NCBI RefSeq assembly: GCF_900104355.1
Contig: NZ_FNIY01000001.1
Span: forward strand, 310,001-374,000
Length of the DNA stretch: 64,000 nucleotides
Source of the DNA: Phyllobacterium sp. OV277
Lineage (GTDB): Bacteria; Pseudomonadota; Alphaproteobacteria; Rhizobiales; Rhizobiaceae
Reading direction: 5' to 3'
Part shown: positions 1-64,000 of the stretch, in pieces
How the letters are laid out: each line of letters begins with the position of its first letter
Position numbering within the stretch: position 1 is the stretch's first letter
Made by a program: the position numbers and the translations under genes
The notes under the pieces: model-generated
Seen by the model: only the letters and a program-made list of their open reading frames with translations
What the model was told of the DNA's origin: nothing
Databases searched by the model: none

Positions 1-1
1 G

Positions 2-907
2 TCCGATGGGCTCAACTTTGTCGCCGTTGCCGTTGGTGTATTCGGCATTGCTGAAATCCTGCGCAATCTCGAAAACGAGCATGACCGCGAGGTTATGATC
101 AAAAAAGTCACCAATCTCTGGCCAACGCGGCAAGACTGGAAGGAAATGACAGCGCCAATCCTGCGCGGTACGGCCATAGGCTCAGCGCTTGGCATCCTGC
201 CCGGCGGCGGCGCGATCCTCGCTTCCTTCGCCTCCTACACCGTCGAAAAGCGCATGTCGAAAACCCCGGAGGAATTCGGCAAGGGCGCCATTGCAGGCGT
301 TGCCGGTCCGGAATCCGCCAACAATGCCGGTGCACAGACATCATTTATCCCGATGCTGACGCTTGGCATCCCCGCCAACCCTGTCATGGCACTGATGATC
401 GGTGCAATGATCATTCAGGGCATTGTCCCCGGCCCCAATGTGGCAATAGAGCAGCCTGCCCTGTTCTGGGGCATCATCGCTTCCATGTGGATTGGCAATC
501 TGATGCTCATCCTGCTCAATCTGCCACTGATCGGCCTATGGGTGAAGCTGCTGACAATCCCCTATTACATGCTGTTCCCGGCGATCATCGCCTTCTGTGC
601 GATTGGCGTTTACAGCGTCAACTCAAACGTGTTCGACCTCTTTGCGGTCGCCTTCTTCGGCCTGATTGGCTACGTTCTCGCCAAGCTGCGCTGTGAACCG
701 GCACCTTTGCTGCTTGGCTTTGTGCTCGGGCCGCTTCTGGAAGAGCATTTGCGCCGGGCCATGATCATGTCACGCGGCGATCCATCGACCTTCGTCACCC
801 GTCCTATCAGCCTGTCGCTATTGCTGCTTGCAGCCGCAGTGCTGGTGGTTGTGCTGCTACCGAGCATTCGCAAGAAACGCGACGAGGTGTTTGTCGAGGA
901 AGTATGA
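2..907 (+). CDS. Tripartite tricarboxylate transporter permease, TctA family (5' end outside window)
   Basis: Large membrane subunit of a TctABC-type secondary transporter that takes up citrate-like carboxylates with the help of a periplasmic TctC protein. The reading frame is open from base 2, well before the first in-frame ATG at 95, and those upstream residues ([18 protein letters not shown]) are typical TctA core, so the gene runs in from the left edge. The visible part is strongly hydrophobic and carries the glycine-rich [13 protein letters not shown] and [14 protein letters not shown] loops seen in the family. It ends with a charged cytoplasmic tail ([12 protein letters not shown]). TctB and TctC partners are not in the window. 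Substrate cannot be read from sequence. Confidence 0.93.
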
Positions 908-914
908 GAGCATC

Positions 915-940
915 GTTCCGGCGCCTTAGCGCGCCGGAAC
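915..940. terminator. Stem-loop between convergent tctA and glycosyltransferase genes
   Basis: Perfect 10-bp stem GTTCCGGCGC / GCGCCGGAAC with a 6-nt loop, lying over the stop codon of the minus-strand gene and just past the tctA stop. No T-run follows on either strand, so it may act as a bidirectional terminator only with help, or as a 3' end stabiliser. Confidence 0.5.
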
Positions 941-2419
941 AATCACGTAGCTCACAATTTTGGTCTGATCAGGATAATATTTATAGCTCAACTTCACCTG
1001 TTTGACCTCAGTGGGCGGGTTGGTGACGCCAGCGCTTTGCATGAGCCCCTGCACCACCGGGTTCATGCCTTCGCCAAACCAGACAAACAGCGCCGGAAAC
1101 TGGATACGCGCCGCAGCATTGGGCATTTCCCAATGCACGGGACTGACAGTTCCATCAAACAGGCGCAAATTGCCCGGTAATTGCGGTCCATCCGAAACAA
1201 CGGTGAGGTAATTTCCGTCGGCGCGCGTTGCAGCGAAGAGTTTTGCATAGTCCAATTGCCCGATGGAAGGCACGCCGCCATCACGCGCGTGGAGGATGTT
1301 AAAGGCCAGAACCGGAATAACAGCCAGACCACAGAGCGCGCCGACGATCGCGAAGCGTTTGAGCGGCAGGTCTGACGCAATATAGCGCCCAAGCAAAAGC
1401 GCCAGATAAAGCGGCGACAGGAACAGCACCGGCTGCAGCCAGCGGTCCTTGACCTCGGCGGCACCGCTGATCAGAACACCAATGAAAACACAGACCAGCG
1501 CAAACATGATGATACGGCCGACAAAGGTTTCACCGTCGGTCCAGCCAGCCTTCGGCGTGACCTGTTGCGCGCGGCTGCGCCACCAGGCAACCGCAAAAAA
1601 CACCAGAGCAACACCGGAGAAGAGAATACCGTTGAGGAAGAGTTTCCACTCACCATGCAGGCGGCTGATCAAAAACTGGCTTTGGTTGAACTCGAATTTG
1701 CGTGTTCGCGCCAGCAGACTATCCATATGGGACAACGCCCAAAGTCCTGTCGGCGTTATGGCCCCTAAAAAGACCACGAGGGTCAGGATGGACTTGGGGG
1801 ACAGAAGAACAGCGCGGTAGGCAGGGACGGAAAATCCGGCCAGAATCAGGCCAATGAGGAAGAAGCCTGCGTTGAATTTTCCAAGAATACCGGCGGCAAT
1901 GCCAAGCCCCAGCAGCGCCGCGGAAAGCCACGAGCGGGATTTCATATGCCATGCGAAAGCCAGAAATGCCCATGCGCAACCAGTGGTGGCGCCGACGGAA
2001 TGCGTAAGCGTCCGCTGTGATTCCCAGGCGATCTGCGGCAGCAGGAACACACCAACCATGCCAGCAGCAGCAACCACCTTTGACAGGCCAAGCAGCCTCG
2101 CACCCGCATAGACACTGACAAACAGGCTCGCCAGCATACCGAACTTCACCAGAAATACGGTGAACATGCTGATGCCGAGAACATCCCCGGCCACACTGTT
2201 GATCCAGGTATAGAGCGGCGGTTGCGATCCGCCATATCCCCATTGCAAGGCACCGACATAGGCCAGCTGCTCGGCATCATCGACACCGGCACCATTTGAA
2301 ATGCTTGTCAGGAAAAATACCTGAAAGGCAAAATACAGGAGAACGAACAGAAGACCGGGATTTTCCGATGCAAATCGTTTGAGGGCGTTCATAGGCATTT
2401 GAACCGGAATAGCTGGCAT
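926..2419 (-). CDS. GT39/ArnT-like membrane glycosyltransferase
   Basis: Polytopic inner-membrane glycosyltransferase of the PMT/ArnT (GT39) superfamily, enzymes that move a sugar from a polyprenyl-phosphate donor to an acceptor in the periplasm. The first periplasmic loop has the acidic motif GVDDAEQLAY (about residues 45-54) followed by QPPLYTW (66-72), which correspond to the Asp/Glu motif and the substrate-side loop of the family. About ten further hydrophobic segments follow, then a soluble C-terminal part of about 110 residues. 497 aa is normal for the family. The ATG at 2419 was used; a second ATG nine codons in is possible. The acceptor (lipid A, O-antigen or protein) is unknown and there are no neighbouring envelope genes to suggest one. 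Confidence 0.8.
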   Translation of the reverse strand: MPAIPVQMPMNALKRFASENPGLLFVLLYFAFQVFFLTSISNGAGVDDAEQLAYVGALQWGYGGSQPPLYTWINSVAGDVLGISMFTVFLVKFGMLASLFVSVYAGARLLGLSKVVAAAGMVGVFLLPQIAWESQRTLTHSVGATTGCAWAFLAFAWHMKSRSWLSAALLGLGIAAGILGKFNAGFFLIGLILAGFSVPAYRAVLLSPKSILTLVVFLGAITPTGLWALSHMDSLLARTRKFEFNQSQFLISRLHGEWKLFLNGILFSGVALVFFAVAWWRSRAQQVTPKAGWTDGETFVGRIIMFALVCVFIGVLISGAAEVKDRWLQPVLFLSPLYLALLLGRYIASDLPLKRFAIVGALCGLAVIPVLAFNILHARDGGVPSIGQLDYAKLFAATRADGNYLTVVSDGPQLPGNLRLFDGTVSPVHWEMPNAAARIQFPALFVWFGEGMNPVVQGLMQSAGVTNPPTEVKQVKLSYKYYPDQTKIVSYVIVPAR

Positions 2420-3167
2420 TGTTTCTATCTTTGATTGCGCCGCTTCTATTCCAAGTAGCAGCGGAAATCTACCTGCCCGTGCATCAACGTGTATTGCTCA
2501 GGCGTGCACTCCGCGAACCCGCTTTTGAGTGAAACCTGATCAGCCCCAAACAAGGATATTTCAAAAGGGGACAGCGGCGTCCCTTTTCAAGCCAACGCAA
2601 GTGACTAATGTCCATAACTGTAGTTGCAATGTTCAGGGAGAAAGATTGAGCATAACGTCTACGATCATTGCGGTCGAAAGCCTGTGGGTGGCGAAACGAC
2701 AGAGCGCTGAGTTTAAAGTGCGCTTAATAAGCATGATTGCGGATGGCATCTGAACAGCAAATCTCACAAGAATATTCAAGCCTCACCAAAACAAGAATAA
2801 TTCCTGGGGTGGGGTGAAGGGGCGGGATCGGTCAGTATCCCGCCCTTTCCTTTTGCGCTTTACTCTAAAGAACATAGCGCTGAAAATTAATCCAAGATTT
2901 CAACTAAATTTTTGAGCACATCATCCGTCTCTATAGTGCCGGTTGCTTCCGGCTTCGGAGCTTGGTCATAGAACCATGGGCGTGGGAACGTGGCCAAGCT
3001 CCGATTTTCAACCTTCGCATGTATCATGTGATCAGGATGCCCGACTGAATATAGCTCCAAAGACCTGCCCCGCAGCGCAAAACGCTCAAACACACCACGC
3101 AAAAAGCCGCTTTCACAGCAAATAGCCAGTTGACGGAATCGTCCGAACCGTTGAAAAGCATAAGCGC
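2420..3167. other. Intergenic region with orphan terminator, no convincing gene
   Basis: About 750 bases between the glycosyltransferase promoter and tRNA-Leu. A 74-codon frame at 2529-2753 has no recognisable product and composition unlike its neighbours, so it is not called. A strong plus-strand terminator at 2819-2848 has no annotated gene upstream, which leaves room for a short untranslated transcript. From 2850 to 3167 I see only the tRNA promoter region. Confidence 0.5.
2819..2848 (+). terminator. Rho-independent terminator with no gene upstream
   Basis: GC-rich stem GGGCGGGAT (2820-2828) pairs with ATCCCGCCC (2837-2845) around an 8-nt loop and is followed by TTTCCTTTT. This is a classical plus-strand terminator. 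No plus-strand gene ends before it, so it probably closes an unannotated short RNA. Confidence 0.7.
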
Positions 3168-3252
3168 GCGGACGTGGCGAAACTGGTAGACGCAAGGGAC
3201 TTAAAATCCCTCGGCCTAGGTCATGCGGGTTCGACCCCCGCCGTCCGCACCA
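3168..3252 (+). tRNA. tRNA-Leu(UAA)
   Basis: Class II tRNA with encoded CCA. Acceptor arms GCGGACG (3168-3174) and CGTCCGC (3242-3248) pair fully, followed by discriminator A and CCA. The anticodon stem AGGGA/TCCCT encloses the loop CTTAAAA, giving anticodon UAA. The T arm reads GCGGGTTCGACCCCCGC. The variable arm is long, as expected for leucine. No integrase or duplicated 3' end is present nearby, so it is not an occupied attachment site. Confidence 0.97.
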
Positions 3253-3260
3253 GATATGCA

Positions 3261-3288
3261 AAAACCCGGCAAGTGATTGCCGGGTTTT
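3261..3288. terminator. Bidirectional terminator between tRNA-Leu and wrbA
   Basis: A perfect 12-bp stem (3261-3272 with 3277-3288) around a GTGA tetraloop. The ends are A4 and T4 with further T-rich sequence, so it can stop both the tRNA transcript and the convergent wrbA transcript. Confidence 0.9.
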
Positions 3289-3308
3289 GCTTTTCTCAAC
3301 GAAATGAC

Positions 3309-3908
3309 TCAGCCATGCAGCTTGATGGTGATCTCTGCAACGCGCTTGCCCTGAAATTTTGCGCCTTCCAGTTCCTGCGCCGAAGGCTGGCGCGAACCAT
3401 CACCGTCTGCCGTCGTGGTCATCCCGTATGGTGCGCCACCGCGTACGACATCATTGCCCATCTGCGCCTGATAGGCATAGGAGAGCGGCACGATGATCAT
3501 GCCATGATGCTGCATCTGCCACTGGGTGGAAACCAGCGCCAGTTCCTGTCCGCCATGCTGGGTGGCTGAAGAAGCCATCACCGAGCCAACCTTGTTGATC
3601 AATGCGCCCTTGGCCCACAGACCGCCGGTCTGGTCAAAAAAGTTCTTCATCTGCGCTGACATCGAGCCGAAACGCGAGGATACGCCGACGATAATGGCAT
3701 CATAGGTTTCAAGCTCGTCCACCGTGGCAATTTCAGCCTTCTGATCGAGTTTGTAGTGATAAGATTGAGCCACTTCCAGCGGAACGAGTTCCGGAACGCG
3801 CCTGACTGTGACTTCAGCGCCGGCTTCGCGCGCGCCTTCTGCAGCGGCATAAGCCATCTGCTCCATATGTCCCCAACTCGAATAATAAAGCACCAATAGC
3901 TTGGCCAT
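3309..3908 (-). CDS. wrbA: NAD(P)H:quinone oxidoreductase, type IV (WrbA)
   Basis: FMN-dependent flavodoxin-like enzyme that reduces quinones by two electrons and so avoids semiquinone radicals. The flavin phosphate loop [12 protein letters not shown] is at about residues 8-19, and the WrbA core [20 protein letters not shown] follows near 78-97. The late [15 protein letters not shown] segment is also family-typical. 199 aa is the usual length. The start is the ATG at 3908, preceded by GGAGA; an upstream TTG in the same frame has no such support. It stands alone, converging on tRNA-Leu. Confidence 0.95.
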
Positions 3909-4083
3909 GATTGTCTCCATCGTTGAAACCGGTTCGACGGACAAATGCCGCCATGGCTTTTTAACGTAAGCATTTCGCTGTTCATTAAAACAAACATTGT
4001 CACGACAAACTGTTCACCATTTGAAATGGCTTGCGGCGGCTGTTTGTGCCCATTACGTTCGCGGCGGCGATAGGAGAATCCAG

Positions 4084-4833
4084 ATGACGAATGATGTTGT
4101 AAGCGCTGCCATGCTCGCCATTGGCGACGAATTGCTCTCAGGTCGAACCAAGGACAAGAATATTGGCCATCTCGCCGATATTCTGACGGCAGTTGGCATT
4201 GATCTGAAAGAAGTGCGGATTGTTCCCGATGAGGAAGACCGCATCGTCGACGCGCTGAATGCGCTGCGCCCCAACTATGATTACGTCTTCACATCAGGCG
4301 GTATCGGCCCGACCCATGATGACATCACGGCTGACGCCATCTCAAAGGCTTTTGGTGTGCCGTGCGAGCACGATGCCAAGGCCATGAAGCTGATGGGCGA
4401 CGCTTATACGGCACGCGGCATGGAATTCACCGAAAGCCGCCAGCGCATGGCGCGCATGCCGCGCGGTTCTATTCATATCGACAATCCTGTCTCGACGGCT
4501 CCGGGTTTCAACATTGGGAATGTCTATGTAATGGCCGGTGTTCCCTCGATTTTTCAGGCGATGCTCGACAACGTGATTCCAACACTGAAGGTCGGCAAAC
4601 AACTGCTTTCCCGCTCGGTCAATTGCCCCTTTGGCGAGGGCACGATTGCCATACCCTTGCGCGATATTCAGGCCGCCTTCCCGGAAACGATCATCGGCTC
4701 CTATCCAAAATACGAGAATAACAAATTCTCCACGGAACTCGTCATTCGGGCGCGCGATGAGGAAAAACTTGCCGCCGCAGAACAGGCCGTGAAAGCCATG
4801 GTCGAAAACCTTTCAGCAACAAAGCAAATTTGA
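4084..4833 (+). CDS. CinA-like molybdopterin-binding (MoaB/MogA fold) protein
   Basis: Single-domain relative of the N-terminal half of CinA. The MoCF fold is visible as AIGDELLSGRTKDKN (about 12-26) and TSGGIGPTHDDIT (70-82), the loop that binds pterin phosphate in MoaB/MogA proteins. The C-terminal CinA deamidase domain is absent, so this is the roughly 250-residue form common in alphaproteobacteria and probably not a competence protein. In CinA the equivalent domain hydrolyses nucleotide pyrophosphates such as ADP-ribose. The start at 4084 follows AGGAGA at 4072-4077. It is divergent from wrbA. Confidence 0.88.
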   Translation: MTNDVVSAAMLAIGDELLSGRTKDKNIGHLADILTAVGIDLKEVRIVPDEEDRIVDALNALRPNYDYVFTSGGIGPTHDDITADAISKAFGVPCEHDAKAMKLMGDAYTARGMEFTESRQRMARMPRGSIHIDNPVSTAPGFNIGNVYVMAGVPSIFQAMLDNVIPTLKVGKQLLSRSVNCPFGEGTIAIPLRDIQAAFPETIIGSYPKYENNKFSTELVIRARDEEKLAAAEQAVKAMVENLSATKQI

Positions 4834-4959
4834 GGAACCCGCAGCCATTTGCAAACGTTTTACTTCGCACCTGCGATAAAATCACATGCGCGGGACTTGT
4901 GTTCCGGGCGTATAATGATCTGAATAGGAAGATCGACGTATCAACCGATGGAGGCCAAC

Positions 4960-5802
4960 ATGGCATTTCGCACGATCATCGCTTTTATCCGCAGCGAACG
5001 CGAGGCAGGAAGAGTTATGGGCGCGGCGAAGCTGATAGCGTCATCAAGCGAGCGAACACACATTATCGGCCTCTATACGATCCCCTCTCCCATCGTTTAC
5101 GCAGATCCAACCGGTTTTGCCGATACGACACTGTTTGAGGCACATGAACAACGTCACAAGGAAAACTCCGAGGCCATTGCAGCGCTGTTCAACAAGGAAA
5201 TGGGCAAAGGCAAGATTTCCCACGAGTTTCGTATTGTCCGTTCCGAAAGCAGCAGCCCATCCGCAGGTGTGACACAGAGTGCGCTTCGCGCTGACATTAT
5301 TATCGCGGGCCAACCGGACCCGGATGATCCCGATAGCGTCAATGATGTGACCGATCCGCTGGTGATGGAGAGTGGACGTCCCGTTCTGTTCGTTCCTTAT
5401 AAGACGGAGCTACCGGCGAAGATCAATCGTGTCCTTGTGGCTTTCAATGGTAAACGCGAGGCATCACGCGCTGCATTCGATTCCCTGCCCTTCCTGATCA
5501 AAGCTGAACGAACAGATGTTGTCTGGATCGATCCCAAAAAGACCACCGATCCCAATATGGATATTCCGGGAACACCGCTTTCCGATGCGCTGCGCCGTCA
5601 CGGTGTGAACGTCAATCCCTTCACGATTGAATCCAATGGTGAGGCGGCCGACAAGATTCTCCGCCGCAAGATTGCTGATGATAAAGTCGATCTGGTCGTT
5701 ATGGGTGCCTACAGCCAATCGCGTCTCAAGGAATGGGTTTTTGGAGGGGTGACAAGCTCTTTCATATCCGACATGCCCTGTCTGACACTGATGTCGCGCT
5801 GA
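4960..5802 (+). CDS. Tandem universal stress protein (UspA family)
   Basis: Cytoplasmic stress protein with two Usp folds in one 280-residue chain. The second half ends with DLVVMGAYSQSRLKEWVFGG and then TSSFISDMPCLTLMS, a version of the G-2x-G-9x-G(S/T) nucleotide-binding signature. The first half is more diverged and lacks a clear glycine signature. The ATG at 4960 was chosen because TGGAGG stands six bases upstream; an ATG four codons earlier overlaps that site. It stands alone, with gpt following on the same strand after a 180-bp gap. The role is inferred from family only. Confidence 0.88.
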   Translation: MAFRTIIAFIRSEREAGRVMGAAKLIASSSERTHIIGLYTIPSPIVYADPTGFADTTLFEAHEQRHKENSEAIAALFNKEMGKGKISHEFRIVRSESSSPSAGVTQSALRADIIIAGQPDPDDPDSVNDVTDPLVMESGRPVLFVPYKTELPAKINRVLVAFNGKREASRAAFDSLPFLIKAERTDVVWIDPKKTTDPNMDIPGTPLSDALRRHGVNVNPFTIESNGEAADKILRRKIADDKVDLVVMGAYSQSRLKEWVFGGVTSSFISDMPCLTLMSR

Positions 5803-5984
5803 TCAATTCGGGCCACAGAGCCGCAAATCACACCTTTCTGTGCTTCAGGGGATAGCAGGCTGCGCAAGCGGCTTGCCATGAACAGGCTTTTCCAGCTATT
5901 GCGAAACGCATTCTCTCGCGGATTGGAGTTTCTCTATGAAACTTTGGCCTTCGCTTGTTTCGTGATTACTTGATGGAGTGCGCC

Positions 5985-6482
5985 ATGTCTCTTCCCGATA
6001 AAGCTTTTCCGGTTTCCTGGGACCAGTTCCATCGGGACGCCCGTGCCCTCGCCTGGCGTGTTGCAGGCATGCAGCGCGAATGGCGCGCCATGGTTGCCAT
6101 CACGCGTGGCGGCCTTGTTCCCGCAGCCATCATCTGCCGCGAACTGGGCATCCGCATGATCGAGACCGTTTGTATCGCCTCCTACCATGACTATGAGGAA
6201 CAGGGCGAACTCAAGGTTCTCAAGGATGTTGATCCGCGCCTTCTGGAAAACGGCGGCGAAGGCATTCTTGTTATCGATGATCTGACCGATACGGGCAAGA
6301 CAGCCGCCGTGGTACGCGCCATGATGCCAAAGGCACATTTTGCCACTGTCTATGCCAAGCCAAAGGGTCGCCCGTTGATTGATACCTTCGTGACCGAAGT
6401 TTCACAGGATACGTGGATTTATTTCCCCTGGGATATGGGCCTGACCTATCAGGAACCCATCACCAAGGGTCACCGGGGCTAA
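5985..6482 (+). CDS. gpt: Xanthine-guanine phosphoribosyltransferase
   Basis: Purine salvage enzyme that converts xanthine or guanine plus PRPP to XMP or GMP. The PRPP-binding motif [14 protein letters not shown] is at about residues 94-107, and [10 protein letters not shown] (38-47) is the typical early loop. [10 protein letters not shown] near the C-terminus supplies the base-contacting residues. 165 aa matches the gpt type rather than the longer HPRT type. The start at 5985 has GGAG eight bases upstream; an earlier in-frame ATG at 5955 adds ten residues that do not fit. The 3' end overlaps the convergent corA stop by four bases. Confidence 0.93.
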
Positions 6483-7522
6483 AGCCAGCCGTTCTTGCGA
6501 AACCGCCAGTAAAGTATGACGCATAGCACCAGAATAAACCCCATGACTTCATAATAGCCCATGGGGTCGTCAAGCTCGGGCATGTAATGGAAGTTCATGC
6601 CATAAATGCCAGCAATTGCCGTGGGCACCGCCAATATGGCCGCCCACGATGCCAGCCGCTTGGCAATGGCGGTTTCCTGGCTCTGCCCAACCAGCAGACT
6701 TGCTTCGAAAGCAAAGGCGAGCACTTCACGCAAGCCATCGATCTTTTCCTGAACCGTGCGTACATGATCGGTGACATCACGAAAAAGCGGCTGCATTCCG
6801 GTCTGGATTTGCGGCAGATCGGTGTTACTGAGGCGCCCGCACACATCCACCAGCGGTCCGATGGCATTGCGCAACCGCAGAAGATCGCGGCGCAGCATAT
6901 AAAGCCGCTCGATATCGGCATTGGTCATCGGCTTGGTAAGAACCCTGTCCTCGATCGATTCCACCTCGTCGTGAATGGCTTCGAGCACCGGCATATAATT
7001 ATCAACGATGAAATCGAGAATGGCATAGAGAATAAAGTCCTCACCCTTTGACAGCGCATAGGGCGAAGTCTCCCAGTGTTTGCGCACCGCCGTATAGGAG
7101 GTTGAAGCACCATGGCGGACACTGACAATATAACCTTTGCCAAGAAAGACGTGAGTTTCGCCGAATGCCACGCGGCCCTCAATCAGTTGGGCTGTCCGGG
7201 CCACAACAAAGATCGCATCGCCATATTGCTCCAGTTTTGGACGTTGATGCGCGTGTTCTGCATCCTCGATGGCAAGACTGTGCAGGTTGAACTGTTTCTG
7301 GACCCTGTGCAGGAGTTCACCATCAGGCTCCAGAAGCCCGATCCAGACGACGTGTCCCTCCTTGCGCGCCCAATCCCCAGCATCATCGATAGCGATATCG
7401 GCAATCCGCTGACCATTGGCATAGACGCACGAGGCGACAACGCTTGCGCCTTCATCATGAAGCTTGGCAGCATCAGAAAACGACGAAGCCCCATCATCCT
7501 CAGCAGTCCGTGAAAATACCAT
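6479..7522 (-). CDS. corA: CorA-type magnesium/divalent cation transporter
   Basis: Inner-membrane Mg2+ channel of the CorA family. A long soluble N-terminal domain is followed by two C-terminal membrane helices. The signature YGMN (about 307-310) at the end of helix 1 is intact, followed by the periplasmic loop with MPEL (314-317) and a final helix ending in RKNGWL. 347 aa is normal for the family. The start at 7522 is preceded by GGGGAGGT; the open frame extends 46 codons upstream but without homology. Some family members move Zn2+, Co2+ or Ni2+, and this cannot be settled here. Confidence 0.93.
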
Positions 7523-7768
7523 TGCACCTCCCCAGCATGTCGTTGAGAGACAGATTACGCCCACTGGCCGTCCCTTGCCAATCTTATCCTTTGGCCCGGC
7601 GAGTTCCCCGCTATTTCGTGCCCTTTTCAACACTGGCCATTCGCTGTGATTTTTTTGCACTGCTGTTCAAAAAATCGACACAAGTCGCATATAAGCTAGG
7701 AACAGTACTCATTGAGTGATTGCTGTTTCGAAGAATCGGTTCACAATCACTGAAACAAAACGCAAAAT

Positions 7769-8263
7769 ATGGACGGAGCATTGAACTTTAATTACGCCAA
7801 CGAGATTGTGATGGAAAAACGGATTGAAATGCCCGACGGCAGAATCCGCCAGGTCGCTGCGCTCGTTTACCGGGTCAAAAAACACCAGACAGAGATTCTT
7901 CTGATCACCAGTCGTGGCACTGGACGATGGGTGCTGCCTAAGGGTTGGCCGCAGGTTGGTAAAACCTTTGCTCATTCCGCACGCACCGAAGCCTATGAAG
8001 AAGCCGGTGCGCGCGGTGACATTGCGCCCTTCTCCATTGGCGCCTACCGCTACGAAAAACACGATATGTCCGAGGGCGAGTGCGGCGACTTTATCGTCGA
8101 CGTTTTCCCCATGCATTATTCCCACCAGGAGAAGAACTGGCCGGAACGCGGTGAACGCCGCCTCGAATGGGTAAGTGTTGAAGAATGTGTCAGCCGGGTT
8201 GAAGAACCGGAACTAAAGACCCTTATTGCGAGTTTTGATCCGGCGCTCATCACCCAGCGCTGA
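7769..8263 (+). CDS. Nudix hydrolase, DIPP-like
   Basis: Cytoplasmic pyrophosphohydrolase of the Nudix superfamily. The WVLPKGWP lead-in and the box at residues 59-81 resemble diphosphoinositol/diadenosine polyphosphate hydrolases. The metal-binding glutamates of REUXEEXGU are kept (E74, E77, E78), but its first arginine is Thr and the Glu expected six residues after the first Gly is Lys. Such variants occur in alphaproteobacterial DIPP-like proteins, so it may still be active. An alternative ATG 14 codons downstream (7811) is possible, and neither start has a strong ribosome binding site. The TPR gene starts 19 bases after it. Confidence 0.85.
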   Translation: MDGALNFNYANEIVMEKRIEMPDGRIRQVAALVYRVKKHQTEILLITSRGTGRWVLPKGWPQVGKTFAHSARTEAYEEAGARGDIAPFSIGAYRYEKHDMSEGECGDFIVDVFPMHYSHQEKNWPERGERRLEWVSVEECVSRVEEPELKTLIASFDPALITQR

Positions 8264-8282
8264 TTTATTCAGGACACGCGAT

Positions 8283-8882
8283 ATGCTCCGCTTCGGTCTT
8301 TCACTCGTTCTCATCACGATGATCTCCAGCCCCGTACTGGCCCTCGACAACGCCAAGCTGGAGAAAACTGAAAAATCCTGCATTGAAGAATCGGCATCTT
8401 CATCCCCGGAAGAGCGAATCAGCAACTGTACGAACTGGGTCGACAACGCACCGGATCATCTGCGCGCCAAGGCCTATTATGACAGAGGCAATGCCTATCT
8501 CGATGCCCAGAAACTCGATCTGGCAGTTGCCGATTATTCCCAAGCCATCAGCCTGAAGCCAGACTTCAAGGACGCCTATTACAGCCGCGGCTATGCCAGA
8601 CATGATCTGGGCGACTATGACCACGCTATTGAGGACTATGATGCTGCGCTCAAGCTGGTGCCTGATGATGTCGACAGCCTGTATGGCAAAGCCTATGCCT
8701 ATCAAAAGAAAGGCGATCTTGATGCGGCGATTGCCGGTTACACGGCAGTCATTCGACTGAAGCCGGATTACCCGACTGCTTATTACAACAGAGCTATCGC
8801 CTATAACGCCAAGGGCGATACGGAAAATGCAACGCGCGATGCGCTTGAATATGAGCGCCAGAAGGCCAAGAACCCACAATAG
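8283..8882 (+). CDS. Exported TPR-repeat protein
   Basis: A 199-residue protein with a cleavable signal peptide (hydrophobic residues 4-20, likely cut after VLA) and about four tetratricopeptide repeats from residue 62 to the end. The repeats show the A-Y-x-x-R-G/A and P-D consensus positions (YYDRGNAYLDAQ, YYSRGYARHDLG, LYGKAYAYQKKG, YYNRAIAYNAKG). Such proteins act as periplasmic protein-binding scaffolds; the partner is unknown. The start at 8283 has AGGA upstream. It lies 19 bases after the Nudix gene and may share its transcript. Confidence 0.85.
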   Translation: MLRFGLSLVLITMISSPVLALDNAKLEKTEKSCIEESASSSPEERISNCTNWVDNAPDHLRAKAYYDRGNAYLDAQKLDLAVADYSQAISLKPDFKDAYYSRGYARHDLGDYDHAIEDYDAALKLVPDDVDSLYGKAYAYQKKGDLDAAIAGYTAVIRLKPDYPTAYYNRAIAYNAKGDTENATRDALEYERQKAKNPQ

Positions 8883-8884
8883 GT

Positions 8885-8902
8885 AGTGCGGGCGCTTTTT
8901 TT
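8885..8902 (+). terminator. Weak hairpin with T-run after TPR gene
   Basis: Short stem AGTG/CGCT directly followed by seven T residues, two bases after the TPR stop codon. The stem is weak, so the call rests mainly on the T-run and position. Confidence 0.4.
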
Positions 8903-9222
8903 AATCAGCTGTTGTCCATTCTCAGTCGGCTTTGAAAAAACAGCGAAAGTTCTCCCCGTTATCCACATATGTGACACACAAGATGTTGCGGTCACAATTA
9001 TGTAAAAAACTAATTCTTGACGATGACCCCCGAGTCACTTTTTATAGGACAGTCGTTGCGTTTGTGGCGTGACCGGGGAGTAATGTGACCGGTCTTTTTC
9101 CCAGTTTATGCAGTGTTTTTCGCAGCTTGCGTCCTATGGCGCATGCCAATGATGACCTGTGTTTGCAATATGGGAAATATCATCGTGCACAGGGAAATAT
9201 TTGTTGGGTAAATGGTATTTTA

Positions 9223-9238
9223 ACACTATATTTAGTGT
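9223..9238 (+). promoter_or_regulatory. NrdR box 1
   Basis: ACACTATATTTAGTGT matches the NrdR consensus (acaCwATATwtwGtgt) at nearly every position. NrdR is the ATP/dATP-sensing repressor of ribonucleotide reductase genes and binds pairs of such boxes. Confidence 0.85.
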
Positions 9239-9253
9239 TTACAGATACTCTTA

Positions 9254-9269
9254 ACACCAGATAATGTGA
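9254..9269 (+). promoter_or_regulatory. NrdR box 2
   Basis: ACACCAGATAATGTGA is a degenerate copy starting exactly 31 bases after box 1. Tandem NrdR boxes are typically spaced by about three helical turns, so the spacing strengthens a weaker match. Confidence 0.75.
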
Positions 9270-9447
9270 CACTCTCAGTTGGGGCGAGTCACAAAACAGG
9301 CGTCAAATAATGGGCCGCCGGGCCTGAAACGGAAGCGGGAAACCGCTACGATGACGGGCCACGGCGACAGAACCGGATTCAGCAGCTGAATCCGGATAGC
9401 GGGATTGTGTTTCTGGTGCGCTGAACTCTTCACATAGCGCCTGATGA

Positions 9448-9463
9448 ACACTATATATAGAGA
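9448..9463 (+). promoter_or_regulatory. Possible third NrdR box at the nrdJ ribosome binding site
   Basis: ACACTATATATAGAGA keeps the left half and centre of the consensus but has a broken right half. It lies 14 bases before the nrdJ start and abuts AAGGA, so binding here would also cover the translation start. Confidence 0.5.
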
Positions 9464-9477
9464 CAAGGACGAAACAG

Positions 9478-12400
9478 ATGCGGATCGAACGGCGTTTTAC
9501 CAAAGAGAATCAATCAGCCTATGCGGAGATCGATTTCCGCGTAGCGACGAGCGAGATCAAAAATCCTGACGGCTCTGTTGTATTCCGTCTGGAGAACATT
9601 GATGTGCCGGCCCAGTTCAGTCAGGTCGCGGCCGACATTCTCGCGCAGAAATATTTCCGTAAGGCGGGCGTACCGGCCAAGCTGAAGAAGGTTGAGGAAA
9701 ACTCCATCCCTTCATGGCTGTGGCGTTCGGTTGCCGACGAAGAGGCCTTGGCAGCGCTGCCAGTTGACGAGCGTTATGGCTCGGAAATGGATGCGCGCCA
9801 GGTTTTTGATCGTCTTGCCGGCACCTGGACCTATTGGGGCTGGAAGGGCAAATATTTCGATTCGGAAAAAGACGCCCTCGCCTTCCGCGACGAGCTTGCC
9901 TATATGCTCGCCACCCAGCGTGTTGCGCCCAATTCGCCGCAATGGTTCAACACCGGCCTGCATTGGGCTTACGGTATCGATGGTCCCGGTCAGGGCCACT
10001 ACTATGTTGACCCTGATACCGGCAAGCTGACGAAATCCAAATCATCCTACGAACACCCGCAGCCGCATGCCTGCTTCATCCAGTCCGTCGCTGACGATCT
10101 GGTCAATGAAGGCGGCATCATGGACCTTTGGGTGCGTGAAGCCCGTCTGTTCAAATACGGCTCCGGCACTGGCTCCAACTTCTCGTTCCTGCGCGGCGAA
10201 GGCGAAAAGCTTTCCGGCGGCGGACGCTCCTCCGGTCTGATGTCCTTCCTGAAAATCGGTGATCGCGCTGCCGGTGCCATCAAATCAGGCGGCACCACGC
10301 GCCGCGCGGCCAAGATGGTGGTTGTTGATGTCGACCATCCGGATATCGAAGAATATATCGACTGGAAGGTGAAGGAAGAGCAGAAGGTTGCCGCTCTCGT
10401 TACCGGTTCCAAGATCGTCAAGCAGCATCTGGCTGCCATCATGAAGGCATGCGTCAACTGCGAAGCCGACAATGGCGATTGCTATGAGCCCGCCAGGAAC
10501 CCGGCGCTGAAGCGCGAGATCAAGGCTGCCAAGAAGAACCAGGTTCCGGAAAACTACATTTACCGCGTTATCCAGTTCGCCAAGCAGGGCTACACGGATA
10601 TCGATTTCAAGACCTACGACACGGACTGGGATTCAGAAGCCTATCTCACAGTAGCCGGTCAGAACTCCAACAACTCAGTCTCGCTTAAGGATGAATTCCT
10701 GCGCGCTGTGGAAAATGATGGCGACTGGAGCCTGACCGCCCGCAAGGACGGCAAGGTCATGAAGACTCTGAAAGCCCGCGACCTCTGGGAAAAGATCGGC
10801 TATGCCGCGTGGGCGTCGGCTGATCCGGGCCTCCACTTCAACACCACGATGAACGACTGGCACACCTGCCCCGCCGCAGGCCCGATCCGCGCGTCCAATC
10901 CGTGCTCGGAATATATGTTCCTTGACGATACGGCCTGTAACCTCGCATCGATTAACCTGCTGACCTACCGTGGCAAGGACGGCAAGTTCGACATCACCGG
11001 TTATGAACACACGGCCCGCCTGTGGACCATTGTTCTCGAAATCTCCGTGATGATGGCGCAGTTCCCTTCCAAGGAAATTGCCAAACTCTCCTACGAATAC
11101 CGCACGCTCGGTCTCGGCTATGCCAATATTGGCGGTTTGCTGATGACATCGGGCATTCCCTATGACAGCGCGGAAGGCCGCGCCATTGGCGGCGCCCTCA
11201 CCGCTGTTATGACCGGCATCTCCTATGCAACCTCGGCTGAAATGGCCAAGGAGCTGGGTGCCTTCTCCGGTTATGCCCCGAATGCTGCCAATATGCTGCG
11301 CGTCATCCGCAACCATCGCCGTGCTGCCCATGGCGAAACACAGGGTTATGAAGGCCTCGCCGTTAACCCGGTTGCACTGATTGCTTCCGACTGCCCGGAT
11401 CAGGACCTGATCACCCATGCCCGCACAGCTTGGGACAAGGCTCTGGAACTCGGCGAAAAGCACGGCTACCGCAATGCGCAGGCCACCGTTATCGCGCCAA
11501 CGGGCACGATCGGCCTCGTTATGGACTGCGATACCACGGGCATCGAGCCTGATTTTGCGCTGGTCAAGTTCAAGAAGCTTGCCGGTGGCGGTTACTTCAA
11601 GATCATCAATCGCGCTGTACCGGAAGCCCTGCGCACACTCGGCTATTCGGAAAGCCAGATCGCCGAAATCGAGGCTTATGCCGTCGGTCACGGCAATCTC
11701 AATCAGGCTCCCGCAATCAACCCCGGCTCGTTGAAAGCAAAGGGCTTTACCGATGAGATTATCGCAACGCTCAACACGGCGCTGAAGTCGGCCTTCGACA
11801 TCAAGTTTGCGGTTAACAAGTGGACCGTTGGCGAAGACTTCGCCAAGAACGTCCTTGGCTTCACCAATGAACAGCTCAATGATTTCTCCTTCGAAATGCT
11901 GCCGGCTCTCGGCTTCTCCAAGAAGGAAATCGAAGCTGCCAACATCCACATTTGCGGTGCGATGACGCTGGAAGGTGCGCCTTTCCTGAAAGAAGAGCAT
12001 TATCCGGTGTTCGATTGCGCCAACCCTTGTGGCAAGATCGGCAAGCGTTATCTCTCGGTTGACAGCCACATCCGCATGATGGCCGCTGCGCAGCCCTTCA
12101 TTTCAGGCGCGATCTCCAAGACAATCAACATGGCCAATGAAGCAACGGTTGATGACTGCAAGTCGGCCTACATGCTGTCATGGAAGCTGGCACTGAAGGC
12201 CAACGCACTTTACCGCGATGGTTCAAAACTGTCGCAGCCGCTGAACTCCTCGCTGCTATCAGATGCGGACGATGATGAGGATGATGCAATCGAGGCGCTG
12301 ATCGAAGCCCCGGCTGCCGCCCGTGCCGTTCAGGTCACTGAAAAGATCGTCGAGCGCATCGTGGAAAAATACATTCACGACCGCGAGAAATTGCCGAACC

Positions 12401-13260
12401 GCCGCAAGGGTTACACCCAGAAGGCAGTTGTCGGTGGCCACAAGGTCTATCTGCGCACCGGCGAATTTGATGATGGCCGTCTCGGCGAAATCTTCATTGA
12501 TATGCACAAGGAAGGCGCTGCTTTCCGTGCAATGATGAACAACTTTGCCATCGCCATCTCGCTTGGCCTGCAATATGGCGTGCCGCTGGAAGAATATGTG
12601 GAGGCGTTCACCTTCACCAAGTTCGAACCGGCAGGCATGGTTCAGGGCAATGACGCGATCAAGAACGCCACGTCAATCCTCGACTATGTGTTCCGCGAAC
12701 TCGCGGTCTCCTATCTCGACCGCCATGATCTCGCCCATGTGGATCAGTCCGACTTCTCCAATACCTCGCTAGGCCGTGGTATTTCCGAGGGCAAGACCGA
12801 GCCGGTTTCCAAGGGTCTCACCCGCGGCGCTATCCTCAAAATGGTCAGCCCCGGCGCTCCGGATCCCAAGGGATTTGGAGCATCAGCCGCCCCTAAAGCC
12901 ATGGCCTCCAATGTAACCGCTCTTGCAACCCGCTCTTCCGTGGCAGTTGCAACCAAGCCTGTTATTGCCCAGGCACAGGAAGAAGCCTCCGGCTTCAAGC
13001 GCGAATATGAGGAACGCGCCAAGGATCATGCCGAGGAAGACGCCCACGCGGCCTCTGCCCTCTTCGATGATCTGAACGCTGAATCCGCTGCGGAAGAAGC
13101 CAAAGCTGAAGCCAAGAAGGTCATGTCCGACCGCCGCATCAAATCAATGATGCAGGGCTACACCGGCGACAGCTGCTCCGAATGCTCAAACTTCACCATG
13201 GTGCGCAACGGCACCTGCCTGAAATGCGACACATGCGGAAGCACGAGCGGTTGCAGCTAA
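9478..13260 (+). CDS. nrdJ: Vitamin B12-dependent (class II) ribonucleoside-diphosphate reductase
   Basis: Makes deoxyribonucleotides with adenosylcobalamin as radical source, so it works with or without oxygen and needs no separate radical subunit. The active-site motif NPCSE is at residues 474-478 and the substrate-phosphate loop PTGTIG is near 674-679. The C-terminus is a cysteine-rich redox tail with Cys at 1233, 1236, 1247, 1250, 1253 and 1259. 1260 aa matches the long alphaproteobacterial NrdJ. A low-complexity acidic/Ala stretch (about 1165-1210) links core and tail. The ATG at 9478 has AAGGA upstream. Control by NrdR is indicated by the upstream boxes. Confidence 0.97.
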
Positions 13261-13334
13261 GACGGTCTCCCTTGTTGGTGCGGCGGACAAACGCATAAGT
13301 TTGGCCACATATAGCCAAAGATTACCTCATAAAC

Positions 13335-13361
13335 TGGGTCTCCCCACTTCGGGGAGACCCA
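13335..13361 (+). terminator. Stem-loop downstream of nrdJ
   Basis: An 11-bp perfect stem (13335-13345 with 13351-13361) around loop ACTTC, 75 bases after the nrdJ stop. No T-run follows, so it is either a Rho-assisted terminator or a 3' stabiliser. Confidence 0.55.
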
Positions 13362-13534
13362 AGATCAACAAAGAATTTTGCATTTTGGTCCGACGTGGCA
13401 TGCAGAGAATGCAAAAATCGCCTGATGCTTCAGCCAGTCCCCGATATGATCTGTCGGGACATTAACGCAAAAGTGCCATCCAACTGAAAAAGCTATTGGA
13501 AGCCATCGCCGGAGGCAACAGCATCTGCATGCGC

Positions 13535-14065
13535 TCACCGCCGCGGCACTGAATGAAGTTTGCTCGTTATAATCGTCAGCATTTCGGGTGTTAAAGCGCG
13601 CAGGGGCATGTATCGCATCAACCGATCATTCTGGTAGATGATTAAGGTTTGACTGTTCTGGCTCCAGCCGACGAAATCGGTCCACGACACAAAAAGGTCC
13701 TGTGTCTGGGTTACAGCCCGCAAACCATTTTCGGTAATATTCACCCGCCATTCCTGTTTCAGATTTTTCTGCTTGGCAATACTGCGTCTGGCCAGCAATG
13801 GCATGGCGAAATAGAGCCCAACATAATAAATCAGCACCCACACAAAAATTGCGGCTCCAGGCACGAGTGTCAAATGGCCGTATGTGCCAGTCCAGATAAT
13901 ATCACCAAGGGTGATTAGAGCAATGACGGCGGCAATCAAGAACCAGGTTGATAGCTTGGTGGCAGACCAAAAAACATAGGATCGATAGGTCGCCGTGACA
14001 TCGGCGGACGTGACATGAAATGTGGTGGTGGCAAGCACCTTGCCAAATTGGGGTTCTGAGGTCAT
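13535..14065 (-). CDS. YcxB-like membrane protein
   Basis: A 176-residue protein with an N-terminal beta-like segment, two membrane helices (about residues 37-57 and 65-88) and a C-terminal soluble domain of YcxB type. The tail has the recognisable pattern LFVSWTDFVGWSQNSQTLII then MRYMPLRAL, matching the W-x-D-f-x-x-W ... P-x-R-x-L layout of the family. Function is unknown for the whole family. It is the last gene before recQ on the same strand, 97 bases away, so it may share the recQ transcript. Confidence 0.7.
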   Translation of the reverse strand: MTSEPQFGKVLATTTFHVTSADVTATYRSYVFWSATKLSTWFLIAAVIALITLGDIIWTGTYGHLTLVPGAAIFVWVLIYYVGLYFAMPLLARRSIAKQKNLKQEWRVNITENGLRAVTQTQDLFVSWTDFVGWSQNSQTLIIYQNDRLMRYMPLRALTPEMLTIITSKLHSVPRR

Positions 14066-14161
14066 GCGAGGCAGAATAGCCTGCGTTATGACATCTGGCT
14101 ACGCAGCAATCCCCCACGTCCCGATGAATGCCCAGGAAGCGAGCAAACATGCATTAGCAAT

Positions 14162-16033
14162 CTATTGGTGAGAAAGCGAAGTCTTGATCACGCCTAAGAA
14201 ACGTTCGCCATATTTTTCGAGCTTGCTCTTCCCGATTCCGGAAATTTTGGCCATGTCATCAAGCGATATTGGTTGATCCGAAGCCATTTTCAGCAGCGTG
14301 CTATCGTGAAATACCACGTAAGGAGGTACTTTTGATTGCTTGGCGATATCGTACCGCTCTCTTTTTAATGCCTCGAATATCAACCGGCTGATATCATCAA
14401 GACCCGCAGTCGCTGCCGAACCTGTCACGCGTCGGGCGCTCTTGTCCTTCGAAAGGTCTTTGCGGAAGTAAACGGTCCGCTCCTTCCGGAAAACCGTCCT
14501 TGCCTCATCCTCAAGCTTCAGCGCGCCAAAAGCCTCGTTATCCACTTTGATGAAACCGGAAACCAGCAATTGTCGAAGAACGGAATGCCAGGCACGCGAT
14601 GAGAGGGTTTTCCCTTGACCAAAAACAGGAATGTCATCGTGCCCCTGTTTGCGTGTCTTTTCTGTGCTTTTTCCCATCAGAACATCGACAACATGACCAG
14701 CGCCAAATTGCTGTCCTGTCCTGTAGATAGCAGCAAGAGCTTTGATTGCATCTTCAGTGCCGTCCCACGTGGTGACAGGTTTCCAGCACGTATCGCAATT
14801 CCCGCATTTTTCAGCGTGGGTTTCGCCAAAATGATCCAGAATGAGTTGCCTGCGGCACTCAACAGTTTCACATATGGCGAGCAAACCGTTGAGCTTTATG
14901 CGCTCCATACGCTTGATATCATCACCCGCATCGCTTTCATCGATCATTCTCCGGCGCTGTGTTACGTCGGACATGCCATAGATCATCCATGCGGATGCGG
15001 GATTACCGTCTCGGCCGGCTCTTCCTGTTTCCTGATAGTAAGCCTCTATCGAGGAGGGTAGATCCATGTGCGCAACGTAGCGAACGTCAGGTTTATCGAT
15101 CCCCATACCGAAGGCAACAGTGGCCACCAAGCAGACAGATTCCTCTTTGAGAAACAGATCCTGATGATTATCACGCATCTCGCGGCTCATTCCCGCGTGA
15201 TATCCATAGGCATTGATGCCCTTGCTGTTCAGATAGATGGTTGTCTCATCGACTTTACGCCGCGACAGGCAATAGACAATTCCGCTCTCCCCCTTAAACT
15301 TTGATACGAAATCCAACAGCTGTTGATTGGCGCTGTCACGCTCCTCAATCGCATAACTTATATTGGGACGGTCAAAGCTGGTGATGAATATCTTTGCCTT
15401 TTCCATCGCCAATCGTTTGATGATGTCCTGCCGGGTATGTTCGTCTGCGGTCGCTGTCAGGGCGATACGCGGAACACCCGGAAAAAGCGAGGCGAGCTTT
15501 CCCAGCGCGAGATATTCCGGCCGGAAATCATGCCCCCACTGTGAAACACAGTGGCACTCATCAATGGCAAAAAGCGCGACCTCGACATCCTGCATCAATC
15601 GCTGAAAGCCCTCAGTCGCAACGCGCTCCGGCGTCACATAAAGGACTTTCAATTCGCCTCGACGCAGCATTTGCCCGATCGACTGGATTTCCTGGGGTGA
15701 CATGGATGAATTGATGGAAGCAGCCTTAACACCCGCCAGTTTCAACGCTTCAACCTGATCGCGCATCAGGGCAATCAACGGGCAAATGACAACGCCAACA
15801 CCCTGCCTGCATAGCGCCGGTATCTGGTAGCAGAAGGACTTTCCTTCGCCGGTTGGAAAGAGCACCAGTGCATCGCCGCCCGAAACCACGTGGGAGATAA
15901 CCAGTTCCTGTTTCCCGCGGAATGAATCATACCCAAACACCGACTTCAACATAACAAGCGGATTGGGTTGGTCTCTGGCGGAATTTTCAAACAAGCCGTT
16001 GACGGAAGATAGTGCTACCGTGGAATTTACCAT
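14162..16033 (-). CDS. recQ: ATP-dependent DNA helicase RecQ
   Basis: 3'-5' superfamily 2 helicase of recombination and fork repair. Walker A PTGEGKS is at 60-66, the DExH box DECH at 158-161 with SQWGHDFRPEY after it, and the arginine-finger region QETGRAGRDG is present. The zinc module is visible as CETVECRR...CGNCDTC (around 390-420). A C-terminal HRDC domain ends with ISGIGKSKLEKYGERFL. 623 aa is normal. The ATG at 16033 lacks a good Shine-Dalgarno; an internal ATG at residue 28 would still give an intact helicase. Confidence 0.96.
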   Translation of the reverse strand: MVNSTVALSSVNGLFENSARDQPNPLVMLKSVFGYDSFRGKQELVISHVVSGGDALVLFPTGEGKSFCYQIPALCRQGVGVVICPLIALMRDQVEALKLAGVKAASINSSMSPQEIQSIGQMLRRGELKVLYVTPERVATEGFQRLMQDVEVALFAIDECHCVSQWGHDFRPEYLALGKLASLFPGVPRIALTATADEHTRQDIIKRLAMEKAKIFITSFDRPNISYAIEERDSANQQLLDFVSKFKGESGIVYCLSRRKVDETTIYLNSKGINAYGYHAGMSREMRDNHQDLFLKEESVCLVATVAFGMGIDKPDVRYVAHMDLPSSIEAYYQETGRAGRDGNPASAWMIYGMSDVTQRRRMIDESDAGDDIKRMERIKLNGLLAICETVECRRQLILDHFGETHAEKCGNCDTCWKPVTTWDGTEDAIKALAAIYRTGQQFGAGHVVDVLMGKSTEKTRKQGHDDIPVFGQGKTLSSRAWHSVLRQLLVSGFIKVDNEAFGALKLEDEARTVFRKERTVYFRKDLSKDKSARRVTGSAATAGLDDISRLIFEALKRERYDIAKQSKVPPYVVFHDSTLLKMASDQPISLDDMAKISGIGKSKLEKYGERFLGVIKTSLSHQ

Positions 16034-16204
16034 TGTCTATCCGGTTGGATTGGATGATTTGCACGATGGCTCAGTCGAGAGATTCCGGCAAGGATATTGG
16101 ACAGGGAAAGCCACCCGACAAATACGAATATTACTCCCGGAATTGTCAATACGACTAAAGTTCACCATCCCTGCCCAATTTCATCAGCAATCAGACGAAA
16201 ACGA

Positions 16205-16867
16205 TCAGGAATTTCGGGAGATATCCGGTTTGATCACGAATCGGCCGCTATAGCGGAAGAGTTCACCGAACAGAGGATGGCGGAGGGTCATTTTCATGCT
16301 GAAGTTCTGTGCATCCACGGGTCGTTCCTCCACATAAGCGCGGCCAAATAACAGTCCGACGGGAACGGGGATATCAACACCGAAAAGCCGCCAGATATAG
16401 CCCTCGTCACGAAACACCAAGGCACCCTCCTCCGCCGTCACCCGCAGACGCAGGCCTACGCCGAAGCGCACGAATTCAATCACACGATTGCCGCCAATCT
16501 GCTCCATGTGTGACCTGAAATGGAAAGGGCGATGCCCGGGAAACTGAAACACTCTGTCCCAATAGATCGAATTATTGTCCAAGTGAGAATTATAATGGAC
16601 ATCGATAGGAACATCGATACCCCGATAAGGCACCAGCGCACCGAATATCCAACCAAACGGGATCAACAGCTTTCCGATGGCGCTATGCTGCACCTCCTGC
16701 ATTGTTCCGCTAACGCAAATGTAGTCATTGCTGTACGGCTGCAACGAATAATGCCGTTTGACGATATCGCCCAGATCATGCCAGGCATCGCCCAGCACTG
16801 TCTGAAATACCGGCAGGTGATTTTCTGCGTCGCCGCTGCGTTGAACCTTGCCGTTCTTCAATTCCAC
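16205..16867 (-). CDS. DUF4166 domain protein
   Basis: A 220-residue soluble protein matching DUF4166, recognisable by VFQTVLGDAWHDLGDIVKRHY near the N-terminus and the central GIDVPIDVHYNS and WDRVFQFPGHRPFHFRSHM strings. In other bacteria this domain occurs alone or behind saccharopine dehydrogenase or SDR-like proteins; its function is not known. There is no signal peptide. The ATG at 16867 gives the full domain. It is separated from recQ by about 170 bases and from the thioesterase by about 130, all on the minus strand. Confidence 0.75.
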   Translation of the reverse strand: MELKNGKVQRSGDAENHLPVFQTVLGDAWHDLGDIVKRHYSLQPYSNDYICVSGTMQEVQHSAIGKLLIPFGWIFGALVPYRGIDVPIDVHYNSHLDNNSIYWDRVFQFPGHRPFHFRSHMEQIGGNRVIEFVRFGVGLRLRVTAEEGALVFRDEGYIWRLFGVDIPVPVGLLFGRAYVEERPVDAQNFSMKMTLRHPLFGELFRYSGRFVIKPDISRNS

Positions 16868-16994
16868 TCCCGATACATGCGTGATCCCTTGATAAGTTAG
16901 AGCAGCAACTTGCCCAATCTGCGATGGATCAGTCCCGCCTGCAAAAGTGCTCCCACGGTCATCCCCTCGATATCACGCGTTATTATCGCATGCA

Positions 16995-17486
16995 TTAAGT
17001 AGTTTCGGAGCCCGCTGCACGGAATCGCGTTTCAAACTCACGCCGGAGGGTACGCCGTACTTCAGCAGCGCGCAGGCGTTGTTGCCCGATTTCAGTTGTT
17101 GGATGAAATGGCGGCACCTCGGTGGGCCGCCCATCCGCGTCAACGGCCACCATGGTGAAATAACATGAGTTCGTATGACGTCGCTCGCCGGAACGGATAT
17201 CTTCAGCCTCAACCCGGATGCCAACTTCCATGGACGTTCGGCCCGCATAATTGATCGAGGCACGGAAGGTCACCAATTCGCCAACCTTGATAGGCTGTCG
17301 GAACACCACCTGATCGACGGACAAGGTTACCGCATATTGCTTTGAGTAGCGCGAGGCGCAAGAAAAGGCGACGCGATCAAGCAGATTAAGCAATGCACCG
17401 CCATGAACCTTACCACTGAAATTGGCCATATCGGGGGTCATCAAGACCACCATTTCAATACGGCTTCTGTCGATACCATCATCCAT
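16995..17486 (-). CDS. Acyl-CoA thioesterase, hotdog fold (YciA/BACH type)
   Basis: Hydrolyses acyl-CoA to free acid and CoA. The family motif NFSGKVHGGALLNLLDRVAF (about 22-41) includes the conserved N/G-x-x-HGG and catalytic Asp. LSVDQVVFRQPIKVGELV and RTSMEVGIRVEAE are the second and third hotdog landmarks. 163 aa is a single-domain length. Substrate chain length cannot be read. The ATG at 17486 starts directly with a short Asp-rich leader before the fold. Confidence 0.9.
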   Translation of the reverse strand: MDDGIDRSRIEMVVLMTPDMANFSGKVHGGALLNLLDRVAFSCASRYSKQYAVTLSVDQVVFRQPIKVGELVTFRASINYAGRTSMEVGIRVEAEDIRSGERRHTNSCYFTMVAVDADGRPTEVPPFHPTTEIGQQRLRAAEVRRTLRREFETRFRAAGSETT

Positions 17487-17883
17487 TCCGGTAGCCCCTA
17501 AATTTCAACACTGAGTTGATATAAGCTACCAAAAATCCCCTCGGTAGTCGTAGAGATTCCCTACACCAACATTTCACTGGATGCGATTGTAAAGTCTTCA
17601 GCCTCTTGCCGAAGCAGGTGGGTGCGTCTTCGGGCACTGCCTTTGGCGGCACCCTCGCCATTCTGGCAAGCTTTCCATCGCATCTCGCATTTCGCGAGTA
17701 TGTGCTGGCTGATATCGGGCAGCAATTATTGACCGAACACGGATTTCTTCGGCCCAACCCTACGCATTCTATCCATTCGTAGGATTATGCAACAAGCTCG
17801 CAGGATTGCTCTATGGCTCTGACCCCGACCGGGTCCATGAGTGGCAGGTTCCAACTATCTCTTCATCTCAAAAGGAATTCACC
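17487..17883. other. Intergenic region between thioesterase and alcohol dehydrogenase
   Basis: About 400 bases carrying the two divergent promoters. A 92-codon minus-strand frame (17479-17757) has no recognisable domain and overlaps the thioesterase start, so it is not called. No repeat, RNA or clear operator was seen. Confidence 0.4.
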
Positions 17884-18924
17884 ATGGCTCTTGCTAAAGG
17901 CTATGCGGCGACAGACGCATCCCAACCACTTACACCGTTTATTTTCGAACGGCGGGAGCCCAATGACGATGACGTCGTCATTTCGGTAAAATATTGTGGC
18001 GTATGCCACTCCGATATCCATCAGGCACGCGATGAATGGGGCGGCTCGAAGTTTCCCATGGTGCCAGGCCATGAGGTAGCGGGCATTGTTACCGCCGTCG
18101 GTTCAAAGGTAACGAAATTCAAGACCGGCGATCGCGTCGGCGTTGGCTGTTTCGTCAACTCCTGCACAAAATGCGCCGCGCGTGATGCCGATCTGGAGCA
18201 ATACATGCCCGGTATCGTGCAGACTTACAACGACGTCGAAGCCGACGGCGTCACACCCACCCATGGCGGCTATTCGGATTCCATTGTCGTCAAGGAAGGC
18301 TATGTTCTTTCCATTCCTGATAATTTGCCGCTCGATGCCGCCGCTCCGCTTCTTTGCGCTGGCATCACGCTCTATTCGCCGCTCCGCCACTGGAAGGCCG
18401 GACCCGGTAAAAAGATCGCAATCGTTGGTATGGGCGGACTTGGCCATATGGGCGTCAAACTCGGCCACGCCATGGGGGCCGAGATCACTGTGATCAGCCA
18501 AACCCTGTCAAAAAAGGATGAGGGATTGAAGCTTGGTGCCACGCATTATTATGCATCAACCGATCCTGAAACCTTCAAGACTCTCGCTGGCGCATTCGAT
18601 GTCATCATTTGCACCGCAGGCGTCGCGATTGACTGGAACGCCTATCTCGGCTTGCTCAAGATTGATGGCACCATGGTCCTGGTGGGAGCCCCCGAGCACC
18701 CGGTTCCGGTAAATGCGTTCTCCGTCATTGCCGGTCGCAAGAGCCTTGCCGGGTCTGGCATTGGTTCGATCAAAGAAACACAGGAGATGCTGGATTTCTG
18801 CGGCGAACATAACATCGTTGCTGAAATCGAGACCATCGATATCAAGGACATCAATGAAGCATACGAACGTGTCCTGAAGAGTGACGTGCGTTATCGCTTT
18901 GTCATCGATATGGCTACTTTGTAA
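17884..18924 (+). CDS. NAD(P)-dependent zinc alcohol dehydrogenase, YahK/CAD type
   Basis: Medium-chain dehydrogenase that interconverts aldehydes and alcohols, probably with NADPH. Catalytic zinc ligands are visible as CGVCHSD (C41) and GHEVAG (H63, E64), with a further Cys in PLLCAGITLY. The dinucleotide loop is GMGGLGHMGVK. Unusually, the structural-zinc lobe, normally four cysteines, reads SCTKCAARDADLEQYM: C94 and C97 are kept but the third and fourth positions are Arg100 and Met108. 346 aa is standard. The start at 17884 follows AAAGGA; an upstream in-frame ATG at 17806 gives an unrelated leader. Confidence 0.92.
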   Translation: MALAKGYAATDASQPLTPFIFERREPNDDDVVISVKYCGVCHSDIHQARDEWGGSKFPMVPGHEVAGIVTAVGSKVTKFKTGDRVGVGCFVNSCTKCAARDADLEQYMPGIVQTYNDVEADGVTPTHGGYSDSIVVKEGYVLSIPDNLPLDAAAPLLCAGITLYSPLRHWKAGPGKKIAIVGMGGLGHMGVKLGHAMGAEITVISQTLSKKDEGLKLGATHYYASTDPETFKTLAGAFDVIICTAGVAIDWNAYLGLLKIDGTMVLVGAPEHPVPVNAFSVIAGRKSLAGSGIGSIKETQEMLDFCGEHNIVAEIETIDIKDINEAYERVLKSDVRYRFVIDMATL

Positions 18925-18940
18925 TATCACAGAACACTGG

Positions 18941-18960
18941 GAGGGGCAGTTTTGCCCCTC
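18941..18960. terminator. Stem-loop between convergent adh and tet(M)-like genes
   Basis: Perfect 8-bp GC-rich stem GAGGGGCA/TGCCCCTC around loop GTTT, 17 bases after the dehydrogenase stop and 20 before the end of the convergent gene. The T-run is weak. Confidence 0.6.
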
Positions 18961-18980
18961 ACTTCTGTCTGAGGCGCACC

Positions 18981-20951
18981 CTATTCGCTTACCGGATTGC
19001 TTACCGGCATATTGCGGCGCACGCGCAGCAGATACTCGGTGCGATTGAACGGATCGGCACCCGAACGCAGGCGTAAACGCTTTGGACCCATTATTGGCGC
19101 ATAGTGATCAAACTCACATTCCATAGCGCCTGCGCCACTCGTCAGTCCCGGCAATTGCAGTTGAACGTTTTGGATCATCGCCGACGCTATTGTGCCTTCA
19201 AGCCGGGCCATACCACCGGAAATCAGGGAATCTTTCGTGATAGCCCCAGCCTTTGCCAGCAGGGTGAGCAGGCCACTTAAAGCCGCCGCAGGAGCATCGA
19301 GGCAAAATCGGTTGATCGGCTCGCAAATGACAGTCTGTGCTTCCGACAGCGCGGTTGCCAGCACCAATGGCGTCAACTGGCGGAAATCGGCAGCCGTGCT
19401 AACCGGGGAACTATGCCGGGCGGCGGTCATGGCTACATGGCAATCAATCACCTGCCAGCCAAACAAGCCCTGCTTCAATGTTGTGAACACAGTTTCCTCG
19501 ACTGCCCGATAAAAACTTGCGGGCATCTGACCTATGTCGACTTCCAGCGCGAAGCTGTTGCCCGACCCTTCCGGCCGCGGTTCGATGCGCAGCCCAACCG
19601 TCGCAATAAACGGATTGGGCTCCTTGAATATGACCTCGATTCCAGTGCCGGTTCCAATAAGCCTTTCGACACAGATGACCGTGGTCTCCTCAAACATGGC
19701 ATCAAGACCGAAATCACTCAGCAAGGTCGATTGGATGACCTCTTTTTGCACTTCACCATAGAGCGACACAAAGACCTGATTGGCCTCTTCGTTCCTGCGC
19801 AAGTTGATCAATGGATCTTGTTCGGCCAATTGGTTGAGCGCCAGCCAGAGCGCGCCATTATCAGATGGATGTCTGGCCAGAACACGGGTTTCCAGAGTGG
19901 GCGGCGCAAAATCAGCACGTCTGCCTGAAGCAAGGTCGACGCCCACCACATCACCGATCTGCGCATCACTGAGCCCGCTCACGCGGGCGATTTGTCCCGC
20001 TTTGAAGCTCGTAGCTGCATGAACCCGTCCGGCCCCGAAAAGCTGGATACCGGTCACTCTGGCCTGCCCTTTGGGTAGGTTCAGATATTGCCGGGTCTGG
20101 ATGGTGCCTGAATTTAGCGACATATAAGAAAGCTTTTCGCCGCCCCAACCGCGTTCGATCTTGAAGATTTTCCCCTCGATCGGACCGTCAGGATCAGGAA
20201 GACGCGCGGGCAGCATCGCCGCGATGGCGGCCATCAGGGCGGAAATGCCAATGCCTGTGGTTGCCGCTCCCCCGAATACGGGGTGCACCCATCCCTTGGC
20301 GATCTGATCGGCAAAGGCATATTCAAGTTTTTCGGCGATCAGGCGTTCGGGAGCCAGAATATAATCGGCCAACAAAGCATCGTCATTCTCCGCCAGCGTC
20401 TCGCACAGGACTTTGAAGAATGCCCCGTTTCGCAGATCAAGCGCCTCGATCTGCGCGCGCTTGCTGCCGGGATCGATGACACCAGACATAGCGATAGGCC
20501 GGACTGGCAACTGGTTGGCGATGGCCTCCAGTACCCGGTCATATTGCGCACCAACGCGATCAACCTTGTTGATGAAGAACACGAACGGAACTGCAAGGCG
20601 TTGCAGCGCCCGTACCAATACACGCGTCTGCGCTTGCACGCCCTCGACCGCCGAAACAACGACCACCGCCGCATCGAGCAATCCAAGGATACGCTCAACC
20701 TCGGCAATAAAATCAGGATGACCGGGCGTATCGATGAGATTAACCACCGTATCGCCAATAGTAAAAGACACGACCGCAGCCCGGATCGTAATACCGCGTT
20801 GCCGTTCAAGCTCAAGATTATCGGTCTGCGTGTTACCGCTATCGACGCTGCCAAGCTTGTCGATCACACCGGCATTAAAAAGCAGTCGTTCAGTAAGGCT
20901 GGTCTTGCCTGCATCCACATGGGCCAGAATGCCCAGATTCAAAGTGCGCAT
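18981..20951 (-). CDS. Tet(M)/Tet(O)-like ribosomal protection GTPase
   Basis: EF-G-shaped GTPase related to tetracycline ribosomal protection proteins, which release the drug from the ribosome. G1 is AHVDAGKTS (10-18), G3 DTPGH and G4 NKVD. Near the C-terminus SPVSTAADFRQLTPLVL closely follows the Tet(M) domain IV/V sequence SPVSTPADFRMLAPIVL (comparison from memory). 656 aa is slightly longer than Tet(M) (about 640). The gene stands alone, without mobile-element marks and with base use like its neighbours, so it looks like a chromosomal member. Whether it protects against tetracycline or has a housekeeping role is open. Start ATG at 20951. Confidence 0.88.
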   Translation of the reverse strand: MRTLNLGILAHVDAGKTSLTERLLFNAGVIDKLGSVDSGNTQTDNLELERQRGITIRAAVVSFTIGDTVVNLIDTPGHPDFIAEVERILGLLDAAVVVVSAVEGVQAQTRVLVRALQRLAVPFVFFINKVDRVGAQYDRVLEAIANQLPVRPIAMSGVIDPGSKRAQIEALDLRNGAFFKVLCETLAENDDALLADYILAPERLIAEKLEYAFADQIAKGWVHPVFGGAATTGIGISALMAAIAAMLPARLPDPDGPIEGKIFKIERGWGGEKLSYMSLNSGTIQTRQYLNLPKGQARVTGIQLFGAGRVHAATSFKAGQIARVSGLSDAQIGDVVGVDLASGRRADFAPPTLETRVLARHPSDNGALWLALNQLAEQDPLINLRRNEEANQVFVSLYGEVQKEVIQSTLLSDFGLDAMFEETTVICVERLIGTGTGIEVIFKEPNPFIATVGLRIEPRPEGSGNSFALEVDIGQMPASFYRAVEETVFTTLKQGLFGWQVIDCHVAMTAARHSSPVSTAADFRQLTPLVLATALSEAQTVICEPINRFCLDAPAAALSGLLTLLAKAGAITKDSLISGGMARLEGTIASAMIQNVQLQLPGLTSGAGAMECEFDHYAPIMGPKRLRLRSGADPFNRTEYLLRVRRNMPVSNPVSE

Positions 20952-21326
20952 GAATCCTCAACTTCTCAGAATTTCGTTTGTGATTTTCTTGAGAAGTGAA
21001 TCGGGGCATTGGAACCTCTATGCACGGATGACAATGACTATTGCGAAGACACTCCATCGAGTCCGGAGCATGAGCAGAACCCTACAAACTTCGCGAAAGA
21101 TATGTCAAGGATGGATAGCTCATGGCTGAAACCACGACATTAATCGAAGCCACTCCCGGCATTCCTGTTCGATAGTTTGAACCCGAAAAATTCGTGGCAT
21201 CTTCATTTGGGCGGGCATTTATGGATCAATCCGGAACTTTCTGTACAAATTGCGTCACTAGAAAGTGCCGACATAACGATATACCCTCCCGGTGCAACTT
21301 AAGGTTATTCATCGGAGGGAAAAGCG
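20952..21326. other. Intergenic region upstream of the Tet(M)-like gene and the OmpA/BON gene
   Basis: About 375 bases with divergent promoters. Short frames here have no recognisable product. GGAAC at 21232 is followed by CGTC after 15 bases, which is close to but not a proper EcfG promoter. The ribosome binding site GGAGGG for the OmpA gene is at 21315-21320. Confidence 0.4.
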
Positions 21327-22706
21327 ATGAGTCAGCCGTCGAAGTGGTGGTGGGGACTACTCCCCCTGATAGTCTTATGGATTGTCGCCACCGTTTTCAC
21401 CAATAAGTTTGTTAGCTCCGATCTCAACAACAGGTCAGCCGCAGCACTGGGCACGACCGTTGACAGTCCGGCAATCTCAGTGGCCGGGCGCGATATCACC
21501 ACGTCAGGCACCATCTTCTCTCCAGAGAACTTCGCCAAGGTCACCAACACCATTGGCGCCGTTTGGGGGGCGCGCAAGGTTTTGAATGATACGAAACAAC
21601 CCGCGCTGGCAAACCCCTTCAATTGGGGCGTAACCCGCGATGGTTCGACCGTCAATTTGACCGGAAGCGTACCAAACCCTCAGGCGCGGGAAAAAATCGT
21701 TTCGGCTGCCAAAGCAGCGTTCACGGGTGCTGAAATCAAGGACGCGATGTCCTACGCCAGCGGCGCACCCGCCAGTTACGAGACTGGCGCGCTGTTCGGA
21801 TTGGATCAACTCGCCAAATTGGCAAAAGGGAGCGTCGCAATCTCAGGTGCCGACCTCACGGTTTCAGGCAGTGCCGCAACACAGGCCGCCTATGACGGCA
21901 TCACGGCTGCGCTTAAAACCCCGCCCCAAGGCATTAAGCTCGCAAAGGCAGACATAGCAGCGCCGCCTTCCTACGCCTTTGACGCTTCGAAAGACGCGGG
22001 GAAACTGACGCTCACGGGCAAATATCCGGATGATGATACGCACGGCAAGATACTCGATGCCGCCAAAAGCCTGTTCTTCGGTGAGGAGATTGTCGATCAG
22101 CTAACGGCTGCTGCGGGCGCACCGAGCGGTTTTGGCAATGCGGCGATAGCCGGGTTGAACGCTCTGTCCCGGCTGGCAAAAGGTACATTCTCGCTCTCGA
22201 ACACCAATGCAAAGCTTACCGGCGATGCTCTGTACGATCAGGCCGTCGCCAGTGTGCAGAACGCCTTTACCACTGCAGTGCCTGACGGTTTCAAATTCGA
22301 GCCAGCGCAAATTGCCGTCAGCCCGGCTGCACCAGCAATAGATGCCACAAATTGCCAATCGACGCTCAATACTATGCTCACCAAATCCAAGATCAATTTC
22401 GAGACTGGCAAAGCACAGATAACGCCCGCATCATCCGGATTGCTTGATTTGATAGTGGCAACCATTGGCCGTTGCGCGAACAGTTCTATCGAGATTTCCG
22501 GTCATACGGATTCCAGTGGTGATGAAACAGCGAACCTTGCCCTGTCAGAACAACGCGCCAAGGCGGTGGTCGCCTATCTGACCAATGCCGGGGTGTCACC
22601 CGAGCGTCTGGTGGCTGTCGGGCTGGGTTCTTCACGTCCAATAGCATCAAACGACACTGATGAAGGCAAGGCGCTCAATCGCCGGATTGAATTTTCTGTT
22701 AAATAG
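21327..22706 (+). CDS. Membrane-anchored BON/OmpA-family envelope protein
   Basis: A 459-residue envelope protein with one N-terminal membrane helix (WWGLLPLIVLWIVATVFTN, about 8-26), several BON-like repeats (SAVSxP-type segments such as TVNLTGSVPNPQAREKIVSAA and KLTLTGKYPDDDTHGKILDAA) and a C-terminal OmpA peptidoglycan-binding domain. That domain shows INFETGKAQITPASSGLLD, ISGHTDSSGDETANLALSEQ and RRIEFSV, with the diaminopimelate-contacting Asp and Arg positions present. BON domains bind lipid surfaces, so the protein probably links the membrane to the wall. It forms an operon with the next gene, whose ribosome binding site overlaps this stop codon. Confidence 0.88.
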   Translation: MSQPSKWWWGLLPLIVLWIVATVFTNKFVSSDLNNRSAAALGTTVDSPAISVAGRDITTSGTIFSPENFAKVTNTIGAVWGARKVLNDTKQPALANPFNWGVTRDGSTVNLTGSVPNPQAREKIVSAAKAAFTGAEIKDAMSYASGAPASYETGALFGLDQLAKLAKGSVAISGADLTVSGSAATQAAYDGITAALKTPPQGIKLAKADIAAPPSYAFDASKDAGKLTLTGKYPDDDTHGKILDAAKSLFFGEEIVDQLTAAAGAPSGFGNAAIAGLNALSRLAKGTFSLSNTNAKLTGDALYDQAVASVQNAFTTAVPDGFKFEPAQIAVSPAAPAIDATNCQSTLNTMLTKSKINFETGKAQITPASSGLLDLIVATIGRCANSSIEISGHTDSSGDETANLALSEQRAKAVVAYLTNAGVSPERLVAVGLGSSRPIASNDTDEGKALNRRIEFSVK

Positions 22707-22718
22707 GAGGTAGCGGCA

Positions 22719-23420
22719 ATGACCTATCTACTTTCCACCTATTGGCCATGGATGTTGATCGCATTGCTTTTCGGCGGCGTGGTCGGCTTCGTGACCTTCC
22801 TGCGATCTGCCAGTGGCTGGTGGCCGGATTCTTGGCCGGGCTGGTTCAAATTACTCTGCCTGCTGTTCATCGTCGGTCTTGTGGTAGCAGTATTGAAATG
22901 GCTGCCTGGCCTTGCAGGCCATTATCTCGAAACTGCCCTGTTGTTGCTTGGCAGTTATATCGTAGGCTGCTTCCTCGGCAGTTGGCTGGCAAGCTTCCGT
23001 GCCGCCGAACTGAAACCGCAGGAACGGCCCTCTTCGCTTGCTCCGGCTGCACCAGCACCTACACCTGTGACAGTGTCAGCACCGGTCGTGGCCGCGCCAG
23101 CAGTTGCTTTGGCTGCCAATGATGGCCATCCGGGACATCGTCCGGCCTCAATAGAAAAAAGTGCGACGCCGGACAATCTGAAACGTATCTCCGGCATCGG
23201 CCATACCAATGAAATAAAGCTCAATGAATTGGGTATCTGGACGTTCCGCCAGATCGCCGAATGGACGGGCGCCAACGCGGAATGGGTTGGAAGCTATCTC
23301 GCCTTTCCCGGAAGGATAGAGCGTGAAGATTGGATTGGTCAGGCGGCCCAGCTCGCAAAGGGTCTCGAAACCGAGTTTTCCCGCAGGGTTGATGATGGGG
23401 ATGTACCGACATCGCAGTGA
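22719..23420 (+). CDS. Membrane protein with C-terminal helix-hairpin-helix domain
   Basis: A 233-residue protein with three likely membrane helices in the first 90 residues (around 8-27, 45-64 and 72-92), a Pro/Ala/Thr-rich linker and a C-terminal domain LKRISGIGHTNEIKLNELGIWTFRQIAEW. That domain is the HhH fold annotated in many alphaproteobacteria as 5' DNA nuclease-like or NADH dehydrogenase chain E-like; the catalytic residues of a nuclease are not evident. It starts 12 bases after the OmpA/BON gene with TAGGAGGTAG as ribosome binding site, so the two are co-translated and probably act together in the envelope. Function unknown. Confidence 0.8.
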   Translation: MTYLLSTYWPWMLIALLFGGVVGFVTFLRSASGWWPDSWPGWFKLLCLLFIVGLVVAVLKWLPGLAGHYLETALLLLGSYIVGCFLGSWLASFRAAELKPQERPSSLAPAAPAPTPVTVSAPVVAAPAVALAANDGHPGHRPASIEKSATPDNLKRISGIGHTNEIKLNELGIWTFRQIAEWTGANAEWVGSYLAFPGRIEREDWIGQAAQLAKGLETEFSRRVDDGDVPTSQ

Positions 23421-23571
23421 TCAGTTCCATGCTGACATCATGTCCAAACCACCTTGCCTTGCCCACGCTTTGAAACCCAAAGCGTAGCAAGTGAACATGC
23501 TGACTCATTCCTGCCCCAGAACGCTGCGACCCTGGGCACATTGAAATGACGCGAACGGAAAAGAGGAAAAG

Positions 23572-23829
23572 ATGAGTGAAAAACGTTTTTCTGTCCCCGT
23601 AGCAGTACGATTGTGCGCTGCCGGGCAGCGGATGATCTTCAGCACTTGGGAAGCCGTAGAGTGTCTCAAAATCCAATGGCCCCGCAACCATGGGCCCAAA
23701 TACCGCAAAGCACTGCAGGCTTGCATGGATGCGCTTGAAGGGTGGAAACCGACGCATAAAGCCAGACGAGCCTTTGTCGACGCGGCGCGCGAGGCCGGTA
23801 TTTTCCTTGAGGTCAAACCACTGCACTAA
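23572..23829 (+). CDS. DUF982 domain protein
   Basis: An 85-residue protein matching DUF982, a small family common in Rhizobiales. The typical features are FSVPVAVRLCAAGQRMIFSTWEAVECL and GPKYRKALQACMDALEG, with R-AFVDAAREAGI near the end. It is preceded by AGAGGAAAAG. No function is known for the family; members are often expressed under stress and present in many copies per genome. It stands alone between the HhH gene and a convergent LysR gene. Confidence 0.85.
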   Translation: MSEKRFSVPVAVRLCAAGQRMIFSTWEAVECLKIQWPRNHGPKYRKALQACMDALEGWKPTHKARRAFVDAAREAGIFLEVKPLH

Positions 23830-23874
23830 ATCCGGGTCTTATGGCCAAGAACGCGGTGCAAAACAGCGCCTTCA

Positions 23875-24789
23875 TTAAGAATGCGCTGAGTTCTCAGCGG
23901 CTATTTCCTGAATGAAGTCGAGGAAAGCCCGCACTTTTGCCGGAGGCAGGTGACGCGAGGGGTGATACGCATAAAGCGGAAACCGCTCACCTGACCATTG
24001 GGTTAATATCGGCACCAGTTCTCCGCTTGCCAGCCACGGCCCAAGCCCCACCGCGAGGCTTTGGAAGATGCCCTGACCTGCGACGCAGGCAGCCACGGCC
24101 ACCGATGGGTCATCCACGACCACCCTGCCGGTAACCTTCACCTCGATCACCTCTCCTTCAAGATGAAATTCCCATGGAAAAGGCCGCCCTGTCTGCGGAT
24201 CGCGAAAAAGCAGAGCTTCATGCTGTTTCAGATCTTCCGGCGTTTTGGGCTCGCCGTGCCGCTCAAGGTAGACAGGCGACGCACAGGTAATGACGCGCGT
24301 ATCGAGCAGTTTGCGGACGATCAAGGAAGCGATATCCGGCGAACCAAAGCGGATTGCTATATCGGCTCCAGTCATCATCTCCTCGCGATAATTCGTGTTC
24401 ATCAGTTCCAGAAACAACAGCGGATATCGGGACATGAATTGCGGCAGTCGCGGCGCAAGCACCATCCGGGAGAACCAGGGGTCGATTGATACCCGCAACC
24501 GGCCCTTGACGATAGCGGCAGCACCTGCGGCATTGGTGGCGGCCTCCTCCAACCCGGCCAGCAGCGGCATAGCTTGCTCATGGAAACGGTGTCCCTCCTG
24601 CGTGAGCGTGACATATCGCGGGCTGCGATCAAACAGTCTCACGCCAATGCGTGCCTCAAGCCTCGCTATGGCACGACTGACACCCGAGGGCGTCAGGCCC
24701 AGAATTTCTGCCGCCCGGGCAAAATTCCCGGCCTCCGCAACGGCGGCAAACACACCAACTCCAGTCAACAGCCGCGCGTCAAAACTCAT
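23875..24789 (-). CDS. LysR-family transcriptional regulator
   Basis: A 304-residue regulator with an N-terminal winged helix (GVGVFAAVAEAGNFARAAEILGLTPSGVSRAIARLEARIGVRLFDR, about 10-55) and a C-terminal LysR substrate-binding domain. The SGVSRAIARLE string resembles the subgroup that usually controls nearby efflux or dehydrogenase genes. No divergent target lies next to it, since the neighbouring GGDEF gene also runs on the minus strand upstream. Ligand and target are unknown. Confidence 0.92.
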   Translation of the reverse strand: MSFDARLLTGVGVFAAVAEAGNFARAAEILGLTPSGVSRAIARLEARIGVRLFDRSPRYVTLTQEGHRFHEQAMPLLAGLEEAATNAAGAAAIVKGRLRVSIDPWFSRMVLAPRLPQFMSRYPLLFLELMNTNYREEMMTGADIAIRFGSPDIASLIVRKLLDTRVITCASPVYLERHGEPKTPEDLKQHEALLFRDPQTGRPFPWEFHLEGEVIEVKVTGRVVVDDPSVAVAACVAGQGIFQSLAVGLGPWLASGELVPILTQWSGERFPLYAYHPSRHLPPAKVRAFLDFIQEIAAENSAHS

Positions 24790-24929
24790 GGATTTACCTC
24801 TGTTGAAACTCGGTATTCGGCTGATGATGCAGACTATCCGGGCTCGTCATTACGCATCCTCGCATTATAGCGATGATTTTCAGTCATTTCTCCAATGATC
24901 TTTTTGATTTCATATCACGGCACCCTTCA

Positions 24930-26054
24930 TCAGGTGCTCATGCGATGCAAACCCTCACCCTCATTCTTCGCGGCATAAAGCGCTTTATCGGCGGCAAGAA
25001 GGATAGCTTCAGGCGACGTACCATGTTGCGGAGCTTGTGCACTACCAATGCTGGCGCTGACCTGTGCGAACCGGCCATGCCCCAGATCGAAAGAATAGGC
25101 CACCGCTTCCTGAATACATTCCACCAGTTCAACATAGTCTTGACCAGAACGGTCGGGTAGCAGAACAACGAACTCATCACCGCCGATCCTGAACACGGTG
25201 TCCTTTGCCCGAACAGCGCCGGTTATGGCAGCTCCCACCTTTTGAAGCACAATGTCGCCTGCCGCATGGCCGCAATTATCATTGACCGCTTTGAAGCCAT
25301 CAAGATCAATATACAGCAGCGAGAACCAGCGTTTTTCATCGGTTTCGTCGAGACTTAATTGGCTGCAAAGAGCCTCAAGTTTCCCATCAAGTGCCATGCG
25401 ATTGGGTAGTCCGGTCAGAGCATCATTGGTTGCCAGAAACTGGTTGAGAATTTCCGTTTGTATGGCCCGCACGTTCAACTGATAGTTTTGATAGAGCACA
25501 AAACACATGCCGGCGGTCCACACAGGCAAGAGCAGGCAGAGATATCCAGAATCGGGAATGGGCGAGAGGTAAAGTCCGACGAGAAACGGAAAGCCGACCA
25601 GGATAAGAACCAGAACCGCATATCTTGGCATTGCAGCGTTTCTCGATGCAATGACGCCTTGAATGCCCGCCACATTCATCGCTGCCATCATGGAAAGCGT
25701 GAAATTTCCCGTGACGACACAAAAGGCGCAGCCCACACCCGCCACCAATGACCATAGACCGCCAGCGAGCATCAGATAAGAAAATATCCGTGGATCGGTT
25801 TCGGACTTGGCTTCTTCTCCGAGCGTCAGGAGATGCTGGCGAATAACCAGCAGTACCAGTTCGATGATGATCCACACAAACGGCCAATTGCTCTGGGTAA
25901 CCGAGCGGGCATAGGTCGCCAGCGCAACAATGCTGATTGATCCAAAGAACAGCGCTGCCCGGCGCAAAAGCATCGTCTCGATCAGCCGTTGTTCGACGGC
26001 ACGCGACTGGCGCGGAGATGCAGTTGTGAACCACTCAAATAATAAATTGGACAT
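24930..26054 (-). CDS. Membrane diguanylate cyclase (GGDEF)
   Basis: Makes cyclic di-GMP. The N-terminal half has about six membrane helices (first at about 32-50), and the C-terminal half is a GGDEF domain with the intact active-site motif RIGGDEFVVLLP. The inhibitory site RxxD is present as RAKD, five residues before GGDEF, so product inhibition is expected. DALTGLPNRMALD and DLDGFKAVNDNCGHAAGD are the usual upstream landmarks. 374 aa. There is no EAL domain. The membrane part resembles no named sensor domain that I can identify. The gene is monocistronic. Confidence 0.93.
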   Translation of the reverse strand: MSNLLFEWFTTASPRQSRAVEQRLIETMLLRRAALFFGSISIVALATYARSVTQSNWPFVWIIIELVLLVIRQHLLTLGEEAKSETDPRIFSYLMLAGGLWSLVAGVGCAFCVVTGNFTLSMMAAMNVAGIQGVIASRNAAMPRYAVLVLILVGFPFLVGLYLSPIPDSGYLCLLLPVWTAGMCFVLYQNYQLNVRAIQTEILNQFLATNDALTGLPNRMALDGKLEALCSQLSLDETDEKRWFSLLYIDLDGFKAVNDNCGHAAGDIVLQKVGAAITGAVRAKDTVFRIGGDEFVVLLPDRSGQDYVELVECIQEAVAYSFDLGHGRFAQVSASIGSAQAPQHGTSPEAILLAADKALYAAKNEGEGLHRMST

Positions 26055-26216
26055 CGTGAGTTACTTTACGCCTAACGCCCTCTCTTTGATATTTGACGCA
26101 ACGTCCCAGAGACAATCTGATAAAGTACTATCACAATATTTGAATATGCGCTTGAACAACAGTAAATACATCAAAATGCATCCACAGATTGCGGCATAGT
26201 AAATAAAAATGCGCGA

Positions 26217-26864
26217 CTAAACTTTACCAGCAATCGCATTTGCCCAAGTCAGTGCTTTATCAGCCATCGTTTTCAGATGATCCCCTACAGAGAAACCCGA
26301 CAGGTTTTTGCGTGGACGCAGATCATGATCTCCATCCTCAAGCCAAACTATCTCGATAGCGTCTGACAGCGTGTAATCGGCAACTTCTTCGCGTGTCCCG
26401 AACGGATCGCGCGTCCCCTGTCCAATAAGGGTTGGCGTCTTCATGTGGGCAAGATGCGCCGTGCGTAACTGTGCCGGTTTGCCGATGGGATGAAAGGGAT
26501 AGCCAAGGCAGAGCAGACCAGCGATCCGTCCCGAACTATGGAGATCATCAGCGATCATGCTCGCAATGCGGCCACCCATCGATTTGCCGCCGATAATCAG
26601 CGGCCCAGTTGCACCAAGGGCGTCAATGGCGGCCAAATACTCAGGAATGAGCGTGTCTGCACGCGGCGGTGGCTTTCGTGCGCCGAGCGTTCGGCGGCTC
26701 GCCATATAATTGAATTCAAAACGGGCAACCCGAAACCCGGCGTCCGCCAGGGCCTCGGCATTTGCTGTCATCGAGGCCGAATCCATCGGAGCACCGGCGC
26801 CGTGGGCGAGCAGGATCGTATAATCTGCGTTCTCTTGCCCATTAAACAGGAAGCTTGTTGTCAT
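26217..26864 (-). CDS. Alpha/beta hydrolase, KANL3/Tex30-like
   Basis: A 215-residue single-domain serine hydrolase. The nucleophile elbow GGKSMGGR (Ser near residue 97), the acid in GTRDPFGTREE and the histidine in EDGDHDLRPRK form the expected triad. The early HGAGAPMDSASM loop is typical of this small bacterial/eukaryotic family. The start at 26864 was chosen because homologous sequence begins at MTTSFLFNG; the frame is open 20 codons further. It lies 20 bases downstream of the methionine sulfoxide reductase gene on the same strand and is probably co-transcribed. Substrate unknown. Confidence 0.82.
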   Translation of the reverse strand: MTTSFLFNGQENADYTILLAHGAGAPMDSASMTANAEALADAGFRVARFEFNYMASRRTLGARKPPPRADTLIPEYLAAIDALGATGPLIIGGKSMGGRIASMIADDLHSSGRIAGLLCLGYPFHPIGKPAQLRTAHLAHMKTPTLIGQGTRDPFGTREEVADYTLSDAIEIVWLEDGDHDLRPRKNLSGFSVGDHLKTMADKALTWANAIAGKV

Positions 26865-26883
26865 CTCGATCGCTTCTCTGGTC

Positions 26884-27381
26884 TCAATCTTCCCACAGGC
26901 AGGCGGCAACGTAAATTGCAACAAGTCGCTCTACCCCCGCCTGATCAATGCTGTCAAATCTGCCCTGCAATGGACTATCAAGATCAAAAACACCAAGAAT
27001 GGTGTCCTCGTGAATCAACGGCACGACGAGTTCCGAACGGGAAGCCGCATCGCAGGCGATATGTCCCGGGAAAGCATGAACATCCTCGACAAGAATGGAC
27101 GAGCCCTGCGCAACAGCTGTTCCGCAGACACCATTGCCCACCGCAATGCGGACGCAAGCTGGTTTTCCCTGAAAGGGTCCGACGACGAGTTCGTCTTCCG
27201 AATAAAGAAAATAAAAACCGGCCCAATTGAGGTCAGGCATCATCTGGAAGATCAGTGCCGACGTGTTGGCGGCATTCGCTACGGGGTCAGTTTCACCCGC
27301 GAGAAGACCACTCAACTGATCGGCAAGTTCGCGATAAAACTTGGGCTTGTCAGATTGATCAATCGTCTTCTCGGCAAACAT
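26884..27381 (-). CDS. msrC: Free methionine-(R)-sulfoxide reductase (GAF fold, MsrC)
   Basis: Reduces free methionine-R-sulfoxide, using a GAF domain as the catalytic scaffold. All three cysteines of the family are present: KPACVRIAVGNGVCGTAV supplies two and HIACDAASRSEL the third, matching Cys84/94/118 of the E. coli enzyme (numbers from memory). NWAGFYFL and GVFDLDSP complete the fold. 165 aa is the normal length. ATG at 27381 has GGGA upstream; a GTG four codons earlier is possible. The alpha/beta hydrolase follows within 20 bases. Confidence 0.93.
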   Translation of the reverse strand: MFAEKTIDQSDKPKFYRELADQLSGLLAGETDPVANAANTSALIFQMMPDLNWAGFYFLYSEDELVVGPFQGKPACVRIAVGNGVCGTAVAQGSSILVEDVHAFPGHIACDAASRSELVVPLIHEDTILGVFDLDSPLQGRFDSIDQAGVERLVAIYVAACLWED

Positions 27382-27545
27382 CGAACATCCCACTTTCTAT
27401 ATCAACGGTCAGAGCAGCAAATTTGCGGCCCCACCTCACATCTTCAAGCACTATATGGCACAAGAAATGCGGATTGAGAAACTGACGGGAATGCCCGTTG
27501 AGCCTAGCGTCTTCACAAATTTTATGAAGCGGTAAAAATTGGAAA

Positions 27546-27570
27546 GACCCGAATGATGCGCATTCGGGTC
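27546..27570. terminator. Terminator downstream of PepSY gene
   Basis: Perfect 10-bp stem GACCCGAATG/CATTCGGGTC around ATGCG, with TTTCCAATTTTT on the minus strand and CTTTTT on the plus strand. It lies 28 bases past the minus-strand PepSY stop. Confidence 0.8.
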
Positions 27571-27597
27571 CTTTTTCCAAGGGAATCGCAACTCCGG

Positions 27598-27912
27598 CTA
27601 GTCGACGGAGATCACTTCGCCTGTCCGCCTGTCAACATTGACCCGGATATCGTTGCCACGCCGATCAGTGCCTTCCACAATGAAACGCGACCGTCTGCGT
27701 TCGATATTGTCCACATTCCGCAGGCCTTCGGCACGCGCCACGCGGACAGCTTCGCGTTCGCTGATTTCCATTCCACGACGCATGGGCCGCTCGACGCGTG
27801 GCTCAACAAGCCGCACACCACCGGGGCCAATTTCAACGGATTGTGCAAAAGATGGCGTCGCCGACATGACTGTCAATGCGGCAACACCTGCAATGGCAAA
27901 AGCTTTCAACAT
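27598..27912 (-). CDS. Periplasmic PepSY-like domain protein
   Basis: A 104-residue exported protein: signal peptide (MLKAFAIAGVAALTVMSATPSFA, cut after SFA), a short Arg-rich segment and a C-terminal PepSY-like domain (ISEREAVRVARAEGLRNVDNIERRRSRFIVEGTD...VDRRTGEVISVD). Such proteins are small periplasmic inhibitors or sensors; the target is unknown. The ribosome binding site GGGAGA precedes the ATG at 27912. A near-perfect EcfG-type promoter lies 44-68 bases upstream, so general stress control is likely. Confidence 0.85.
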   Translation of the reverse strand: MLKAFAIAGVAALTVMSATPSFAQSVEIGPGGVRLVEPRVERPMRRGMEISEREAVRVARAEGLRNVDNIERRRSRFIVEGTDRRGNDIRVNVDRRTGEVISVD

Positions 27913-27955
27913 GATTGTCTCCCTGAATTAATAAAATTCATGCTTACGGGGAGAT

Positions 27956-27980
27956 AACGCAGAGCGCAGGGCGTGGTTCC
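27956..27980 (-). promoter_or_regulatory. EcfG-type promoter of the PepSY gene
   Basis: Reading the minus strand: GGAAC (27980-27976), 16 bases, then CGTT (27959-27956). This matches the general stress sigma factor consensus of alphaproteobacteria (GGAAC-N16/17-cGTT). The distance to the start codon (about 44 bases from the -10) is suitable. Confidence 0.75.
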
Positions 27981-28000
27981 CATCGCAGACAGTACTGGCC

Positions 28001-28810
28001 TTATTCGGCGGCCAGTTTCCGGGCATGAAAGACGTTGCGCGTGCCTTTGGTCAAGTCAGCCTTCACCGCAGCGAAATCGCCGGGTGATGTCCAGTATCGC
28101 AGAGTTACCACAACTGAATCCTCCGTCAGATCGGACACGAAGGCTTGTGGTCCGGGATTTTGCAAAATTCGTTTGTCACCGACAGTCAGTTTGACAAGGC
28201 TTTTCTGAATCTGTTCGACATCTTCATCAGGACCAGCGCTGATCGTGATATCGTTGCGCCTGACACCGTTGCGCGTGTAGTTCTTCACCGGCTGGGTCCA
28301 TAGTGTCGAATTCGGAGCCAGAACATAAACACCATCCGCTGCCCGCAACCGCGTGGCAAACAGACCGATCTCCTCCACAGTGCCCGTAACGCTGCCGACT
28401 TCAACATATTCGCCAATACGTAGCGGTCTCAGGGCCAGAAGCATGATACCAGCGGCTATATTCTGTAATGTCCCTTGCAAAGCGAGCCCGATGGCCAGAC
28501 CAATCGCGCCAATGGCCGCAATGACCGAGGCAGTCTGGATGCCGAACTGACCGAGCACCATGACTGTTACAAGACCGAGCACCACATACCGGGCAATCTT
28601 TGAAAAGAAGCGGCGCAGTGTAAGATCAAAACCGCTCACCTGCCCCAATCCGGCATAGAGCCATCGCTCAACCAGCCCGGCAACGATATAGCCGATCACC
28701 AGCAGCAAGATGGCCCCTATCACCGAGAACGAATAGGTGACGACAAGCGCACTGGCTTGCTGAACTCCGGTTTGAATGGCGTTGAAGGCGTTTTGGGGAT
28801 CGAGTTCCAT
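28001..28810 (-). CDS. Small-conductance mechanosensitive channel (MscS family)
   Basis: A 269-residue inner-membrane channel that opens on hypo-osmotic swelling. Three helices occupy the first 130 residues, and the pore helix TM3 has the glycine/alanine pattern AIGAIGLAIGLALQGTLQN followed by AAGIMLLALRPLRIGEYV, which is the MscS signature. The beta domain follows with VGSVTGTVEEIGLFATRLR and the pattern NSTLWTQPVKNYTRN. Length equals E. coli MscS type. A weaker EcfG-like promoter stands upstream, which fits osmotic stress control. Confidence 0.93.
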   Translation of the reverse strand: MELDPQNAFNAIQTGVQQASALVVTYSFSVIGAILLLVIGYIVAGLVERWLYAGLGQVSGFDLTLRRFFSKIARYVVLGLVTVMVLGQFGIQTASVIAAIGAIGLAIGLALQGTLQNIAAGIMLLALRPLRIGEYVEVGSVTGTVEEIGLFATRLRAADGVYVLAPNSTLWTQPVKNYTRNGVRRNDITISAGPDEDVEQIQKSLVKLTVGDKRILQNPGPQAFVSDLTEDSVVVTLRYWTSPGDFAAVKADLTKGTRNVFHARKLAAE

Positions 28811-29116
28811 GAAGCATTTCTCCTTGTCAGGGACTGCAGGACAAAACTTTACAGCCCCGGGATAGTTCCCAAATCGGCCGCATCACTTGCCCGTCGAATC
28901 CTCTTCGGGGAACTAATATCTAAACATCATTGTGGCCATACTTTTGACAACGCCAGAGGGCGATATCCCATTTCAGGGCTTGCGCCGAAACCCGCTGTCT
29001 GATTCTTTGCCGAATATTGGGGCAGAAAGCAGTTTTGATTCTCCAGCTGAGCCCCGCCATACCATTACGTACCTGCACGCCGACAATGATCACCGGCCGG
29101 GAATAAGGATTGCACG
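28811..29116. other. Divergent region between mscS and ftsZ2
   Basis: About 300 bases with no gene. It holds an EcfG-like promoter for mscS (28845-28869) and the ribosome binding site AAGGA for the FtsZ paralogue at 29104-29108. No repeat or RNA is visible. Confidence 0.5.
28845..28869 (-). promoter_or_regulatory. EcfG-like promoter of mscS
   Basis: Minus strand GGAAC (28869-28865), 17 bases, then GTTTT (-10 without the usual leading C). It lies about 35 bases before the mscS start. Weaker than the PepSY promoter. Confidence 0.5.
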
Positions 29117-30151
29117 ATGTCAATTAACCTCATGAAGCCGGAAATTTCCGAGATGAAGCCGAATATCACTGTATTCGGTGTCGGTGGAGGCGGTGGTAAT
29201 GCGGTTAACAACATGATCCGCGAAAACCTGCAGGGAACACAGTTCATCGTTGCCAACACCGATGCACAGGCTCTTTCCATGTCCAAGGCCAGCCGCCTGA
29301 TCCAGCTTGGCGCGAATGTGACGCAGGGCCTTGGCGCAGGCTCCCACCCGGAAATCGGCCGGGCTGCGGCGGAAGAAAGCATCGACGAGATCATGGATCA
29401 TCTTGCCGGCACGCATATGTGCTTTGTGACGGCGGGTATGGGCGGCGGCACTGGAACCGGCGCTGCACCGGTCATTGCGCGCGCGGCACGCTCCGCTGGC
29501 ATTCTCACCGTCGGTATTGTGACAAAGCCATTCTCCTTCGAAGGCACCCGCCGTATGCGCATGGCCGAAGAAGGGCTGGAAGAACTGCGTGACAGCGCCG
29601 ATACATTGATCGTTATTCCGAACCAGAATCTGTTCCGGGTCGCCAATGCTGCAACGACATTTGCCGATGCCTTTGCCACGGCTGACCGTGTGCTTTATTC
29701 AGGTGTTGCCAGCATCACCGATCTGATGGTGCGCGAAGGCCTGATCAATCTGGATTTTGCCGACGTGCGCTCCGTCATGCGCGACATGGGCCGCGCCATG
29801 ATGGGCACCGGCGAAGGTTCGGGCGAAGGCCGCGCACAGGCTGCGGCCGAAGCAGCTATTGCCAACCCGCTTCTCGATGTGGAATCGATGAAGGGTGCCA
29901 AGGGCGTTCTGGTCTCGATTTCAGGCGGGCGTGATATGACGCTATTTGAAGTCGACGAAGCCGCTACCCGTATTCGCGAAGAAGTTGACGATCAGGCAAA
30001 TATCATCCTTGGCGCAACATTCGATGATGCGCTGGAAGGCGTTTTCCGCGTATCCGTCGTTGCCACAGGCATTGACGTTGCCCGCACCGCCGCCGCTTCG
30101 GATGCAGAAACCCCGGGCTCCGTCCTCTCCATGACCAGACGCCAAGCCTGA
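29117..30151 (+). CDS. ftsZ2: Second FtsZ, short form without C-terminal tail
   Basis: Tubulin-like GTPase. The GTP phosphate loop GGGTGTG is at 109-115 and the T7 catalytic loop NLDFAD (N-x-D-x-x-D) is intact, so GTP hydrolysis and polymerisation should work. At 344 aa it ends in [14 protein letters not shown] and lacks both the long linker and the conserved D-I-P-x-F-L-type tail that binds FtsA and other partners. Sinorhizobium meliloti carries a comparable short FtsZ2 beside its full-length FtsZ1. It is not in a division cluster here. AAGGA precedes the ATG. Confidence 0.92.
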
Positions 30152-30186
30152 TCAAATTATAAATATATACTTCAATTGGTTATGCG

Positions 30187-30223
30187 AAAGGTTTGTCTTG
30201 TTACTGGAACAGGACAAACCTTT
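30187..30223. terminator. Long stem-loop between ftsZ2 and padR-type gene
   Basis: AAAGGTTTGTC (30187-30197) pairs with GACAAACCTTT (30213-30223), with a further TGTT/AACA pairing inside. It lies between convergent genes; there is no strong T-run on either side. Confidence 0.6.
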
Positions 30224-30288
30224 GAAACATGTTGAATATATAATGACCGGTACAGTGCCATTTCAGGCGCTGCACCGGATGGAAGACG

Positions 30289-30915
30289 TTAGTCTTTCTT
30301 CTTGCCCGCTTCGATATCAAGCGCAGCCTGTTCGAGTATCTTGCGAACCCGTTCCGCCTCTTCCGCATCCCAGCCATGGCTGTGCAGATGCAGGGCGGTG
30401 CGCAGCGTGTCCATCGCATGGGCGATGGCTTCCGGTGCGCGTTGTCCAGCCATGGAACGGGCAACCATGCCCATACGCGTGCGGACCGCGTCAACAAGGT
30501 TCTTGTTCTCAGCCAGATAGGCAAGCCCTTCCTCGGTGATGGTGTAGAGCTTCTTCGAGCCTTCGCTCGCCGCAGCCGTAACCTGCCCTATTTCCTCTAG
30601 GAATGTCAGGGACGGATAGACTGAACCGGGGCTTGGTGCATAAGCGCCACCGAACAGTTCTTCAATATCCTTGATCAACTCGTAGCCGTGGCGGGGCCGT
30701 TCGGCGACCAGCGCCAGCAGGACAAGACGCAGATCGCCCGATGCGAACACCCGGCCTCCTCCGCCTCTGCGACCAAAACGACCGCCGCCCCCAGGACCAT
30801 CATGACCACCGCCATGGCGGCCGAAGCCGCGCGCCATAGCGCGCAAGATAGCGCGTTCGACGTGTTCATGACCTTCGCGCCGTTCGCTTCGTTCGTGATG
30901 ACAATTTCTAAACAT
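30289..30915 (-). CDS. PadR-family repressor with His/Gly-rich N-terminus (YqjI-like)
   Basis: A 208-residue winged-helix regulator. The PadR core is clear: DLRLVLLALVAERPRHGYELIKDIEELFGGAYAPSPGSVYPSLTFLEEIG and then KLYTITEEGLAYL, followed by a coiled C-terminal dimerisation region. Before it is a 55-residue extension rich in His, Gly and Arg (HHERSERREGHEH, RHGGGHDG, GRRGGGGR). The same arrangement is found in E. coli YqjI, where the His-rich part binds nickel and the protein controls a ferric reductase. No such reductase gene lies next door. The start at 30915 follows AAAAGGAGA. Confidence 0.87.
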   Translation of the reverse strand: MFRNCHHERSERREGHEHVERAILRAMARGFGRHGGGHDGPGGGGRFGRRGGGGRVFASGDLRLVLLALVAERPRHGYELIKDIEELFGGAYAPSPGSVYPSLTFLEEIGQVTAAASEGSKKLYTITEEGLAYLAENKNLVDAVRTRMGMVARSMAGQRAPEAIAHAMDTLRTALHLHSHGWDAEEAERVRKILEQAALDIEAGKKKD

Positions 30916-31105
30916 GTGTTTTCTCCTTTTCATACACAAACGATATATCTTTTGAGTCTATCTGTAAATAGAATCTTTAAATCGCATCGAAAGTATGTGC
31001 CACTGATTGTGCTATGTGCATGATTGTTCAGAAGAAAATATTGCGGCATTCATCCATCAGCTGGCTGTAAAGTCGCAACACGGACTATATCGCCAGTGCA
31101 AAAAC

Positions 31106-31345
31106 TCACTTGCTCCGCCGATCGATCTCTTCCGCTTGCTGCCGCGTTATGCCGATATCATCGAGCAAATGATCGCTGAGCTTACTGATGCGCGGGTCAT
31201 CCGCCCGCTCTGCCCGGTAGAACAAATTGTTCCAGCGGAACGTGAGGACTTTTCTGATCAATTGTAACACGGCGTCACCGCTCTTCTGCAGACGAATAGT
31301 ATTGGGTTCATTTACTAGTAGACCAGTCGTCTCGAAATTAGACAT
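31106..31345 (-). CDS. DUF1127 domain protein
   Basis: A 79-residue protein ending in the DUF1127 signature (RISKLSDHLLDDIGITRQQAEEI), Arg/Lys-rich before it. Small DUF1127 proteins in rhizobia affect RNA turnover and phosphate or stress physiology. It follows the TetR gene by 10 bases with AGGAGA as ribosome binding site. Its fifth to eighth codons contain a copy of the TetR operator (31319-31333), so the regulator may also bind inside this gene. Confidence 0.87.
   Translation of the reverse strand: MSNFETTGLLVNEPNTIRLQKSGDAVLQLIRKVLTFRWNNLFYRAERADDPRISKLSDHLLDDIGITRQQAEEIDRRSK
31319..31333 (-). promoter_or_regulatory. Second copy of the TetR operator, inside the DUF1127 gene
   Basis: The 16-base string AGTAGACCAGTCGTCT (31318-31333) is identical to that at the tetR promoter, but here it lies in the first codons of the downstream gene. 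The outer right-hand A of the inverted repeat is C in this copy. Confidence 0.65.
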
Positions 31346-31355
31346 AATAAATCTC

Positions 31356-31946
31356 CTATGCGTGGTTTTTAAGCAGCCCGTCGAACGCCATCGTCGTGAA
31401 ACGCTGGAGCGGTGCGATACTGCCTTCGGTCTTCATGCGAACAAGAGCGCCTTCATAGGCGTCAATGAGGAAAGCTGCGGTTTCATCAGGATCAAGGTGC
31501 GAAGGCAATTCCCCCTGCTCCCGCGCTTCCCGCAAGACTTGCTGAAAATCGCGCTGCCAGGCAGCAAAGGCACGGTGCAGCTCCTGCCTGAGCACATCAC
31601 TATGAACCGCGATCGATTGGGCAAGGTTGCCGAGCAAACATCCACCTATGGGGTTTTCGCTGGCATATACCTGCTCATGATACTCAAAATAGGCGCGCAG
31701 ACGTTGCAGCGGTGACTTGCTCTCGTCGGTCAACAATTGGGTCCGAACAGCCTGATTGCCCTCCGTATAGGAACCGACAACCGCCGAGGCAAACTCCTCC
31801 TTGCTGGCAAAGAAGTGGTAGAACGACCCCTTGGGGACGCCGGCGGATTTGAGGATTGGCCCAATTCCCGCCCCTTCATAACCATGCGAGAGAAGAGCTT
31901 TCAGCCCCTCGTCAATAAGTACAGCGCGTGTGTCAATCTTGCTCAT
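31356..31946 (-). CDS. TetR-family regulator, NemR/AcuR-like
   Basis: A 196-residue repressor. The N-terminal HTH is GAGIGPILKSAGVPKGSFYHFFASKEEF (about 26-52). The ligand domain has NPIGGCLLGNLAQ with Cys103, aligning by eye with the redox/electrophile-sensing Cys106 of E. coli NemR (SGCL). The operator TAGACCAGTCGTCTA lies ten bases before its own start, also close to the published NemR box TAGACC-N4-GGTCTA (from memory). Together these suggest sensing of reactive electrophiles and autorepression. The start is ATG 31946. Target genes beyond DUF1127 are not visible. Confidence 0.87.
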   Translation of the reverse strand: MSKIDTRAVLIDEGLKALLSHGYEGAGIGPILKSAGVPKGSFYHFFASKEEFASAVVGSYTEGNQAVRTQLLTDESKSPLQRLRAYFEYHEQVYASENPIGGCLLGNLAQSIAVHSDVLRQELHRAFAAWQRDFQQVLREAREQGELPSHLDPDETAAFLIDAYEGALVRMKTEGSIAPLQRFTTMAFDGLLKNHA

Positions 31947-31956
31947 AGATGCAAAG

Positions 31957-31971
31957 TAGACCAGTCGTCTA
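31957..31971 (-). promoter_or_regulatory. TetR operator at its own promoter
   Basis: TAGACCAGTCGTCTA is an imperfect inverted repeat (TAGAC-N5-GTCTA) immediately upstream of the tetR start. A second copy lies in the next gene, which supports it being a binding site. Confidence 0.75.
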
Positions 31972-32075
31972 GTAAAGTCAACCCGCCCTGATAATTCGCG
32001 CAAAATTGGCTTGTAGCAGGATTGGCAGACATGAGAATGCGGAGCGCGAGGGATACTTGCCTGACCTCATGGGCT

Positions 32076-33020
32076 TTACGTGAGCGCTGCTTCCCGCGCA
32101 TTGCGCCGGATCACCTGTGGCGGTTGACCGAACGCCCGCAGAAATGCACGGCGCATCCGCTCGCGATCAGCAAATCCGGTTTCCTGCGCCACTGTATCGA
32201 TAGGCAGACGTCCCTGCTCCATCATCAGCCGTGCAGCCTCGACACGCAGGTTCTCGACAGCCTTGGCAGGTGATTGGCCGGTTTCCGCTTTGAATGCGCG
32301 GCTGAACTGGCGCGGACTGAGGTGCGCTGCCTCCGCAAGCTGCTCCACCGAAAGCGCCGTTTGCAGATTGCGCTTGGCATAAACAAGCGCGCTCTGGATG
32401 CGATCGGATTTGGGTTCGAGATCAAGCAGCGTTGAGAACTGTGATTGTCCACCTGCCCGGCGATGATAGATGACGAGGCTTTTTGCCACCAGTCGGGCAA
32501 TGTCTGCACCCAGATCCTTTTCGACCATCGCCAGCGCCAGATCGACCCCGGCAGTCATGCCCGCAGACGTCCAGACCGAGCCGTCAACGATGAATATCCG
32601 GTCTTCTTCCACTTTGATTGCAGGAAAACCGGAACGCAGATCCCGCGCATAGAACCAATGGGTGGTTGCCCGGCGCCCATCCAGAATGCCTGCTTCGGCC
32701 AGAACAAAAGCACCCGTACAGATAGACGCAATGCGCCGGGCACGGTTCATCTCCCGTTGCATGAAGGCGACCAAACCCGGCCTCGACGGCGCGATACCGG
32801 TGGCACCACCAACGATCAGTGTGTCGAAAACTAGATTATTGAACGGCTCAGTCTGCATCGCCAATCCGATAGAGTTGCGAATGGGACCGCCGGTTTCCGA
32901 CAACAGATGCACATCATAGATATCCTCCTCAGCCTCGATATTGGCGAATTCGAACACCGACGCCGCAGCCAGACTCATCATCTGGAAATCGGGGAAAACC
33001 ACAAATCCGATACGTTGCAT
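32076..33020 (-). CDS. GlxA-family regulator (DJ-1/PfpI domain plus AraC HTH)
   Basis: A 314-residue regulator made of a DJ-1/PfpI-like amidotransferase fold (1-165) and a C-terminal AraC-type double HTH (about 215-310). ASICTGAFVLAEAGILDGRRATTHW holds the nucleophile-elbow cysteine and the following histidine of the DJ-1 fold. The HTH shows LSPRQFSRAFKAETGQSPAKAVENLRVEAARLMMEQG. It is divergent from an SDR gene, the usual target arrangement. The ATG at 33020 has TAGGACA upstream, itself part of an inverted repeat. Confidence 0.92.
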   Translation of the reverse strand: MQRIGFVVFPDFQMMSLAAASVFEFANIEAEEDIYDVHLLSETGGPIRNSIGLAMQTEPFNNLVFDTLIVGGATGIAPSRPGLVAFMQREMNRARRIASICTGAFVLAEAGILDGRRATTHWFYARDLRSGFPAIKVEEDRIFIVDGSVWTSAGMTAGVDLALAMVEKDLGADIARLVAKSLVIYHRRAGGQSQFSTLLDLEPKSDRIQSALVYAKRNLQTALSVEQLAEAAHLSPRQFSRAFKAETGQSPAKAVENLRVEAARLMMEQGRLPIDTVAQETGFADRERMRRAFLRAFGQPPQVIRRNAREAALT

Positions 33021-33028
33021 AACACCAT

Positions 33029-33061
33029 GTCCTAAAAGGTTGCATATATGACATTTAGGAC
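33029..33061. promoter_or_regulatory. Inverted repeat between glxA-like and SDR genes
   Basis: GTCCTAAA (33029-33036) and TTTAGGAC (33054-33061) are perfect inverted arms 17 bases apart, centre to centre 25 bp. The left arm overlaps the regulator's ribosome binding site. The position suggests an autoregulatory and divergent operator. Confidence 0.65.
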
Positions 33062-33123
33062 GCAGACCATGCGATGTAAAGTCCAGCTCACTATCAACAA
33101 CCACAAACACATGGAGCATGATG

Positions 33124-33939
33124 ATGAGCACGAACCCAAGCAAAGGCACCGCCCTGATTACCGGAGCATCTTCCGGGATTGGTGCAATTTATGCAGATCG
33201 CCTCGCCCGGCGCGGATATGATCTGATCCTTGTTGCCAGAAACCGCGGTCGTCTGGACGCGCTTGCCGAGCGACTGACAACGGCAACGGGCCGTTCAATC
33301 GAGGCGGTCGCTGCCGATCTGAACGACAAGGCCGATCTTGCGCGCATTGAGAATATTCTGAAAACCGATGCCAGCATTACGCTGCTGGTCAATAATGCCG
33401 GTGTTGGCGCATCGAAACCCTTGCTTGATGGCGATATCGATAGTCTCGACAGCCTTATCAGCCTGAACGTTACTGCCCTGACCCGGCTGACCTATGCGGC
33501 AGCGCCGGGTTTTGTCGCCAGAGGCGGCGGCACGATCATCAATATCTCGTCCATCGTTGCCATTTCGCCGGAAATGCTGAATGGCGTTTACGGGGGCAGC
33601 AAGGCTTTCGTTCTGGCTTTCAGCCAATCGCTGAAACACGAGCTTGCTGATAAGGGCGTACGCATTCAGGTTGTACTTCCAGGTGCCACCGCTACCGAAT
33701 TCTGGGACGTCGCGGGGGTGCCGATCACGCATCTGCCTGAAGCGATCGTCATGACCAGCGAAGACTTGGTGGATGCCGCTCTGGCAGGGTTTGATCAGGG
33801 TGAATTCGTCACCATTCCATCTCTGCCCGATGCAGCAGACTGGGACCGCTACGAATCAGCACGAACAGGCCTTGCGCCGAATCTCTCGCACAAGAAGCCC
33901 GCTGAACGTTACGGAGTTGCCCCGCGCGCCGCAGCATAG
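33124..33939 (+). CDS. Short-chain dehydrogenase/reductase
   Basis: A 271-residue NAD(P)-dependent oxidoreductase of the classical SDR type. TGASSGIG is at 13-20, NNAG follows at about 90, the catalytic Ser in INISS and the YGGSK motif (Y-x-x-x-K) are intact, and a C-terminal extension of about 30 residues follows. Substrate is unknown. The ATG at 33124 is seven bases after GGAG; ATGs at 33118 and 33121 are too close to that site. It is divergent from the GlxA-like regulator and probably under its control. Confidence 0.9.
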   Translation: MSTNPSKGTALITGASSGIGAIYADRLARRGYDLILVARNRGRLDALAERLTTATGRSIEAVAADLNDKADLARIENILKTDASITLLVNNAGVGASKPLLDGDIDSLDSLISLNVTALTRLTYAAAPGFVARGGGTIINISSIVAISPEMLNGVYGGSKAFVLAFSQSLKHELADKGVRIQVVLPGATATEFWDVAGVPITHLPEAIVMTSEDLVDAALAGFDQGEFVTIPSLPDAADWDRYESARTGLAPNLSHKKPAERYGVAPRAAA

Positions 33940-33945
33940 TGACAA

Positions 33946-33979
33946 AAAAGAGCGCTAGCCGGAGGGCGGGCGCTCTTTT
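33946..33979. terminator. Bidirectional terminator after the SDR gene
   Basis: AAAAGAGCGC (33946-33955) pairs with GCGCTCTTTT (33970-33979) across a 14-nt loop. It has T4 on the plus strand and the mirror run on the minus strand, serving the SDR gene and the convergent hypothetical gene. Confidence 0.8.
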
Positions 33980-34006
33980 ATCCTGACGAAATCCACCTTC
34001 CCCGAA

Positions 34007-34501
34007 CTATCTGTACCGGCTCGACGACGCGACGCGAGGGATTTTACGAACAATATTCTGGTTGCTTGCAGCCTGTTCGGGAGAAATCTCTGCGAGCCTG
34101 CGCAGGTTACGTTCGCTTTCAAACTGCATAACCGATAGCGCAATGCCCACCGAAGGCTTGCAGCGCCCATGCAGTGACGCTGCCAAAATCTCGCGACCTG
34201 AGAAAAAATCGTTGAAATCATATCTGGACAGATAATCGTCCACGGCAGCACGCGCATTGAGGAAGGCCGATTTCCAGACTTCCATAATTTCGCCATGCAG
34301 GGCCACGGCAAGCCGCCAGCGTTCGTAACGCTCTCCGGCATTCCCCGCATCGCGGTAAGCCGCCAGACGCTCACGCAGTTCATCGCACAGCGCAGCCAGT
34401 GGACCGATCTTTTTTTGAATAACCGCCTCTGCGCCACGGATCAGTTTTACTGTTTCCGGGTCAGTATCGATAGGTTGGGGACTGGCCCAATTGCTCGGCA
34501 T
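34007..34501 (-). CDS. Hypothetical protein
   Basis: A 164-residue soluble, mostly helical protein that I do not recognise. It is Arg/Glu/Ala-rich (IQKKIGPLAALCDELRERLAAYRDAGNAGERYERW) with one central segment ALHGEIMEVWKSAFLNARAAVDDYLSRYDF. There is no signal peptide or membrane helix. This frame was preferred over the overlapping 160-codon frame at 33955-34437 because of residue composition and codon pattern. The ATG at 34501 has GAGGGA some distance upstream. It lies alone between two terminator-like structures. Confidence 0.6.
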   Translation of the reverse strand: MPSNWASPQPIDTDPETVKLIRGAEAVIQKKIGPLAALCDELRERLAAYRDAGNAGERYERWRLAVALHGEIMEVWKSAFLNARAAVDDYLSRYDFNDFFSGREILAASLHGRCKPSVGIALSVMQFESERNLRRLAEISPEQAASNQNIVRKIPRVASSSRYR

Positions 34502-34606
34502 GATTGTCGATTCCCTCGAAAATATCAGCACTAGAGGACATTTTCCCACACGAAACGCCCGCTCAATGAGACTTGGCCAAGGTTTCCACGCAGGTACCGG
34601 TTCGAT

Positions 34607-35011
34607 TTATTGGCATTCCGACTGTGGTTGTGCGATCAGCGTCTGAAGGATTGAAAACAGTTCGTATTTGTCCAAACTGTCATCGTCCTCCAGCAGAAGA
34701 GAACAAATGTGCCGTGCTTTCGCTGCAAATTCTTCCAACGTATTTGCCGGATGTCTTAGCATTGCAACGCGTGCGTGATGTTCCGCATCCGTGGCCGCCG
34801 CAAGGCGTCTGTCAAAGGAAGCAGTCTCCTGCCCGCCATCCATGCAATCGGTGCATGCACGCACAAGCCATTGTAGTTCGCGTCTGGAATTTCGGTGCCG
34901 TTCGAGCACAGTTGCAATCGAAGCAACGCGGGCGGCAGGATTAACCCTGATACCATCGATGGTAATGACAGCCAAAGTCACGCCGAAAATCCCCTTGATG
35001 CAAATCTGCAC
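34607..35011 (-). CDS. Hypothetical protein
   Basis: A small protein of up to 134 residues that I do not recognise. The first frame codon is GTG at 35011, and another GTG ten codons later (with AAGGGG upstream) is equally possible. The core is helical and charged (VASIATVLERHRNSRRELQWLVRACTDCMDGG, then HARVAMLRHPANTLEEFAAKARHICSLLLEDDDSLDKYELF). It is divergent from the response regulator gene with a perfect palindrome between them. No function is proposed. Confidence 0.5.
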   Translation of the reverse strand: MQICIKGIFGVTLAVITIDGIRVNPAARVASIATVLERHRNSRRELQWLVRACTDCMDGGQETASFDRRLAAATDAEHHARVAMLRHPANTLEEFAAKARHICSLLLEDDDSLDKYELFSILQTLIAQPQSECQ

Positions 35012-35052
35012 CGCTCACGTTTCGGTCGGAACACTATTCCGTTATACCAAGA

Positions 35053-35080
35053 AAAATAGGGACAACCCTGTCCCTATTTT
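35053..35080. promoter_or_regulatory. Perfect 12-bp inverted repeat in a divergent promoter region
   Basis: 35053-35064 and 35069-35080 are perfect complements around ACCC; the arms begin AAAATAGGGACA. As RNA it would look like a terminator with a T4 end, but it lies upstream of genes on both sides. It could be an operator, an attenuator, or the end of a short leader transcript. Confidence 0.55.
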
Positions 35081-35158
35081 GCGCTTTATAGAAATCGCAC
35101 TACTCTCTAAGCGCCAATGCTGTCAGCATGGTAAAATGGCGTGCAACCGGGAGTACGC

Positions 35159-35815
35159 GTGAGGGCGATGGCGGAACAGACGTCGAAGCATACACACGTG
35201 CTGATCATCGAAGATCAGCACTTAATGAGACTGGCCCTGATTCATGAATTGCAGGCAGCCTTGCCTGCGTCCATTGTTCACGGCGCAGCCAATATAACAA
35301 TTGCGCTCGACCTGCTGGAATCACACCAGTTCGACCTTGTGGTGATTGATCCGGGTCTTCCCGGCTATGATCCGAAGTCACAGGACGACCGCTTTGATGT
35401 GGTGCAGGTTGTCATAGAACTGTCACCCGACGCCATCCATTTTGTGGTTACGGGGTCCGACACGGATGAAGAATGGGAACACTGCCAGAAACTCGGCGTC
35501 GTCGGCTATCTGGCCAAGAACAATCTAAGGCCCGGAGCCCTGGTCGACGTTCTGCAGGAGGTTGCAGAACGCGGATACAGTGTCAGGCTTTCAAATGAGA
35601 CGACAGCACCACCCGAATTCTATCATTCGGGTTTGACACCGCGTGAACAGGAAATACTCGGCTGGATGCGGCAACGACCGTCTGGAATCAGCCGCAAAGA
35701 AATATATGAACAGCTCGGGGACCGCTTTGATATTGATGCAGCATCTGCAGAAAAATACTATAAACGTGCACGTGCTAAGCTATTAAAAACCGGGCTCCTA
35801 CCAAAGGGGTTATGA
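35159..35815 (+). CDS. Response regulator with C-terminal HTH
   Basis: Two-component regulator of 218 residues. The receiver domain shows the acidic pocket IIEDQ, phospho-acceptor Asp in VVIDPGLPGYD (residue 64 from this start) and the conserved Lys in GYLAKNN. The C-terminal part begins SGLTPREQEILGWM like LuxR/NarL HTH domains and ends with a helical YYKRARAKLLKTG. The GTG at 35159 follows GGGAG; the ATG three codons later is the alternative. The next gene overlaps its stop (ATGA), so it leads a four-gene operon with a kinase and a cyclase. Target genes unknown. Confidence 0.85.
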   Translation: MRAMAEQTSKHTHVLIIEDQHLMRLALIHELQAALPASIVHGAANITIALDLLESHQFDLVVIDPGLPGYDPKSQDDRFDVVQVVIELSPDAIHFVVTGSDTDEEWEHCQKLGVVGYLAKNNLRPGALVDVLQEVAERGYSVRLSNETTAPPEFYHSGLTPREQEILGWMRQRPSGISRKEIYEQLGDRFDIDAASAEKYYKRARAKLLKTGLLPKGL

Positions 35816-36471
35816 TGGGGACTGCTCTGGAACACCATAATAACAAAAAACTAAAGGCATCAGCGGCAATTGGAGGTCTTTTCGCCACTGGAACTGCCAA
35901 CCGAACAAAACAGATAAATAACGCAGGCAAGCAGGTTTCTTTTCTCTTCGCGGGCTTGTGCCTCTGCATGTCAATTTTTTCGGGTACATCTTTTGCCAAT
36001 GATGACCCTGCGGTCATTCAAATGCAGGATGCATCCGGCGGTGCTTTGGCGACCTTCACCCAGGAAAAACTCCGTCAGGAGTTTCCCATGCATGATCTGG
36101 TGACGGAGACCCCCTGGACCAATGGCGTGAAAATCCATTTCCGTGGCCCTTCGGTGAAGGAAATGGTGACCAAGTACAAGATTGCGGACAAGCCCAACCT
36201 CGAAGTTGCTGCATTCGACAATTATATTATAAAAATCACCATGGAAGAGGTGGTTGAGTTTGCGCCTATCATTGCACTCGAACAGGCCTGCACAGATACC
36301 GACAAGCAAAGCGGCGTCTGCACGAAGGATCAGGATTTCAGGCCTTTATCACTCGATGATGGCGGGCCGTTCTATATTGTCTGGCCGCTGGGTAAACTGC
36401 CAAAGCCCTATATCCCGGCACGTAACTCCATATGGGTCTGGTTTGTTACTTCGATCCGCCCGGCCGATTGA
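35812..36471 (+). CDS. Exported protein resembling the oxidoreductase molybdopterin-binding fold
   Basis: A 219-residue protein whose first 40 residues are polar, followed by a hydrophobic signal-like segment (VSFLFAGLCLCMSIFSGTSFA) and a periplasmic domain. The domain sequence (ATFTQEKLRQEFP, TETPWTNGVKIHFRGPSVKEMV, FDNYIIKITMEEV, PFYIVWPLGKLP) resembles the sulfite-oxidase-type molybdopterin-binding fold, but I see no cofactor cysteine in the usual position. Placed between a response regulator and a histidine kinase, it is more likely a periplasmic sensor or ligand-binding partner than an enzyme. It overlaps the regulator stop by four bases; the kinase starts 12 bases later. Confidence 0.7.
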   Translation: MMGTALEHHNNKKLKASAAIGGLFATGTANRTKQINNAGKQVSFLFAGLCLCMSIFSGTSFANDDPAVIQMQDASGGALATFTQEKLRQEFPMHDLVTETPWTNGVKIHFRGPSVKEMVTKYKIADKPNLEVAAFDNYIIKITMEEVVEFAPIIALEQACTDTDKQSGVCTKDQDFRPLSLDDGGPFYIVWPLGKLPKPYIPARNSIWVWFVTSIRPAD

Positions 36472-36483
36472 AACTGACTGAAC

Positions 36484-37716
36484 ATGAAGCTGGATAAGTA
36501 CCTCGACCCGCTCTTTTACATCATCCTGATCGGAGCGGCCCTGCTCTGTGTCTGGTCGTTTGTGCGCGCGGATCTGTACCGTATCCAGACCAATGAAATC
36601 ATGAGTCAGACCTTTGAGGTTCAGGTTCGCGCTTCACAGGCACGCGAGAAGATTGCCAGCATCAAGGGTTATCTGATGCTCGCCACCAGAACGGGCGATC
36701 CTGAGCCGCGTCTGATTCAGGAAGTGACCCTGATGAATTTCAACCTGAAATCACTGGATCAGCTCGACTACGCAGACCGGTTTCTCGATGCGCCTGATAT
36801 CGCTTCCCTGAAAAAGACGATCCTGACAGTCGACACGGTCTTGACCCCGCAGATCAAGGCAAGCCAGTTCGACAAGGCGTTGAAAACCGTACAAACCATC
36901 GAAACGGATATTTTCCGCACCGCCGGGTCGACCTTGGCCCATAGTATTACCCTGCAGGGCACCGCCACCATCGCTGCCGATGTTGCCAGAAACAAGCTTC
37001 TGGGTGCAGCTGGCGCGCTGATCCTCGCCGGACTGCTCATCCATCAGCGCAGCCTTCTGGCCCGCCGCAAGGACCAGCATATCCGCTCTTTCTCCGCATT
37101 GTTTGCCCATATGACGCGCACGCGCATCGCCGCATTGCGCCTGTTTCTCGGCTATGTCGGCAACAATGCCATTCCCTCTTCGGAAATGACCGAGGCAGCC
37201 CGCAGCACGATTGCGGAACTGGAAAGCATCAATGAGGGCCTGATGATGATCGGCCACTCCAAGACGCAATTCAAGAAAGTGCCCTTGGGCGATCTGCTAG
37301 CGGACATTGTGTCGAAGAGCCCGATCAACCTGCAACTCGACATCGAACAGGCCGCGCGCAAATCACTTATTCCCGCGTCGCAGTTTCATCTCATCATTGA
37401 CGAACTGGTCCGCAACGCCACCAATGCCGTCGCCACCCGGACTGATCCGGTCATTGCGATCAGAGCAAGCGTCAACCGCCGCTTTCTGCAGCGCCCGCAA
37501 CTGGTACTGGTTGTTGCTGACAACGGCATCGGCATGAGCCCCTCCACGTTGGCGAAAGCCAAGGAGCCATTCTTTTCGACCAAGGCAGGTGTCCATCTTG
37601 GCCTTGGCCTGACGAACTGCATGGAACTGGTGAAAACCATGACGGGAAAGCTGAAAATCACATCGGTCCCCGATGTCGGCACGACCGTGCGCATCAGCTA
37701 CGGGCTTGATAGTTAG
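36484..37716 (+). CDS. Membrane sensor histidine kinase with atypical phospho-acceptor region
   Basis: A 410-residue kinase with two membrane helices (about 12-30 and 174-194) flanking a periplasmic helical domain of about 140 residues. The ATP-binding domain is typical: N box ELVRNATNAV, G1 VADNGIGM, F box KEPFFSTK and G2 GVHLGLGL. The expected H box (HE-x-x-x-P) is missing; the only candidate is FAHMTRTRIAALR, so the phosphorylated histidine is uncertain. It follows the periplasmic protein by 12 bases and is the likely partner of the response regulator. Confidence 0.85.
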   Translation: MKLDKYLDPLFYIILIGAALLCVWSFVRADLYRIQTNEIMSQTFEVQVRASQAREKIASIKGYLMLATRTGDPEPRLIQEVTLMNFNLKSLDQLDYADRFLDAPDIASLKKTILTVDTVLTPQIKASQFDKALKTVQTIETDIFRTAGSTLAHSITLQGTATIAADVARNKLLGAAGALILAGLLIHQRSLLARRKDQHIRSFSALFAHMTRTRIAALRLFLGYVGNNAIPSSEMTEAARSTIAELESINEGLMMIGHSKTQFKKVPLGDLLADIVSKSPINLQLDIEQAARKSLIPASQFHLIIDELVRNATNAVATRTDPVIAIRASVNRRFLQRPQLVLVVADNGIGMSPSTLAKAKEPFFSTKAGVHLGLGLTNCMELVKTMTGKLKITSVPDVGTTVRISYGLDS

Positions 37717-37827
37717 TCTCGAACTGATTTTTGAACTCGATTGTTCGAATTCGACACAACCCAGGATAGCTTTCTTCACTTGTTTCAGGCTTGAATGCCG
37801 GTGCTCGCAACTGACCCGGCGGAAACA

Positions 37828-38571
37828 ATGAACATCTACAACCTATGGATGACCAGATTCGGTGCGCTTTCGCCATTGAGGCAAGTCGCGATCATGGTTG
37901 GCATGGCCACCATCTCGTCAGATATCATGGCTGTCAGCGCATTTTTCGTCATTGGCCTCGAAACGCCCCATCGCGTGGCCGCTGTTACAACAGGCATCGT
38001 CGTTCTCGTCAGCCTGCCGCTCGGCGCATTTCTGGTCGGGCTGAATTACAAATTGAAGCAGCTTGCCGAACAGCTCGATCTCGACTCGCGCCGGGATGAT
38101 TTGACTGGTCTGCTCAACCGGGCCGAGTTTTACCTGCAGACACAGCAACTGTTTGCCACATCCCGCCCCATCGACAGTGCGGGCGCCCTCCTCTACATCG
38201 ACGCCGATTACTTCAAGGCCATCAATGATCGCTTTGGCCATGCCACTGGCGACGGCGTCATTCATGAGCTTGGCCGGGTCATTAAATCCAGCATCGGCGA
38301 GCGGGATTTGGCCGCGCGGATTGGCGGTGAAGAATTCACCGTCTTCCTCGCCGATGCGGATCTTGGCCGCGCCAACTGGATAGCCCATAAAATTCTGATC
38401 GCCACCCGCGCTATTGGCAGGGAACTCGGGCTTGAGCGAACCACGATCACCGTCAGTATCGGTATTTCCCTGCACACACCGGGCCAGTCACTGGAAGAGA
38501 CATTGGCGATTGCCGATAAATATCTCTACTCCGCCAAACATCAGGGCCGAAACCGGGTCGTTTATGGCTAA
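37828..38571 (+). CDS. Membrane diguanylate cyclase (GGEEF)
   Basis: A 247-residue cyclase with two N-terminal membrane helices (about 21-43 and 52-74), a short coiled linker and a GGDEF-family domain. The active site reads ARIGGEEFTVFLADAD, which is catalytically competent, and DDLTGLLNRAEF and DADYFKAINDRFGHATGD are intact. Unlike the GGDEF protein at 24930, the inhibitory RxxD is absent (GERD). It lies 111 bases after the kinase gene on the same strand, so it may be an output of that system. The ATG at 37828 was preferred; one 11 codons upstream is possible. Confidence 0.9.
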   Translation: MNIYNLWMTRFGALSPLRQVAIMVGMATISSDIMAVSAFFVIGLETPHRVAAVTTGIVVLVSLPLGAFLVGLNYKLKQLAEQLDLDSRRDDLTGLLNRAEFYLQTQQLFATSRPIDSAGALLYIDADYFKAINDRFGHATGDGVIHELGRVIKSSIGERDLAARIGGEEFTVFLADADLGRANWIAHKILIATRAIGRELGLERTTITVSIGISLHTPGQSLEETLAIADKYLYSAKHQGRNRVVYG

Positions 38572-38580
38572 AAGCCTTTT

Positions 38581-38976
38581 CTATTTGCCGGTCATTTGGA
38601 TCAGCTGAATCAGGTTTCCGCATGTATCGTCAAACACCACCATCCGGACTGGTCCGGCATCCATTGGCTCGACAGTGAACGATACGCCGAGGTCACGCAG
38701 CCTGCGATACTCCGCATCGATATCATCCACCTGAAACGAGGTTGCCGGGATACCATCCGCGACAAGGGCGTCCTTGAAGGGCTTGGCTGCCGGATGTTCG
38801 CTCGGCTCCAGCAGCAGTTCTGTTCCCTCCGGGTTTTCGGGCGAAACGACCGTCAGCCAGCGATGTTCGCCGCCAAGGGGGATATCGTGCTTCACGGTGA
38901 AGCCAAGGATTCGGGTGTAGAAGTCCAAAGCCTTTGATTGATCGTCTACCAATACACTGGTGACATAAATCCTCAT
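38581..38976 (-). CDS. VOC-family (glyoxalase-like) protein
   Basis: A 131-residue protein with two beta-alpha-beta-beta-beta units of the vicinal oxygen chelate fold (VTSVLVDDQSKALDFYTRILGF and FQVDDIDAEYRRLRDLGV, ending DDTCGNLIQLIQ). Family members bind a metal and act on thiol adducts, or bind drugs. The start at 38976 has AGGAGG upstream. It is 13 bases downstream of an ArsR-type repressor gene on the same strand, so the pair forms a self-regulated operon. Similar ArsR-VOC pairs are common in rhizobia; the substrate is unknown. Confidence 0.88.
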   Translation of the reverse strand: MRIYVTSVLVDDQSKALDFYTRILGFTVKHDIPLGGEHRWLTVVSPENPEGTELLLEPSEHPAAKPFKDALVADGIPATSFQVDDIDAEYRRLRDLGVSFTVEPMDAGPVRMVVFDDTCGNLIQLIQMTGK

Positions 38977-38989
38977 GGTGGTTTTCCTC

Positions 38990-39280
38990 CTAAAGATGTT
39001 TGCGAAGCCATAGAGCCGCTGCCGCCTGCAACGGAATGAGATCGATGGAATGAATTTTGGTTCGCCCAGACCATGAAACATGGAGCAGTCCAGCTTTCTC
39101 AAGCGTATCGAGATGCTGGGTGATCGCCTGCCGGGACAGGGCTTCCCCATCCTCCGCAACCGACAGCGCACAGATGTGGAACAGCGATTGATCGGGGCGC
39201 TCGCGTAATCGGTCTATGATCCTGCGCCGCGTCGGGTCGGCAATCGCCTTGAAAATCCGATCGAGTTGCTCATCATCCAT
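38990..39280 (-). CDS. ArsR-family winged-helix repressor
   Basis: A 96-residue regulator. DDEQLDRIFKAIADPTRRRIIDRLRERP and EALSRQAITQHLDTLEKAGLLHVSWSGRTKIHSIDL are the ArsR/SdpR winged helix. The CxC metal motif of arsenic sensors is absent (LFHICALSV only), so it probably senses something other than arsenite. The ATG at 39280 was preferred over an upstream TTG. A perfect 18-bp palindrome ten bases before the start is the probable autoregulatory site. The VOC gene follows. Confidence 0.9.
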   Translation of the reverse strand: MDDEQLDRIFKAIADPTRRRIIDRLRERPDQSLFHICALSVAEDGEALSRQAITQHLDTLEKAGLLHVSWSGRTKIHSIDLIPLQAAAALWLRKHL

Positions 39281-39290
39281 GCCGAATAAA

Positions 39291-39308
39291 TGCAATAATA
39301 TTATTGCA
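39291..39308. promoter_or_regulatory. Operator of the arsR-VOC operon
   Basis: TGCAATAATATTATTGCA is a perfect 18-bp palindrome immediately upstream of the arsR-type start. ArsR repressors bind such AT-rich 12-2-12-like palindromes at their own promoters. Confidence 0.75.
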
Positions 39309-39525
39309 TGTCAAGGGATCGGTGGAAGAGAGAGCGGATAGTTGCGCGTCTGTCGAACCACGCATGATGGATTTTGCAATTCATGGATAAAAGGGCGCCT
39401 ATGGCAGCCTCATCAAGAAGCTTGCATATCGTAACATATAGAGTTACATGAAATGCGATAACGGCTGTCTTCCACCCCCTGCTGGCCCTTTTACCGCAGC
39501 GGTGAAGCCTCGAACGGAGATGCAG

Positions 39526-40200
39526 ATGTCATCGTTTTCCAATCCCGATATCGTTTCGGGATATGCGGCCAGAACCGCGCAACTTGTGCCGGGCCTTCAC
39601 GACCTGCACCGGATGACTGGTCTGCTTCTGGCAGAGCGGGCTCCCGCCGATGCGCGCGTTCTGGTTCTCGGGGCTGGCGGAGGAATGGAACTGGGCGTGC
39701 TCGCGCAGATGCAGCCGCACTGGCGTTTCGATGGCGTCGACCCCTCTGCCGAGATGCTTCAACTGGCCAGAACCAATCTCGGTGCGCAGGCCTCTCGCGT
39801 TGCGTTCCACGAGGGCTATATCGACAGTGCGCCCGAGGGCCCATTCGACGCCGCAACCTGTCTTTTAACACTTCACTTCCTGCCGGAAGAGGAACGGCGT
39901 CAGACGCTGCGGGCGGTCCAGCAGCGACTGAAGCCCGGCGCGCCATTTGTCGCCGCGCACCACAGTTTCCCCAATGAGGGGGCGGAATTGGACAAATGGC
40001 TCGCACGCTACGCGGCGTTCGCGGCGGCAACTGGGGCTCCTATATCCCTGACTGCGAACAGTATCAGAACCATGAAGGAGCGATTGCCTGTTCTTTCTCC
40101 CGCTATGGACGAAACCATCCTTCGCCAAGCGGGATTCTCGAATATCGAGCTATTCTACGCCGGTTTCACATTCAGGGGCTGGGTCGCTTACAAGAGTTGA
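39526..40200 (+). CDS. Class I SAM-dependent methyltransferase
   Basis: A 224-residue methyltransferase. Motif I is VLVLGAGGGMELGVLAQ, motif II has the acidic GVDPSAEML and motif IV DAATCLLTLHFL, all in the usual order for the Rossmann-like fold. KPGAPFVAAHHS and the C-terminal FYAGFTFRGWVAYK complete it. The substrate is unknown. The start at 39526 follows CGGAGA at five bases; the frame is open 26 codons further. A small inverted repeat GTAAC-N7-GTTAC (39431-39447) lies upstream and could be an operator. Confidence 0.88.
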   Translation: MSSFSNPDIVSGYAARTAQLVPGLHDLHRMTGLLLAERAPADARVLVLGAGGGMELGVLAQMQPHWRFDGVDPSAEMLQLARTNLGAQASRVAFHEGYIDSAPEGPFDAATCLLTLHFLPEEERRQTLRAVQQRLKPGAPFVAAHHSFPNEGAELDKWLARYAAFAAATGAPISLTANSIRTMKERLPVLSPAMDETILRQAGFSNIELFYAGFTFRGWVAYKS

Positions 40201-40224
40201 CCGCGGACTGCACCCCACCTCCTT

Positions 40225-40350
40225 CCGTCATCCTCGGGCTTGACCCGAGGACCCACAGCTAAAGAGTTCCATTGAACTTGATTGCTCGTGCTTTCAGATC
40301 ATGGGTCCTCGGGTCATCCTCGGGTTAAACCCGAGGACTGAGGATGACGG
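40225..40350. repeat. Palindromic intergenic element, copy 1
   Basis: Outer arms CCGTCATCCT (40225-40234) and AGGATGACGG (40341-40350). Inner arms GACCCGAGGACCCA (40242-40255) and TGGGTCCTCGGGTC (40302-40315) flank a 46-bp core (40256-40301). A degenerate copy of the outer unit of the second element follows at 40404-40460. The flanks match copy 2 in direct orientation, but the core is inverted. Confidence 0.9.
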
Positions 40351-40488
40351 AGTGGGGGTGATGCAAGGGAGCCAAGTTCTGCAACCTTTGTTCTGCAACC
40401 TTCGCGATTAGCGTTGCATCCACTCAAGCCCCTCATGGTTGTTATGTCGAACCGCGAACCAACAGATGTGCAAATCTCTCTTTAATGA

Positions 40489-40812
40489 TTAGCGCTTTAA
40501 AGGTGGCTTGCCCTCAGCATATTCAAACGCTTCGCCCGGCCCCTGATCGAGGAAAAGCAGTGGCGGGTTATCTCCCACCTGCTTTATGTGGCTGATGATA
40601 TGAACCCGGTTTTGCTTATCCTTATGAACTGAATAAACAAGTTCGCCATCCAGCCCTTTGTCTGCCCGCTTGCTCTCGATCCTGAACCGCATGGTCATCG
40701 CCAACAGCCCCAGCACAAAGGCAGGCGGAATGATCAGCCATATTGCCTTGATCAAATCAGGTGAGGATTGAAACGTATCAAGCAGATGAGCCCAGAAATT
40801 GTAGTCGGTCAT
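40489..40812 (-). CDS. Hypothetical protein with one membrane helix
   Basis: A 107-residue protein with one membrane helix (LIKAIWLIIPPAFVLGLLAMTMRF, about 20-43) and a charged C-terminal half (ELVYSVHKDKQNRVHIISHIKQVGDNPPLLFLD, ending KPPLKR). I do not recognise the family. The ATG at 40812 has GGAG five bases upstream, which supports real translation. It sits between the two copies of the palindromic element and just downstream of the possible 6S-like RNA on the same strand. Confidence 0.65.
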   Translation of the reverse strand: MTDYNFWAHLLDTFQSSPDLIKAIWLIIPPAFVLGLLAMTMRFRIESKRADKGLDGELVYSVHKDKQNRVHIISHIKQVGDNPPLLFLDQGPGEAFEYAEGKPPLKR

Positions 40813-40880
40813 GCGCACTCCCTTGTTTCACGAGGAAAGCGGCCACCCGAGGATTATCCTCTGGTGACCGGGGAGCTAGA

Positions 40881-41055
40881 AAGTCGCACACAGACGACCG
40901 CCACGGCCTTTAAGCCGAAGCTCTGGACATACGCCGAGGCCTCCCCGGCCATAGGGCTGAGGAGGTGCCTTTGCGGTCGACACCGACCGCTGTATGCGAG
41001 GTTTCTAGGCCCCAAGACCAATCCATTTCGACCGGTCTCAACGCAGACCATAGTG
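40881..41055 (-). ncRNA. Possible structured small RNA, 6S-like
   Basis: No protein frame here makes sense, yet the minus strand can fold into a long, mostly paired rod. The ends pair (GACCG with CGGTC, extended by wobble pairs outward), GGCCU pairs with AGGCC further in, and GCAUAC pairs with GUAUGU around an apical region with the hairpin GCGGTCG-GTGT-CGACCGC. An open internal bulge between paired arms and a length near 175 nt fit the 6S RNA that binds RNA polymerase. A CATAAT -10-like box lies upstream. This is a structural guess by eye; another ncRNA or the leader of the next gene is possible. Confidence 0.42.
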
Positions 41056-41124
41056 GGAAAATTATGCAGGTGGAAGGGGTTAGAGTGTCGGTTTGCAGGG
41101 TTATTAGTGGGTGGGGTGGGGTGT

Positions 41125-41181
41125 GTGGTTCGTGGTTCGACAAGCTCACCATGAGGGGCTTGGGTGGATGCAACGATAATC
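41125..41181. repeat. Left arm of large inverted repeat
   Basis: 57 bases containing GTGGTTCGACAAGCTCACCA and the following ATGAGGGGCTTGGG. It is the reverse complement of 41443-41499 with only two mismatches (55/57 by eye). A related but degenerate unit is at 40404-40460. Confidence 0.9.
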
Positions 41182-41250
41182 ACATAGATTGCAGATCAAA
41201 ATGGTTGCAGCGCAAAGGTTGCAGAACCTAACTCCCTGCACCCCTCTTTC

Positions 41251-41375
41251 CGTCATCCTCGGGCTTGACCCGAGGACCCATGATCTGAAAGCGCGAGCAA
41301 TCAAGTTCATTGGAACTCTTTAGCCGTGGGTCCTCGGGTCATCCTCGGGTTAAACCCGAGGACTGAGGATGACAG
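41251..41375. repeat. Palindromic intergenic element, copy 2, with inverted core
   Basis: Same left flank (CGTCATCCTCGGGCTTGACC) and right flank as copy 1 in direct orientation, and the same 14-bp inner arms (41267-41280 and 41327-41340). The 46-bp core between them (41281-41326) matches the reverse complement of the copy 1 core at 43 of 46 positions. It sits at the centre of the larger inverted repeat 41125-41499. Confidence 0.9.
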
Positions 41376-41442
41376 AGAGATGAGAGCTATAGGATGACGG
41401 AGTGGGGAGTGATGATGGGGAGCCATAGTCTGCAACCTTTGC

Positions 41443-41499
41443 GATTAGCGTTGCATCAACCCAAGCCCCTCATGGTGAGCTTGTCGAACCACGAACCAC
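41443..41499. repeat. Right arm of large inverted repeat
   Basis: Reverse complement of 41125-41181 with two mismatches. Together the arms and the palindromic element between them form a 375-bp nested palindrome. Confidence 0.9.
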
Positions 41500-41600
41500 G
41501 AACAACACTCCACCAACCCTCTCCGCAAAATGGGAGAAGAGCGAAACCACAGCGCTAAAAGCAGGAAGCGGAGCATTGGCCCCGCTTGCTGTTATCAGAT

Positions 41601-42446
41601 TTAGCTCTTCAGGCGGGAATTGCAGAGGCTGTAATAGCCGCCGCCCTTCTGAATCCACTTGAGGCCGCCAAGCGTGTTGTTCTGCTTGTTGGCATAATAC
41701 TGTTCAAGGCATGTATGCATACGGGCCTTGCCAGCGCTTTCAGTGGAGTATTTGGCCGAAACGGCCTTCGGGAAACCAACGCCCGCTGGAGCTGCCGTCG
41801 TGGCTGCTGGCGGCTCATCCTTATAGGTCGCTGTCTGAGGTGTTGGAGCAGTGTCATCATTGGTAGCAGCGGCGGAAGCGCCGGAGCTGCACTGTGCCTT
41901 GCGGAAATCATTCCACTTCTGGCCACCAAGTGTGCCTGCCGTCTTGGCAGCCTGATACTTGGCACTGCATTCCTTCATCGTCAGGCCGCCACCGGCGCTG
42001 GCATCTGCTGGAGCAGTGGCTGTCTTGGTCGGTGCGGCGGCTGGAGCAGCTGCTGCCGCATCACCACTGCACTGGGCCTTGCGGAAATCATTCCACTTCG
42101 CGCCGCCAAGTGTACCTGCCGTCTTGGCAGCCTGATACTTGGCACTGCACTCCTTCATGGTCAGGCCGCCACCTGAATCAGCGGGGGCAGCAGCTTTCGG
42201 CGCTGCGGCTGTTGTCTTGGCGGCTTTGGTTGGAGCAGCCGGGGCCGGAGCCGCAGCTGCAGGCGATGCATCCGCACATTGCGTCTTGCGGAAATCATTC
42301 CACTTCGCGCCGCCAAGTGTTCCGGCAGTCTTGGCTGCCTGATACTTGACGCTGCACTCTTTCGCCGAGAGCGCGTAGGCCGGTACAACCGTAAACGATG
42401 CGGCACCGATAATTCCGGCAAATATAAGATTCCGGGTCATAGACAT
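41601..42446 (-). CDS. Secreted protein with triplicated cysteine module
   Basis: A 281-residue exported protein: signal peptide (cut after AYA, about residue 25), then three near-identical modules of the form KECSxKYQAAKTAGTLGG plus KWNDFRKxQC, separated by Ala/Pro/Lys/Thr-rich linkers, and a fourth diverged module at the C-terminus (HTCLEQYYANKQNNTLGGLK ... LCNS). Each module has one Cys at either end, probably a disulfide. The layout resembles PsiF-type repeats. Copies 2 and 3 are also nearly identical in DNA, so the array grew recently. Function unknown. GAGGGAG precedes the ATG at 42446. Confidence 0.82.
   Translation of the reverse strand: MSMTRNLIFAGIIGAASFTVVPAYALSAKECSVKYQAAKTAGTLGGAKWNDFRKTQCADASPAAAAPAPAAPTKAAKTTAAAPKAAAPADSGGGLTMKECSAKYQAAKTAGTLGGAKWNDFRKAQCSGDAAAAAPAAAPTKTATAPADASAGGGLTMKECSAKYQAAKTAGTLGGQKWNDFRKAQCSSGASAAATNDDTAPTPQTATYKDEPPAATTAAPAGVGFPKAVSAKYSTESAGKARMHTCLEQYYANKQNNTLGGLKWIQKGGGYYSLCNSRLKS
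41890..42364 (-). repeat. Intragenic DNA repeats in the cysteine-module gene
   Basis: Two 104-bp copies at 41890-41993 and 42070-42173 are exactly 180 bp apart and differ at about seven positions; a more diverged copy ends near 42364. They encode the repeated cysteine modules and could expand or contract by recombination. Confidence 0.85.
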
Positions 42447-42802
42447 TTTTGAACTCCCTCAATTTCAACAGTGCACATTCAGAAACTGGCACCAACCATG
42501 GTTTCCCCCCGAAACCCATAGTCTTCCCATGTGATGAAATGATTATGGCTTAAATTGGAGAAGTAACCAACAGGAATTACGCATGCAGAATATTCAAAAT
42601 ATCTGACAGAATATTACAGAATTTCAAAGAATTATACCAAAGTCTTATCAAAATACTGCCGTAATACCCACATAAAGACAGCAACAAGAAAATGGCCTTT
42701 CAAAAGAGAAAAACTGTCCATGCGAAGAATCGGGCGCCCTCCGTCACCCTTAACCGTGAGTTAACAATCTGAAGTTGTTAAACTGATCCTTGGTGAGAAG
42801 AC
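42447..42802. other. AT-rich intergenic region
   Basis: About 355 bases of AT-rich sequence between divergent genes. It holds the promoter regions of the cysteine-module gene and of the hemolysin III gene. I see no gene, RNA or clear operator. Confidence 0.4.
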
Positions 42803-43534
42803 ATGAACGGCGAGGCATTTACGCAGCCGGACTTTTCGTTGTTATATGACGCCAAGGAAAAACTCTTCGATCAGGAAAAATCGTTGCATCCATCATCCGC
42901 CCGCCCGCTGCCTGCGCCTGTCTTTCGTGATTACACCGTCGCCGAACTCTGGGCTGACGGAGTGGTCCACATAATGGGTGTGACCTTGGCCATATCAGGA
43001 GCGATTCTCCTGTTCGCCTTCGGGCCGAAAGAACCCGCAACCTATGCGGCTGTAGCCATCTACCTTGCAACGCTCGTCCTCTCCATGGCGCTTTCGGCGA
43101 CATACAACATATGGCCGATTTCGCCTGTTAAAGCCCTTTTGCGGCGTTTCGATCATTCGGCAATCTATCTGCTGATCGCGGGCACCTACACGCCGCTTAT
43201 GGCAAAAAGCGGTACGTGGTGGCTGCTATCCACTGTCTGGGCCATTGCCATCGCGGGCGTGCTGTTGAAACTTTTAATGCCCAACCGCTTCGACCGGCTG
43301 TCTATCGTGCTTTATCTGGCATTGGGCTGGAGTGGCGTCGCCGCCTATCAGGAACTGACAACAGCGCTGTCAGCCACAGTGCTGTGGCTGATTCTCGCCG
43401 GTGGCCTCGTCTATTCCCTTGGGGTGATTTTCCATGTTCTTGAGCGGCTGCCATTTCACAACGCGATCTGGCATGCCTTCGTTCTGACTGCGGCAAGCAT
43501 TCATTATGCCGCCATTTGCACGGCTGTCGCCTAG
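42803..43534 (+). CDS. Hemolysin III family (PAQR-like) membrane protein
   Basis: A 243-residue inner-membrane protein with seven helices after a 45-residue soluble N-terminus. The conserved PAQR/HlyIII motifs are all visible: ELWADGVVHIMGV, SATYNIWP, RRFDHSAIYLLIAGTYTPL, ALGWSGVAAY and, at the end, ERLPFHNAIWHAFVLTAASIHYAAI, which carry the His/Asp/Ser residues thought to bind a zinc ion. The family may have ceramidase-like hydrolase activity; the name hemolysin is historical. The GST gene starts ten bases after it. Confidence 0.92.
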   Translation: MNGEAFTQPDFSLLYDAKEKLFDQEKSLHPSSARPLPAPVFRDYTVAELWADGVVHIMGVTLAISGAILLFAFGPKEPATYAAVAIYLATLVLSMALSATYNIWPISPVKALLRRFDHSAIYLLIAGTYTPLMAKSGTWWLLSTVWAIAIAGVLLKLLMPNRFDRLSIVLYLALGWSGVAAYQELTTALSATVLWLILAGGLVYSLGVIFHVLERLPFHNAIWHAFVLTAASIHYAAICTAVA

Positions 43535-43543
43535 GGAAACAAC

Positions 43544-44167
43544 ATGAGCAAATATGTGTTGATTGGTTCGGCAGGATGCGGCTCTGTCATTATCGAACTG
43601 GCCTTCGCCCGCGCAAAAGCGAACTGCACGCTCGAACAGATACCCTATCTTGAACCAGGCCCAGAGCGTGACCGGTTGCTGGAACTCAATCCTCTGGGTC
43701 AGGTGCCAACGCTCATCCTGCCCGACGGGAATATCCTGACGGAAAGCGCGGCAATCATCCTGCATCTGGCCGATGCTTTCCCCGACGCCGGACTGGCACC
43801 CTCTGCCAGTGATCCACATCGCCCGCAGTTTCTGCGCTGGCTCGTCTACATCATCGGCGCGATTTATCCGGTTTCCACTTTTGGCGATGACCCAGCCCGC
43901 TGGGCGCTGGACGAGGCAAACCAGAAGAAATACCGCGACAGCCTCGAGGAATACCGCCTTAGCCTTTGGAAAAACGTCGAAGAGGTTGCAGACGAACCGT
44001 GGTTCCTTGGTGAGAATTTCAGCGCTATCGATCTCTATCTGGCGGTCATGCGCAATTGGCGGCCGGGGCTTAGCATATTCAACAGCCATTTCCCCAAACT
44101 CGCCGCCATCGCGGATAATGTTGGCAAAGAACCGGTCTTTGCGGAAATCCTTGATCGAGATTTCTAA
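43544..44167 (+). CDS. Glutathione S-transferase
   Basis: A 207-residue cytosolic GST. The thioredoxin-like N-terminal domain has the cis-proline segment GQVPTLIL and the glutathione-contacting ES pair in LTESAAIILHLAD (around 67-68). The all-helical C-terminal domain has the N-capping motif FSAIDLYLAVM. The catalytic residue near the N-terminus (IGSAGCGS) is probably Ser or Cys, as in bacterial beta/nu-like classes. It lies ten bases after the hemolysin III gene with AGGGAAA upstream, so the pair is likely co-transcribed. Substrate unknown. Confidence 0.9.
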   Translation: MSKYVLIGSAGCGSVIIELAFARAKANCTLEQIPYLEPGPERDRLLELNPLGQVPTLILPDGNILTESAAIILHLADAFPDAGLAPSASDPHRPQFLRWLVYIIGAIYPVSTFGDDPARWALDEANQKKYRDSLEEYRLSLWKNVEEVADEPWFLGENFSAIDLYLAVMRNWRPGLSIFNSHFPKLAAIADNVGKEPVFAEILDRDF

Positions 44168-44377
44168 CTCCGTCCCAAACGCTCCTGCCATAACAGGCAT
44201 AAATGCTGACATGACAGGCTTGAGCCACGATGCAAAATAGGACAAGCTTGCAGGTGAACGGAAAGCTGCAAATTTTTCGTTGCAGGCCCTTTTCGCGGAA
44301 ATAAATACCCGGACCCGCCACGGCAATCGTGGTTTAAAGGTCATATTAATTCGGGATATCCAAAGGGAACGAAAAGA

Positions 44378-45289
44378 ATGTTTACCAGCAAAACCTTTCT
44401 CGGCGCTGCGCTCGCTCTGGCGCTTTCTATCGGATCTGCAAGCGCGCAGGTCGTTGTTTCATCCAAGATCGACACTGAAGGCGGCGTCCTCGGCAATATC
44501 ATTCTGGCCGTGCTGAACGCCAACAAGATTCCGACCACCGACCGCATCCAGCTGGGCGCGACACCCATTGTGCGCAAGGCGATTACCGCCAAGGAAATCG
44601 ATATCTACCCTGAATATACGGGCAATGCCGCGTTCTTCTTCGAGAAGGCTGATGATCCCGCATGGAAAGATGCGACCAAAGCCTATGAGACCGCAAAGAA
44701 GCTTGACTACGATGCCAACAAGATCGTCTGGCTGACACCCTCGCCCGCCAACAACACCTGGGCAATTGCCCTGCGCAAGGAAGTGGCCGACGCTGAAAAG
44801 CTGGTAACACTGTCTGATTTCGGCAAATATGTCGCTGGTGGTGGCAATGTTGTGCTTGCTGCCTCCTCCGAATTCGTCAATTCGGCGGCAGCCCTGCCCG
44901 CATTCCAGACCACCTATGGCTTCAAGCTGAAATCCGACCAGCTGATCACGCTTTCGGGCGGTGATACGGCTGCAACGATTGCCGCCGCTGCCAACAAGAC
45001 CAATGGTGCCAATGCGGCCATGGTTTACGGCACTGATGGCGGTATTGCTCCATCCGGCCTCGTCGTTCTCGCCGATGATAAGGGCGTTCAGCCTGTTTAT
45101 CAGCCAGCACCGATCATCCGCGAAGCTGTGCTGAAGGAACATCCTGAGATTGAAACCCTGTTGAAGCCGGTTTTCCTGAAGCTCGACCTCGTCACATTGC
45201 AGGACCTCAATGGCCGTGTGCAGGTGGGCGGCGAACCGGCAAAGGCCGTTGCGGAAGACTTTCTGAAGAAGAACGGCTTCCTCAAGTAA
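44378..45289 (+). CDS. osmF: Osmoprotectant ABC transporter substrate-binding protein (OsmF/YehZ type)
   Basis: Periplasmic binding protein of the OpuAC/ProX fold, 303 residues, with signal peptide (cut after ASA, near 23). VVVSSKIDTEGGVLGNIIL, ATPIVRKAITAKEIDIYPEYTGN and AALPAFQTTYGF are close to E. coli YehZ. It opens an operon with the same order as E. coli yehZYXW (binding protein, permease, ATPase, permease). YehZ-type systems bind glycine betaine only weakly, so the ligand here may be another small quaternary or sulfur compound. A GC-rich stem-loop after the gene would favour excess binding protein over transporter. Confidence 0.92.
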   Translation: MFTSKTFLGAALALALSIGSASAQVVVSSKIDTEGGVLGNIILAVLNANKIPTTDRIQLGATPIVRKAITAKEIDIYPEYTGNAAFFFEKADDPAWKDATKAYETAKKLDYDANKIVWLTPSPANNTWAIALRKEVADAEKLVTLSDFGKYVAGGGNVVLAASSEFVNSAAALPAFQTTYGFKLKSDQLITLSGGDTAATIAAAANKTNGANAAMVYGTDGGIAPSGLVVLADDKGVQPVYQPAPIIREAVLKEHPEIETLLKPVFLKLDLVTLQDLNGRVQVGGEPAKAVAEDFLKKNGFLK

Positions 45290-45308
45290 GTCAGTCACTA
45301 CACTGAAG

Positions 45309-45331
45309 CAGGGCGGGCTGATCCCGCCCTG
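45309..45331 (+). terminator. Intra-operon stem-loop after osmF
   Basis: Perfect 9-bp stem CAGGGCGGG/CCCGCCCTG around CTGAT, 20 bases after the binding-protein stop and before the permease start. No long T-run, so it may act as a partial terminator or RNA stabiliser within the operon. Confidence 0.6.
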
Positions 45332-45340
45332 TTCCGGTAA

Positions 45341-46513
45341 ATGGAGACCATGGCCGTGCGTCTGGACAAACTAGGTGTCGTGATTGCCCTGATCGCCGGA
45401 TATGCGGTAGGCGTAGCGCCGTTTGCCACGTTCCGCGCCAATCGGATCGTTGCAGGTGTTCCGCAAACCCTTCTGGCTTCCCTGCCTTCATGGGCTGGCC
45501 CCACGCTTCTCGCCATCATTGCCGTTGCTGTGGTCATCGGGCTCTTTCGAACCCCACCGACACTGCGGCTGGCAGCTAGCTTTGCCACGCTTGCAGCTTT
45601 GTTTCTCCTCATCGGCACGGCCGCCGACCACCTCACCCCGCCCGCCAACACCTATGCACGTGTTTCGCCCGCGTCCGGCTTCTGGCTGCTGCTGTTTGCT
45701 TTTGCCCTTCTCGCAGCGGATTCGCTGACGCGCCTGCGCCTGACACCGCTGCTCCGCATCCTTGTGCTGATCCTTGCGGCTGGCTTCATCGGCTTTGTTC
45801 TACTTTCAGGAAGCTGGGACAAGCTGTCGATCCTGAAAGAATACAGCGCCCGTGCCGATAGTTTCTGGGCGGAAGCCAGCAAACACGTCACATTGGCGCT
45901 AGGTTCGCTCGTCGCGGCTGTTGTCATTGGCATCCCGCTCGGCATTCTCTGCCACCGGATGCAAAAACTGCGCGACATCGTTCTCAATGTGCTGAACATC
46001 GTGCAGACCATTCCGTCCATCGCGCTGTTCGGCATTCTGATCGCCCCACTTGGCTGGATTGCTGCCAATGTACCCGGTGCCGCAGAAATCGGCATCAAGG
46101 GCATCGGCATGGCCCCTGCCTTCGTCGCGCTGTTTCTCTATTCGCTGCTGCCTGTCGTCGCCAATACGGTCGTGGGCCTTGCGGGTGTTCCCGTTCAGGC
46201 GAATGACGCCGCGCGTGGTGTCGGCATGACCGAACGGCAACGCCTGTTCAAGGTAGAATTCCCTCTGGCCTTCCCGGTGATCCTCACCGGTGTGCGCATT
46301 GTTCTGGTGCAAAATATCGGCCTTGCAACCATAGCCGCGCTTATCGGCGGCGGCGGTTTTGGCGTTTTCGTGTTTCAGGGCATCGGCCAGACCGCCATGG
46401 ATCTGGTCCTGCTCGGCGCAGTTCCCACCGTGCTTCTCGCCTTTGCGGCGGCAATCATTCTTGATGCCGCCGTCGAACTCAGTTCACCCTTTCACTCCGG
46501 GGCATCCGCATGA
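45341..46513 (+). CDS. yehY: Osmoprotectant ABC transporter permease 1 (YehY type)
   Basis: A 390-residue permease with an N-terminal extension of about five extra helices before the standard ABC-2 core, as in YehY. The core holds EAA-loop sequence NDAARGVGMTERQRLFKVEFPLAFPVILTGVRI, which contacts the ATPase. Start either ATG 45341 or the ATG three codons later (45350). The ATPase gene overlaps its stop by four bases (ATGA), indicating translational coupling. Confidence 0.9.
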   Translation: METMAVRLDKLGVVIALIAGYAVGVAPFATFRANRIVAGVPQTLLASLPSWAGPTLLAIIAVAVVIGLFRTPPTLRLAASFATLAALFLLIGTAADHLTPPANTYARVSPASGFWLLLFAFALLAADSLTRLRLTPLLRILVLILAAGFIGFVLLSGSWDKLSILKEYSARADSFWAEASKHVTLALGSLVAAVVIGIPLGILCHRMQKLRDIVLNVLNIVQTIPSIALFGILIAPLGWIAANVPGAAEIGIKGIGMAPAFVALFLYSLLPVVANTVVGLAGVPVQANDAARGVGMTERQRLFKVEFPLAFPVILTGVRIVLVQNIGLATIAALIGGGGFGVFVFQGIGQTAMDLVLLGAVPTVLLAFAAAIILDAAVELSSPFHSGASA

Positions 46514-47451
46514 TTGAAATCGAGGGTATCACCAAGCGCTACGGCGCGGCGACCGTGGTCAACAACGTCTCGCTGGTCGTCCAGCCACGCACCGTCACCG
46601 TCATTGTCGGCACATCAGGCTCGGGCAAGACGACGCTGATGCGCATGATCAACCGGCTGGTCGAGCCGACATCGGGCATTATCAAGCTTGATGGTGAGGA
46701 TAATCGTTCCCTTCCCGGCTATGAACTGCGCCGCCGTATCGGCTATGCCATTCAGGGCCACGGCCTCTTTCCCCACCGCACCGTGGCGCAGAATATCGCT
46801 GTCGTGCCCGAGCTTCTCGGCTGGGACAAGGCGAAAATCGACGCCCGTGTGAGTGAACTGCTTTCGCTGTTCCAGCTGGACCCTGATACATTCGGCCCGC
46901 GCTATCCGCATGAACTTTCCGGCGGCCAGCAGCAGCGTATCGGCGTTGCCCGCGCGCTTGCCGCAGAACCAAACGTGCTGCTGATGGACGAACCCTTTGG
47001 CGCGCTTGATCCGGTTATCCGCTCCAAGGCGCAGGAGGATCTGCTCGCCATCCAGAAACGCTTCGGGACAACCATCATTCTTGTCACCCATGACATGGAA
47101 GAGGCAATCCATCTTGGCCACAAGATCGCGGTGATGGATGGTGGCAATCTACTGCAATACGCAACCCCAGCTGAAATTCTCGCCAATCCAGCAACGGATT
47201 TTGTCGCCACACTCGTTGGCACCGGCGACCGGCCCTTCCGCTTCCTGTCCTTGAGTCCCGCTGGTGATGCGGTGGAGCCCGGCACGGCTGAAGGCGAAGC
47301 CATTCCAGCCTCCGCAACCCAGCGCGATGCATTGGCCGAACTCCTCTGGTCAGGCCGCCCTGCTCTGCCCGTGGTCAATGAAGCGGGCAAATCCATCGGC
47401 CGCGTTACCGTGGACGGGCTGGTGAAACGCGCCTCAAGGCCAGCCGCATGA
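46510..47451 (+). CDS. yehX: Osmoprotectant ABC transporter ATPase (YehX type)
   Basis: ATP-hydrolysing subunit, 313 residues. Walker A GTSGSGKTT (about 35-43), signature LSGGQQQRIGVARAL and Walker B VLLMDEPFGALD are intact, and VTHDMEEAIHLG carries the switch His. The C-terminal 80 residues (ending WSGRPALPVVNEAGKSIGRVTVDGL) look like a partial CBS-type regulatory domain, as in OpuA/ProV-like ATPases that sense ionic strength. It overlaps both neighbouring permease genes by four bases. Confidence 0.93.
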   Translation: MIEIEGITKRYGAATVVNNVSLVVQPRTVTVIVGTSGSGKTTLMRMINRLVEPTSGIIKLDGEDNRSLPGYELRRRIGYAIQGHGLFPHRTVAQNIAVVPELLGWDKAKIDARVSELLSLFQLDPDTFGPRYPHELSGGQQQRIGVARALAAEPNVLLMDEPFGALDPVIRSKAQEDLLAIQKRFGTTIILVTHDMEEAIHLGHKIAVMDGGNLLQYATPAEILANPATDFVATLVGTGDRPFRFLSLSPAGDAVEPGTAEGEAIPASATQRDALAELLWSGRPALPVVNEAGKSIGRVTVDGLVKRASRPAA

Positions 47452-48200
47452 ACCTGCGTTTTCCGACCATTCTGCGCATAGGCATCATGGCGCTTCTCGT
47501 GGTGTTTTTGCTGCGCCCGGAATGGTTTGAGCCAATCTTCCGGCCACTCACCCAGAACAATGCCCCTGTCATCTACAATCAGGGCAGTTTGCTGACGCTG
47601 ACCTTGCTGCATCTACGCACCGTTGCCATTGCAACGGCAGGTGCCACCATCGTCGCTGTTGCTCTGGCTATTCTGGTCACACGCCCGTTCGGTGCCGAGT
47701 TTCTGCCGCTTTCGCGCAGCCTTGTGAATATCGGCCAGACATTTCCACCGGTGGCTGTCCTCGCCCTCGCTGTTCCTGCCGTCGGCTTCGGCGAAAAACC
47801 CACGCTGATCGCCCTTTTTCTCTACGGCTTGCTGCCGATCTTCGAAAACTCGCTGACGGGCCTGACCACCCTGCCACCGACCGTCACCGATGCGGCGCGC
47901 GGTGTTGGAATGACCGGCTGGCAGCGCTTGATCAAGGTCGAACTGCCGCTGGCAATGCCAATCATCCTCGCTGGCATACGCCTTTCCGTGACAATCAATC
48001 TGGCGACCGCCACCATCGGTTCGACAGTTGCGGCCAAAACACTGGGTGAAGTCATTATTGCCGGGCTGCAATCCAACAACCTTTCCTTCGTCCTGCAAGG
48101 CGGCCTCATCGTCGGCATTCTCGCAGTCATGATCTATGACGGATTATCGGCAATAGAACGCTTCATTTCCCGCCGCATGGGCCTTCTCCAGTCAAGTTGA
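47448..48200 (+). CDS. yehW: Osmoprotectant ABC transporter permease 2 (YehW type)
   Basis: A 250-residue permease with about six helices and the EAA loop DAARGVGMTGWQRLIKVELPLAMPIILAGIRL, matching the loop of the first permease. It begins within the ATPase stop codon (ATGA) and completes the binding protein-permease-ATPase-permease set. The flavin monooxygenase gene follows 62 bases later on the same strand and may be part of the same transcript. Confidence 0.92.
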   Translation: MNLRFPTILRIGIMALLVVFLLRPEWFEPIFRPLTQNNAPVIYNQGSLLTLTLLHLRTVAIATAGATIVAVALAILVTRPFGAEFLPLSRSLVNIGQTFPPVAVLALAVPAVGFGEKPTLIALFLYGLLPIFENSLTGLTTLPPTVTDAARGVGMTGWQRLIKVELPLAMPIILAGIRLSVTINLATATIGSTVAAKTLGEVIIAGLQSNNLSFVLQGGLIVGILAVMIYDGLSAIERFISRRMGLLQSS

Positions 48201-48262
48201 CCACCCCATATGCAAACAATCGGACTGCTCCCCTCAAAGGCAGGATTGTGAAAGGACATGCG

Positions 48263-49585
48263 ATGAGCAAGACACGCAAACTGCATCTTGGCGCTTTCAT
48301 GCGGCCGGTCAGTATTCATACGGGTGCCTGGCGTTATCCCGGCGCTTATCCAGATGCGAATTTCAATTTTGCTCATCTCAAGCGCTTTGCCCAGACGCTG
48401 GAGCGCGGCAAGTTCGACGCCTTCTTCATGGCCGATCATCTGGCCGTGCTGAACATGCCGGTGGAAGCGCTGAAACGCAGCCACACGGTGACATCCTTTG
48501 AACCGTTCACCCTGCTTTCGGCCTTGGCCGGTGCGACCGAGCATATCGGCCTGATCGCCACCGCCTCGACGACCTTTGACGAGCCCTATCACATCGCACG
48601 GCGCTTCGCCTCGCTCGACCATAACAGCGGCGGACGTGCAGGTTGGAACATCGTCACCACCTCCAATCCCGACGCGGCGCTTAATTTCGGGCTGGAAGAC
48701 CATATGGAGCACGACGAGCGCTATCGCCGCGCCCGCGAGTTTTATGATGTGGTGACAGGGCTATGGGACAGTTTTGCCGACGATGCCTTTATCCGCAACG
48801 CTGAAACCGGCATTTATTTCGATCCAGAGCGCATGCATGTGCTCGATCACAAGGGCGAGTTTCTCTCGGTTCGCGGCCCGCTCAATATTGCCCGGCCCGT
48901 GCAGGGCTGGCCTGTGATCGTACAGGCAGGGTCATCCGAACCGGGACGCCAACTGGCCGCTGAAACCGCAGAACTCGTCTTTGCCGCACCGTCCAATCTT
49001 GCCGACGGCCAAAGCCTTTATGCCGACATCAAGGCCCGCATGGACAAGATCGGCCGCCAGCGCGATCAGTTGAAAATATTGCCCGCCGCCTTTGTCGTGG
49101 TGGGCGATACCGTGGAGGAAGCCAAGGAAAAACGCGCCCGTCTCGATAGTCTTGTGCACTACGCCAATGCCATCGGCTCCCTGTCGATTGCGCTTGGTCA
49201 GGATGCGTCGCTTTTTGATCCGGATGGGCCATTGCCCGAGATCACTGATACCAATGCCAGCAAGAGCGGCCTGGAGCGTACGGTCAATCTGGCACGGCGT
49301 GAAAACCTGACCGTGCGCCAGCTGGCACAGCGGCTGGGTGGCTATGCCGGTCCAGCCTTTGTCGGCACCCCTACAACAATCGCCGACGAGATGCAGCAAT
49401 GGCTTGAGGGGGAAGGTTCAGACGGTTTCAACGTCATGTTCCCCTATCTGCCTGAAGGACTTGATGATTTTGTCGACAAGGTCGTGCCGGAATTGCAGCG
49501 GCGCGGCATTTTCCGCACCGAATATGAAGGCAGGACATTGCGCGAAAATCTCGGTCTGCAACGCCCTGCCAATCGGTTCTTTTAG
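48263..49585 (+). CDS. FMN-dependent monooxygenase, NtaA/SnaA/DszA type
   Basis: A 440-residue luciferase-like (LLM) monooxygenase that uses FMNH2 from a separate reductase. LGAFMRPVSIHTGAWRYPGAYPDANFNF, GLIATASTTFDEPYHIARRFASLDHNSGGRAGWNIVTT and HDERYRRAREFYDVV are the hallmark strings of the nitrilotriacetate/desulfurisation subfamily. It lies downstream of an osmoprotectant-type importer and converges on a methionine-type importer, so the substrate may be an imported sulfur- or nitrogen-containing compound. The start at 48263 follows AAAGGA. It overlaps the convergent metI stop by four bases. Confidence 0.92.
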   Translation: MSKTRKLHLGAFMRPVSIHTGAWRYPGAYPDANFNFAHLKRFAQTLERGKFDAFFMADHLAVLNMPVEALKRSHTVTSFEPFTLLSALAGATEHIGLIATASTTFDEPYHIARRFASLDHNSGGRAGWNIVTTSNPDAALNFGLEDHMEHDERYRRAREFYDVVTGLWDSFADDAFIRNAETGIYFDPERMHVLDHKGEFLSVRGPLNIARPVQGWPVIVQAGSSEPGRQLAAETAELVFAAPSNLADGQSLYADIKARMDKIGRQRDQLKILPAAFVVVGDTVEEAKEKRARLDSLVHYANAIGSLSIALGQDASLFDPDGPLPEITDTNASKSGLERTVNLARRENLTVRQLAQRLGGYAGPAFVGTPTTIADEMQQWLEGEGSDGFNVMFPYLPEGLDDFVDKVVPELQRRGIFRTEYEGRTLRENLGLQRPANRFF

Positions 49586-50238
49586 ATGCGGTGATCGAGC
49601 CGTTTGACCAGCCTGTCACCAACCCACTGAATGCCGCAGACAAGAATGATAAGCACGATCACCACGGCAATCATCACAGAGGTTTCAAAGCGCTGATAGC
49701 CATAGCGGATGGCAAGATCACCTAAGCCTCCGGCCCCGATCGCGCCCGCCATGGCCGATGCACCAATCAGGGTGACAAGCGTGACCGTGAAACCCGCAAC
49801 AATGCCCGGCAGCGCCTCGGGCACCAGCACCTCGCGAATGATGGTCCAGCGATTGCCGCCCATGGCACGCGCCGCTTCAATCAGCCCGCGATCCACCTCA
49901 CGCAAGGACACCTCTGCGATACGTGCATAATAGGGTGTCGCGCCGATGGATAGCGGCACGATGGCGGCCCAAGTGCCGATGGACGTGCCGACGATAAGCC
50001 GTGTGAGCGGAATCAGCGCCACCAGCAGGATAATAAATGGCACCGAGCGGAAGGCGTTGATGACAGCGCCAAGCACGCTGTTGACCCACGGGTTCGGCGC
50101 GATACCGCCACGGTCAGTTGCCACCAGCGCCAGACCCAGCGGCAGGCCAGCTGCCAGCGAGATCAGACCGGAAGCGCCGGTCATGACAAGCGTTTCCCAG
50201 AGCGATTGCAGAAGCAGTTCATACATGACTTGTGACAT
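49582..50238 (-). CDS. metI: Methionine-type ABC transporter permease
   Basis: A 218-residue permease with five helices and the EAA-loop sequence REVDRGLIEAARAMGGNRWTIIREVLVPEALPGIVAGF. AGAIGAGGLGDLAIRYGYQRF near the end is the MetI signature. The ATG at 50238 is preceded by GAGG and lies 20 bases inside the end of metN, so the two are translationally coupled. Together with metN and metQ it forms a complete D/L-methionine or related importer. Confidence 0.94.
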   Translation of the reverse strand: MSQVMYELLLQSLWETLVMTGASGLISLAAGLPLGLALVATDRGGIAPNPWVNSVLGAVINAFRSVPFIILLVALIPLTRLIVGTSIGTWAAIVPLSIGATPYYARIAEVSLREVDRGLIEAARAMGGNRWTIIREVLVPEALPGIVAGFTVTLVTLIGASAMAGAIGAGGLGDLAIRYGYQRFETSVMIAVVIVLIILVCGIQWVGDRLVKRLDHRI

Positions 50239-51292
50239 AACCAAGCACCTCTACACGGGCCGAGCGGGCCTCAAGAAACGAAACAAATTGAGCAACTGCG
50301 ATAGCAGGAACCGCAAGATAAAGCCGGGCGACCGCCTGATTTTGCACATGGTCGACACCGCCATGAACAAGCCGGAAAGGTCCCGGCAGATCGGCCAGCA
50401 ACGTGCCCTGCGCGGCAGCACCGGCAAGATCAACACCAAGCACAGCTTCGCCGGTGGGTTCTGATGACAAGAGACTGACGATATGGGCTGGAAGCTGCGG
50501 ACGAATACCCGCAAGCAGGCTTTTGGTGATATCGGTCTGCGGATCGGCAAAAACCGACCAGACCGGGCCTTCCTCAACGATTTTACCCGCATCGATAACC
50601 GCAACCCGGTCACCAATGGAGCGAACCACTTCCATTTCATGGGTGATCAGCAGAATGGTGAGGCCGAGCTTCTGGTTGATGTCTTTGAGTAACGCGAGAA
50701 TGGAACGCGTTGTTTCCGGATCGAGCGCGGATGTCGCTTCATCGGAGAGCAGCAAAGCTGGCCGCGCCGCCAGCGCACGCGCAATGCCCACGCGCTGCTT
50801 TTGCCCGCCAGATAGCGAGGATGGATAGGCTTTCGCCTTGTCGGAAAGGCCAACCAATTCCAAAAGTTCCCGCGCCCGGTTCAGACGCTCGGCCTTTGGG
50901 CGCCCCTCGATCTTGAGGGGCAGCGCTACATTCTCTTCCACCGTCTTGGCCGATAGCAGGTTAAAATGCTGGAAAATCATGCCGATGCGACGGCGGAACG
51001 GCTGCAGCTCGCGCTCATCAAGCCCGGTAATCTGCCTGCCCTCAACAAAGATGGAGCCCGATTCCGGCCGCTCCAGACCATTGAGACAGCGGATCAGCGT
51101 TGATTTCCCCGCGCCGCTGCGGCCGATAATACCGAGAATTTCCCCCTTGCGGACAGTCAGCGACACACCATCAAGCGCTGGCGTCTCGCCGAAATGCCGT
51201 TTGACATTTTCAAGCCTGACAACATCGTCGTCCTGGCGCGCGTCTGTGATGATTGCGCCCGTGCCACCGGAAACAGAGACATGCGAATTCAT
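50219..51292 (-). CDS. metN: Methionine-type ABC transporter ATPase
   Basis: A 357-residue ATPase. Walker A GRSGAGKST, Q loop, signature LSGGQKQRVGIARAL and Walker B LLLSDEATSALD are intact. After the nucleotide domain comes a C-terminal NIL domain (about 270-357), which in MetN binds methionine and shuts the transporter down when the cell has enough. A 23-residue Gly/Asp/Thr-rich leader precedes the domain. The ATG at 51292 has AGGGGAAAA upstream. Gene order is metQ, metN, metI. Confidence 0.94.
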   Translation of the reverse strand: MNSHVSVSGGTGAIITDARQDDDVVRLENVKRHFGETPALDGVSLTVRKGEILGIIGRSGAGKSTLIRCLNGLERPESGSIFVEGRQITGLDERELQPFRRRIGMIFQHFNLLSAKTVEENVALPLKIEGRPKAERLNRARELLELVGLSDKAKAYPSSLSGGQKQRVGIARALAARPALLLSDEATSALDPETTRSILALLKDINQKLGLTILLITHEMEVVRSIGDRVAVIDAGKIVEEGPVWSVFADPQTDITKSLLAGIRPQLPAHIVSLLSSEPTGEAVLGVDLAGAAAQGTLLADLPGPFRLVHGGVDHVQNQAVARLYLAVPAIAVAQFVSFLEARSARVEVLGYVTSHV

Positions 51293-51408
51293 TTGTTTTC
51301 CCCTGGGCGAATATTGAAATCGTATCCGCCTCAATCGAGAAGACGGTTCGCGGCATATTCCTATGCTGCGACCCGCCTTGCCGTGATTACTCTGCAATCA
51401 ACCGGATA

Positions 51409-52254
51409 TCAGTACGCGCTGATACCCGTGCCCTTGTAGACACGGTCAAATTCCGCTTTGACCTTGTCATTCTGATAGGAGGAAACGAGGGTTTTCACCC
51501 ATGCCTCTTTCTCCTGACCAGCCTTCACTGCAATGAAGTTGCGGTAAGGATTATCGTCGATCTTTTCCTGCGCGATACGGTTTTCCGGTGTCAGGCCGCT
51601 CTTTAAAGCCCAATCCGTGTTGACCACTGCCGCATCGAGATCTTCCACTGAACGCCCGACGATACCGGCATCGAGTTCCTTGATTTTGACCTTCTTCGGA
51701 TTGTCGGAAATATCGGCAATCGTGGCGAGAATGCCGGTGCCCGCCTTGAGCTTGATCACGCCCTGATCCTGAAGAACCCGCAGCGCGCGGCCCTCATTGG
51801 ACGGATCGTTGGGCACGCCGATCACTGCGCCTTCAGGAAGTTCAGTGATCTTGGCAAACTTCTTCGAATAAAGGCCGATCGGCCAGACGCCGGTATAACC
51901 AACAGGCACGATGTGATAGCCCTGTGTCTTGATCTGGTTATCGAGATAAGGCTTGTGCTGGAAGGCATTGGCATCAAGATCGCCGCGTTCCAGCGCTTCA
52001 TTCGGCTGTGTGTAATCATTGAAAACAACCGTCTTGATGGTCAGACCATTCTTGGCTGCTTCGGCTGTGACGACTTTCCACACATCCTCATCTTCGCCGC
52101 TGATGATGCCGACCTTGATGGCCTTGTCAGCCGCATGTGATGGCTGTGGCGCTGCAAAGCTTGATATGGCGATGGCCGAAGCCACCAGCGCAAACAAGCC
52201 TGCGCGCCGCGTAATTTTCCCGTTATTTGCGAGATGTTCTATGGTTTTTGTCAT
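51409..52254 (-). CDS. metQ: Methionine-type ABC transporter substrate-binding protein (NlpA/MetQ)
   Basis: A 281-residue binding protein of the NlpA family with a signal peptide (RR before a hydrophobic stretch, cut near SHA-AD, about residue 43). VGIISGEDEDVWKVVTAEAAKNGLTIKTVVFNDYTQPNEALERGDLDANAFQHKPYLDNQ is the characteristic N-lobe. It has no lipobox, so it is probably soluble or Tat/Sec exported. It is the first gene of the metQNI operon. I looked for a SAM-type riboswitch in the 280 bases upstream and saw none. Confidence 0.93.
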   Translation of the reverse strand: MTKTIEHLANNGKITRRAGLFALVASAIAISSFAAPQPSHAADKAIKVGIISGEDEDVWKVVTAEAAKNGLTIKTVVFNDYTQPNEALERGDLDANAFQHKPYLDNQIKTQGYHIVPVGYTGVWPIGLYSKKFAKITELPEGAVIGVPNDPSNEGRALRVLQDQGVIKLKAGTGILATIADISDNPKKVKIKELDAGIVGRSVEDLDAAVVNTDWALKSGLTPENRIAQEKIDDNPYRNFIAVKAGQEKEAWVKTLVSSYQNDKVKAEFDRVYKGTGISAY

Positions 52255-52542
52255 GTGCTGGCCCCCGTAGGCAGTGTGAATAGCTAAAAGAGAAACGCCT
52301 TGTTTCGTCTCAGATATTCGCCAATGCACACAAATTGAGCGAGGGATGACTATCTTTTGTGCAGCGCAACCGGCGAAAAACCTTTCAACAAACGCCTGAT
52401 TGGGAGCTCAAATTTTCCACCATATGGAACACACGCATCTTTTGCCGCGAAATAAATCCCCCGATACAATTTCATTGGCGCGCGCCGGGGAGAAAATATA
52501 TGCCATGGATACTTCCCCAATCTTTTGCAGATGGATGTCCCC

Positions 52543-53466
52543 ATGAGCCGCATATCGCCTGTTGTCTATGATGAGGCTTCACCGGAAGCCCGCGCCGAAC
52601 ATGACCGCGAACTGCAACTGCGTGGCCGTATGACCAATATGAAACGCATCATGCTGCATTCGCCAGTCGCGCATCGTATCTACGCGGAATGGTTCACCTT
52701 GCGCGAGTTGCTGCGCCCCGCCCTGCCCGACCGTGCCATCTGGCTTTTGTCCCTTGCCATTGCAAAAGCGAGTCATGCGGATATTCCCGTCACCTTTTTC
52801 CGCCGCGCGCTGATTGATTCCGGTCTGCAGCCGGAAACCATCGTCCCGGATGCGGATGAGACAGTTCTGATGGATTTCGGCAAGGCAATCGTCGCCAATG
52901 CCAATGCGATACCCGAGCGCCTGTGGAAGCGGCTGGCTGACCGCTATGACGAACCAACGCTGGTCAATCTTGTCGCCTTTGCTGGCATCATGATCGCCAC
53001 GACCGTTTTCACCAATGTAGTGGAAGTCGATCTCGATCCGGAATTGGATGGCTACCGGGAAGCAAAACCCGATAATGGGGTGACGATTGATCATCTCGAT
53101 CATCTGGTTCTGACGGTCAAGAATATCGAAGCCACCTGCGTCTTCTACTCAAAGGCGCTGGGCATGACGCTCGAAACATTTGATCACCAGCGCAAGGCGC
53201 TGCGCTTCGGCAACCAGAAGATCAACCTGCACGAACTGGGCCATGAGTTTGAACCCAAGGCGAAAGCGGCAACACCCGGTTCCGGCGATCTCTGCTTCAT
53301 CACCAAAACACCGCTGGATCGGGTAATCGCCCAACTCGATCAACTTGGCATCGCCATTGAGGAAGGCCCGGTTGCCCGCACCGGAGCAACCGGGCCTATC
53401 CGCTCGGTCTATATCCGCGATCCCGATGGCAATCTGGTCGAGATCGCGAATATTATGACAGATTAA
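52543..53466 (+). CDS. Fusion of an AhpD-like (carboxymuconolactone decarboxylase) domain and a VOC domain
   Basis: A 307-residue protein with two separate folds. Residues 1-180 are helical and AhpD/CMD-like (MLHSPVAHRIYAEWFTLREL, then IWLLSLAIAKASHADIPVTFF), but the CxxC pair of peroxidases is absent. Residues 185-307 form a complete VOC unit (IDHLDHLVLTVKNIEATCVFYSKALGM and YIRDPDGNLVEIANI) with metal-ligand positions. Each half is normally its own gene. The ATG at 52543 was taken; another four codons upstream is possible. It is divergent from metQ and converges on the exporter gene with a four-base overlap. Function unknown. Confidence 0.82.
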   Translation: MSRISPVVYDEASPEARAEHDRELQLRGRMTNMKRIMLHSPVAHRIYAEWFTLRELLRPALPDRAIWLLSLAIAKASHADIPVTFFRRALIDSGLQPETIVPDADETVLMDFGKAIVANANAIPERLWKRLADRYDEPTLVNLVAFAGIMIATTVFTNVVEVDLDPELDGYREAKPDNGVTIDHLDHLVLTVKNIEATCVFYSKALGMTLETFDHQRKALRFGNQKINLHELGHEFEPKAKAATPGSGDLCFITKTPLDRVIAQLDQLGIAIEEGPVARTGATGPIRSVYIRDPDGNLVEIANIMTD

Positions 53467-54668
53467 GAGGTTAGCGTCCTTTCATAACGGGCTGACAGCC
53501 ACACCAGAACCAGCGTCGCAAAGGCGGATATTGCCGTAAATATCGCAACCGGCCAGAAATTGGCCTGCGGTAGCAGAACAACAATGATCGTTCCGGCGAT
53601 GCCGACAATAACACTCTCGATGAAGTAATAGAGTGCCGTTGCGGTTCCCGCTATATCGCCGAATTCCCGCAATGCGCCGTTGGCAGCCACCGCTGAGGTA
53701 ACGGAGATGGCGCTGGCCATGACCCACATCGGCCCCATGAAAGTGACGACGGAAAGCGGCAGAAACACCTGCCCCAGCAAGAGCAGAATCGCGCCGGTCA
53801 GAAACAATGCCATTCCTCGGATCAGGCATCCCCGCTGTCCCCACCATCGCACAAATACACCGCCGAAACGGCTGCACGCGATCATCACCAGTGCAACGGT
53901 TGCAAACACAAGGCTGAACGAGGTCGAGGAAAGACCCAGCGCCTGCATGAGAATACGCGGTGCTGTCGAGAAATAGACAAAGAACGTCCCCATGGCAGTG
54001 CTGAATCCCAGCGTATAGGTCCAGAAGGACAGGCTGCCGAACACTCTTGCGAAATTGCTGATCAGTGCGGTTCGCTCCGTCTGTACCGGGCGCGTTTCGG
54101 GCCAGCGCAGGAAAGCGTGCAGCCCTGCCATCGCCGCAAGTGCGGCAAGCAGCCAGAATATGCCGCGCCAGCCGAAGATGTGATCGACAAGCGCGCCGAT
54201 GGCCGGTGCGAATGCAGGAACAAATGCCAGCATCGAGCCGAACAGGCCGTAGATGATGGCGCCTTCAGGCCGATCCGCATAAACATCACGGACAGTGGCA
54301 AACGTCGCCACCAGCGCCGCCGCCCCGCCAGTCGATTGAAGGACACGAAGCGCGACAAAAACCTCGGCAGAACTGGTCACGGCCAGCCCTGTCGAGGCGA
54401 GGCAGAACAGAAGCGCACCGCCAAGCACCACGGGCCTGCGGCCGATACGGTCCGACAATGGCCCGAACAGGAGTTGCCCGCAGCCAAGCACAATCATGTA
54501 GAGGCTGAGGGTTAGCTGGATAATGGCGGGCGATGTGTTCAGCACCGCAGGCATATGGACGATAACAGGCAGATAAATATCCATGCCCAGGGAAGCGAGA
54601 AGATCAAAAGGAGCCATCAGCAGCAAGGCCGCTGGCAGTGAATAAGCCCAATTTTTGGGGTGTAGCAT
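53463..54668 (-). CDS. CmlA/FloR-like MFS drug exporter
   Basis: A 401-residue 12-helix major facilitator protein of the Bcr/CflA group. LLLMAPFDLLASLGMDIYLP, GQLLFGPLSDRIGRRPVVLGG and LTSSAEVFVALRVLQ-like strings follow chloramphenicol/florfenicol exporters CmlA and FloR nearly residue for residue in the first third (comparison from memory). No integron, attenuator peptide or IS is associated, so it appears to be a resident chromosomal gene and its drug range is uncertain. The ATG is at 54668. Confidence 0.85.
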   Translation of the reverse strand: MLHPKNWAYSLPAALLLMAPFDLLASLGMDIYLPVIVHMPAVLNTSPAIIQLTLSLYMIVLGCGQLLFGPLSDRIGRRPVVLGGALLFCLASTGLAVTSSAEVFVALRVLQSTGGAAALVATFATVRDVYADRPEGAIIYGLFGSMLAFVPAFAPAIGALVDHIFGWRGIFWLLAALAAMAGLHAFLRWPETRPVQTERTALISNFARVFGSLSFWTYTLGFSTAMGTFFVYFSTAPRILMQALGLSSTSFSLVFATVALVMIACSRFGGVFVRWWGQRGCLIRGMALFLTGAILLLLGQVFLPLSVVTFMGPMWVMASAISVTSAVAANGALREFGDIAGTATALYYFIESVIVGIAGTIIVVLLPQANFWPVAIFTAISAFATLVLVWLSARYERTLTS

Positions 54669-55104
54669 AGCAAAATCCCACGCGAACGAGAGGTTCGGCG
54701 GCGATCATTGATCCCAACTCAAACGGATATTGAGAGCCTTGAATGCCGCAACAACGGTTGAAAACGGTTGTTACGGCCTATCGGGTTGCGAGCTTGGCGG
54801 CTTTCATCGGACTTCGCTTCTGTCAAAGGATCATGCTCGTATAGAGCTGTGATTTTTTACCGTCAAGCGATCAAGAATTGTGTCCCGCCGGTTAAACAAA
54901 TTTAACATTCGCGCACACAAAGAAAACACGGTCCGCCAATAATCTCGCGCTTGAGCAATGCTGGCATGACGCATAGTCCCCTGCATCCTGTTGATTTGCA
55001 AGGACTTGGCGAAATGCAAGCAGTGCTCAGGTGCAACCGTAGCGTGACAAGAATCATTTTCGCAACGCGCTACAAAACCGGTTTGTAACTCAAAGGAAAC
55101 GACC
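54669..55104. other. Intergenic region between the exporter and the PsiF-like gene
   Basis: About 435 bases with divergent promoters. A minus-strand frame at 54831-55316 is a low-complexity shadow of the PsiF-like gene. No leader peptide or attenuator of the kind found before inducible cmlA genes is evident. Confidence 0.4.
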
Positions 55105-55416
55105 ATGAAATTAGTTGCCACCCTCGCCGCCGGCGCGATCCTTGCCTTCGTAGGCACAAGCGCTATGGCACAGACTGCGGCTCCAGCCACAACAGCGCCA
55201 GCAGCAACCACTACGGCACCGGCACCAACCACCACGGCCCCGGCAGCTACGACCAAGCCAGCCACCACCATGATGAAAAAGGCAACGACCGCAACCACGC
55301 CTGCCAAGACGGCCATTTCAAAGGCGTGCTCGGCTCAGGCTGATGCCAAGGGTCTGCATGGCAAGGAACGCCACAAGTTCCGCAGCGATTGCAAGAAAAA
55401 CGGCGGTAAGGTTTAA
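55105..55416 (+). CDS. Exported PsiF-like repeat protein
   Basis: A 103-residue exported protein: signal peptide cut after AMA (about residue 22), a 45-residue linker made almost only of Ala, Thr, Pro and Lys, and one C-terminal PsiF-type module KACSAQADAKGLHGKERHKFRSDCKKNG with paired cysteines. PsiF is a phosphate-starvation protein of unknown action. The module pattern (Cys, basic helix, Gly, Lys/Arg, Phe, Cys) is also seen in the triplicated protein at 41601. AAAGGAAA precedes the ATG. Confidence 0.85.
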   Translation: MKLVATLAAGAILAFVGTSAMAQTAAPATTAPAATTTAPAPTTTAPAATTKPATTMMKKATTATTPAKTAISKACSAQADAKGLHGKERHKFRSDCKKNGGKV

Positions 55417-55432
55417 CAGCCCCGTTTGAATG

Positions 55433-55464
55433 CTGGCGGCAAGATACCCGCAACTTGCCGCCAG
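55433..55464. terminator. Stem-loop between PsiF-like and monooxygenase genes
   Basis: Perfect 11-bp stem CTGGCGGCAAG/CTTGCCGCCAG around a 10-nt loop, between convergent genes. No T-run on either strand. Confidence 0.6.
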
Positions 55465-55477
55465 TCATTCAGCACTT

Positions 55478-55774
55478 TTATGCGTTCAGACCAAGTCCAC
55501 CTATGGGAACAGTTTCCGTGTGATTGGAAAAGCCTGCAATAAGCGGGCGGGCTTTGGTAATCGTCGCCTGTACCGATGCCAGCGCCAGCGAATTGCGGTG
55601 GCTTTCCTGATTATCCCAGACCTCGGTGATCCAGATACCATCCGCATCCGTGGGGTCCGTGGCAATCACATAGCTCAGACAGCCCGGCATTTCCGAAACA
55701 TCAGCAAGCATAATGCCGAGCAGTTCATCACGCTTCCCCGCAACAGCCTGCATTTTCCCGATCAATCCGTACAT
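55478..55774 (-). CDS. Antibiotic biosynthesis monooxygenase-family (ABM) protein
   Basis: A 98-residue single-domain ABM protein, the small ferredoxin-like fold of quinol monooxygenase YgiN. GKMQAVAGKRDELLGIML, SYVIATDPTDADGIWITEVWDNQESH and LIAGF are the family strings. ATG at 55774 follows GGGGAGGAG; the frame is open a further 15 codons. It is divergent from the epimerase gene at 55867. Substrate is unknown. Confidence 0.88.
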   Translation of the reverse strand: MYGLIGKMQAVAGKRDELLGIMLADVSEMPGCLSYVIATDPTDADGIWITEVWDNQESHRNSLALASVQATITKARPLIAGFSNHTETVPIGGLGLNA

Positions 55775-55866
55775 GCGCTCCTCCCCTTTTTCGTTTGATC
55801 CCACGATAGCTATTTTCAATAAGGCTTACTAAACTTGGACACATAAAACGTGATTCAGGGAATATT

Positions 55867-56853
55867 ATGATGACAATTCTCGTTACAGGGAGTGCCGGTC
55901 ATCTGGGTGAAGCCCTCATGCGCAGCCTGCGTGAGGGTGGCGAGTCCGTGCGAGGCATCGACGTCAAATCGTCGCCATTCACCGACAGCATCGGATCAAT
56001 CACCGACCGGGCTTTTATTCGTGCCTGCATGAAGGGCGTTCAGACGGTGATGCACACGGCAACACTGCATAAACCGCATGTCGCCACCCATTCCAAACAG
56101 GATTTTATCGATACCAACATTACAGGCACGCTGATCCTGCTCGAAGAAGCTCTGGCTGCCGGGGTCAATGCCTTCGTCTTCACCAGCACCACAAGCACAT
56201 TCGGTGCGGCCCTTACCCCTGCCGCTGGCGAGCCAGCGGCGTGGATCACCGAAGATGTCACGCCGGTTCCCAAGAATATTTATGGCGTCACCAAGATCGC
56301 TGCGGAAGATCTGTGCCACCTGTTTTTCCGCAAGGAGCGCTTGCCGGTGATCGTGCTGCGTACATCCCGCTTCTTTCCCGAAGAGGATGATGACGCAACA
56401 GTGCGGGACAAGTTCCAGCCAGCGAACGTACAGGCAAACGAACTGCTCAACCGCCGTGTCGACGTGGAGGATGTGGTGAGCGCCCATGTTCAGGCGGCAC
56501 GCAAAGCGCACGGCATTGGTTTTGGCCGATACATTATCTCCGCAACGACACCCTTTTCGCGCAGCGATCTGGCACTGCTTCGGGAAAATGCTGCGGATGT
56601 GGTGCGGCGGCTCTTTCCCGAATGCGACGCGCTTTATGCCAACCGCAAATGGCAATTGCCTGCCAGTCTGGACCGCGTTTACGTCAATCAGCGGGCGATT
56701 GCGGAACTGGATTGGCAGCCGAAATATGATTTCCGGCATGTCCTCGAAAGTCTACGCAACGGGCGGGATTTTGCCAGCCCGCTGGCGCGCGCAATCGGCA
56801 GCAAAGGGTATCACGGGCAGACGTTCGATAAGGGCCCTTACCCGGTCGCCTGA
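55867..56853 (+). CDS. NAD(P)-dependent epimerase/dehydratase (extended SDR)
   Basis: A 328-residue extended SDR. The glycine motif GSAGHLGEA is at about 9-17, the catalytic Tyr/Lys are in IYGVTKIAAEDL and Ser/Thr in TSTTSTFG. DIKSSPFTDSIGSITD shows an acidic residue after beta-2, favouring NAD. The C-terminal substrate part is diverse (RKWQLPASLDRVYVNQRAIAELDWQPKYDF). It may act on a nucleotide sugar or a lactone/ketone; nothing nearby decides. Its 3' end overlaps the convergent matR gene by 16 bases. Start ATG 55867 or 55870. Confidence 0.85.
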   Translation: MMTILVTGSAGHLGEALMRSLREGGESVRGIDVKSSPFTDSIGSITDRAFIRACMKGVQTVMHTATLHKPHVATHSKQDFIDTNITGTLILLEEALAAGVNAFVFTSTTSTFGAALTPAAGEPAAWITEDVTPVPKNIYGVTKIAAEDLCHLFFRKERLPVIVLRTSRFFPEEDDDATVRDKFQPANVQANELLNRRVDVEDVVSAHVQAARKAHGIGFGRYIISATTPFSRSDLALLRENAADVVRRLFPECDALYANRKWQLPASLDRVYVNQRAIAELDWQPKYDFRHVLESLRNGRDFASPLARAIGSKGYHGQTFDKGPYPVA

Positions 56854-57512
56854 CCGTTTTTGCGCTGCGCCGCCAGCGTGGCAATGAGATCGCTGAAACG
56901 GTCCCCCTGCACCGCAATGTGCTGGCGCAGATGCGTGCGGGCGGCCTCGGCATCACCCGAAAGGATCGCCTCAACAATAGCTGCATGTTCGTTGAACGAT
57001 GTGATCATCCGGTTGCGCACCCGTAATTGCAGTCTGCGGTATGGCCGCAACCGGCGATGTAGCGCGAGGCATTGCTCAATCAGGAAGCTGCTGTGGCTGG
57101 CCGTATAAACAGCCTGATGAAACCGCTCATTGTCATAGTAATACGTGTCAGTATCTTCGGCATTGGAAGACTGTGTACACTGGGCGTGGGCGGCCAGAAG
57201 GTTGGCCCGGTCCTCATCCGTGTGGCGACGCGCGGCCAGAGAACCCGCCATGCCTTCAAGCTCGGCCATCACTTCGAACATCTCGTAAATGCGATGTGGA
57301 CCGGGCTCCACAACGACTGCGCCGCGCCGCGGGCGAATCTCGACAAGCCCGATGGCACTCAGTTGCATCAGGGCTTCCCGCACTGGCGTGCGCGAAACAC
57401 CGAAATGCTTTGCCAGTTGCATCTCATCCAGCCTTTCGCCGGGAGCGAACTGGTTTGTGACAATACCGTTCTCGATTTCGTCCCGCAGTCCTTGCACGAT
57501 ATTTTCGGCCAT
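56838..57512 (-). CDS. matR: GntR-family (FCD) malonate regulator MatR
   Basis: A 224-residue GntR regulator. The winged helix is IENGIVTNQFAPGERLDEMQLAKHFGVSRTPVREALMQLSAIGLVEI (about 12-58) and the FCD ligand domain follows, with the metal-binding D/H residues in YYYDNERFHQAVYTASH. It is divergent from matA and a TCTTGTA/TACAAGA palindrome lies 28 bases upstream. In Rhizobium leguminosarum MatR controls matABC in response to malonate, and the operator matches what I recall for it. Start ATG 57512. Confidence 0.9.
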   Translation of the reverse strand: MAENIVQGLRDEIENGIVTNQFAPGERLDEMQLAKHFGVSRTPVREALMQLSAIGLVEIRPRRGAVVVEPGPHRIYEMFEVMAELEGMAGSLAARRHTDEDRANLLAAHAQCTQSSNAEDTDTYYYDNERFHQAVYTASHSSFLIEQCLALHRRLRPYRRLQLRVRNRMITSFNEHAAIVEAILSGDAEAARTHLRQHIAVQGDRFSDLIATLAAQRKNGQATG

Positions 57513-57539
57513 GATCCCTCAAAAATGCAATATTCCAAT

Positions 57540-57553
57540 TCTTGTATACAAGA
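57540..57553. promoter_or_regulatory. MatR operator
   Basis: Perfect 14-bp palindrome TCTTGTATACAAGA. A second half-site TACAAGA (57568-57574) is centred 21 bp further on, two helical turns away. It lies between divergent matR and matA and fits both GntR/FCD sites in general and the published MatR half-sites. Confidence 0.8.
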
Positions 57554-57771
57554 TAGTTGACATTACATACAAGAAAGCTCAAACATTATATACCATCCCG
57601 TAAGAGGTATTGGAACAAACGAATAATCTGACGCATGCGAAAGGGAGTATCGCAGAAGCGCTATCACACCGGATCGGCTATACTATGCAATGCGGTCGGC
57701 AACGCCGGATAACCGCCACCTGACAAACCTGCATGCTTTGCCCGATCCATCCTTGGAACTGGAGTTCTGCA

Positions 57772-59181
57772 ATGACCGGTACATCCTTCTTCAGCGACAT
57801 GGTGCAGACGATCACCGAACGTGGCCGCAAGCTGCTTTCGTTTTCACCGCGCACGGAGAAACTGCCATCGGGCCTCGCCGGTCTTGAACGGCTATGCACC
57901 ATGCTGCTGTCCAGTCGCGGTGAAGCTTCAGGCATGGCGCTGGCCGCGGAAATCCTGCAGCAATGGTCCCGCCTGAATGATGAACAGCAGCGCGATTTCA
58001 TGTTGCTCCTCGCCGATAGGTTCGGACCGGATTCCGATAAGCTCGAAAAGGCCATCGACACCTATCGTGCCGAACGCACTGCAAAGACAGTATTGCAACT
58101 GCACGAGGCCGCCGAACCGCGCAGGCAGGAACTGATCCGCCGCCTGAACCTTGCCCCCAAGGGCATATCCACGCTCGTGGGCATGCGGGAACGGCTGCTC
58201 GAACTCAAGGCCGACACACCTGATCTTGAAGCTGTAGATGCGGATTTTGCCCACCTTTTCACCTCATGGTTCAATCGCGGCTTTCTCATCCTGCGCCCGA
58301 TTGATTGGTCCACGCCCGCGCAAATCCTTGAAAAGATCATTCAGTACGAGGCCGTGCATGAGATCCACGATTGGGACGAGTTGCGCCGCCGGCTCGCACC
58401 AACTGACCGGCGCTGCTTTGCCTTCTTTCATCCGCAGCTTCCCGATGATCCACTGATCTTCGTTGAAGTGGCGCTGACCAAAACCATCCCCGAGACCATT
58501 TCGGATGTGCTGGATGAGAAACGTGCCCCCATTCAGGCACAGGACGCCCGTACTGCTGTCTTCTATTCCATTTCAAACTGTCAGGTCGGCTTGCGCGGCA
58601 TTTCCTTCGGTAATTTCCTCATCAAGCAGGTGGTGGAGGATTTGCGCCGTGATCTTCCCAAGCTCGATACCTTTGTCACACTTTCGCCCGTGCCGGGCTT
58701 TGCCAACTGGCTGGGACGCGAGCGGCGCAATGACGACTCCGATGTGCTGTCGGTCGAAGACAAGGCTGCCCTCACCGCTCTGGATGACGCCGATTGGTCC
58801 GATGACCCGGCAAAGACCACGGCTGTAAAAACAGCCTTGCTGCCCGCCGCCGCCTGGTATTTCCTGCGCGGACGAACACCCGATGGGCGCGCCATTGATC
58901 CGGTTGCGCGGTTCCACCTCGGCAATGGTGCGCGGCTGGAACGGCTCAATTTTCTTGCCGACCGCTCGCCCCGCGCCATCAGGCAGGCACATGGGTTGAT
59001 GGTCAATTATCTCTACAAACTTGATGATATTGAAACCAACCACGAGGCATTTGCCCAGCGCGGCGAAATCGTCGCGGCACCAGCCATCCGCAAACTGTTG
59101 CGCAGCGAAAAACCTGCCCGCGCGACACCGCCCAAAGAGCAAGACAAGACCAAGGCAAGCAGCAAGGAACTGAGTTCATGA
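57772..59181 (+). CDS. matA: Malonyl-CoA decarboxylase MatA
   Basis: Converts malonyl-CoA to acetyl-CoA and CO2, the last step of malonate use. A 469-residue protein with a helical N-terminal domain and a C-terminal acetyltransferase-like catalytic domain. FYSISNCQVGLRGISFGNFLIK holds the Ser region, and ARFHLGNGARLERLNFLADRSP then HGLMVNYLYKL the His region of the active site. The start at 57772 follows GGAG; the frame is open 13 codons upstream. matB overlaps its stop by four bases (ATGA), so the two are coupled. Confidence 0.95.
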   Translation: MTGTSFFSDMVQTITERGRKLLSFSPRTEKLPSGLAGLERLCTMLLSSRGEASGMALAAEILQQWSRLNDEQQRDFMLLLADRFGPDSDKLEKAIDTYRAERTAKTVLQLHEAAEPRRQELIRRLNLAPKGISTLVGMRERLLELKADTPDLEAVDADFAHLFTSWFNRGFLILRPIDWSTPAQILEKIIQYEAVHEIHDWDELRRRLAPTDRRCFAFFHPQLPDDPLIFVEVALTKTIPETISDVLDEKRAPIQAQDARTAVFYSISNCQVGLRGISFGNFLIKQVVEDLRRDLPKLDTFVTLSPVPGFANWLGRERRNDDSDVLSVEDKAALTALDDADWSDDPAKTTAVKTALLPAAAWYFLRGRTPDGRAIDPVARFHLGNGARLERLNFLADRSPRAIRQAHGLMVNYLYKLDDIETNHEAFAQRGEIVAAPAIRKLLRSEKPARATPPKEQDKTKASSKELSS

Positions 59182-60701
59182 GCAACCATCTGTTTGATGC
59201 TATCAGGCATTCCATTCCGGCTGAGGCTGCCGTGTTCATTGAAACCGGTGATAGCAGCACATGGACCTATGGTGACATGTTGCAATGGTCAGGCCGGATC
59301 GCCGGTGCCATCGATACGCTGGGTATTCGCCCCGGCGACCGGGTCGCGGTGCAGGTGGAGAAAAGCCCTGAAGCGTTGATGCTTTATCTCGCCTGTATCC
59401 GTTGCGGCGCTGTCTATCTGCCTTTGAACACCGCCTATACGCTGGCCGAACTCGATTATTTCATCAGCGATGCCGAGCCGCGCCTCGTTGTGGTGACGCC
59501 GAAAGCTGCCGAAGGCATCAAAGCCGTTGCTTCGAAATATGGTGCGTTAGTCGAGACGCTTGATGATCATGGCGGCTCGCTCCTTGAACTGGCAAAGGGC
59601 GAATCCCCAGACTTTGTCGATGCCACGCGTGCAGCGGATGATCTTGCCGCCATCCTCTATACGTCGGGTACAACAGGCCGGTCCAAGGGCGCGATGCTGA
59701 CCCACGACAATCTCCTCTCCAACGCCCTGACATTGCGCGATCACTGGCAGTTCACCGCGAAAGACCGACTGATCCATGCTTTGCCGATCTTCCACACCCA
59801 CGGGCTTTTCGTTGCAACCAACGTTATCCTGACGTCAGGCGCATCGATGTTCCTGCTGCCAAAATTCGATCCGGCGGAAATCCTGTCTCTCATGCCGCGT
59901 GCAACGGCGATGATGGGTGTTCCCACCTTCTATGTCAGGCTTTTGCAGAATGAAGGGCTGACCCACGATGCTGTCAAAGCCATGCGCCTGTTCATTTCAG
60001 GGTCTGCGCCTTTGCTCGCCGACACCCACCGGGCATTTCAGGAGCGCACGGGTCAAGCCATTCTTGAACGCTATGGCATGACCGAAACCAATATGAACAC
60101 CTCCAATCCCTATGCCGGGGACCGGATTGCCGGAACTGTCGGTTTCCCGCTCCCCGGCGTTACCGTGCGGGTGACCCATCCGGAAACCGGCGTAACCCTA
60201 CCAGCCGATGAAACCGGCATGATCGAGGTCAAGGGACCGAACGTGTTCAAAGGCTATTGGCGTATGCCCGAAAAGACAAAGATGGAATTCCGTGATGACG
60301 GCTTTTTCATTACCGGCGATCTCGGCAAGATCGATCCACGCGGCTATGTACACATCGTCGGACGCGGTAAAGACCTTGTTATTTCAGGAGGTTACAACAT
60401 TTACCCGAAGGAAGTTGAAAGCGAGATCGATCAACTGTCAGGCGTTGTCGAAAGCGCCGTCATTGGCGTCGCCCATCCGGATTTCGGCGAGGGTGTGACT
60501 GCTATTGTCGTCAAAAAAGCCGGTTCTGATCTCAGCGAACAGACCATTCTCGATGCGCTGCAAAACCGGCTCGCCCGCTACAAGCAGCCCAAACAGATCA
60601 TTTTTGTCGAGGACCTGCCCCGCAACACCATGGGCAAGGTGCAGAAAAACGTTTTACGCGAGCAATATGGCAATCTCTATGCCATTAGCGCAAATGCCTG
60701 A
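59178..60701 (+). CDS. matB: Malonyl-CoA synthetase MatB
   Basis: ATP-dependent acyl-CoA synthetase that charges malonate to malonyl-CoA. The AMP-binding motif YTSGTTGRSKGAML is at about 161-174, GMTETNMNTSNPY is the second core motif, and the C-terminal lysine lies in LPRNTMGKVQKNVLR. The substrate-specificity region (LFISGSAPLLADTHRAFQER) resembles MatB, which uses an Arg to bind the free carboxylate. 507 residues is typical. It overlaps matA and precedes matC by 119 bases. Confidence 0.95.
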   Translation: MSNHLFDAIRHSIPAEAAVFIETGDSSTWTYGDMLQWSGRIAGAIDTLGIRPGDRVAVQVEKSPEALMLYLACIRCGAVYLPLNTAYTLAELDYFISDAEPRLVVVTPKAAEGIKAVASKYGALVETLDDHGGSLLELAKGESPDFVDATRAADDLAAILYTSGTTGRSKGAMLTHDNLLSNALTLRDHWQFTAKDRLIHALPIFHTHGLFVATNVILTSGASMFLLPKFDPAEILSLMPRATAMMGVPTFYVRLLQNEGLTHDAVKAMRLFISGSAPLLADTHRAFQERTGQAILERYGMTETNMNTSNPYAGDRIAGTVGFPLPGVTVRVTHPETGVTLPADETGMIEVKGPNVFKGYWRMPEKTKMEFRDDGFFITGDLGKIDPRGYVHIVGRGKDLVISGGYNIYPKEVESEIDQLSGVVESAVIGVAHPDFGEGVTAIVVKKAGSDLSEQTILDALQNRLARYKQPKQIIFVEDLPRNTMGKVQKNVLREQYGNLYAISANA

Positions 60702-60820
60702 TCCATGACGCCCTCATCGCGCAGATGACGGCGGGAACAAGGGCGTAGGGGGGAGCTTACGCCACAACACGAACTGAAAAAGCGGCCGCTTATAGCGCGC
60801 CGCAGAGGGAGGGTTTTATC

Positions 60821-62173
60821 GTGAATATCCAGATATTCTCTATTCTTGTACTGATTGCCATGTTCGTTATCGCAACGATGCTGCCGATCAACATGGGCGC
60901 GCTGGCCTTTGCCGCCGCCTTTGTGGTCGGTTCGCTGATCATGGGAATGTCATCCAATGACATCTTTGCCGGGTTTCCCAGCGATCTGTTCCTGACGTTG
61001 GTTGGTGTCACCTACCTCTTCGGCATTGCCCAGAACAACGGCACTATCGACTGGCTTGTCGAGCGGGCGGTGCGGCTTGTTCGCGGACACATGGCGCTCA
61101 TCCCCTGGGTGATGTTTTTTGTCGCCGCTGTTATCACCGGCTTTGGCGGATTGAGCCCCGCCGCCTGCGCCATCCTTGCGCCTGTCGCACTGCGCTTTGC
61201 CGCGCAATACCGCATCAGCCCTGTCATGATGGGCCTCATGGTTATTCATGGCGCGCAAGGCGGCGGTTTCTCGCCGATCAGCATCTATGGTGGCATCACC
61301 AACCAGATCGTACAAAAAGCTGGCCTGCCCTACGGTCCGACAACCCTGTTCCTGTCGAGCCTGCTCTTTAACCTTGCCATTGCCGTTGTGGTGTTCTTCA
61401 TCTTTGGCGGCTGGAAAAGCCTGCGCGATCATGCGGCAGCATCCGGGCCTGATCCTGATACCCATGTGGCAGGTGCGTCGCGTTCCATCGTCGGCCATGG
61501 CGGCACCCCGGCCTCACCAGCCTATCACCGCACCGCCACATCGCCATCCGGCGCGGCAATCAACCCAAACGAAAGTTTGACCAGCGAACGTCTGCTGACG
61601 CTGCTCGGTCTGACAGCGCTTGCGGTTGGCGCACTGGTGTTCAAGTTCAATGTGGGGCTTGTAGCGATAACCGTTGCTGTCCTGCTCGCCCTGTTTTCCC
61701 CGAAAACCCAGAAGGCGGCTGTCGACAAGATCAGCTGGTCAACCGTGCTTCTGATTGCCGGTATCATCACCTATGTCGGCATCATGCAGAAGGCCGGGAC
61801 TGTTGATTACGTAGCATCAGGGATTTCCAGCCTTGGCATGCCGCTTCTGGCCGCCCTGCTCCTGTGCTTTACCGGCGCCATCGTTTCGGCCTTTGCATCG
61901 TCAACCGCATTGCTCGGCGCTATCATTCCGCTAGCAGTGCCATTCCTGATGCAGGGGCATATCAGCGCCATCGGCGTTGTCTCGGCCATCGCCATCTCGA
62001 CGACCATTGTCGATACCAGCCCGTTCTCGACCAATGGCGCGCTTGTGGTGGCCAATGCACCGGAAGCCGAGCGGGAGAGCGTCCTGCGCAAACTGCTTGT
62101 TTACAGCGCGCTGATTGCGGTCATCGGCCCCATTATCGCCTGGCTGGTTCTCGTCGTCCCCGGCGCGATCTAG
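60821..62173 (+). CDS. matC: Dicarboxylate (malonate) carrier MatC
   Basis: A 450-residue inner-membrane carrier with about 12 helices, matching the MatC N-terminal family (NIQIFSILVLIAMFVIATMLPINMGALAFA and GFGGLSPAACAILAPVALRF, then SPISIYGGITNQIVQ). It is expected to import malonate for MatB. The loop of about 65 residues in the middle (SGPDPDTHVAGASRSIVGHG) is cytosolic and variable. The start is GTG at 60821 with GAGGGAGGG upstream. It completes matA-matB-matC under MatR. Confidence 0.92.
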   Translation: MNIQIFSILVLIAMFVIATMLPINMGALAFAAAFVVGSLIMGMSSNDIFAGFPSDLFLTLVGVTYLFGIAQNNGTIDWLVERAVRLVRGHMALIPWVMFFVAAVITGFGGLSPAACAILAPVALRFAAQYRISPVMMGLMVIHGAQGGGFSPISIYGGITNQIVQKAGLPYGPTTLFLSSLLFNLAIAVVVFFIFGGWKSLRDHAAASGPDPDTHVAGASRSIVGHGGTPASPAYHRTATSPSGAAINPNESLTSERLLTLLGLTALAVGALVFKFNVGLVAITVAVLLALFSPKTQKAAVDKISWSTVLLIAGIITYVGIMQKAGTVDYVASGISSLGMPLLAALLLCFTGAIVSAFASSTALLGAIIPLAVPFLMQGHISAIGVVSAIAISTTIVDTSPFSTNGALVVANAPEAERESVLRKLLVYSALIAVIGPIIAWLVLVVPGAI

Positions 62174-62185
62174 GCGCAAAATTCA

Positions 62186-62220
62186 AGTCAGCGCATCGGC
62201 TCCCAGTCTGTGCGCTGACT
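62186..62220. terminator. Stem-loop between matC and the HAD gene
   Basis: AGTCAGCGCA (62186-62195) pairs with TGCGCTGACT (62211-62220) across a 15-nt loop. It lies between convergent genes; no T-run. Confidence 0.6.
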
Positions 62221-62225
62221 GACAC

Positions 62226-62897
62226 TTATGTTCTGACAATCGATATTTTGCCATCATTGCCGATTTCGGCGGTGATGTCGTTATAGTCGGTGATGGCTGC
62301 GTGCTGCGTGGCGAGCTTATGCACCTGCGTTGCCGTTATCACCAGCACCTCGGCTCCGGCCGCCTCTCCCGCCTGAATTCCTGCGGGCGCATCTTCGAAA
62401 ACCAGACAATCGGCAATGTCGACGCCAAGCTTCTTGGCGCCAAGCAGATAGCATTGCGGATCGGGCTTGCCGATCGATACGTCCTCGGCTGTCACCATAA
62501 TCTCGGGAAAAGGAATTCCCGCCGCTTCCATACGCCGTTTTGCCAGCAGAGCCGGAGCCGATGTAACGATGGCCCAGCTCTCTGGCGGCAGCGATTTCAG
62601 AAATGCGACAGCACCGGGAATAGCAACAATGCCTTCCACGTCGTCAATCTCCGCCCGCTCAATTTCGGCGGCTTCTGCCACGGCATCAACGCCGGGCAAT
62701 CCAAGACGGCTAATCGTATCGACACCGCGCGAACCATGCATGGTTGGCATGAAGGCTTCGACATCAAGACCTTTGCTGCGCGCCCAGTCACCCCAGACAC
62801 GCTCGGCAGCAGCAAGCGAATTGAGGACGGTACCGTCCATATCGAAAAGCAGGGCTGAAAATGGCTTGTTGAAAACCGGAGAAGTCGCTGAAGACAA
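62226..62897 (-). CDS. HAD-superfamily phosphatase
   Basis: A 223-residue haloacid-dehalogenase-like hydrolase, probably acting on a small phosphate ester. Motif I is LLFDMDGTVLN, motif II VTSAP, motif III KPDPQCYLLGAKKL and motif IV VFEDAPAGIQAG, with a helical cap inserted after motif I, as in sugar-phosphate phosphatases. The start is uncertain: the TTG at 62897 has AAAGGAAATACAAA upstream and starts close to the domain, while the ATG at 62927 lacks a ribosome binding site. It is the last gene before the frameshifted VOC gene, divergent from it. Confidence 0.87.
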   Translation of the reverse strand: MSSATSPVFNKPFSALLFDMDGTVLNSLAAAERVWGDWARSKGLDVEAFMPTMHGSRGVDTISRLGLPGVDAVAEAAEIERAEIDDVEGIVAIPGAVAFLKSLPPESWAIVTSAPALLAKRRMEAAGIPFPEIMVTAEDVSIGKPDPQCYLLGAKKLGVDIADCLVFEDAPAGIQAGEAAGAEVLVITATQVHKLATQHAAITDYNDITAEIGNDGKISIVRT

Positions 62898-63028
62898 TTT
62901 GTATTTCCTTTTGATTGGCAAAACCATCGATACACAATTGCCGCGCTTGCCCGCAACGCCTGTCATGCTAATTTCCTGATACGAATCTGACTGCATTGCG
63001 ACATGCGCGGCTGCCAAAGGAGAAATCC

Positions 63029-63411
63029 ATGTTTTCCCACTTCCACATCGGCACGAATGATTTTGCGCGCGCTTCGCATTCTACACGCCGATCATGGAAG
63101 CGCTGGGCAACCCGCTGCGCTTTTCCGACCACGCGAAACCATGGGCTGGCTGGCAGCCACAGGGCGGAGGTCGTCCGCTGTTTCTGCTAGGTGTGCCTTT
63201 CGATGGCGAGGCAGCGCATTCAGGCAATGGCCAGATGATTGCGTTTCTGGCCTCTGATCGGGCGACTGTCGATAGGATTCATGCCTTGGCTCTTGAGAAT
63301 GGCGGGCGCTGCGAAGGTCCGCCCAGCCTGCGCCTGCATTATCATCCCAATTATTTCCGCGACCCCGATGGCAACAAGATTTGCGTCTGCAACCACGATC
63401 CGGTCGAATAG
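63029..63411 (+). pseudogene. VOC-family protein gene with single-base frameshift
   Basis: The ATG at 63029 (AAAGGAGA upstream) opens MFSHFHIGTNDFARA and then loses the frame near 63075. The next reading frame resumes with FYTPIMEALGNPLRFSDHAKPWAGW and continues to a normal end at 63411 (YFRDPDGNKICVC). Inserting one base in the run GCGCGCGCTTCG (about 63065-63076) would give the continuous family sequence ARAFAFYTPIMEALG. It is therefore either a real one-base deletion or a sequencing error in a GC-rich run. Apart from this the ORF is intact, about 127 residues long. Confidence 0.85.
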
Positions 63412-63414
63412 GAC

Positions 63415-64000
63415 TTAGTGCCAATCGTTGTCGAGTTGCTCGCGTGTCTCAGCGACGGCTACGTCCCAAAGCGACAGCGAATCCGCATCGGGTCGCTGAA
63501 ACAGCCCGTAATAATTGCCTTCCCCGAGCATTTTGCGTTTCCGGCGGGCATCGACGCGGGCAAGCCCGCCAAAATCGATCTGTTCTTTCGGCTCCTGCGG
63601 TACCGGTGCTCCGGCAATCCTTGTCCACGGAAAATTCTCCATCCATGATGCGTGTGATGCGGCGGGATCGATCTCCATCACCTTTGCCCAGGTTTTCGGC
63701 GCGCGCCACCAGTCATGCAGTTTGACCGAGGCGTCAGGATGATCGTTCAGCCATTCGGAAATGACGGTTCCGGCAGGCGTATTACCGCCATGGCCGTTGA
63801 CCACCAGAATGCGCCTGAAACCATTGCGATACATGCTGGCGAGCAAATCGCGGATCACAAGCGCATAGGTGGCAAGACTGAATGTCAGCGTCCCCGGAAA
63901 ATCCATGAACGAGGATGCGAGCCCATAGGGCAATACAGGGAAAACCGGAACACCTGAAGGTTCCGCCGCATCGACGGCAATCTTCTCCGCCAGAATCATA
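63415..64000 (-). CDS. Creatininase-family amidohydrolase (5' end outside window)
   Basis: At least 195 residues of a creatininase/creatinine amidohydrolase-like metal enzyme. NGHGGNTPAG carries metal-binding residues, preceded by PYGLASSFMDFPGTLTFSLATYALVIRDLLASMYRNGFRRILVV. The family's N-terminal part with the first metal ligands (the GATEQHGPHLP-type motif) is missing, so the gene continues past base 64000; the ATG at 63999 is internal. Relatives hydrolyse creatinine, formamidopyrimidines or mycofactocin precursors, so the reaction is not determined. It converges on the VOC gene with a three-base gap. Confidence 0.85.
   Translation of the reverse strand, partial: MILAEKIAVDAAEPSGVPVFPVLPYGLASSFMDFPGTLTFSLATYALVIRDLLASMYRNGFRRILVVNGHGGNTPAGTVISEWLNDHPDASVKLHDWWRAPKTWAKVMEIDPAASHASWMENFPWTRIAGAPVPQEPKEQIDFGGLARVDARRKRKMLGEGNYYGLFQRPDADSLSLWDVAVAETREQLDNDWH

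Follow-up and report, generated by a model that had tools for sequence, protein, structure and literature searches.

How two neighboring copies of one palindromic element come to share their flanks in the same direction and to carry their cores in opposite directions is the question raised by a locus in Phyllobacterium sp. OV277. The window, that is, the whole stretch of DNA analyzed, comprises 64,000 nucleotides of contig NZ_FNIY01000001.1 and belongs to a genome of 5.33 Mb, available as a draft assembly in 26 contigs and designated G000. For a protein encoded nearby, the nearest named relatives come from Phyllobacterium. A total of 19 other genomes of the same genus were searched, and G008, treated here as a sister species, was the closest to G000 across one neighboring gene (88%).

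The two window copies and their neighborhood

The features of the locus, in window positions, are as follows.

40225..40255, + strand: left CGTC-REP arm of copy 1, 31 bp, CCGTCATCCTCGGGCTTGACCCGAGGACCCA, located from the sequence and the 25-mer sites
40256..40301, + strand: core of copy 1, 46 bp, in the same orientation in G008 (identity 0.98)
40302..40350, - strand: variant right arm of copy 1, with five bases of the standard arm swapped for a 23-nt insert
40354..40461, + strand: outer layer of a composite palindrome beside copy 1, on its right side only (repeats D2, D3 and I3)
40534..41157, no strand assigned: segment between the copies, in the opposite orientation in three Phyllobacterium relatives
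41107..41195, - strand: composite palindrome, outer layer on the left side of copy 2 (I1, 89 nt, 88% complementary to 41429-41517)
41250..41280, + strand: left CGTC-REP arm of copy 2
41281..41326, - strand: core of copy 2, matching the copy 1 core on the opposite strand at 43/46 positions
41327..41375, - strand: variant right arm of copy 2, oriented as in copy 1
41429..41517, + strand: composite palindrome, outer layer on the right side of copy 2 (I1)

The comparison of the two cores gave 15/46 matches in the direct orientation and 43/46 against the reverse complement, with the differences located at 40257, 40272 and 40289, and the highest match among 2000 shuffles of core 1 was 25/46. The outer flanks are direct, with 17/17 matches on the left (40224-40240 vs 41249-41265) and 35/36 on the right (40317-40352 vs 41342-41377), and the inverted match I2 (96%) extends precisely from one inner arm to the other (40241-40316 and 41266-41341). 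An earlier note, made from the letters alone, had described two copies with direct flanks and a core inverted at 43 of 46 positions, and this description is borne out. The inner inverted arms that it named are also present and show no difference between the copies (TGACCCGAGGACCCA and TGGGTCCTCGGGTCA), their length being 15 bp and not 14 bp. A nearly palindromic core, which the same note had held up against its own reading, was rejected, since the two cores match their own reverse complements at just 14/46 and 16/46 positions. The 23-nt insert of the variant right arm is mostly self-complementary.

G008 holds copy 1 at the same place and in the same orientation, with a core identity of 0.98, and on sequence comparison the copy 1 orientation is common to both species. 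At the position of copy 2, G008 contains a different core with a variant arm on the left, and the flip within the window pair is therefore read from the two copies themselves. In three relatives, the inter-copy segment runs opposite to the blocks on either side of it, over 40534-41157 (L089), 40598-41095 (L090) and 40631-41076 (L091); of the ten loci compared, these three have it inverted, L109 of G008 has it direct, and the other six lack any match to it of at least 150 nt. Arm sites were sought in the stretches of about 20 kb at L089, L090 and L091, and none was found, and at L089 matches to the outer layer adjoin the inter-copy segment. This segment is bordered by the inverted repeat I3 (75 nt, 83%), which makes a second, larger inversion of about 0.6 kb likely at the window locus.

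The surroundings were also inspected for genes and RNAs. A Pfam scan of six nearby ORFs returned a methyltransferase, a helix-turn-helix protein, a glyoxalase and HlyIII, with two ORFs unmatched and no recombinase among the six. The glyoxalase, helix-turn-helix and methyltransferase genes lie in 38574-40533, for which no match of at least 150 nt was found at the corresponding place in L089-L092; in G008, only 38574-39403 of this block is unmatched. An ORF of 281 aa at 41601-42446 contains internal repeats and has no Pfam match. The apparently non-coding stretch 40859-40949 is conserved in relatives, and its minus strand gave a weak match to the Rfam family sRNA-Xcc1 (27.3 bits against a gathering threshold of 53, E 0.0082). 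A known RNA family was rejected as a candidate, the Rfam gathering scan of the window having yielded a single match, a tRNA.

Inverted dimers of CGTC-tagged REPs

Both window copies are built as inverted dimers of CGTC-tagged REPs, which are a super-family already described. In the description of Di Nocera et al. 2013 (PMC3733652), such repeats have a terminal CGTC tag (or TGTC/CCTC), a stem of 8-9 bp with complementary A-T at stem positions one and two, a loop of 4-5 nt and a CCA-type tail, and tagged REPs are known from more than 80 species. The elements found here consist of two 31-bp arms with the tags facing outward and the core as spacer. The arms start with CCGTCA and finish with an unpaired CCCA tail, and by inspection they contain an 8-bp stem and a 5-nt loop, TCCTCGGG-CTTGA-CCCGAGGA, the stem opening with T-A followed by C-G. 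DNA folding of three elements in single-stranded form predicted long hairpins, with z values of -9.7, -8.8 and -11.9.

Arm sites were searched with a 25-mer within the arm, allowing at most three mismatches, and the same pattern written backwards served as a control that gave 0 sites in G000 and G008. A total of 122 sites was obtained in G000 (62 forward and 60 reverse) and likewise 122 in G008 (59 forward and 63 reverse), with 6 + 10 forward and reverse sites in G009, 12 + 10 in G014 and none in G003. From each of G000 and G008, 60 element-bearing stretches were taken, covering 114/122 and 120/122 of the arm sites, respectively. The G000 stretches contain 53 inverted dimers, detected with spacers of 16-135 nt only, and 51 of these 53 spacers measure 22-90 nt, the remaining two being 121 and 127 nt. 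A longer core class of 119-134 nt between the same arms was observed in 8/9 stretches of G014 (L180, L182-L188) and in 3/7 stretches of G009 (L173, L174, L176).

Most of the G000 dimers (48/53) have near-symmetric 31-bp arms, both within 8 mismatches of the consensus, so that flank orientation is undefined within the element and must come from the neighboring sequence. The left arm equals the right arm in 31/48 of these standard copies and arms agree between copies as well, the mean pairwise identity of 101 arms being 0.985, with a median of 0.67, in the better orientation, for 35 cores of 43-50 nt. Mobilization by a Y1 transposase was rejected, as PF01797 was sought in G000 at E 0.001 without a hit, the control search being positive in 5/14 genomes. 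By description, the window repeats are comparable to Bru-RS and RIME of Brucella and rhizobia, which are likewise palindromic, intergenic and of similar size; CGTC repeats are missing in Brucellaceae according to PMC3733652, in the main text of which Phyllobacterium does not occur. A plasmid search beyond the Phyllobacterium genomes matched nine records (five Shinella, two Phyllobacterium, one Neorhizobium and one Roseateles), and coverage of the query stayed below 80% in all of them.

Core orientation at orthologous loci

The stretches of G000 and G008 were compared by sequence, and 38 locus pairs were picked by hand from 37/60 G000 stretches. Both outer flanks are matched in one orientation in 31/38 pairs, and in 25 of these a core was detected in both genomes. 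The seven pairs without consistently matched flanks (L014, L036, L043, L048 twice, L062 and L067) and the six in which one or both genomes lacked a detectable core (L012, L027, L050, L054, L055 and L056) were left out. A core was taken as clearly orthologous at an identity of at least 0.87 in one orientation, a cut-off chosen after the values were known. By this measure, 18/25 loci hold a clearly orthologous core, 13 in the same orientation, with identities from 0.87 to 1.00 (L011, L015, L020, L026, L028, L029, L035, L039, L041, L046, L059, L068 and L070), and five (28%) inverted, namely L022 (0.96), L033 (0.93), L038 (0.96), L042 (0.94) and L065 (0.89). The outer flanks are colinear at all five inverted loci, the flipped cores are 46-57 nt long, and the best match of each among the 53 G008 cores found is its own orthologue; within G000, just 6/1378 core pairs reach 0.85. 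The median flank identity at the 18 loci is 94.3%, and inverted matches of at least 35 nt were sought in their 36 outer flanks (8280 bases) and none was found. Core identity was 0.936 for the five flipped loci vs 0.959 for the 13 unflipped loci (P=0.27).

The remaining 7/25 loci (L013, L021, L024, L025, L031, L060 and L066) have non-orthologous or differently sized cores between two matched flanks, which indicates that replacement between loci occurs too. Five of them align best when inverted (L013 0.70, L021 0.79, L024 0.65, L025 0.74 and L031 0.66); either replacement or an old flip may lie behind them, and they were left out of the flip count. That count takes loci with two matched flanks only, and adding the one-flank loci changes it to 5/21. 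Assuming symmetric flipping, 5/18 corresponds to about 0.41 flips per element across both lineages, and it is lower than the half predicted by free switching (P=0.048). If the five doubtful loci are counted, 10/23 are flipped (P=0.339), or 9/22 without L013 (P=0.262), and the argument against saturation falls away.

Copies with asymmetric arms give a second view of orientation, relative to the element itself. The variant-arm pattern has six exact sites in G000, and with at most three mismatches it has 13 matches in G008, two pairs of which are one place on both strands. A total of 12 variant-arm copies with a core were obtained from the stretches (five from G000 and seven from G008), and three core lineages occur in both orientations relative to the variant arm. 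In lineage 1, L011 and its G008 orthologue are opposed by an inverted core at L013 (0.93, 0.91), and in lineage 3 L014 is opposed by L114 (0.96). Lineage 2 comprises L012, L110, L151, L160 and L165 against one inverted L109 copy (0.88-0.98; L012/L109 0.96, L109 vs L160 0.98), and it is found both ways round within a single G008 contig, C1. The earlier note had proposed that core orientation be tabulated against flank orientation and had named one fixed orientation everywhere as the outcome that would speak against it; both orientations were found, between species in 5/18 orthologous cores and within the three asymmetric-arm lineages. Judged from these alignments, core flipping is real and recurrent.

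The extent of the inverted stretch varies among the flipped loci. At L033 and L065 the right flank beside the arm is direct, which places the right break inside the arm. Both arm-adjacent flanks are direct at L042, where the right flank, at a distance of 50-100 nt, gives a better match when inverted (0.84-0.92 vs 0.52-0.76 direct), and at L038 the first 25 bases beyond both arms are inverted along with the core, as are parts of the flanks at L022. The left flank of L065 has diverged (0.60 direct, 0.68 inverted), and no outer palindrome is found there beyond the 31-bp arms. Some elements are nested in further inverted repeats, the outer unit GATTAGCNTTGCATC being present at 57 sites in G000 and 47 in G008, with 0 in G009. 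At L033 of G000, the left flank is similar to the right flank in reverse complement, and the left flank of the unflipped L029 matches the G008 right flank at 0.92-0.96 inverted vs 0.56-0.76 direct over 75 nt, so that both loci bear signs of one side having been copied onto the other. The 25-nt outer flanks of the 48 standard copies have a mean palindromy of 0.64 vs 0.61 with shuffled partners, and palindromized flanks are therefore single cases and not a general feature. An invertase acting at a fixed site fits such variable breakpoints less well than template switching or recombination between short repeats does.

Candidate mechanisms and known systems

The observations to be explained are the inversion of cores at orthologous sites, the variable breakpoints in nested inverted repeats and the near-identical arms around diverged cores. 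The reading that we prefer, with a probability of roughly 0.6, is that the cores flip by replication template switching between the hairpin arms and that one of the window copies was flipped in this manner. Folding of the single-stranded dimer is predicted to give a single long hairpin, the loop of which is the core, and during replication the nascent strand would switch template from one arm to the other. A switch and return inside one strand would copy an arm onto its partner and keep the arms matched, and a switch to the sister duplex would invert the loop, leaving arms and flanks unchanged and the core flipped. In the window pair, one copy would have been flipped between the 15-bp inner arms, giving shared outer flanks and opposite cores. 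Because the hairpin does not depend on the direction of the core, we infer that the flips are probably near neutral.

Homogenized arms and inverted spacers in yeast genes are attributed to template switching between the arms of inverted repeats (PMC8604942), and loop inversions are described in rRNA, bacterial rRNA included (PMC8794818). The arms of 15 bp and 31 bp exceed the length of more than 9 bp used for template switching in PMC8604942, in which the spacer inversions alter 2-5 bp, far less than 46 bp. It is rather probable that template switching accounts for the flips, the variable breakpoints and the single cases of copied flanks. Against it, recombination between arms predicts most of the same pattern, and switching within an element leaves unexplained the identity of arms between elements, for which ectopic conversion, selection or recent spread would also be needed. 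Template switching is thus inferred as the molecular step, with short-repeat recombination as a close alternative, and the idea in the earlier note that the inner arms allow the core to flip is supported with one of these two as the likely process.

Homologous recombination dependent on RecA or RecBCD, acting between inverted arms or outer layers, would likewise flip the enclosed DNA. The nested inverted repeats around copy 2, up to 89 nt at 88%, agree with it, as does the inter-copy segment of about 0.6 kb, which has the opposite orientation in three relatives and is bordered by I3. An inversion of this size is more typical of recombination and may well be its product. For the cores we consider recombination possible though unlikely, given that the inner arms in the window are 15 bp long, that L065 has no outer palindrome beyond its 31-bp arms, that both lengths are short for RecA pairing, and that recombination alone leaves the copying of flanks from side to side unexplained. 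Another view dispenses with any flip in place and holds that a second element was inserted or copied in reverse, or that an asymmetric arm was added at the other end. Cores do move, the L031 core of G000 matching G008 L130 at 0.93 and its own G008 site at 0.66, and for the window pair this view is harder to exclude since the copy 2 site in G008 is occupied by a different, non-orthologous core. At all five flipped loci, however, the orthologue is the best of the 53 G008 cores, the identity of flipped cores is not significantly lower, and PF01797 was not found in G000 at E 0.001, which makes an origin of this kind improbable.

A site-specific recombinase crossing over at the arms would give a phase-variable switch, and inverted arms around an invertible segment are indeed the layout of such switches (PMC4272514); with the doubtful loci included, 10/23 or 9/22 is compatible with full randomization. 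Such a switch is nevertheless very improbable, as the breaks differ among inner arms, 31-bp arms and outer layers with no fixed crossover, the arm occurs at 122 sites across the genome, the six nearby ORFs contain no Pfam recombinase, and 5/18 flips are fewer than free switching would give (P=0.048); nothing in the present data indicates phase variation, at a flip rate that is poorly bounded. An assembly artefact, by which a short-word assembler was misrouted through a perfect 31-bp inverted repeat, draws on the 26 contigs of G000 and on the ambiguity of perfect 31-bp arms for assembly words of 31 bases or fewer. It is hardly credible, since the perfect inner arms of the window copies are just 15 bp, the L038 core flips along with imperfect flanks, and contig C1 of G008 alone carries one core lineage both ways. 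The G008 plasmid is, in addition, on record as a complete sequence, a statement that covers the plasmid and not the chromosome.

The dimers resemble the CGTC-tagged REPs of PMC3733652 in tag, stem, loop, tail and inverted dimer form, in spacers mostly of 20-100 bp, in having no dedicated transposase, in mainly alphaproteobacterial hosts and in the placement of some dimers within larger palindromes; they differ in that spacers are flipped at orthologous sites, the available parts of that paper mentioning no spacer inversion. With the template-switch inversions of yeast genes and rRNA (PMC8604942, PMC8794818) they share the inverted spacer or loop, the recurrence and possibly the homogenization of arms, whereas there the spacers or loops span a few bases and belong to coding or RNA genes, and here the flipped cores span 46-57 nt and belong to dispersed repeats in bacteria. 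Minute inversions in hairpin loops of chloroplasts (e.g., PMC2903610) are similarly linked to palindromes, lie in non-coding spacers and occur within species as well, but they concern an organelle locus, not a family of repeats spread across a genome. Inverted repeats also bound invertible phase-variable segments (PMC4272514); the present elements differ in that their breakpoints are unfixed and that no recombinase was found among the six nearby ORFs.

Both the family of the element and the inversion of spacers between inverted repeats are known already, and limited searches yielded no report that combines them. The earlier note knew of no element described with such behavior; the element itself belongs to a described family, and a limited search of open-licence papers returned nothing on REP dimers with inverted spacers, a negative outcome that is weak evidence of absence. 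The term "template switch" is absent from the available part of a 2025 survey of REPs (PMC12306157), and little was found, in the same limited literature, on how tagged REPs evolve in place.

Tentatively, CGTC-REP dimers may be viewed as genome-wide, slowly flipping and swappable cassettes, the arms of which serve as docks for core inversion, core exchange and larger inversions of neighboring DNA. If this is true, the dimers would continually supply alphaproteobacterial genomes with small inversions and would perhaps alter transcripts at loci which they follow. The direction of a spacer in CGTC-REP dimers is a poor marker of ancestry, and about 120 near-identical arm sites per genome, together with readable loops, offer a natural assay for hairpin inversion.
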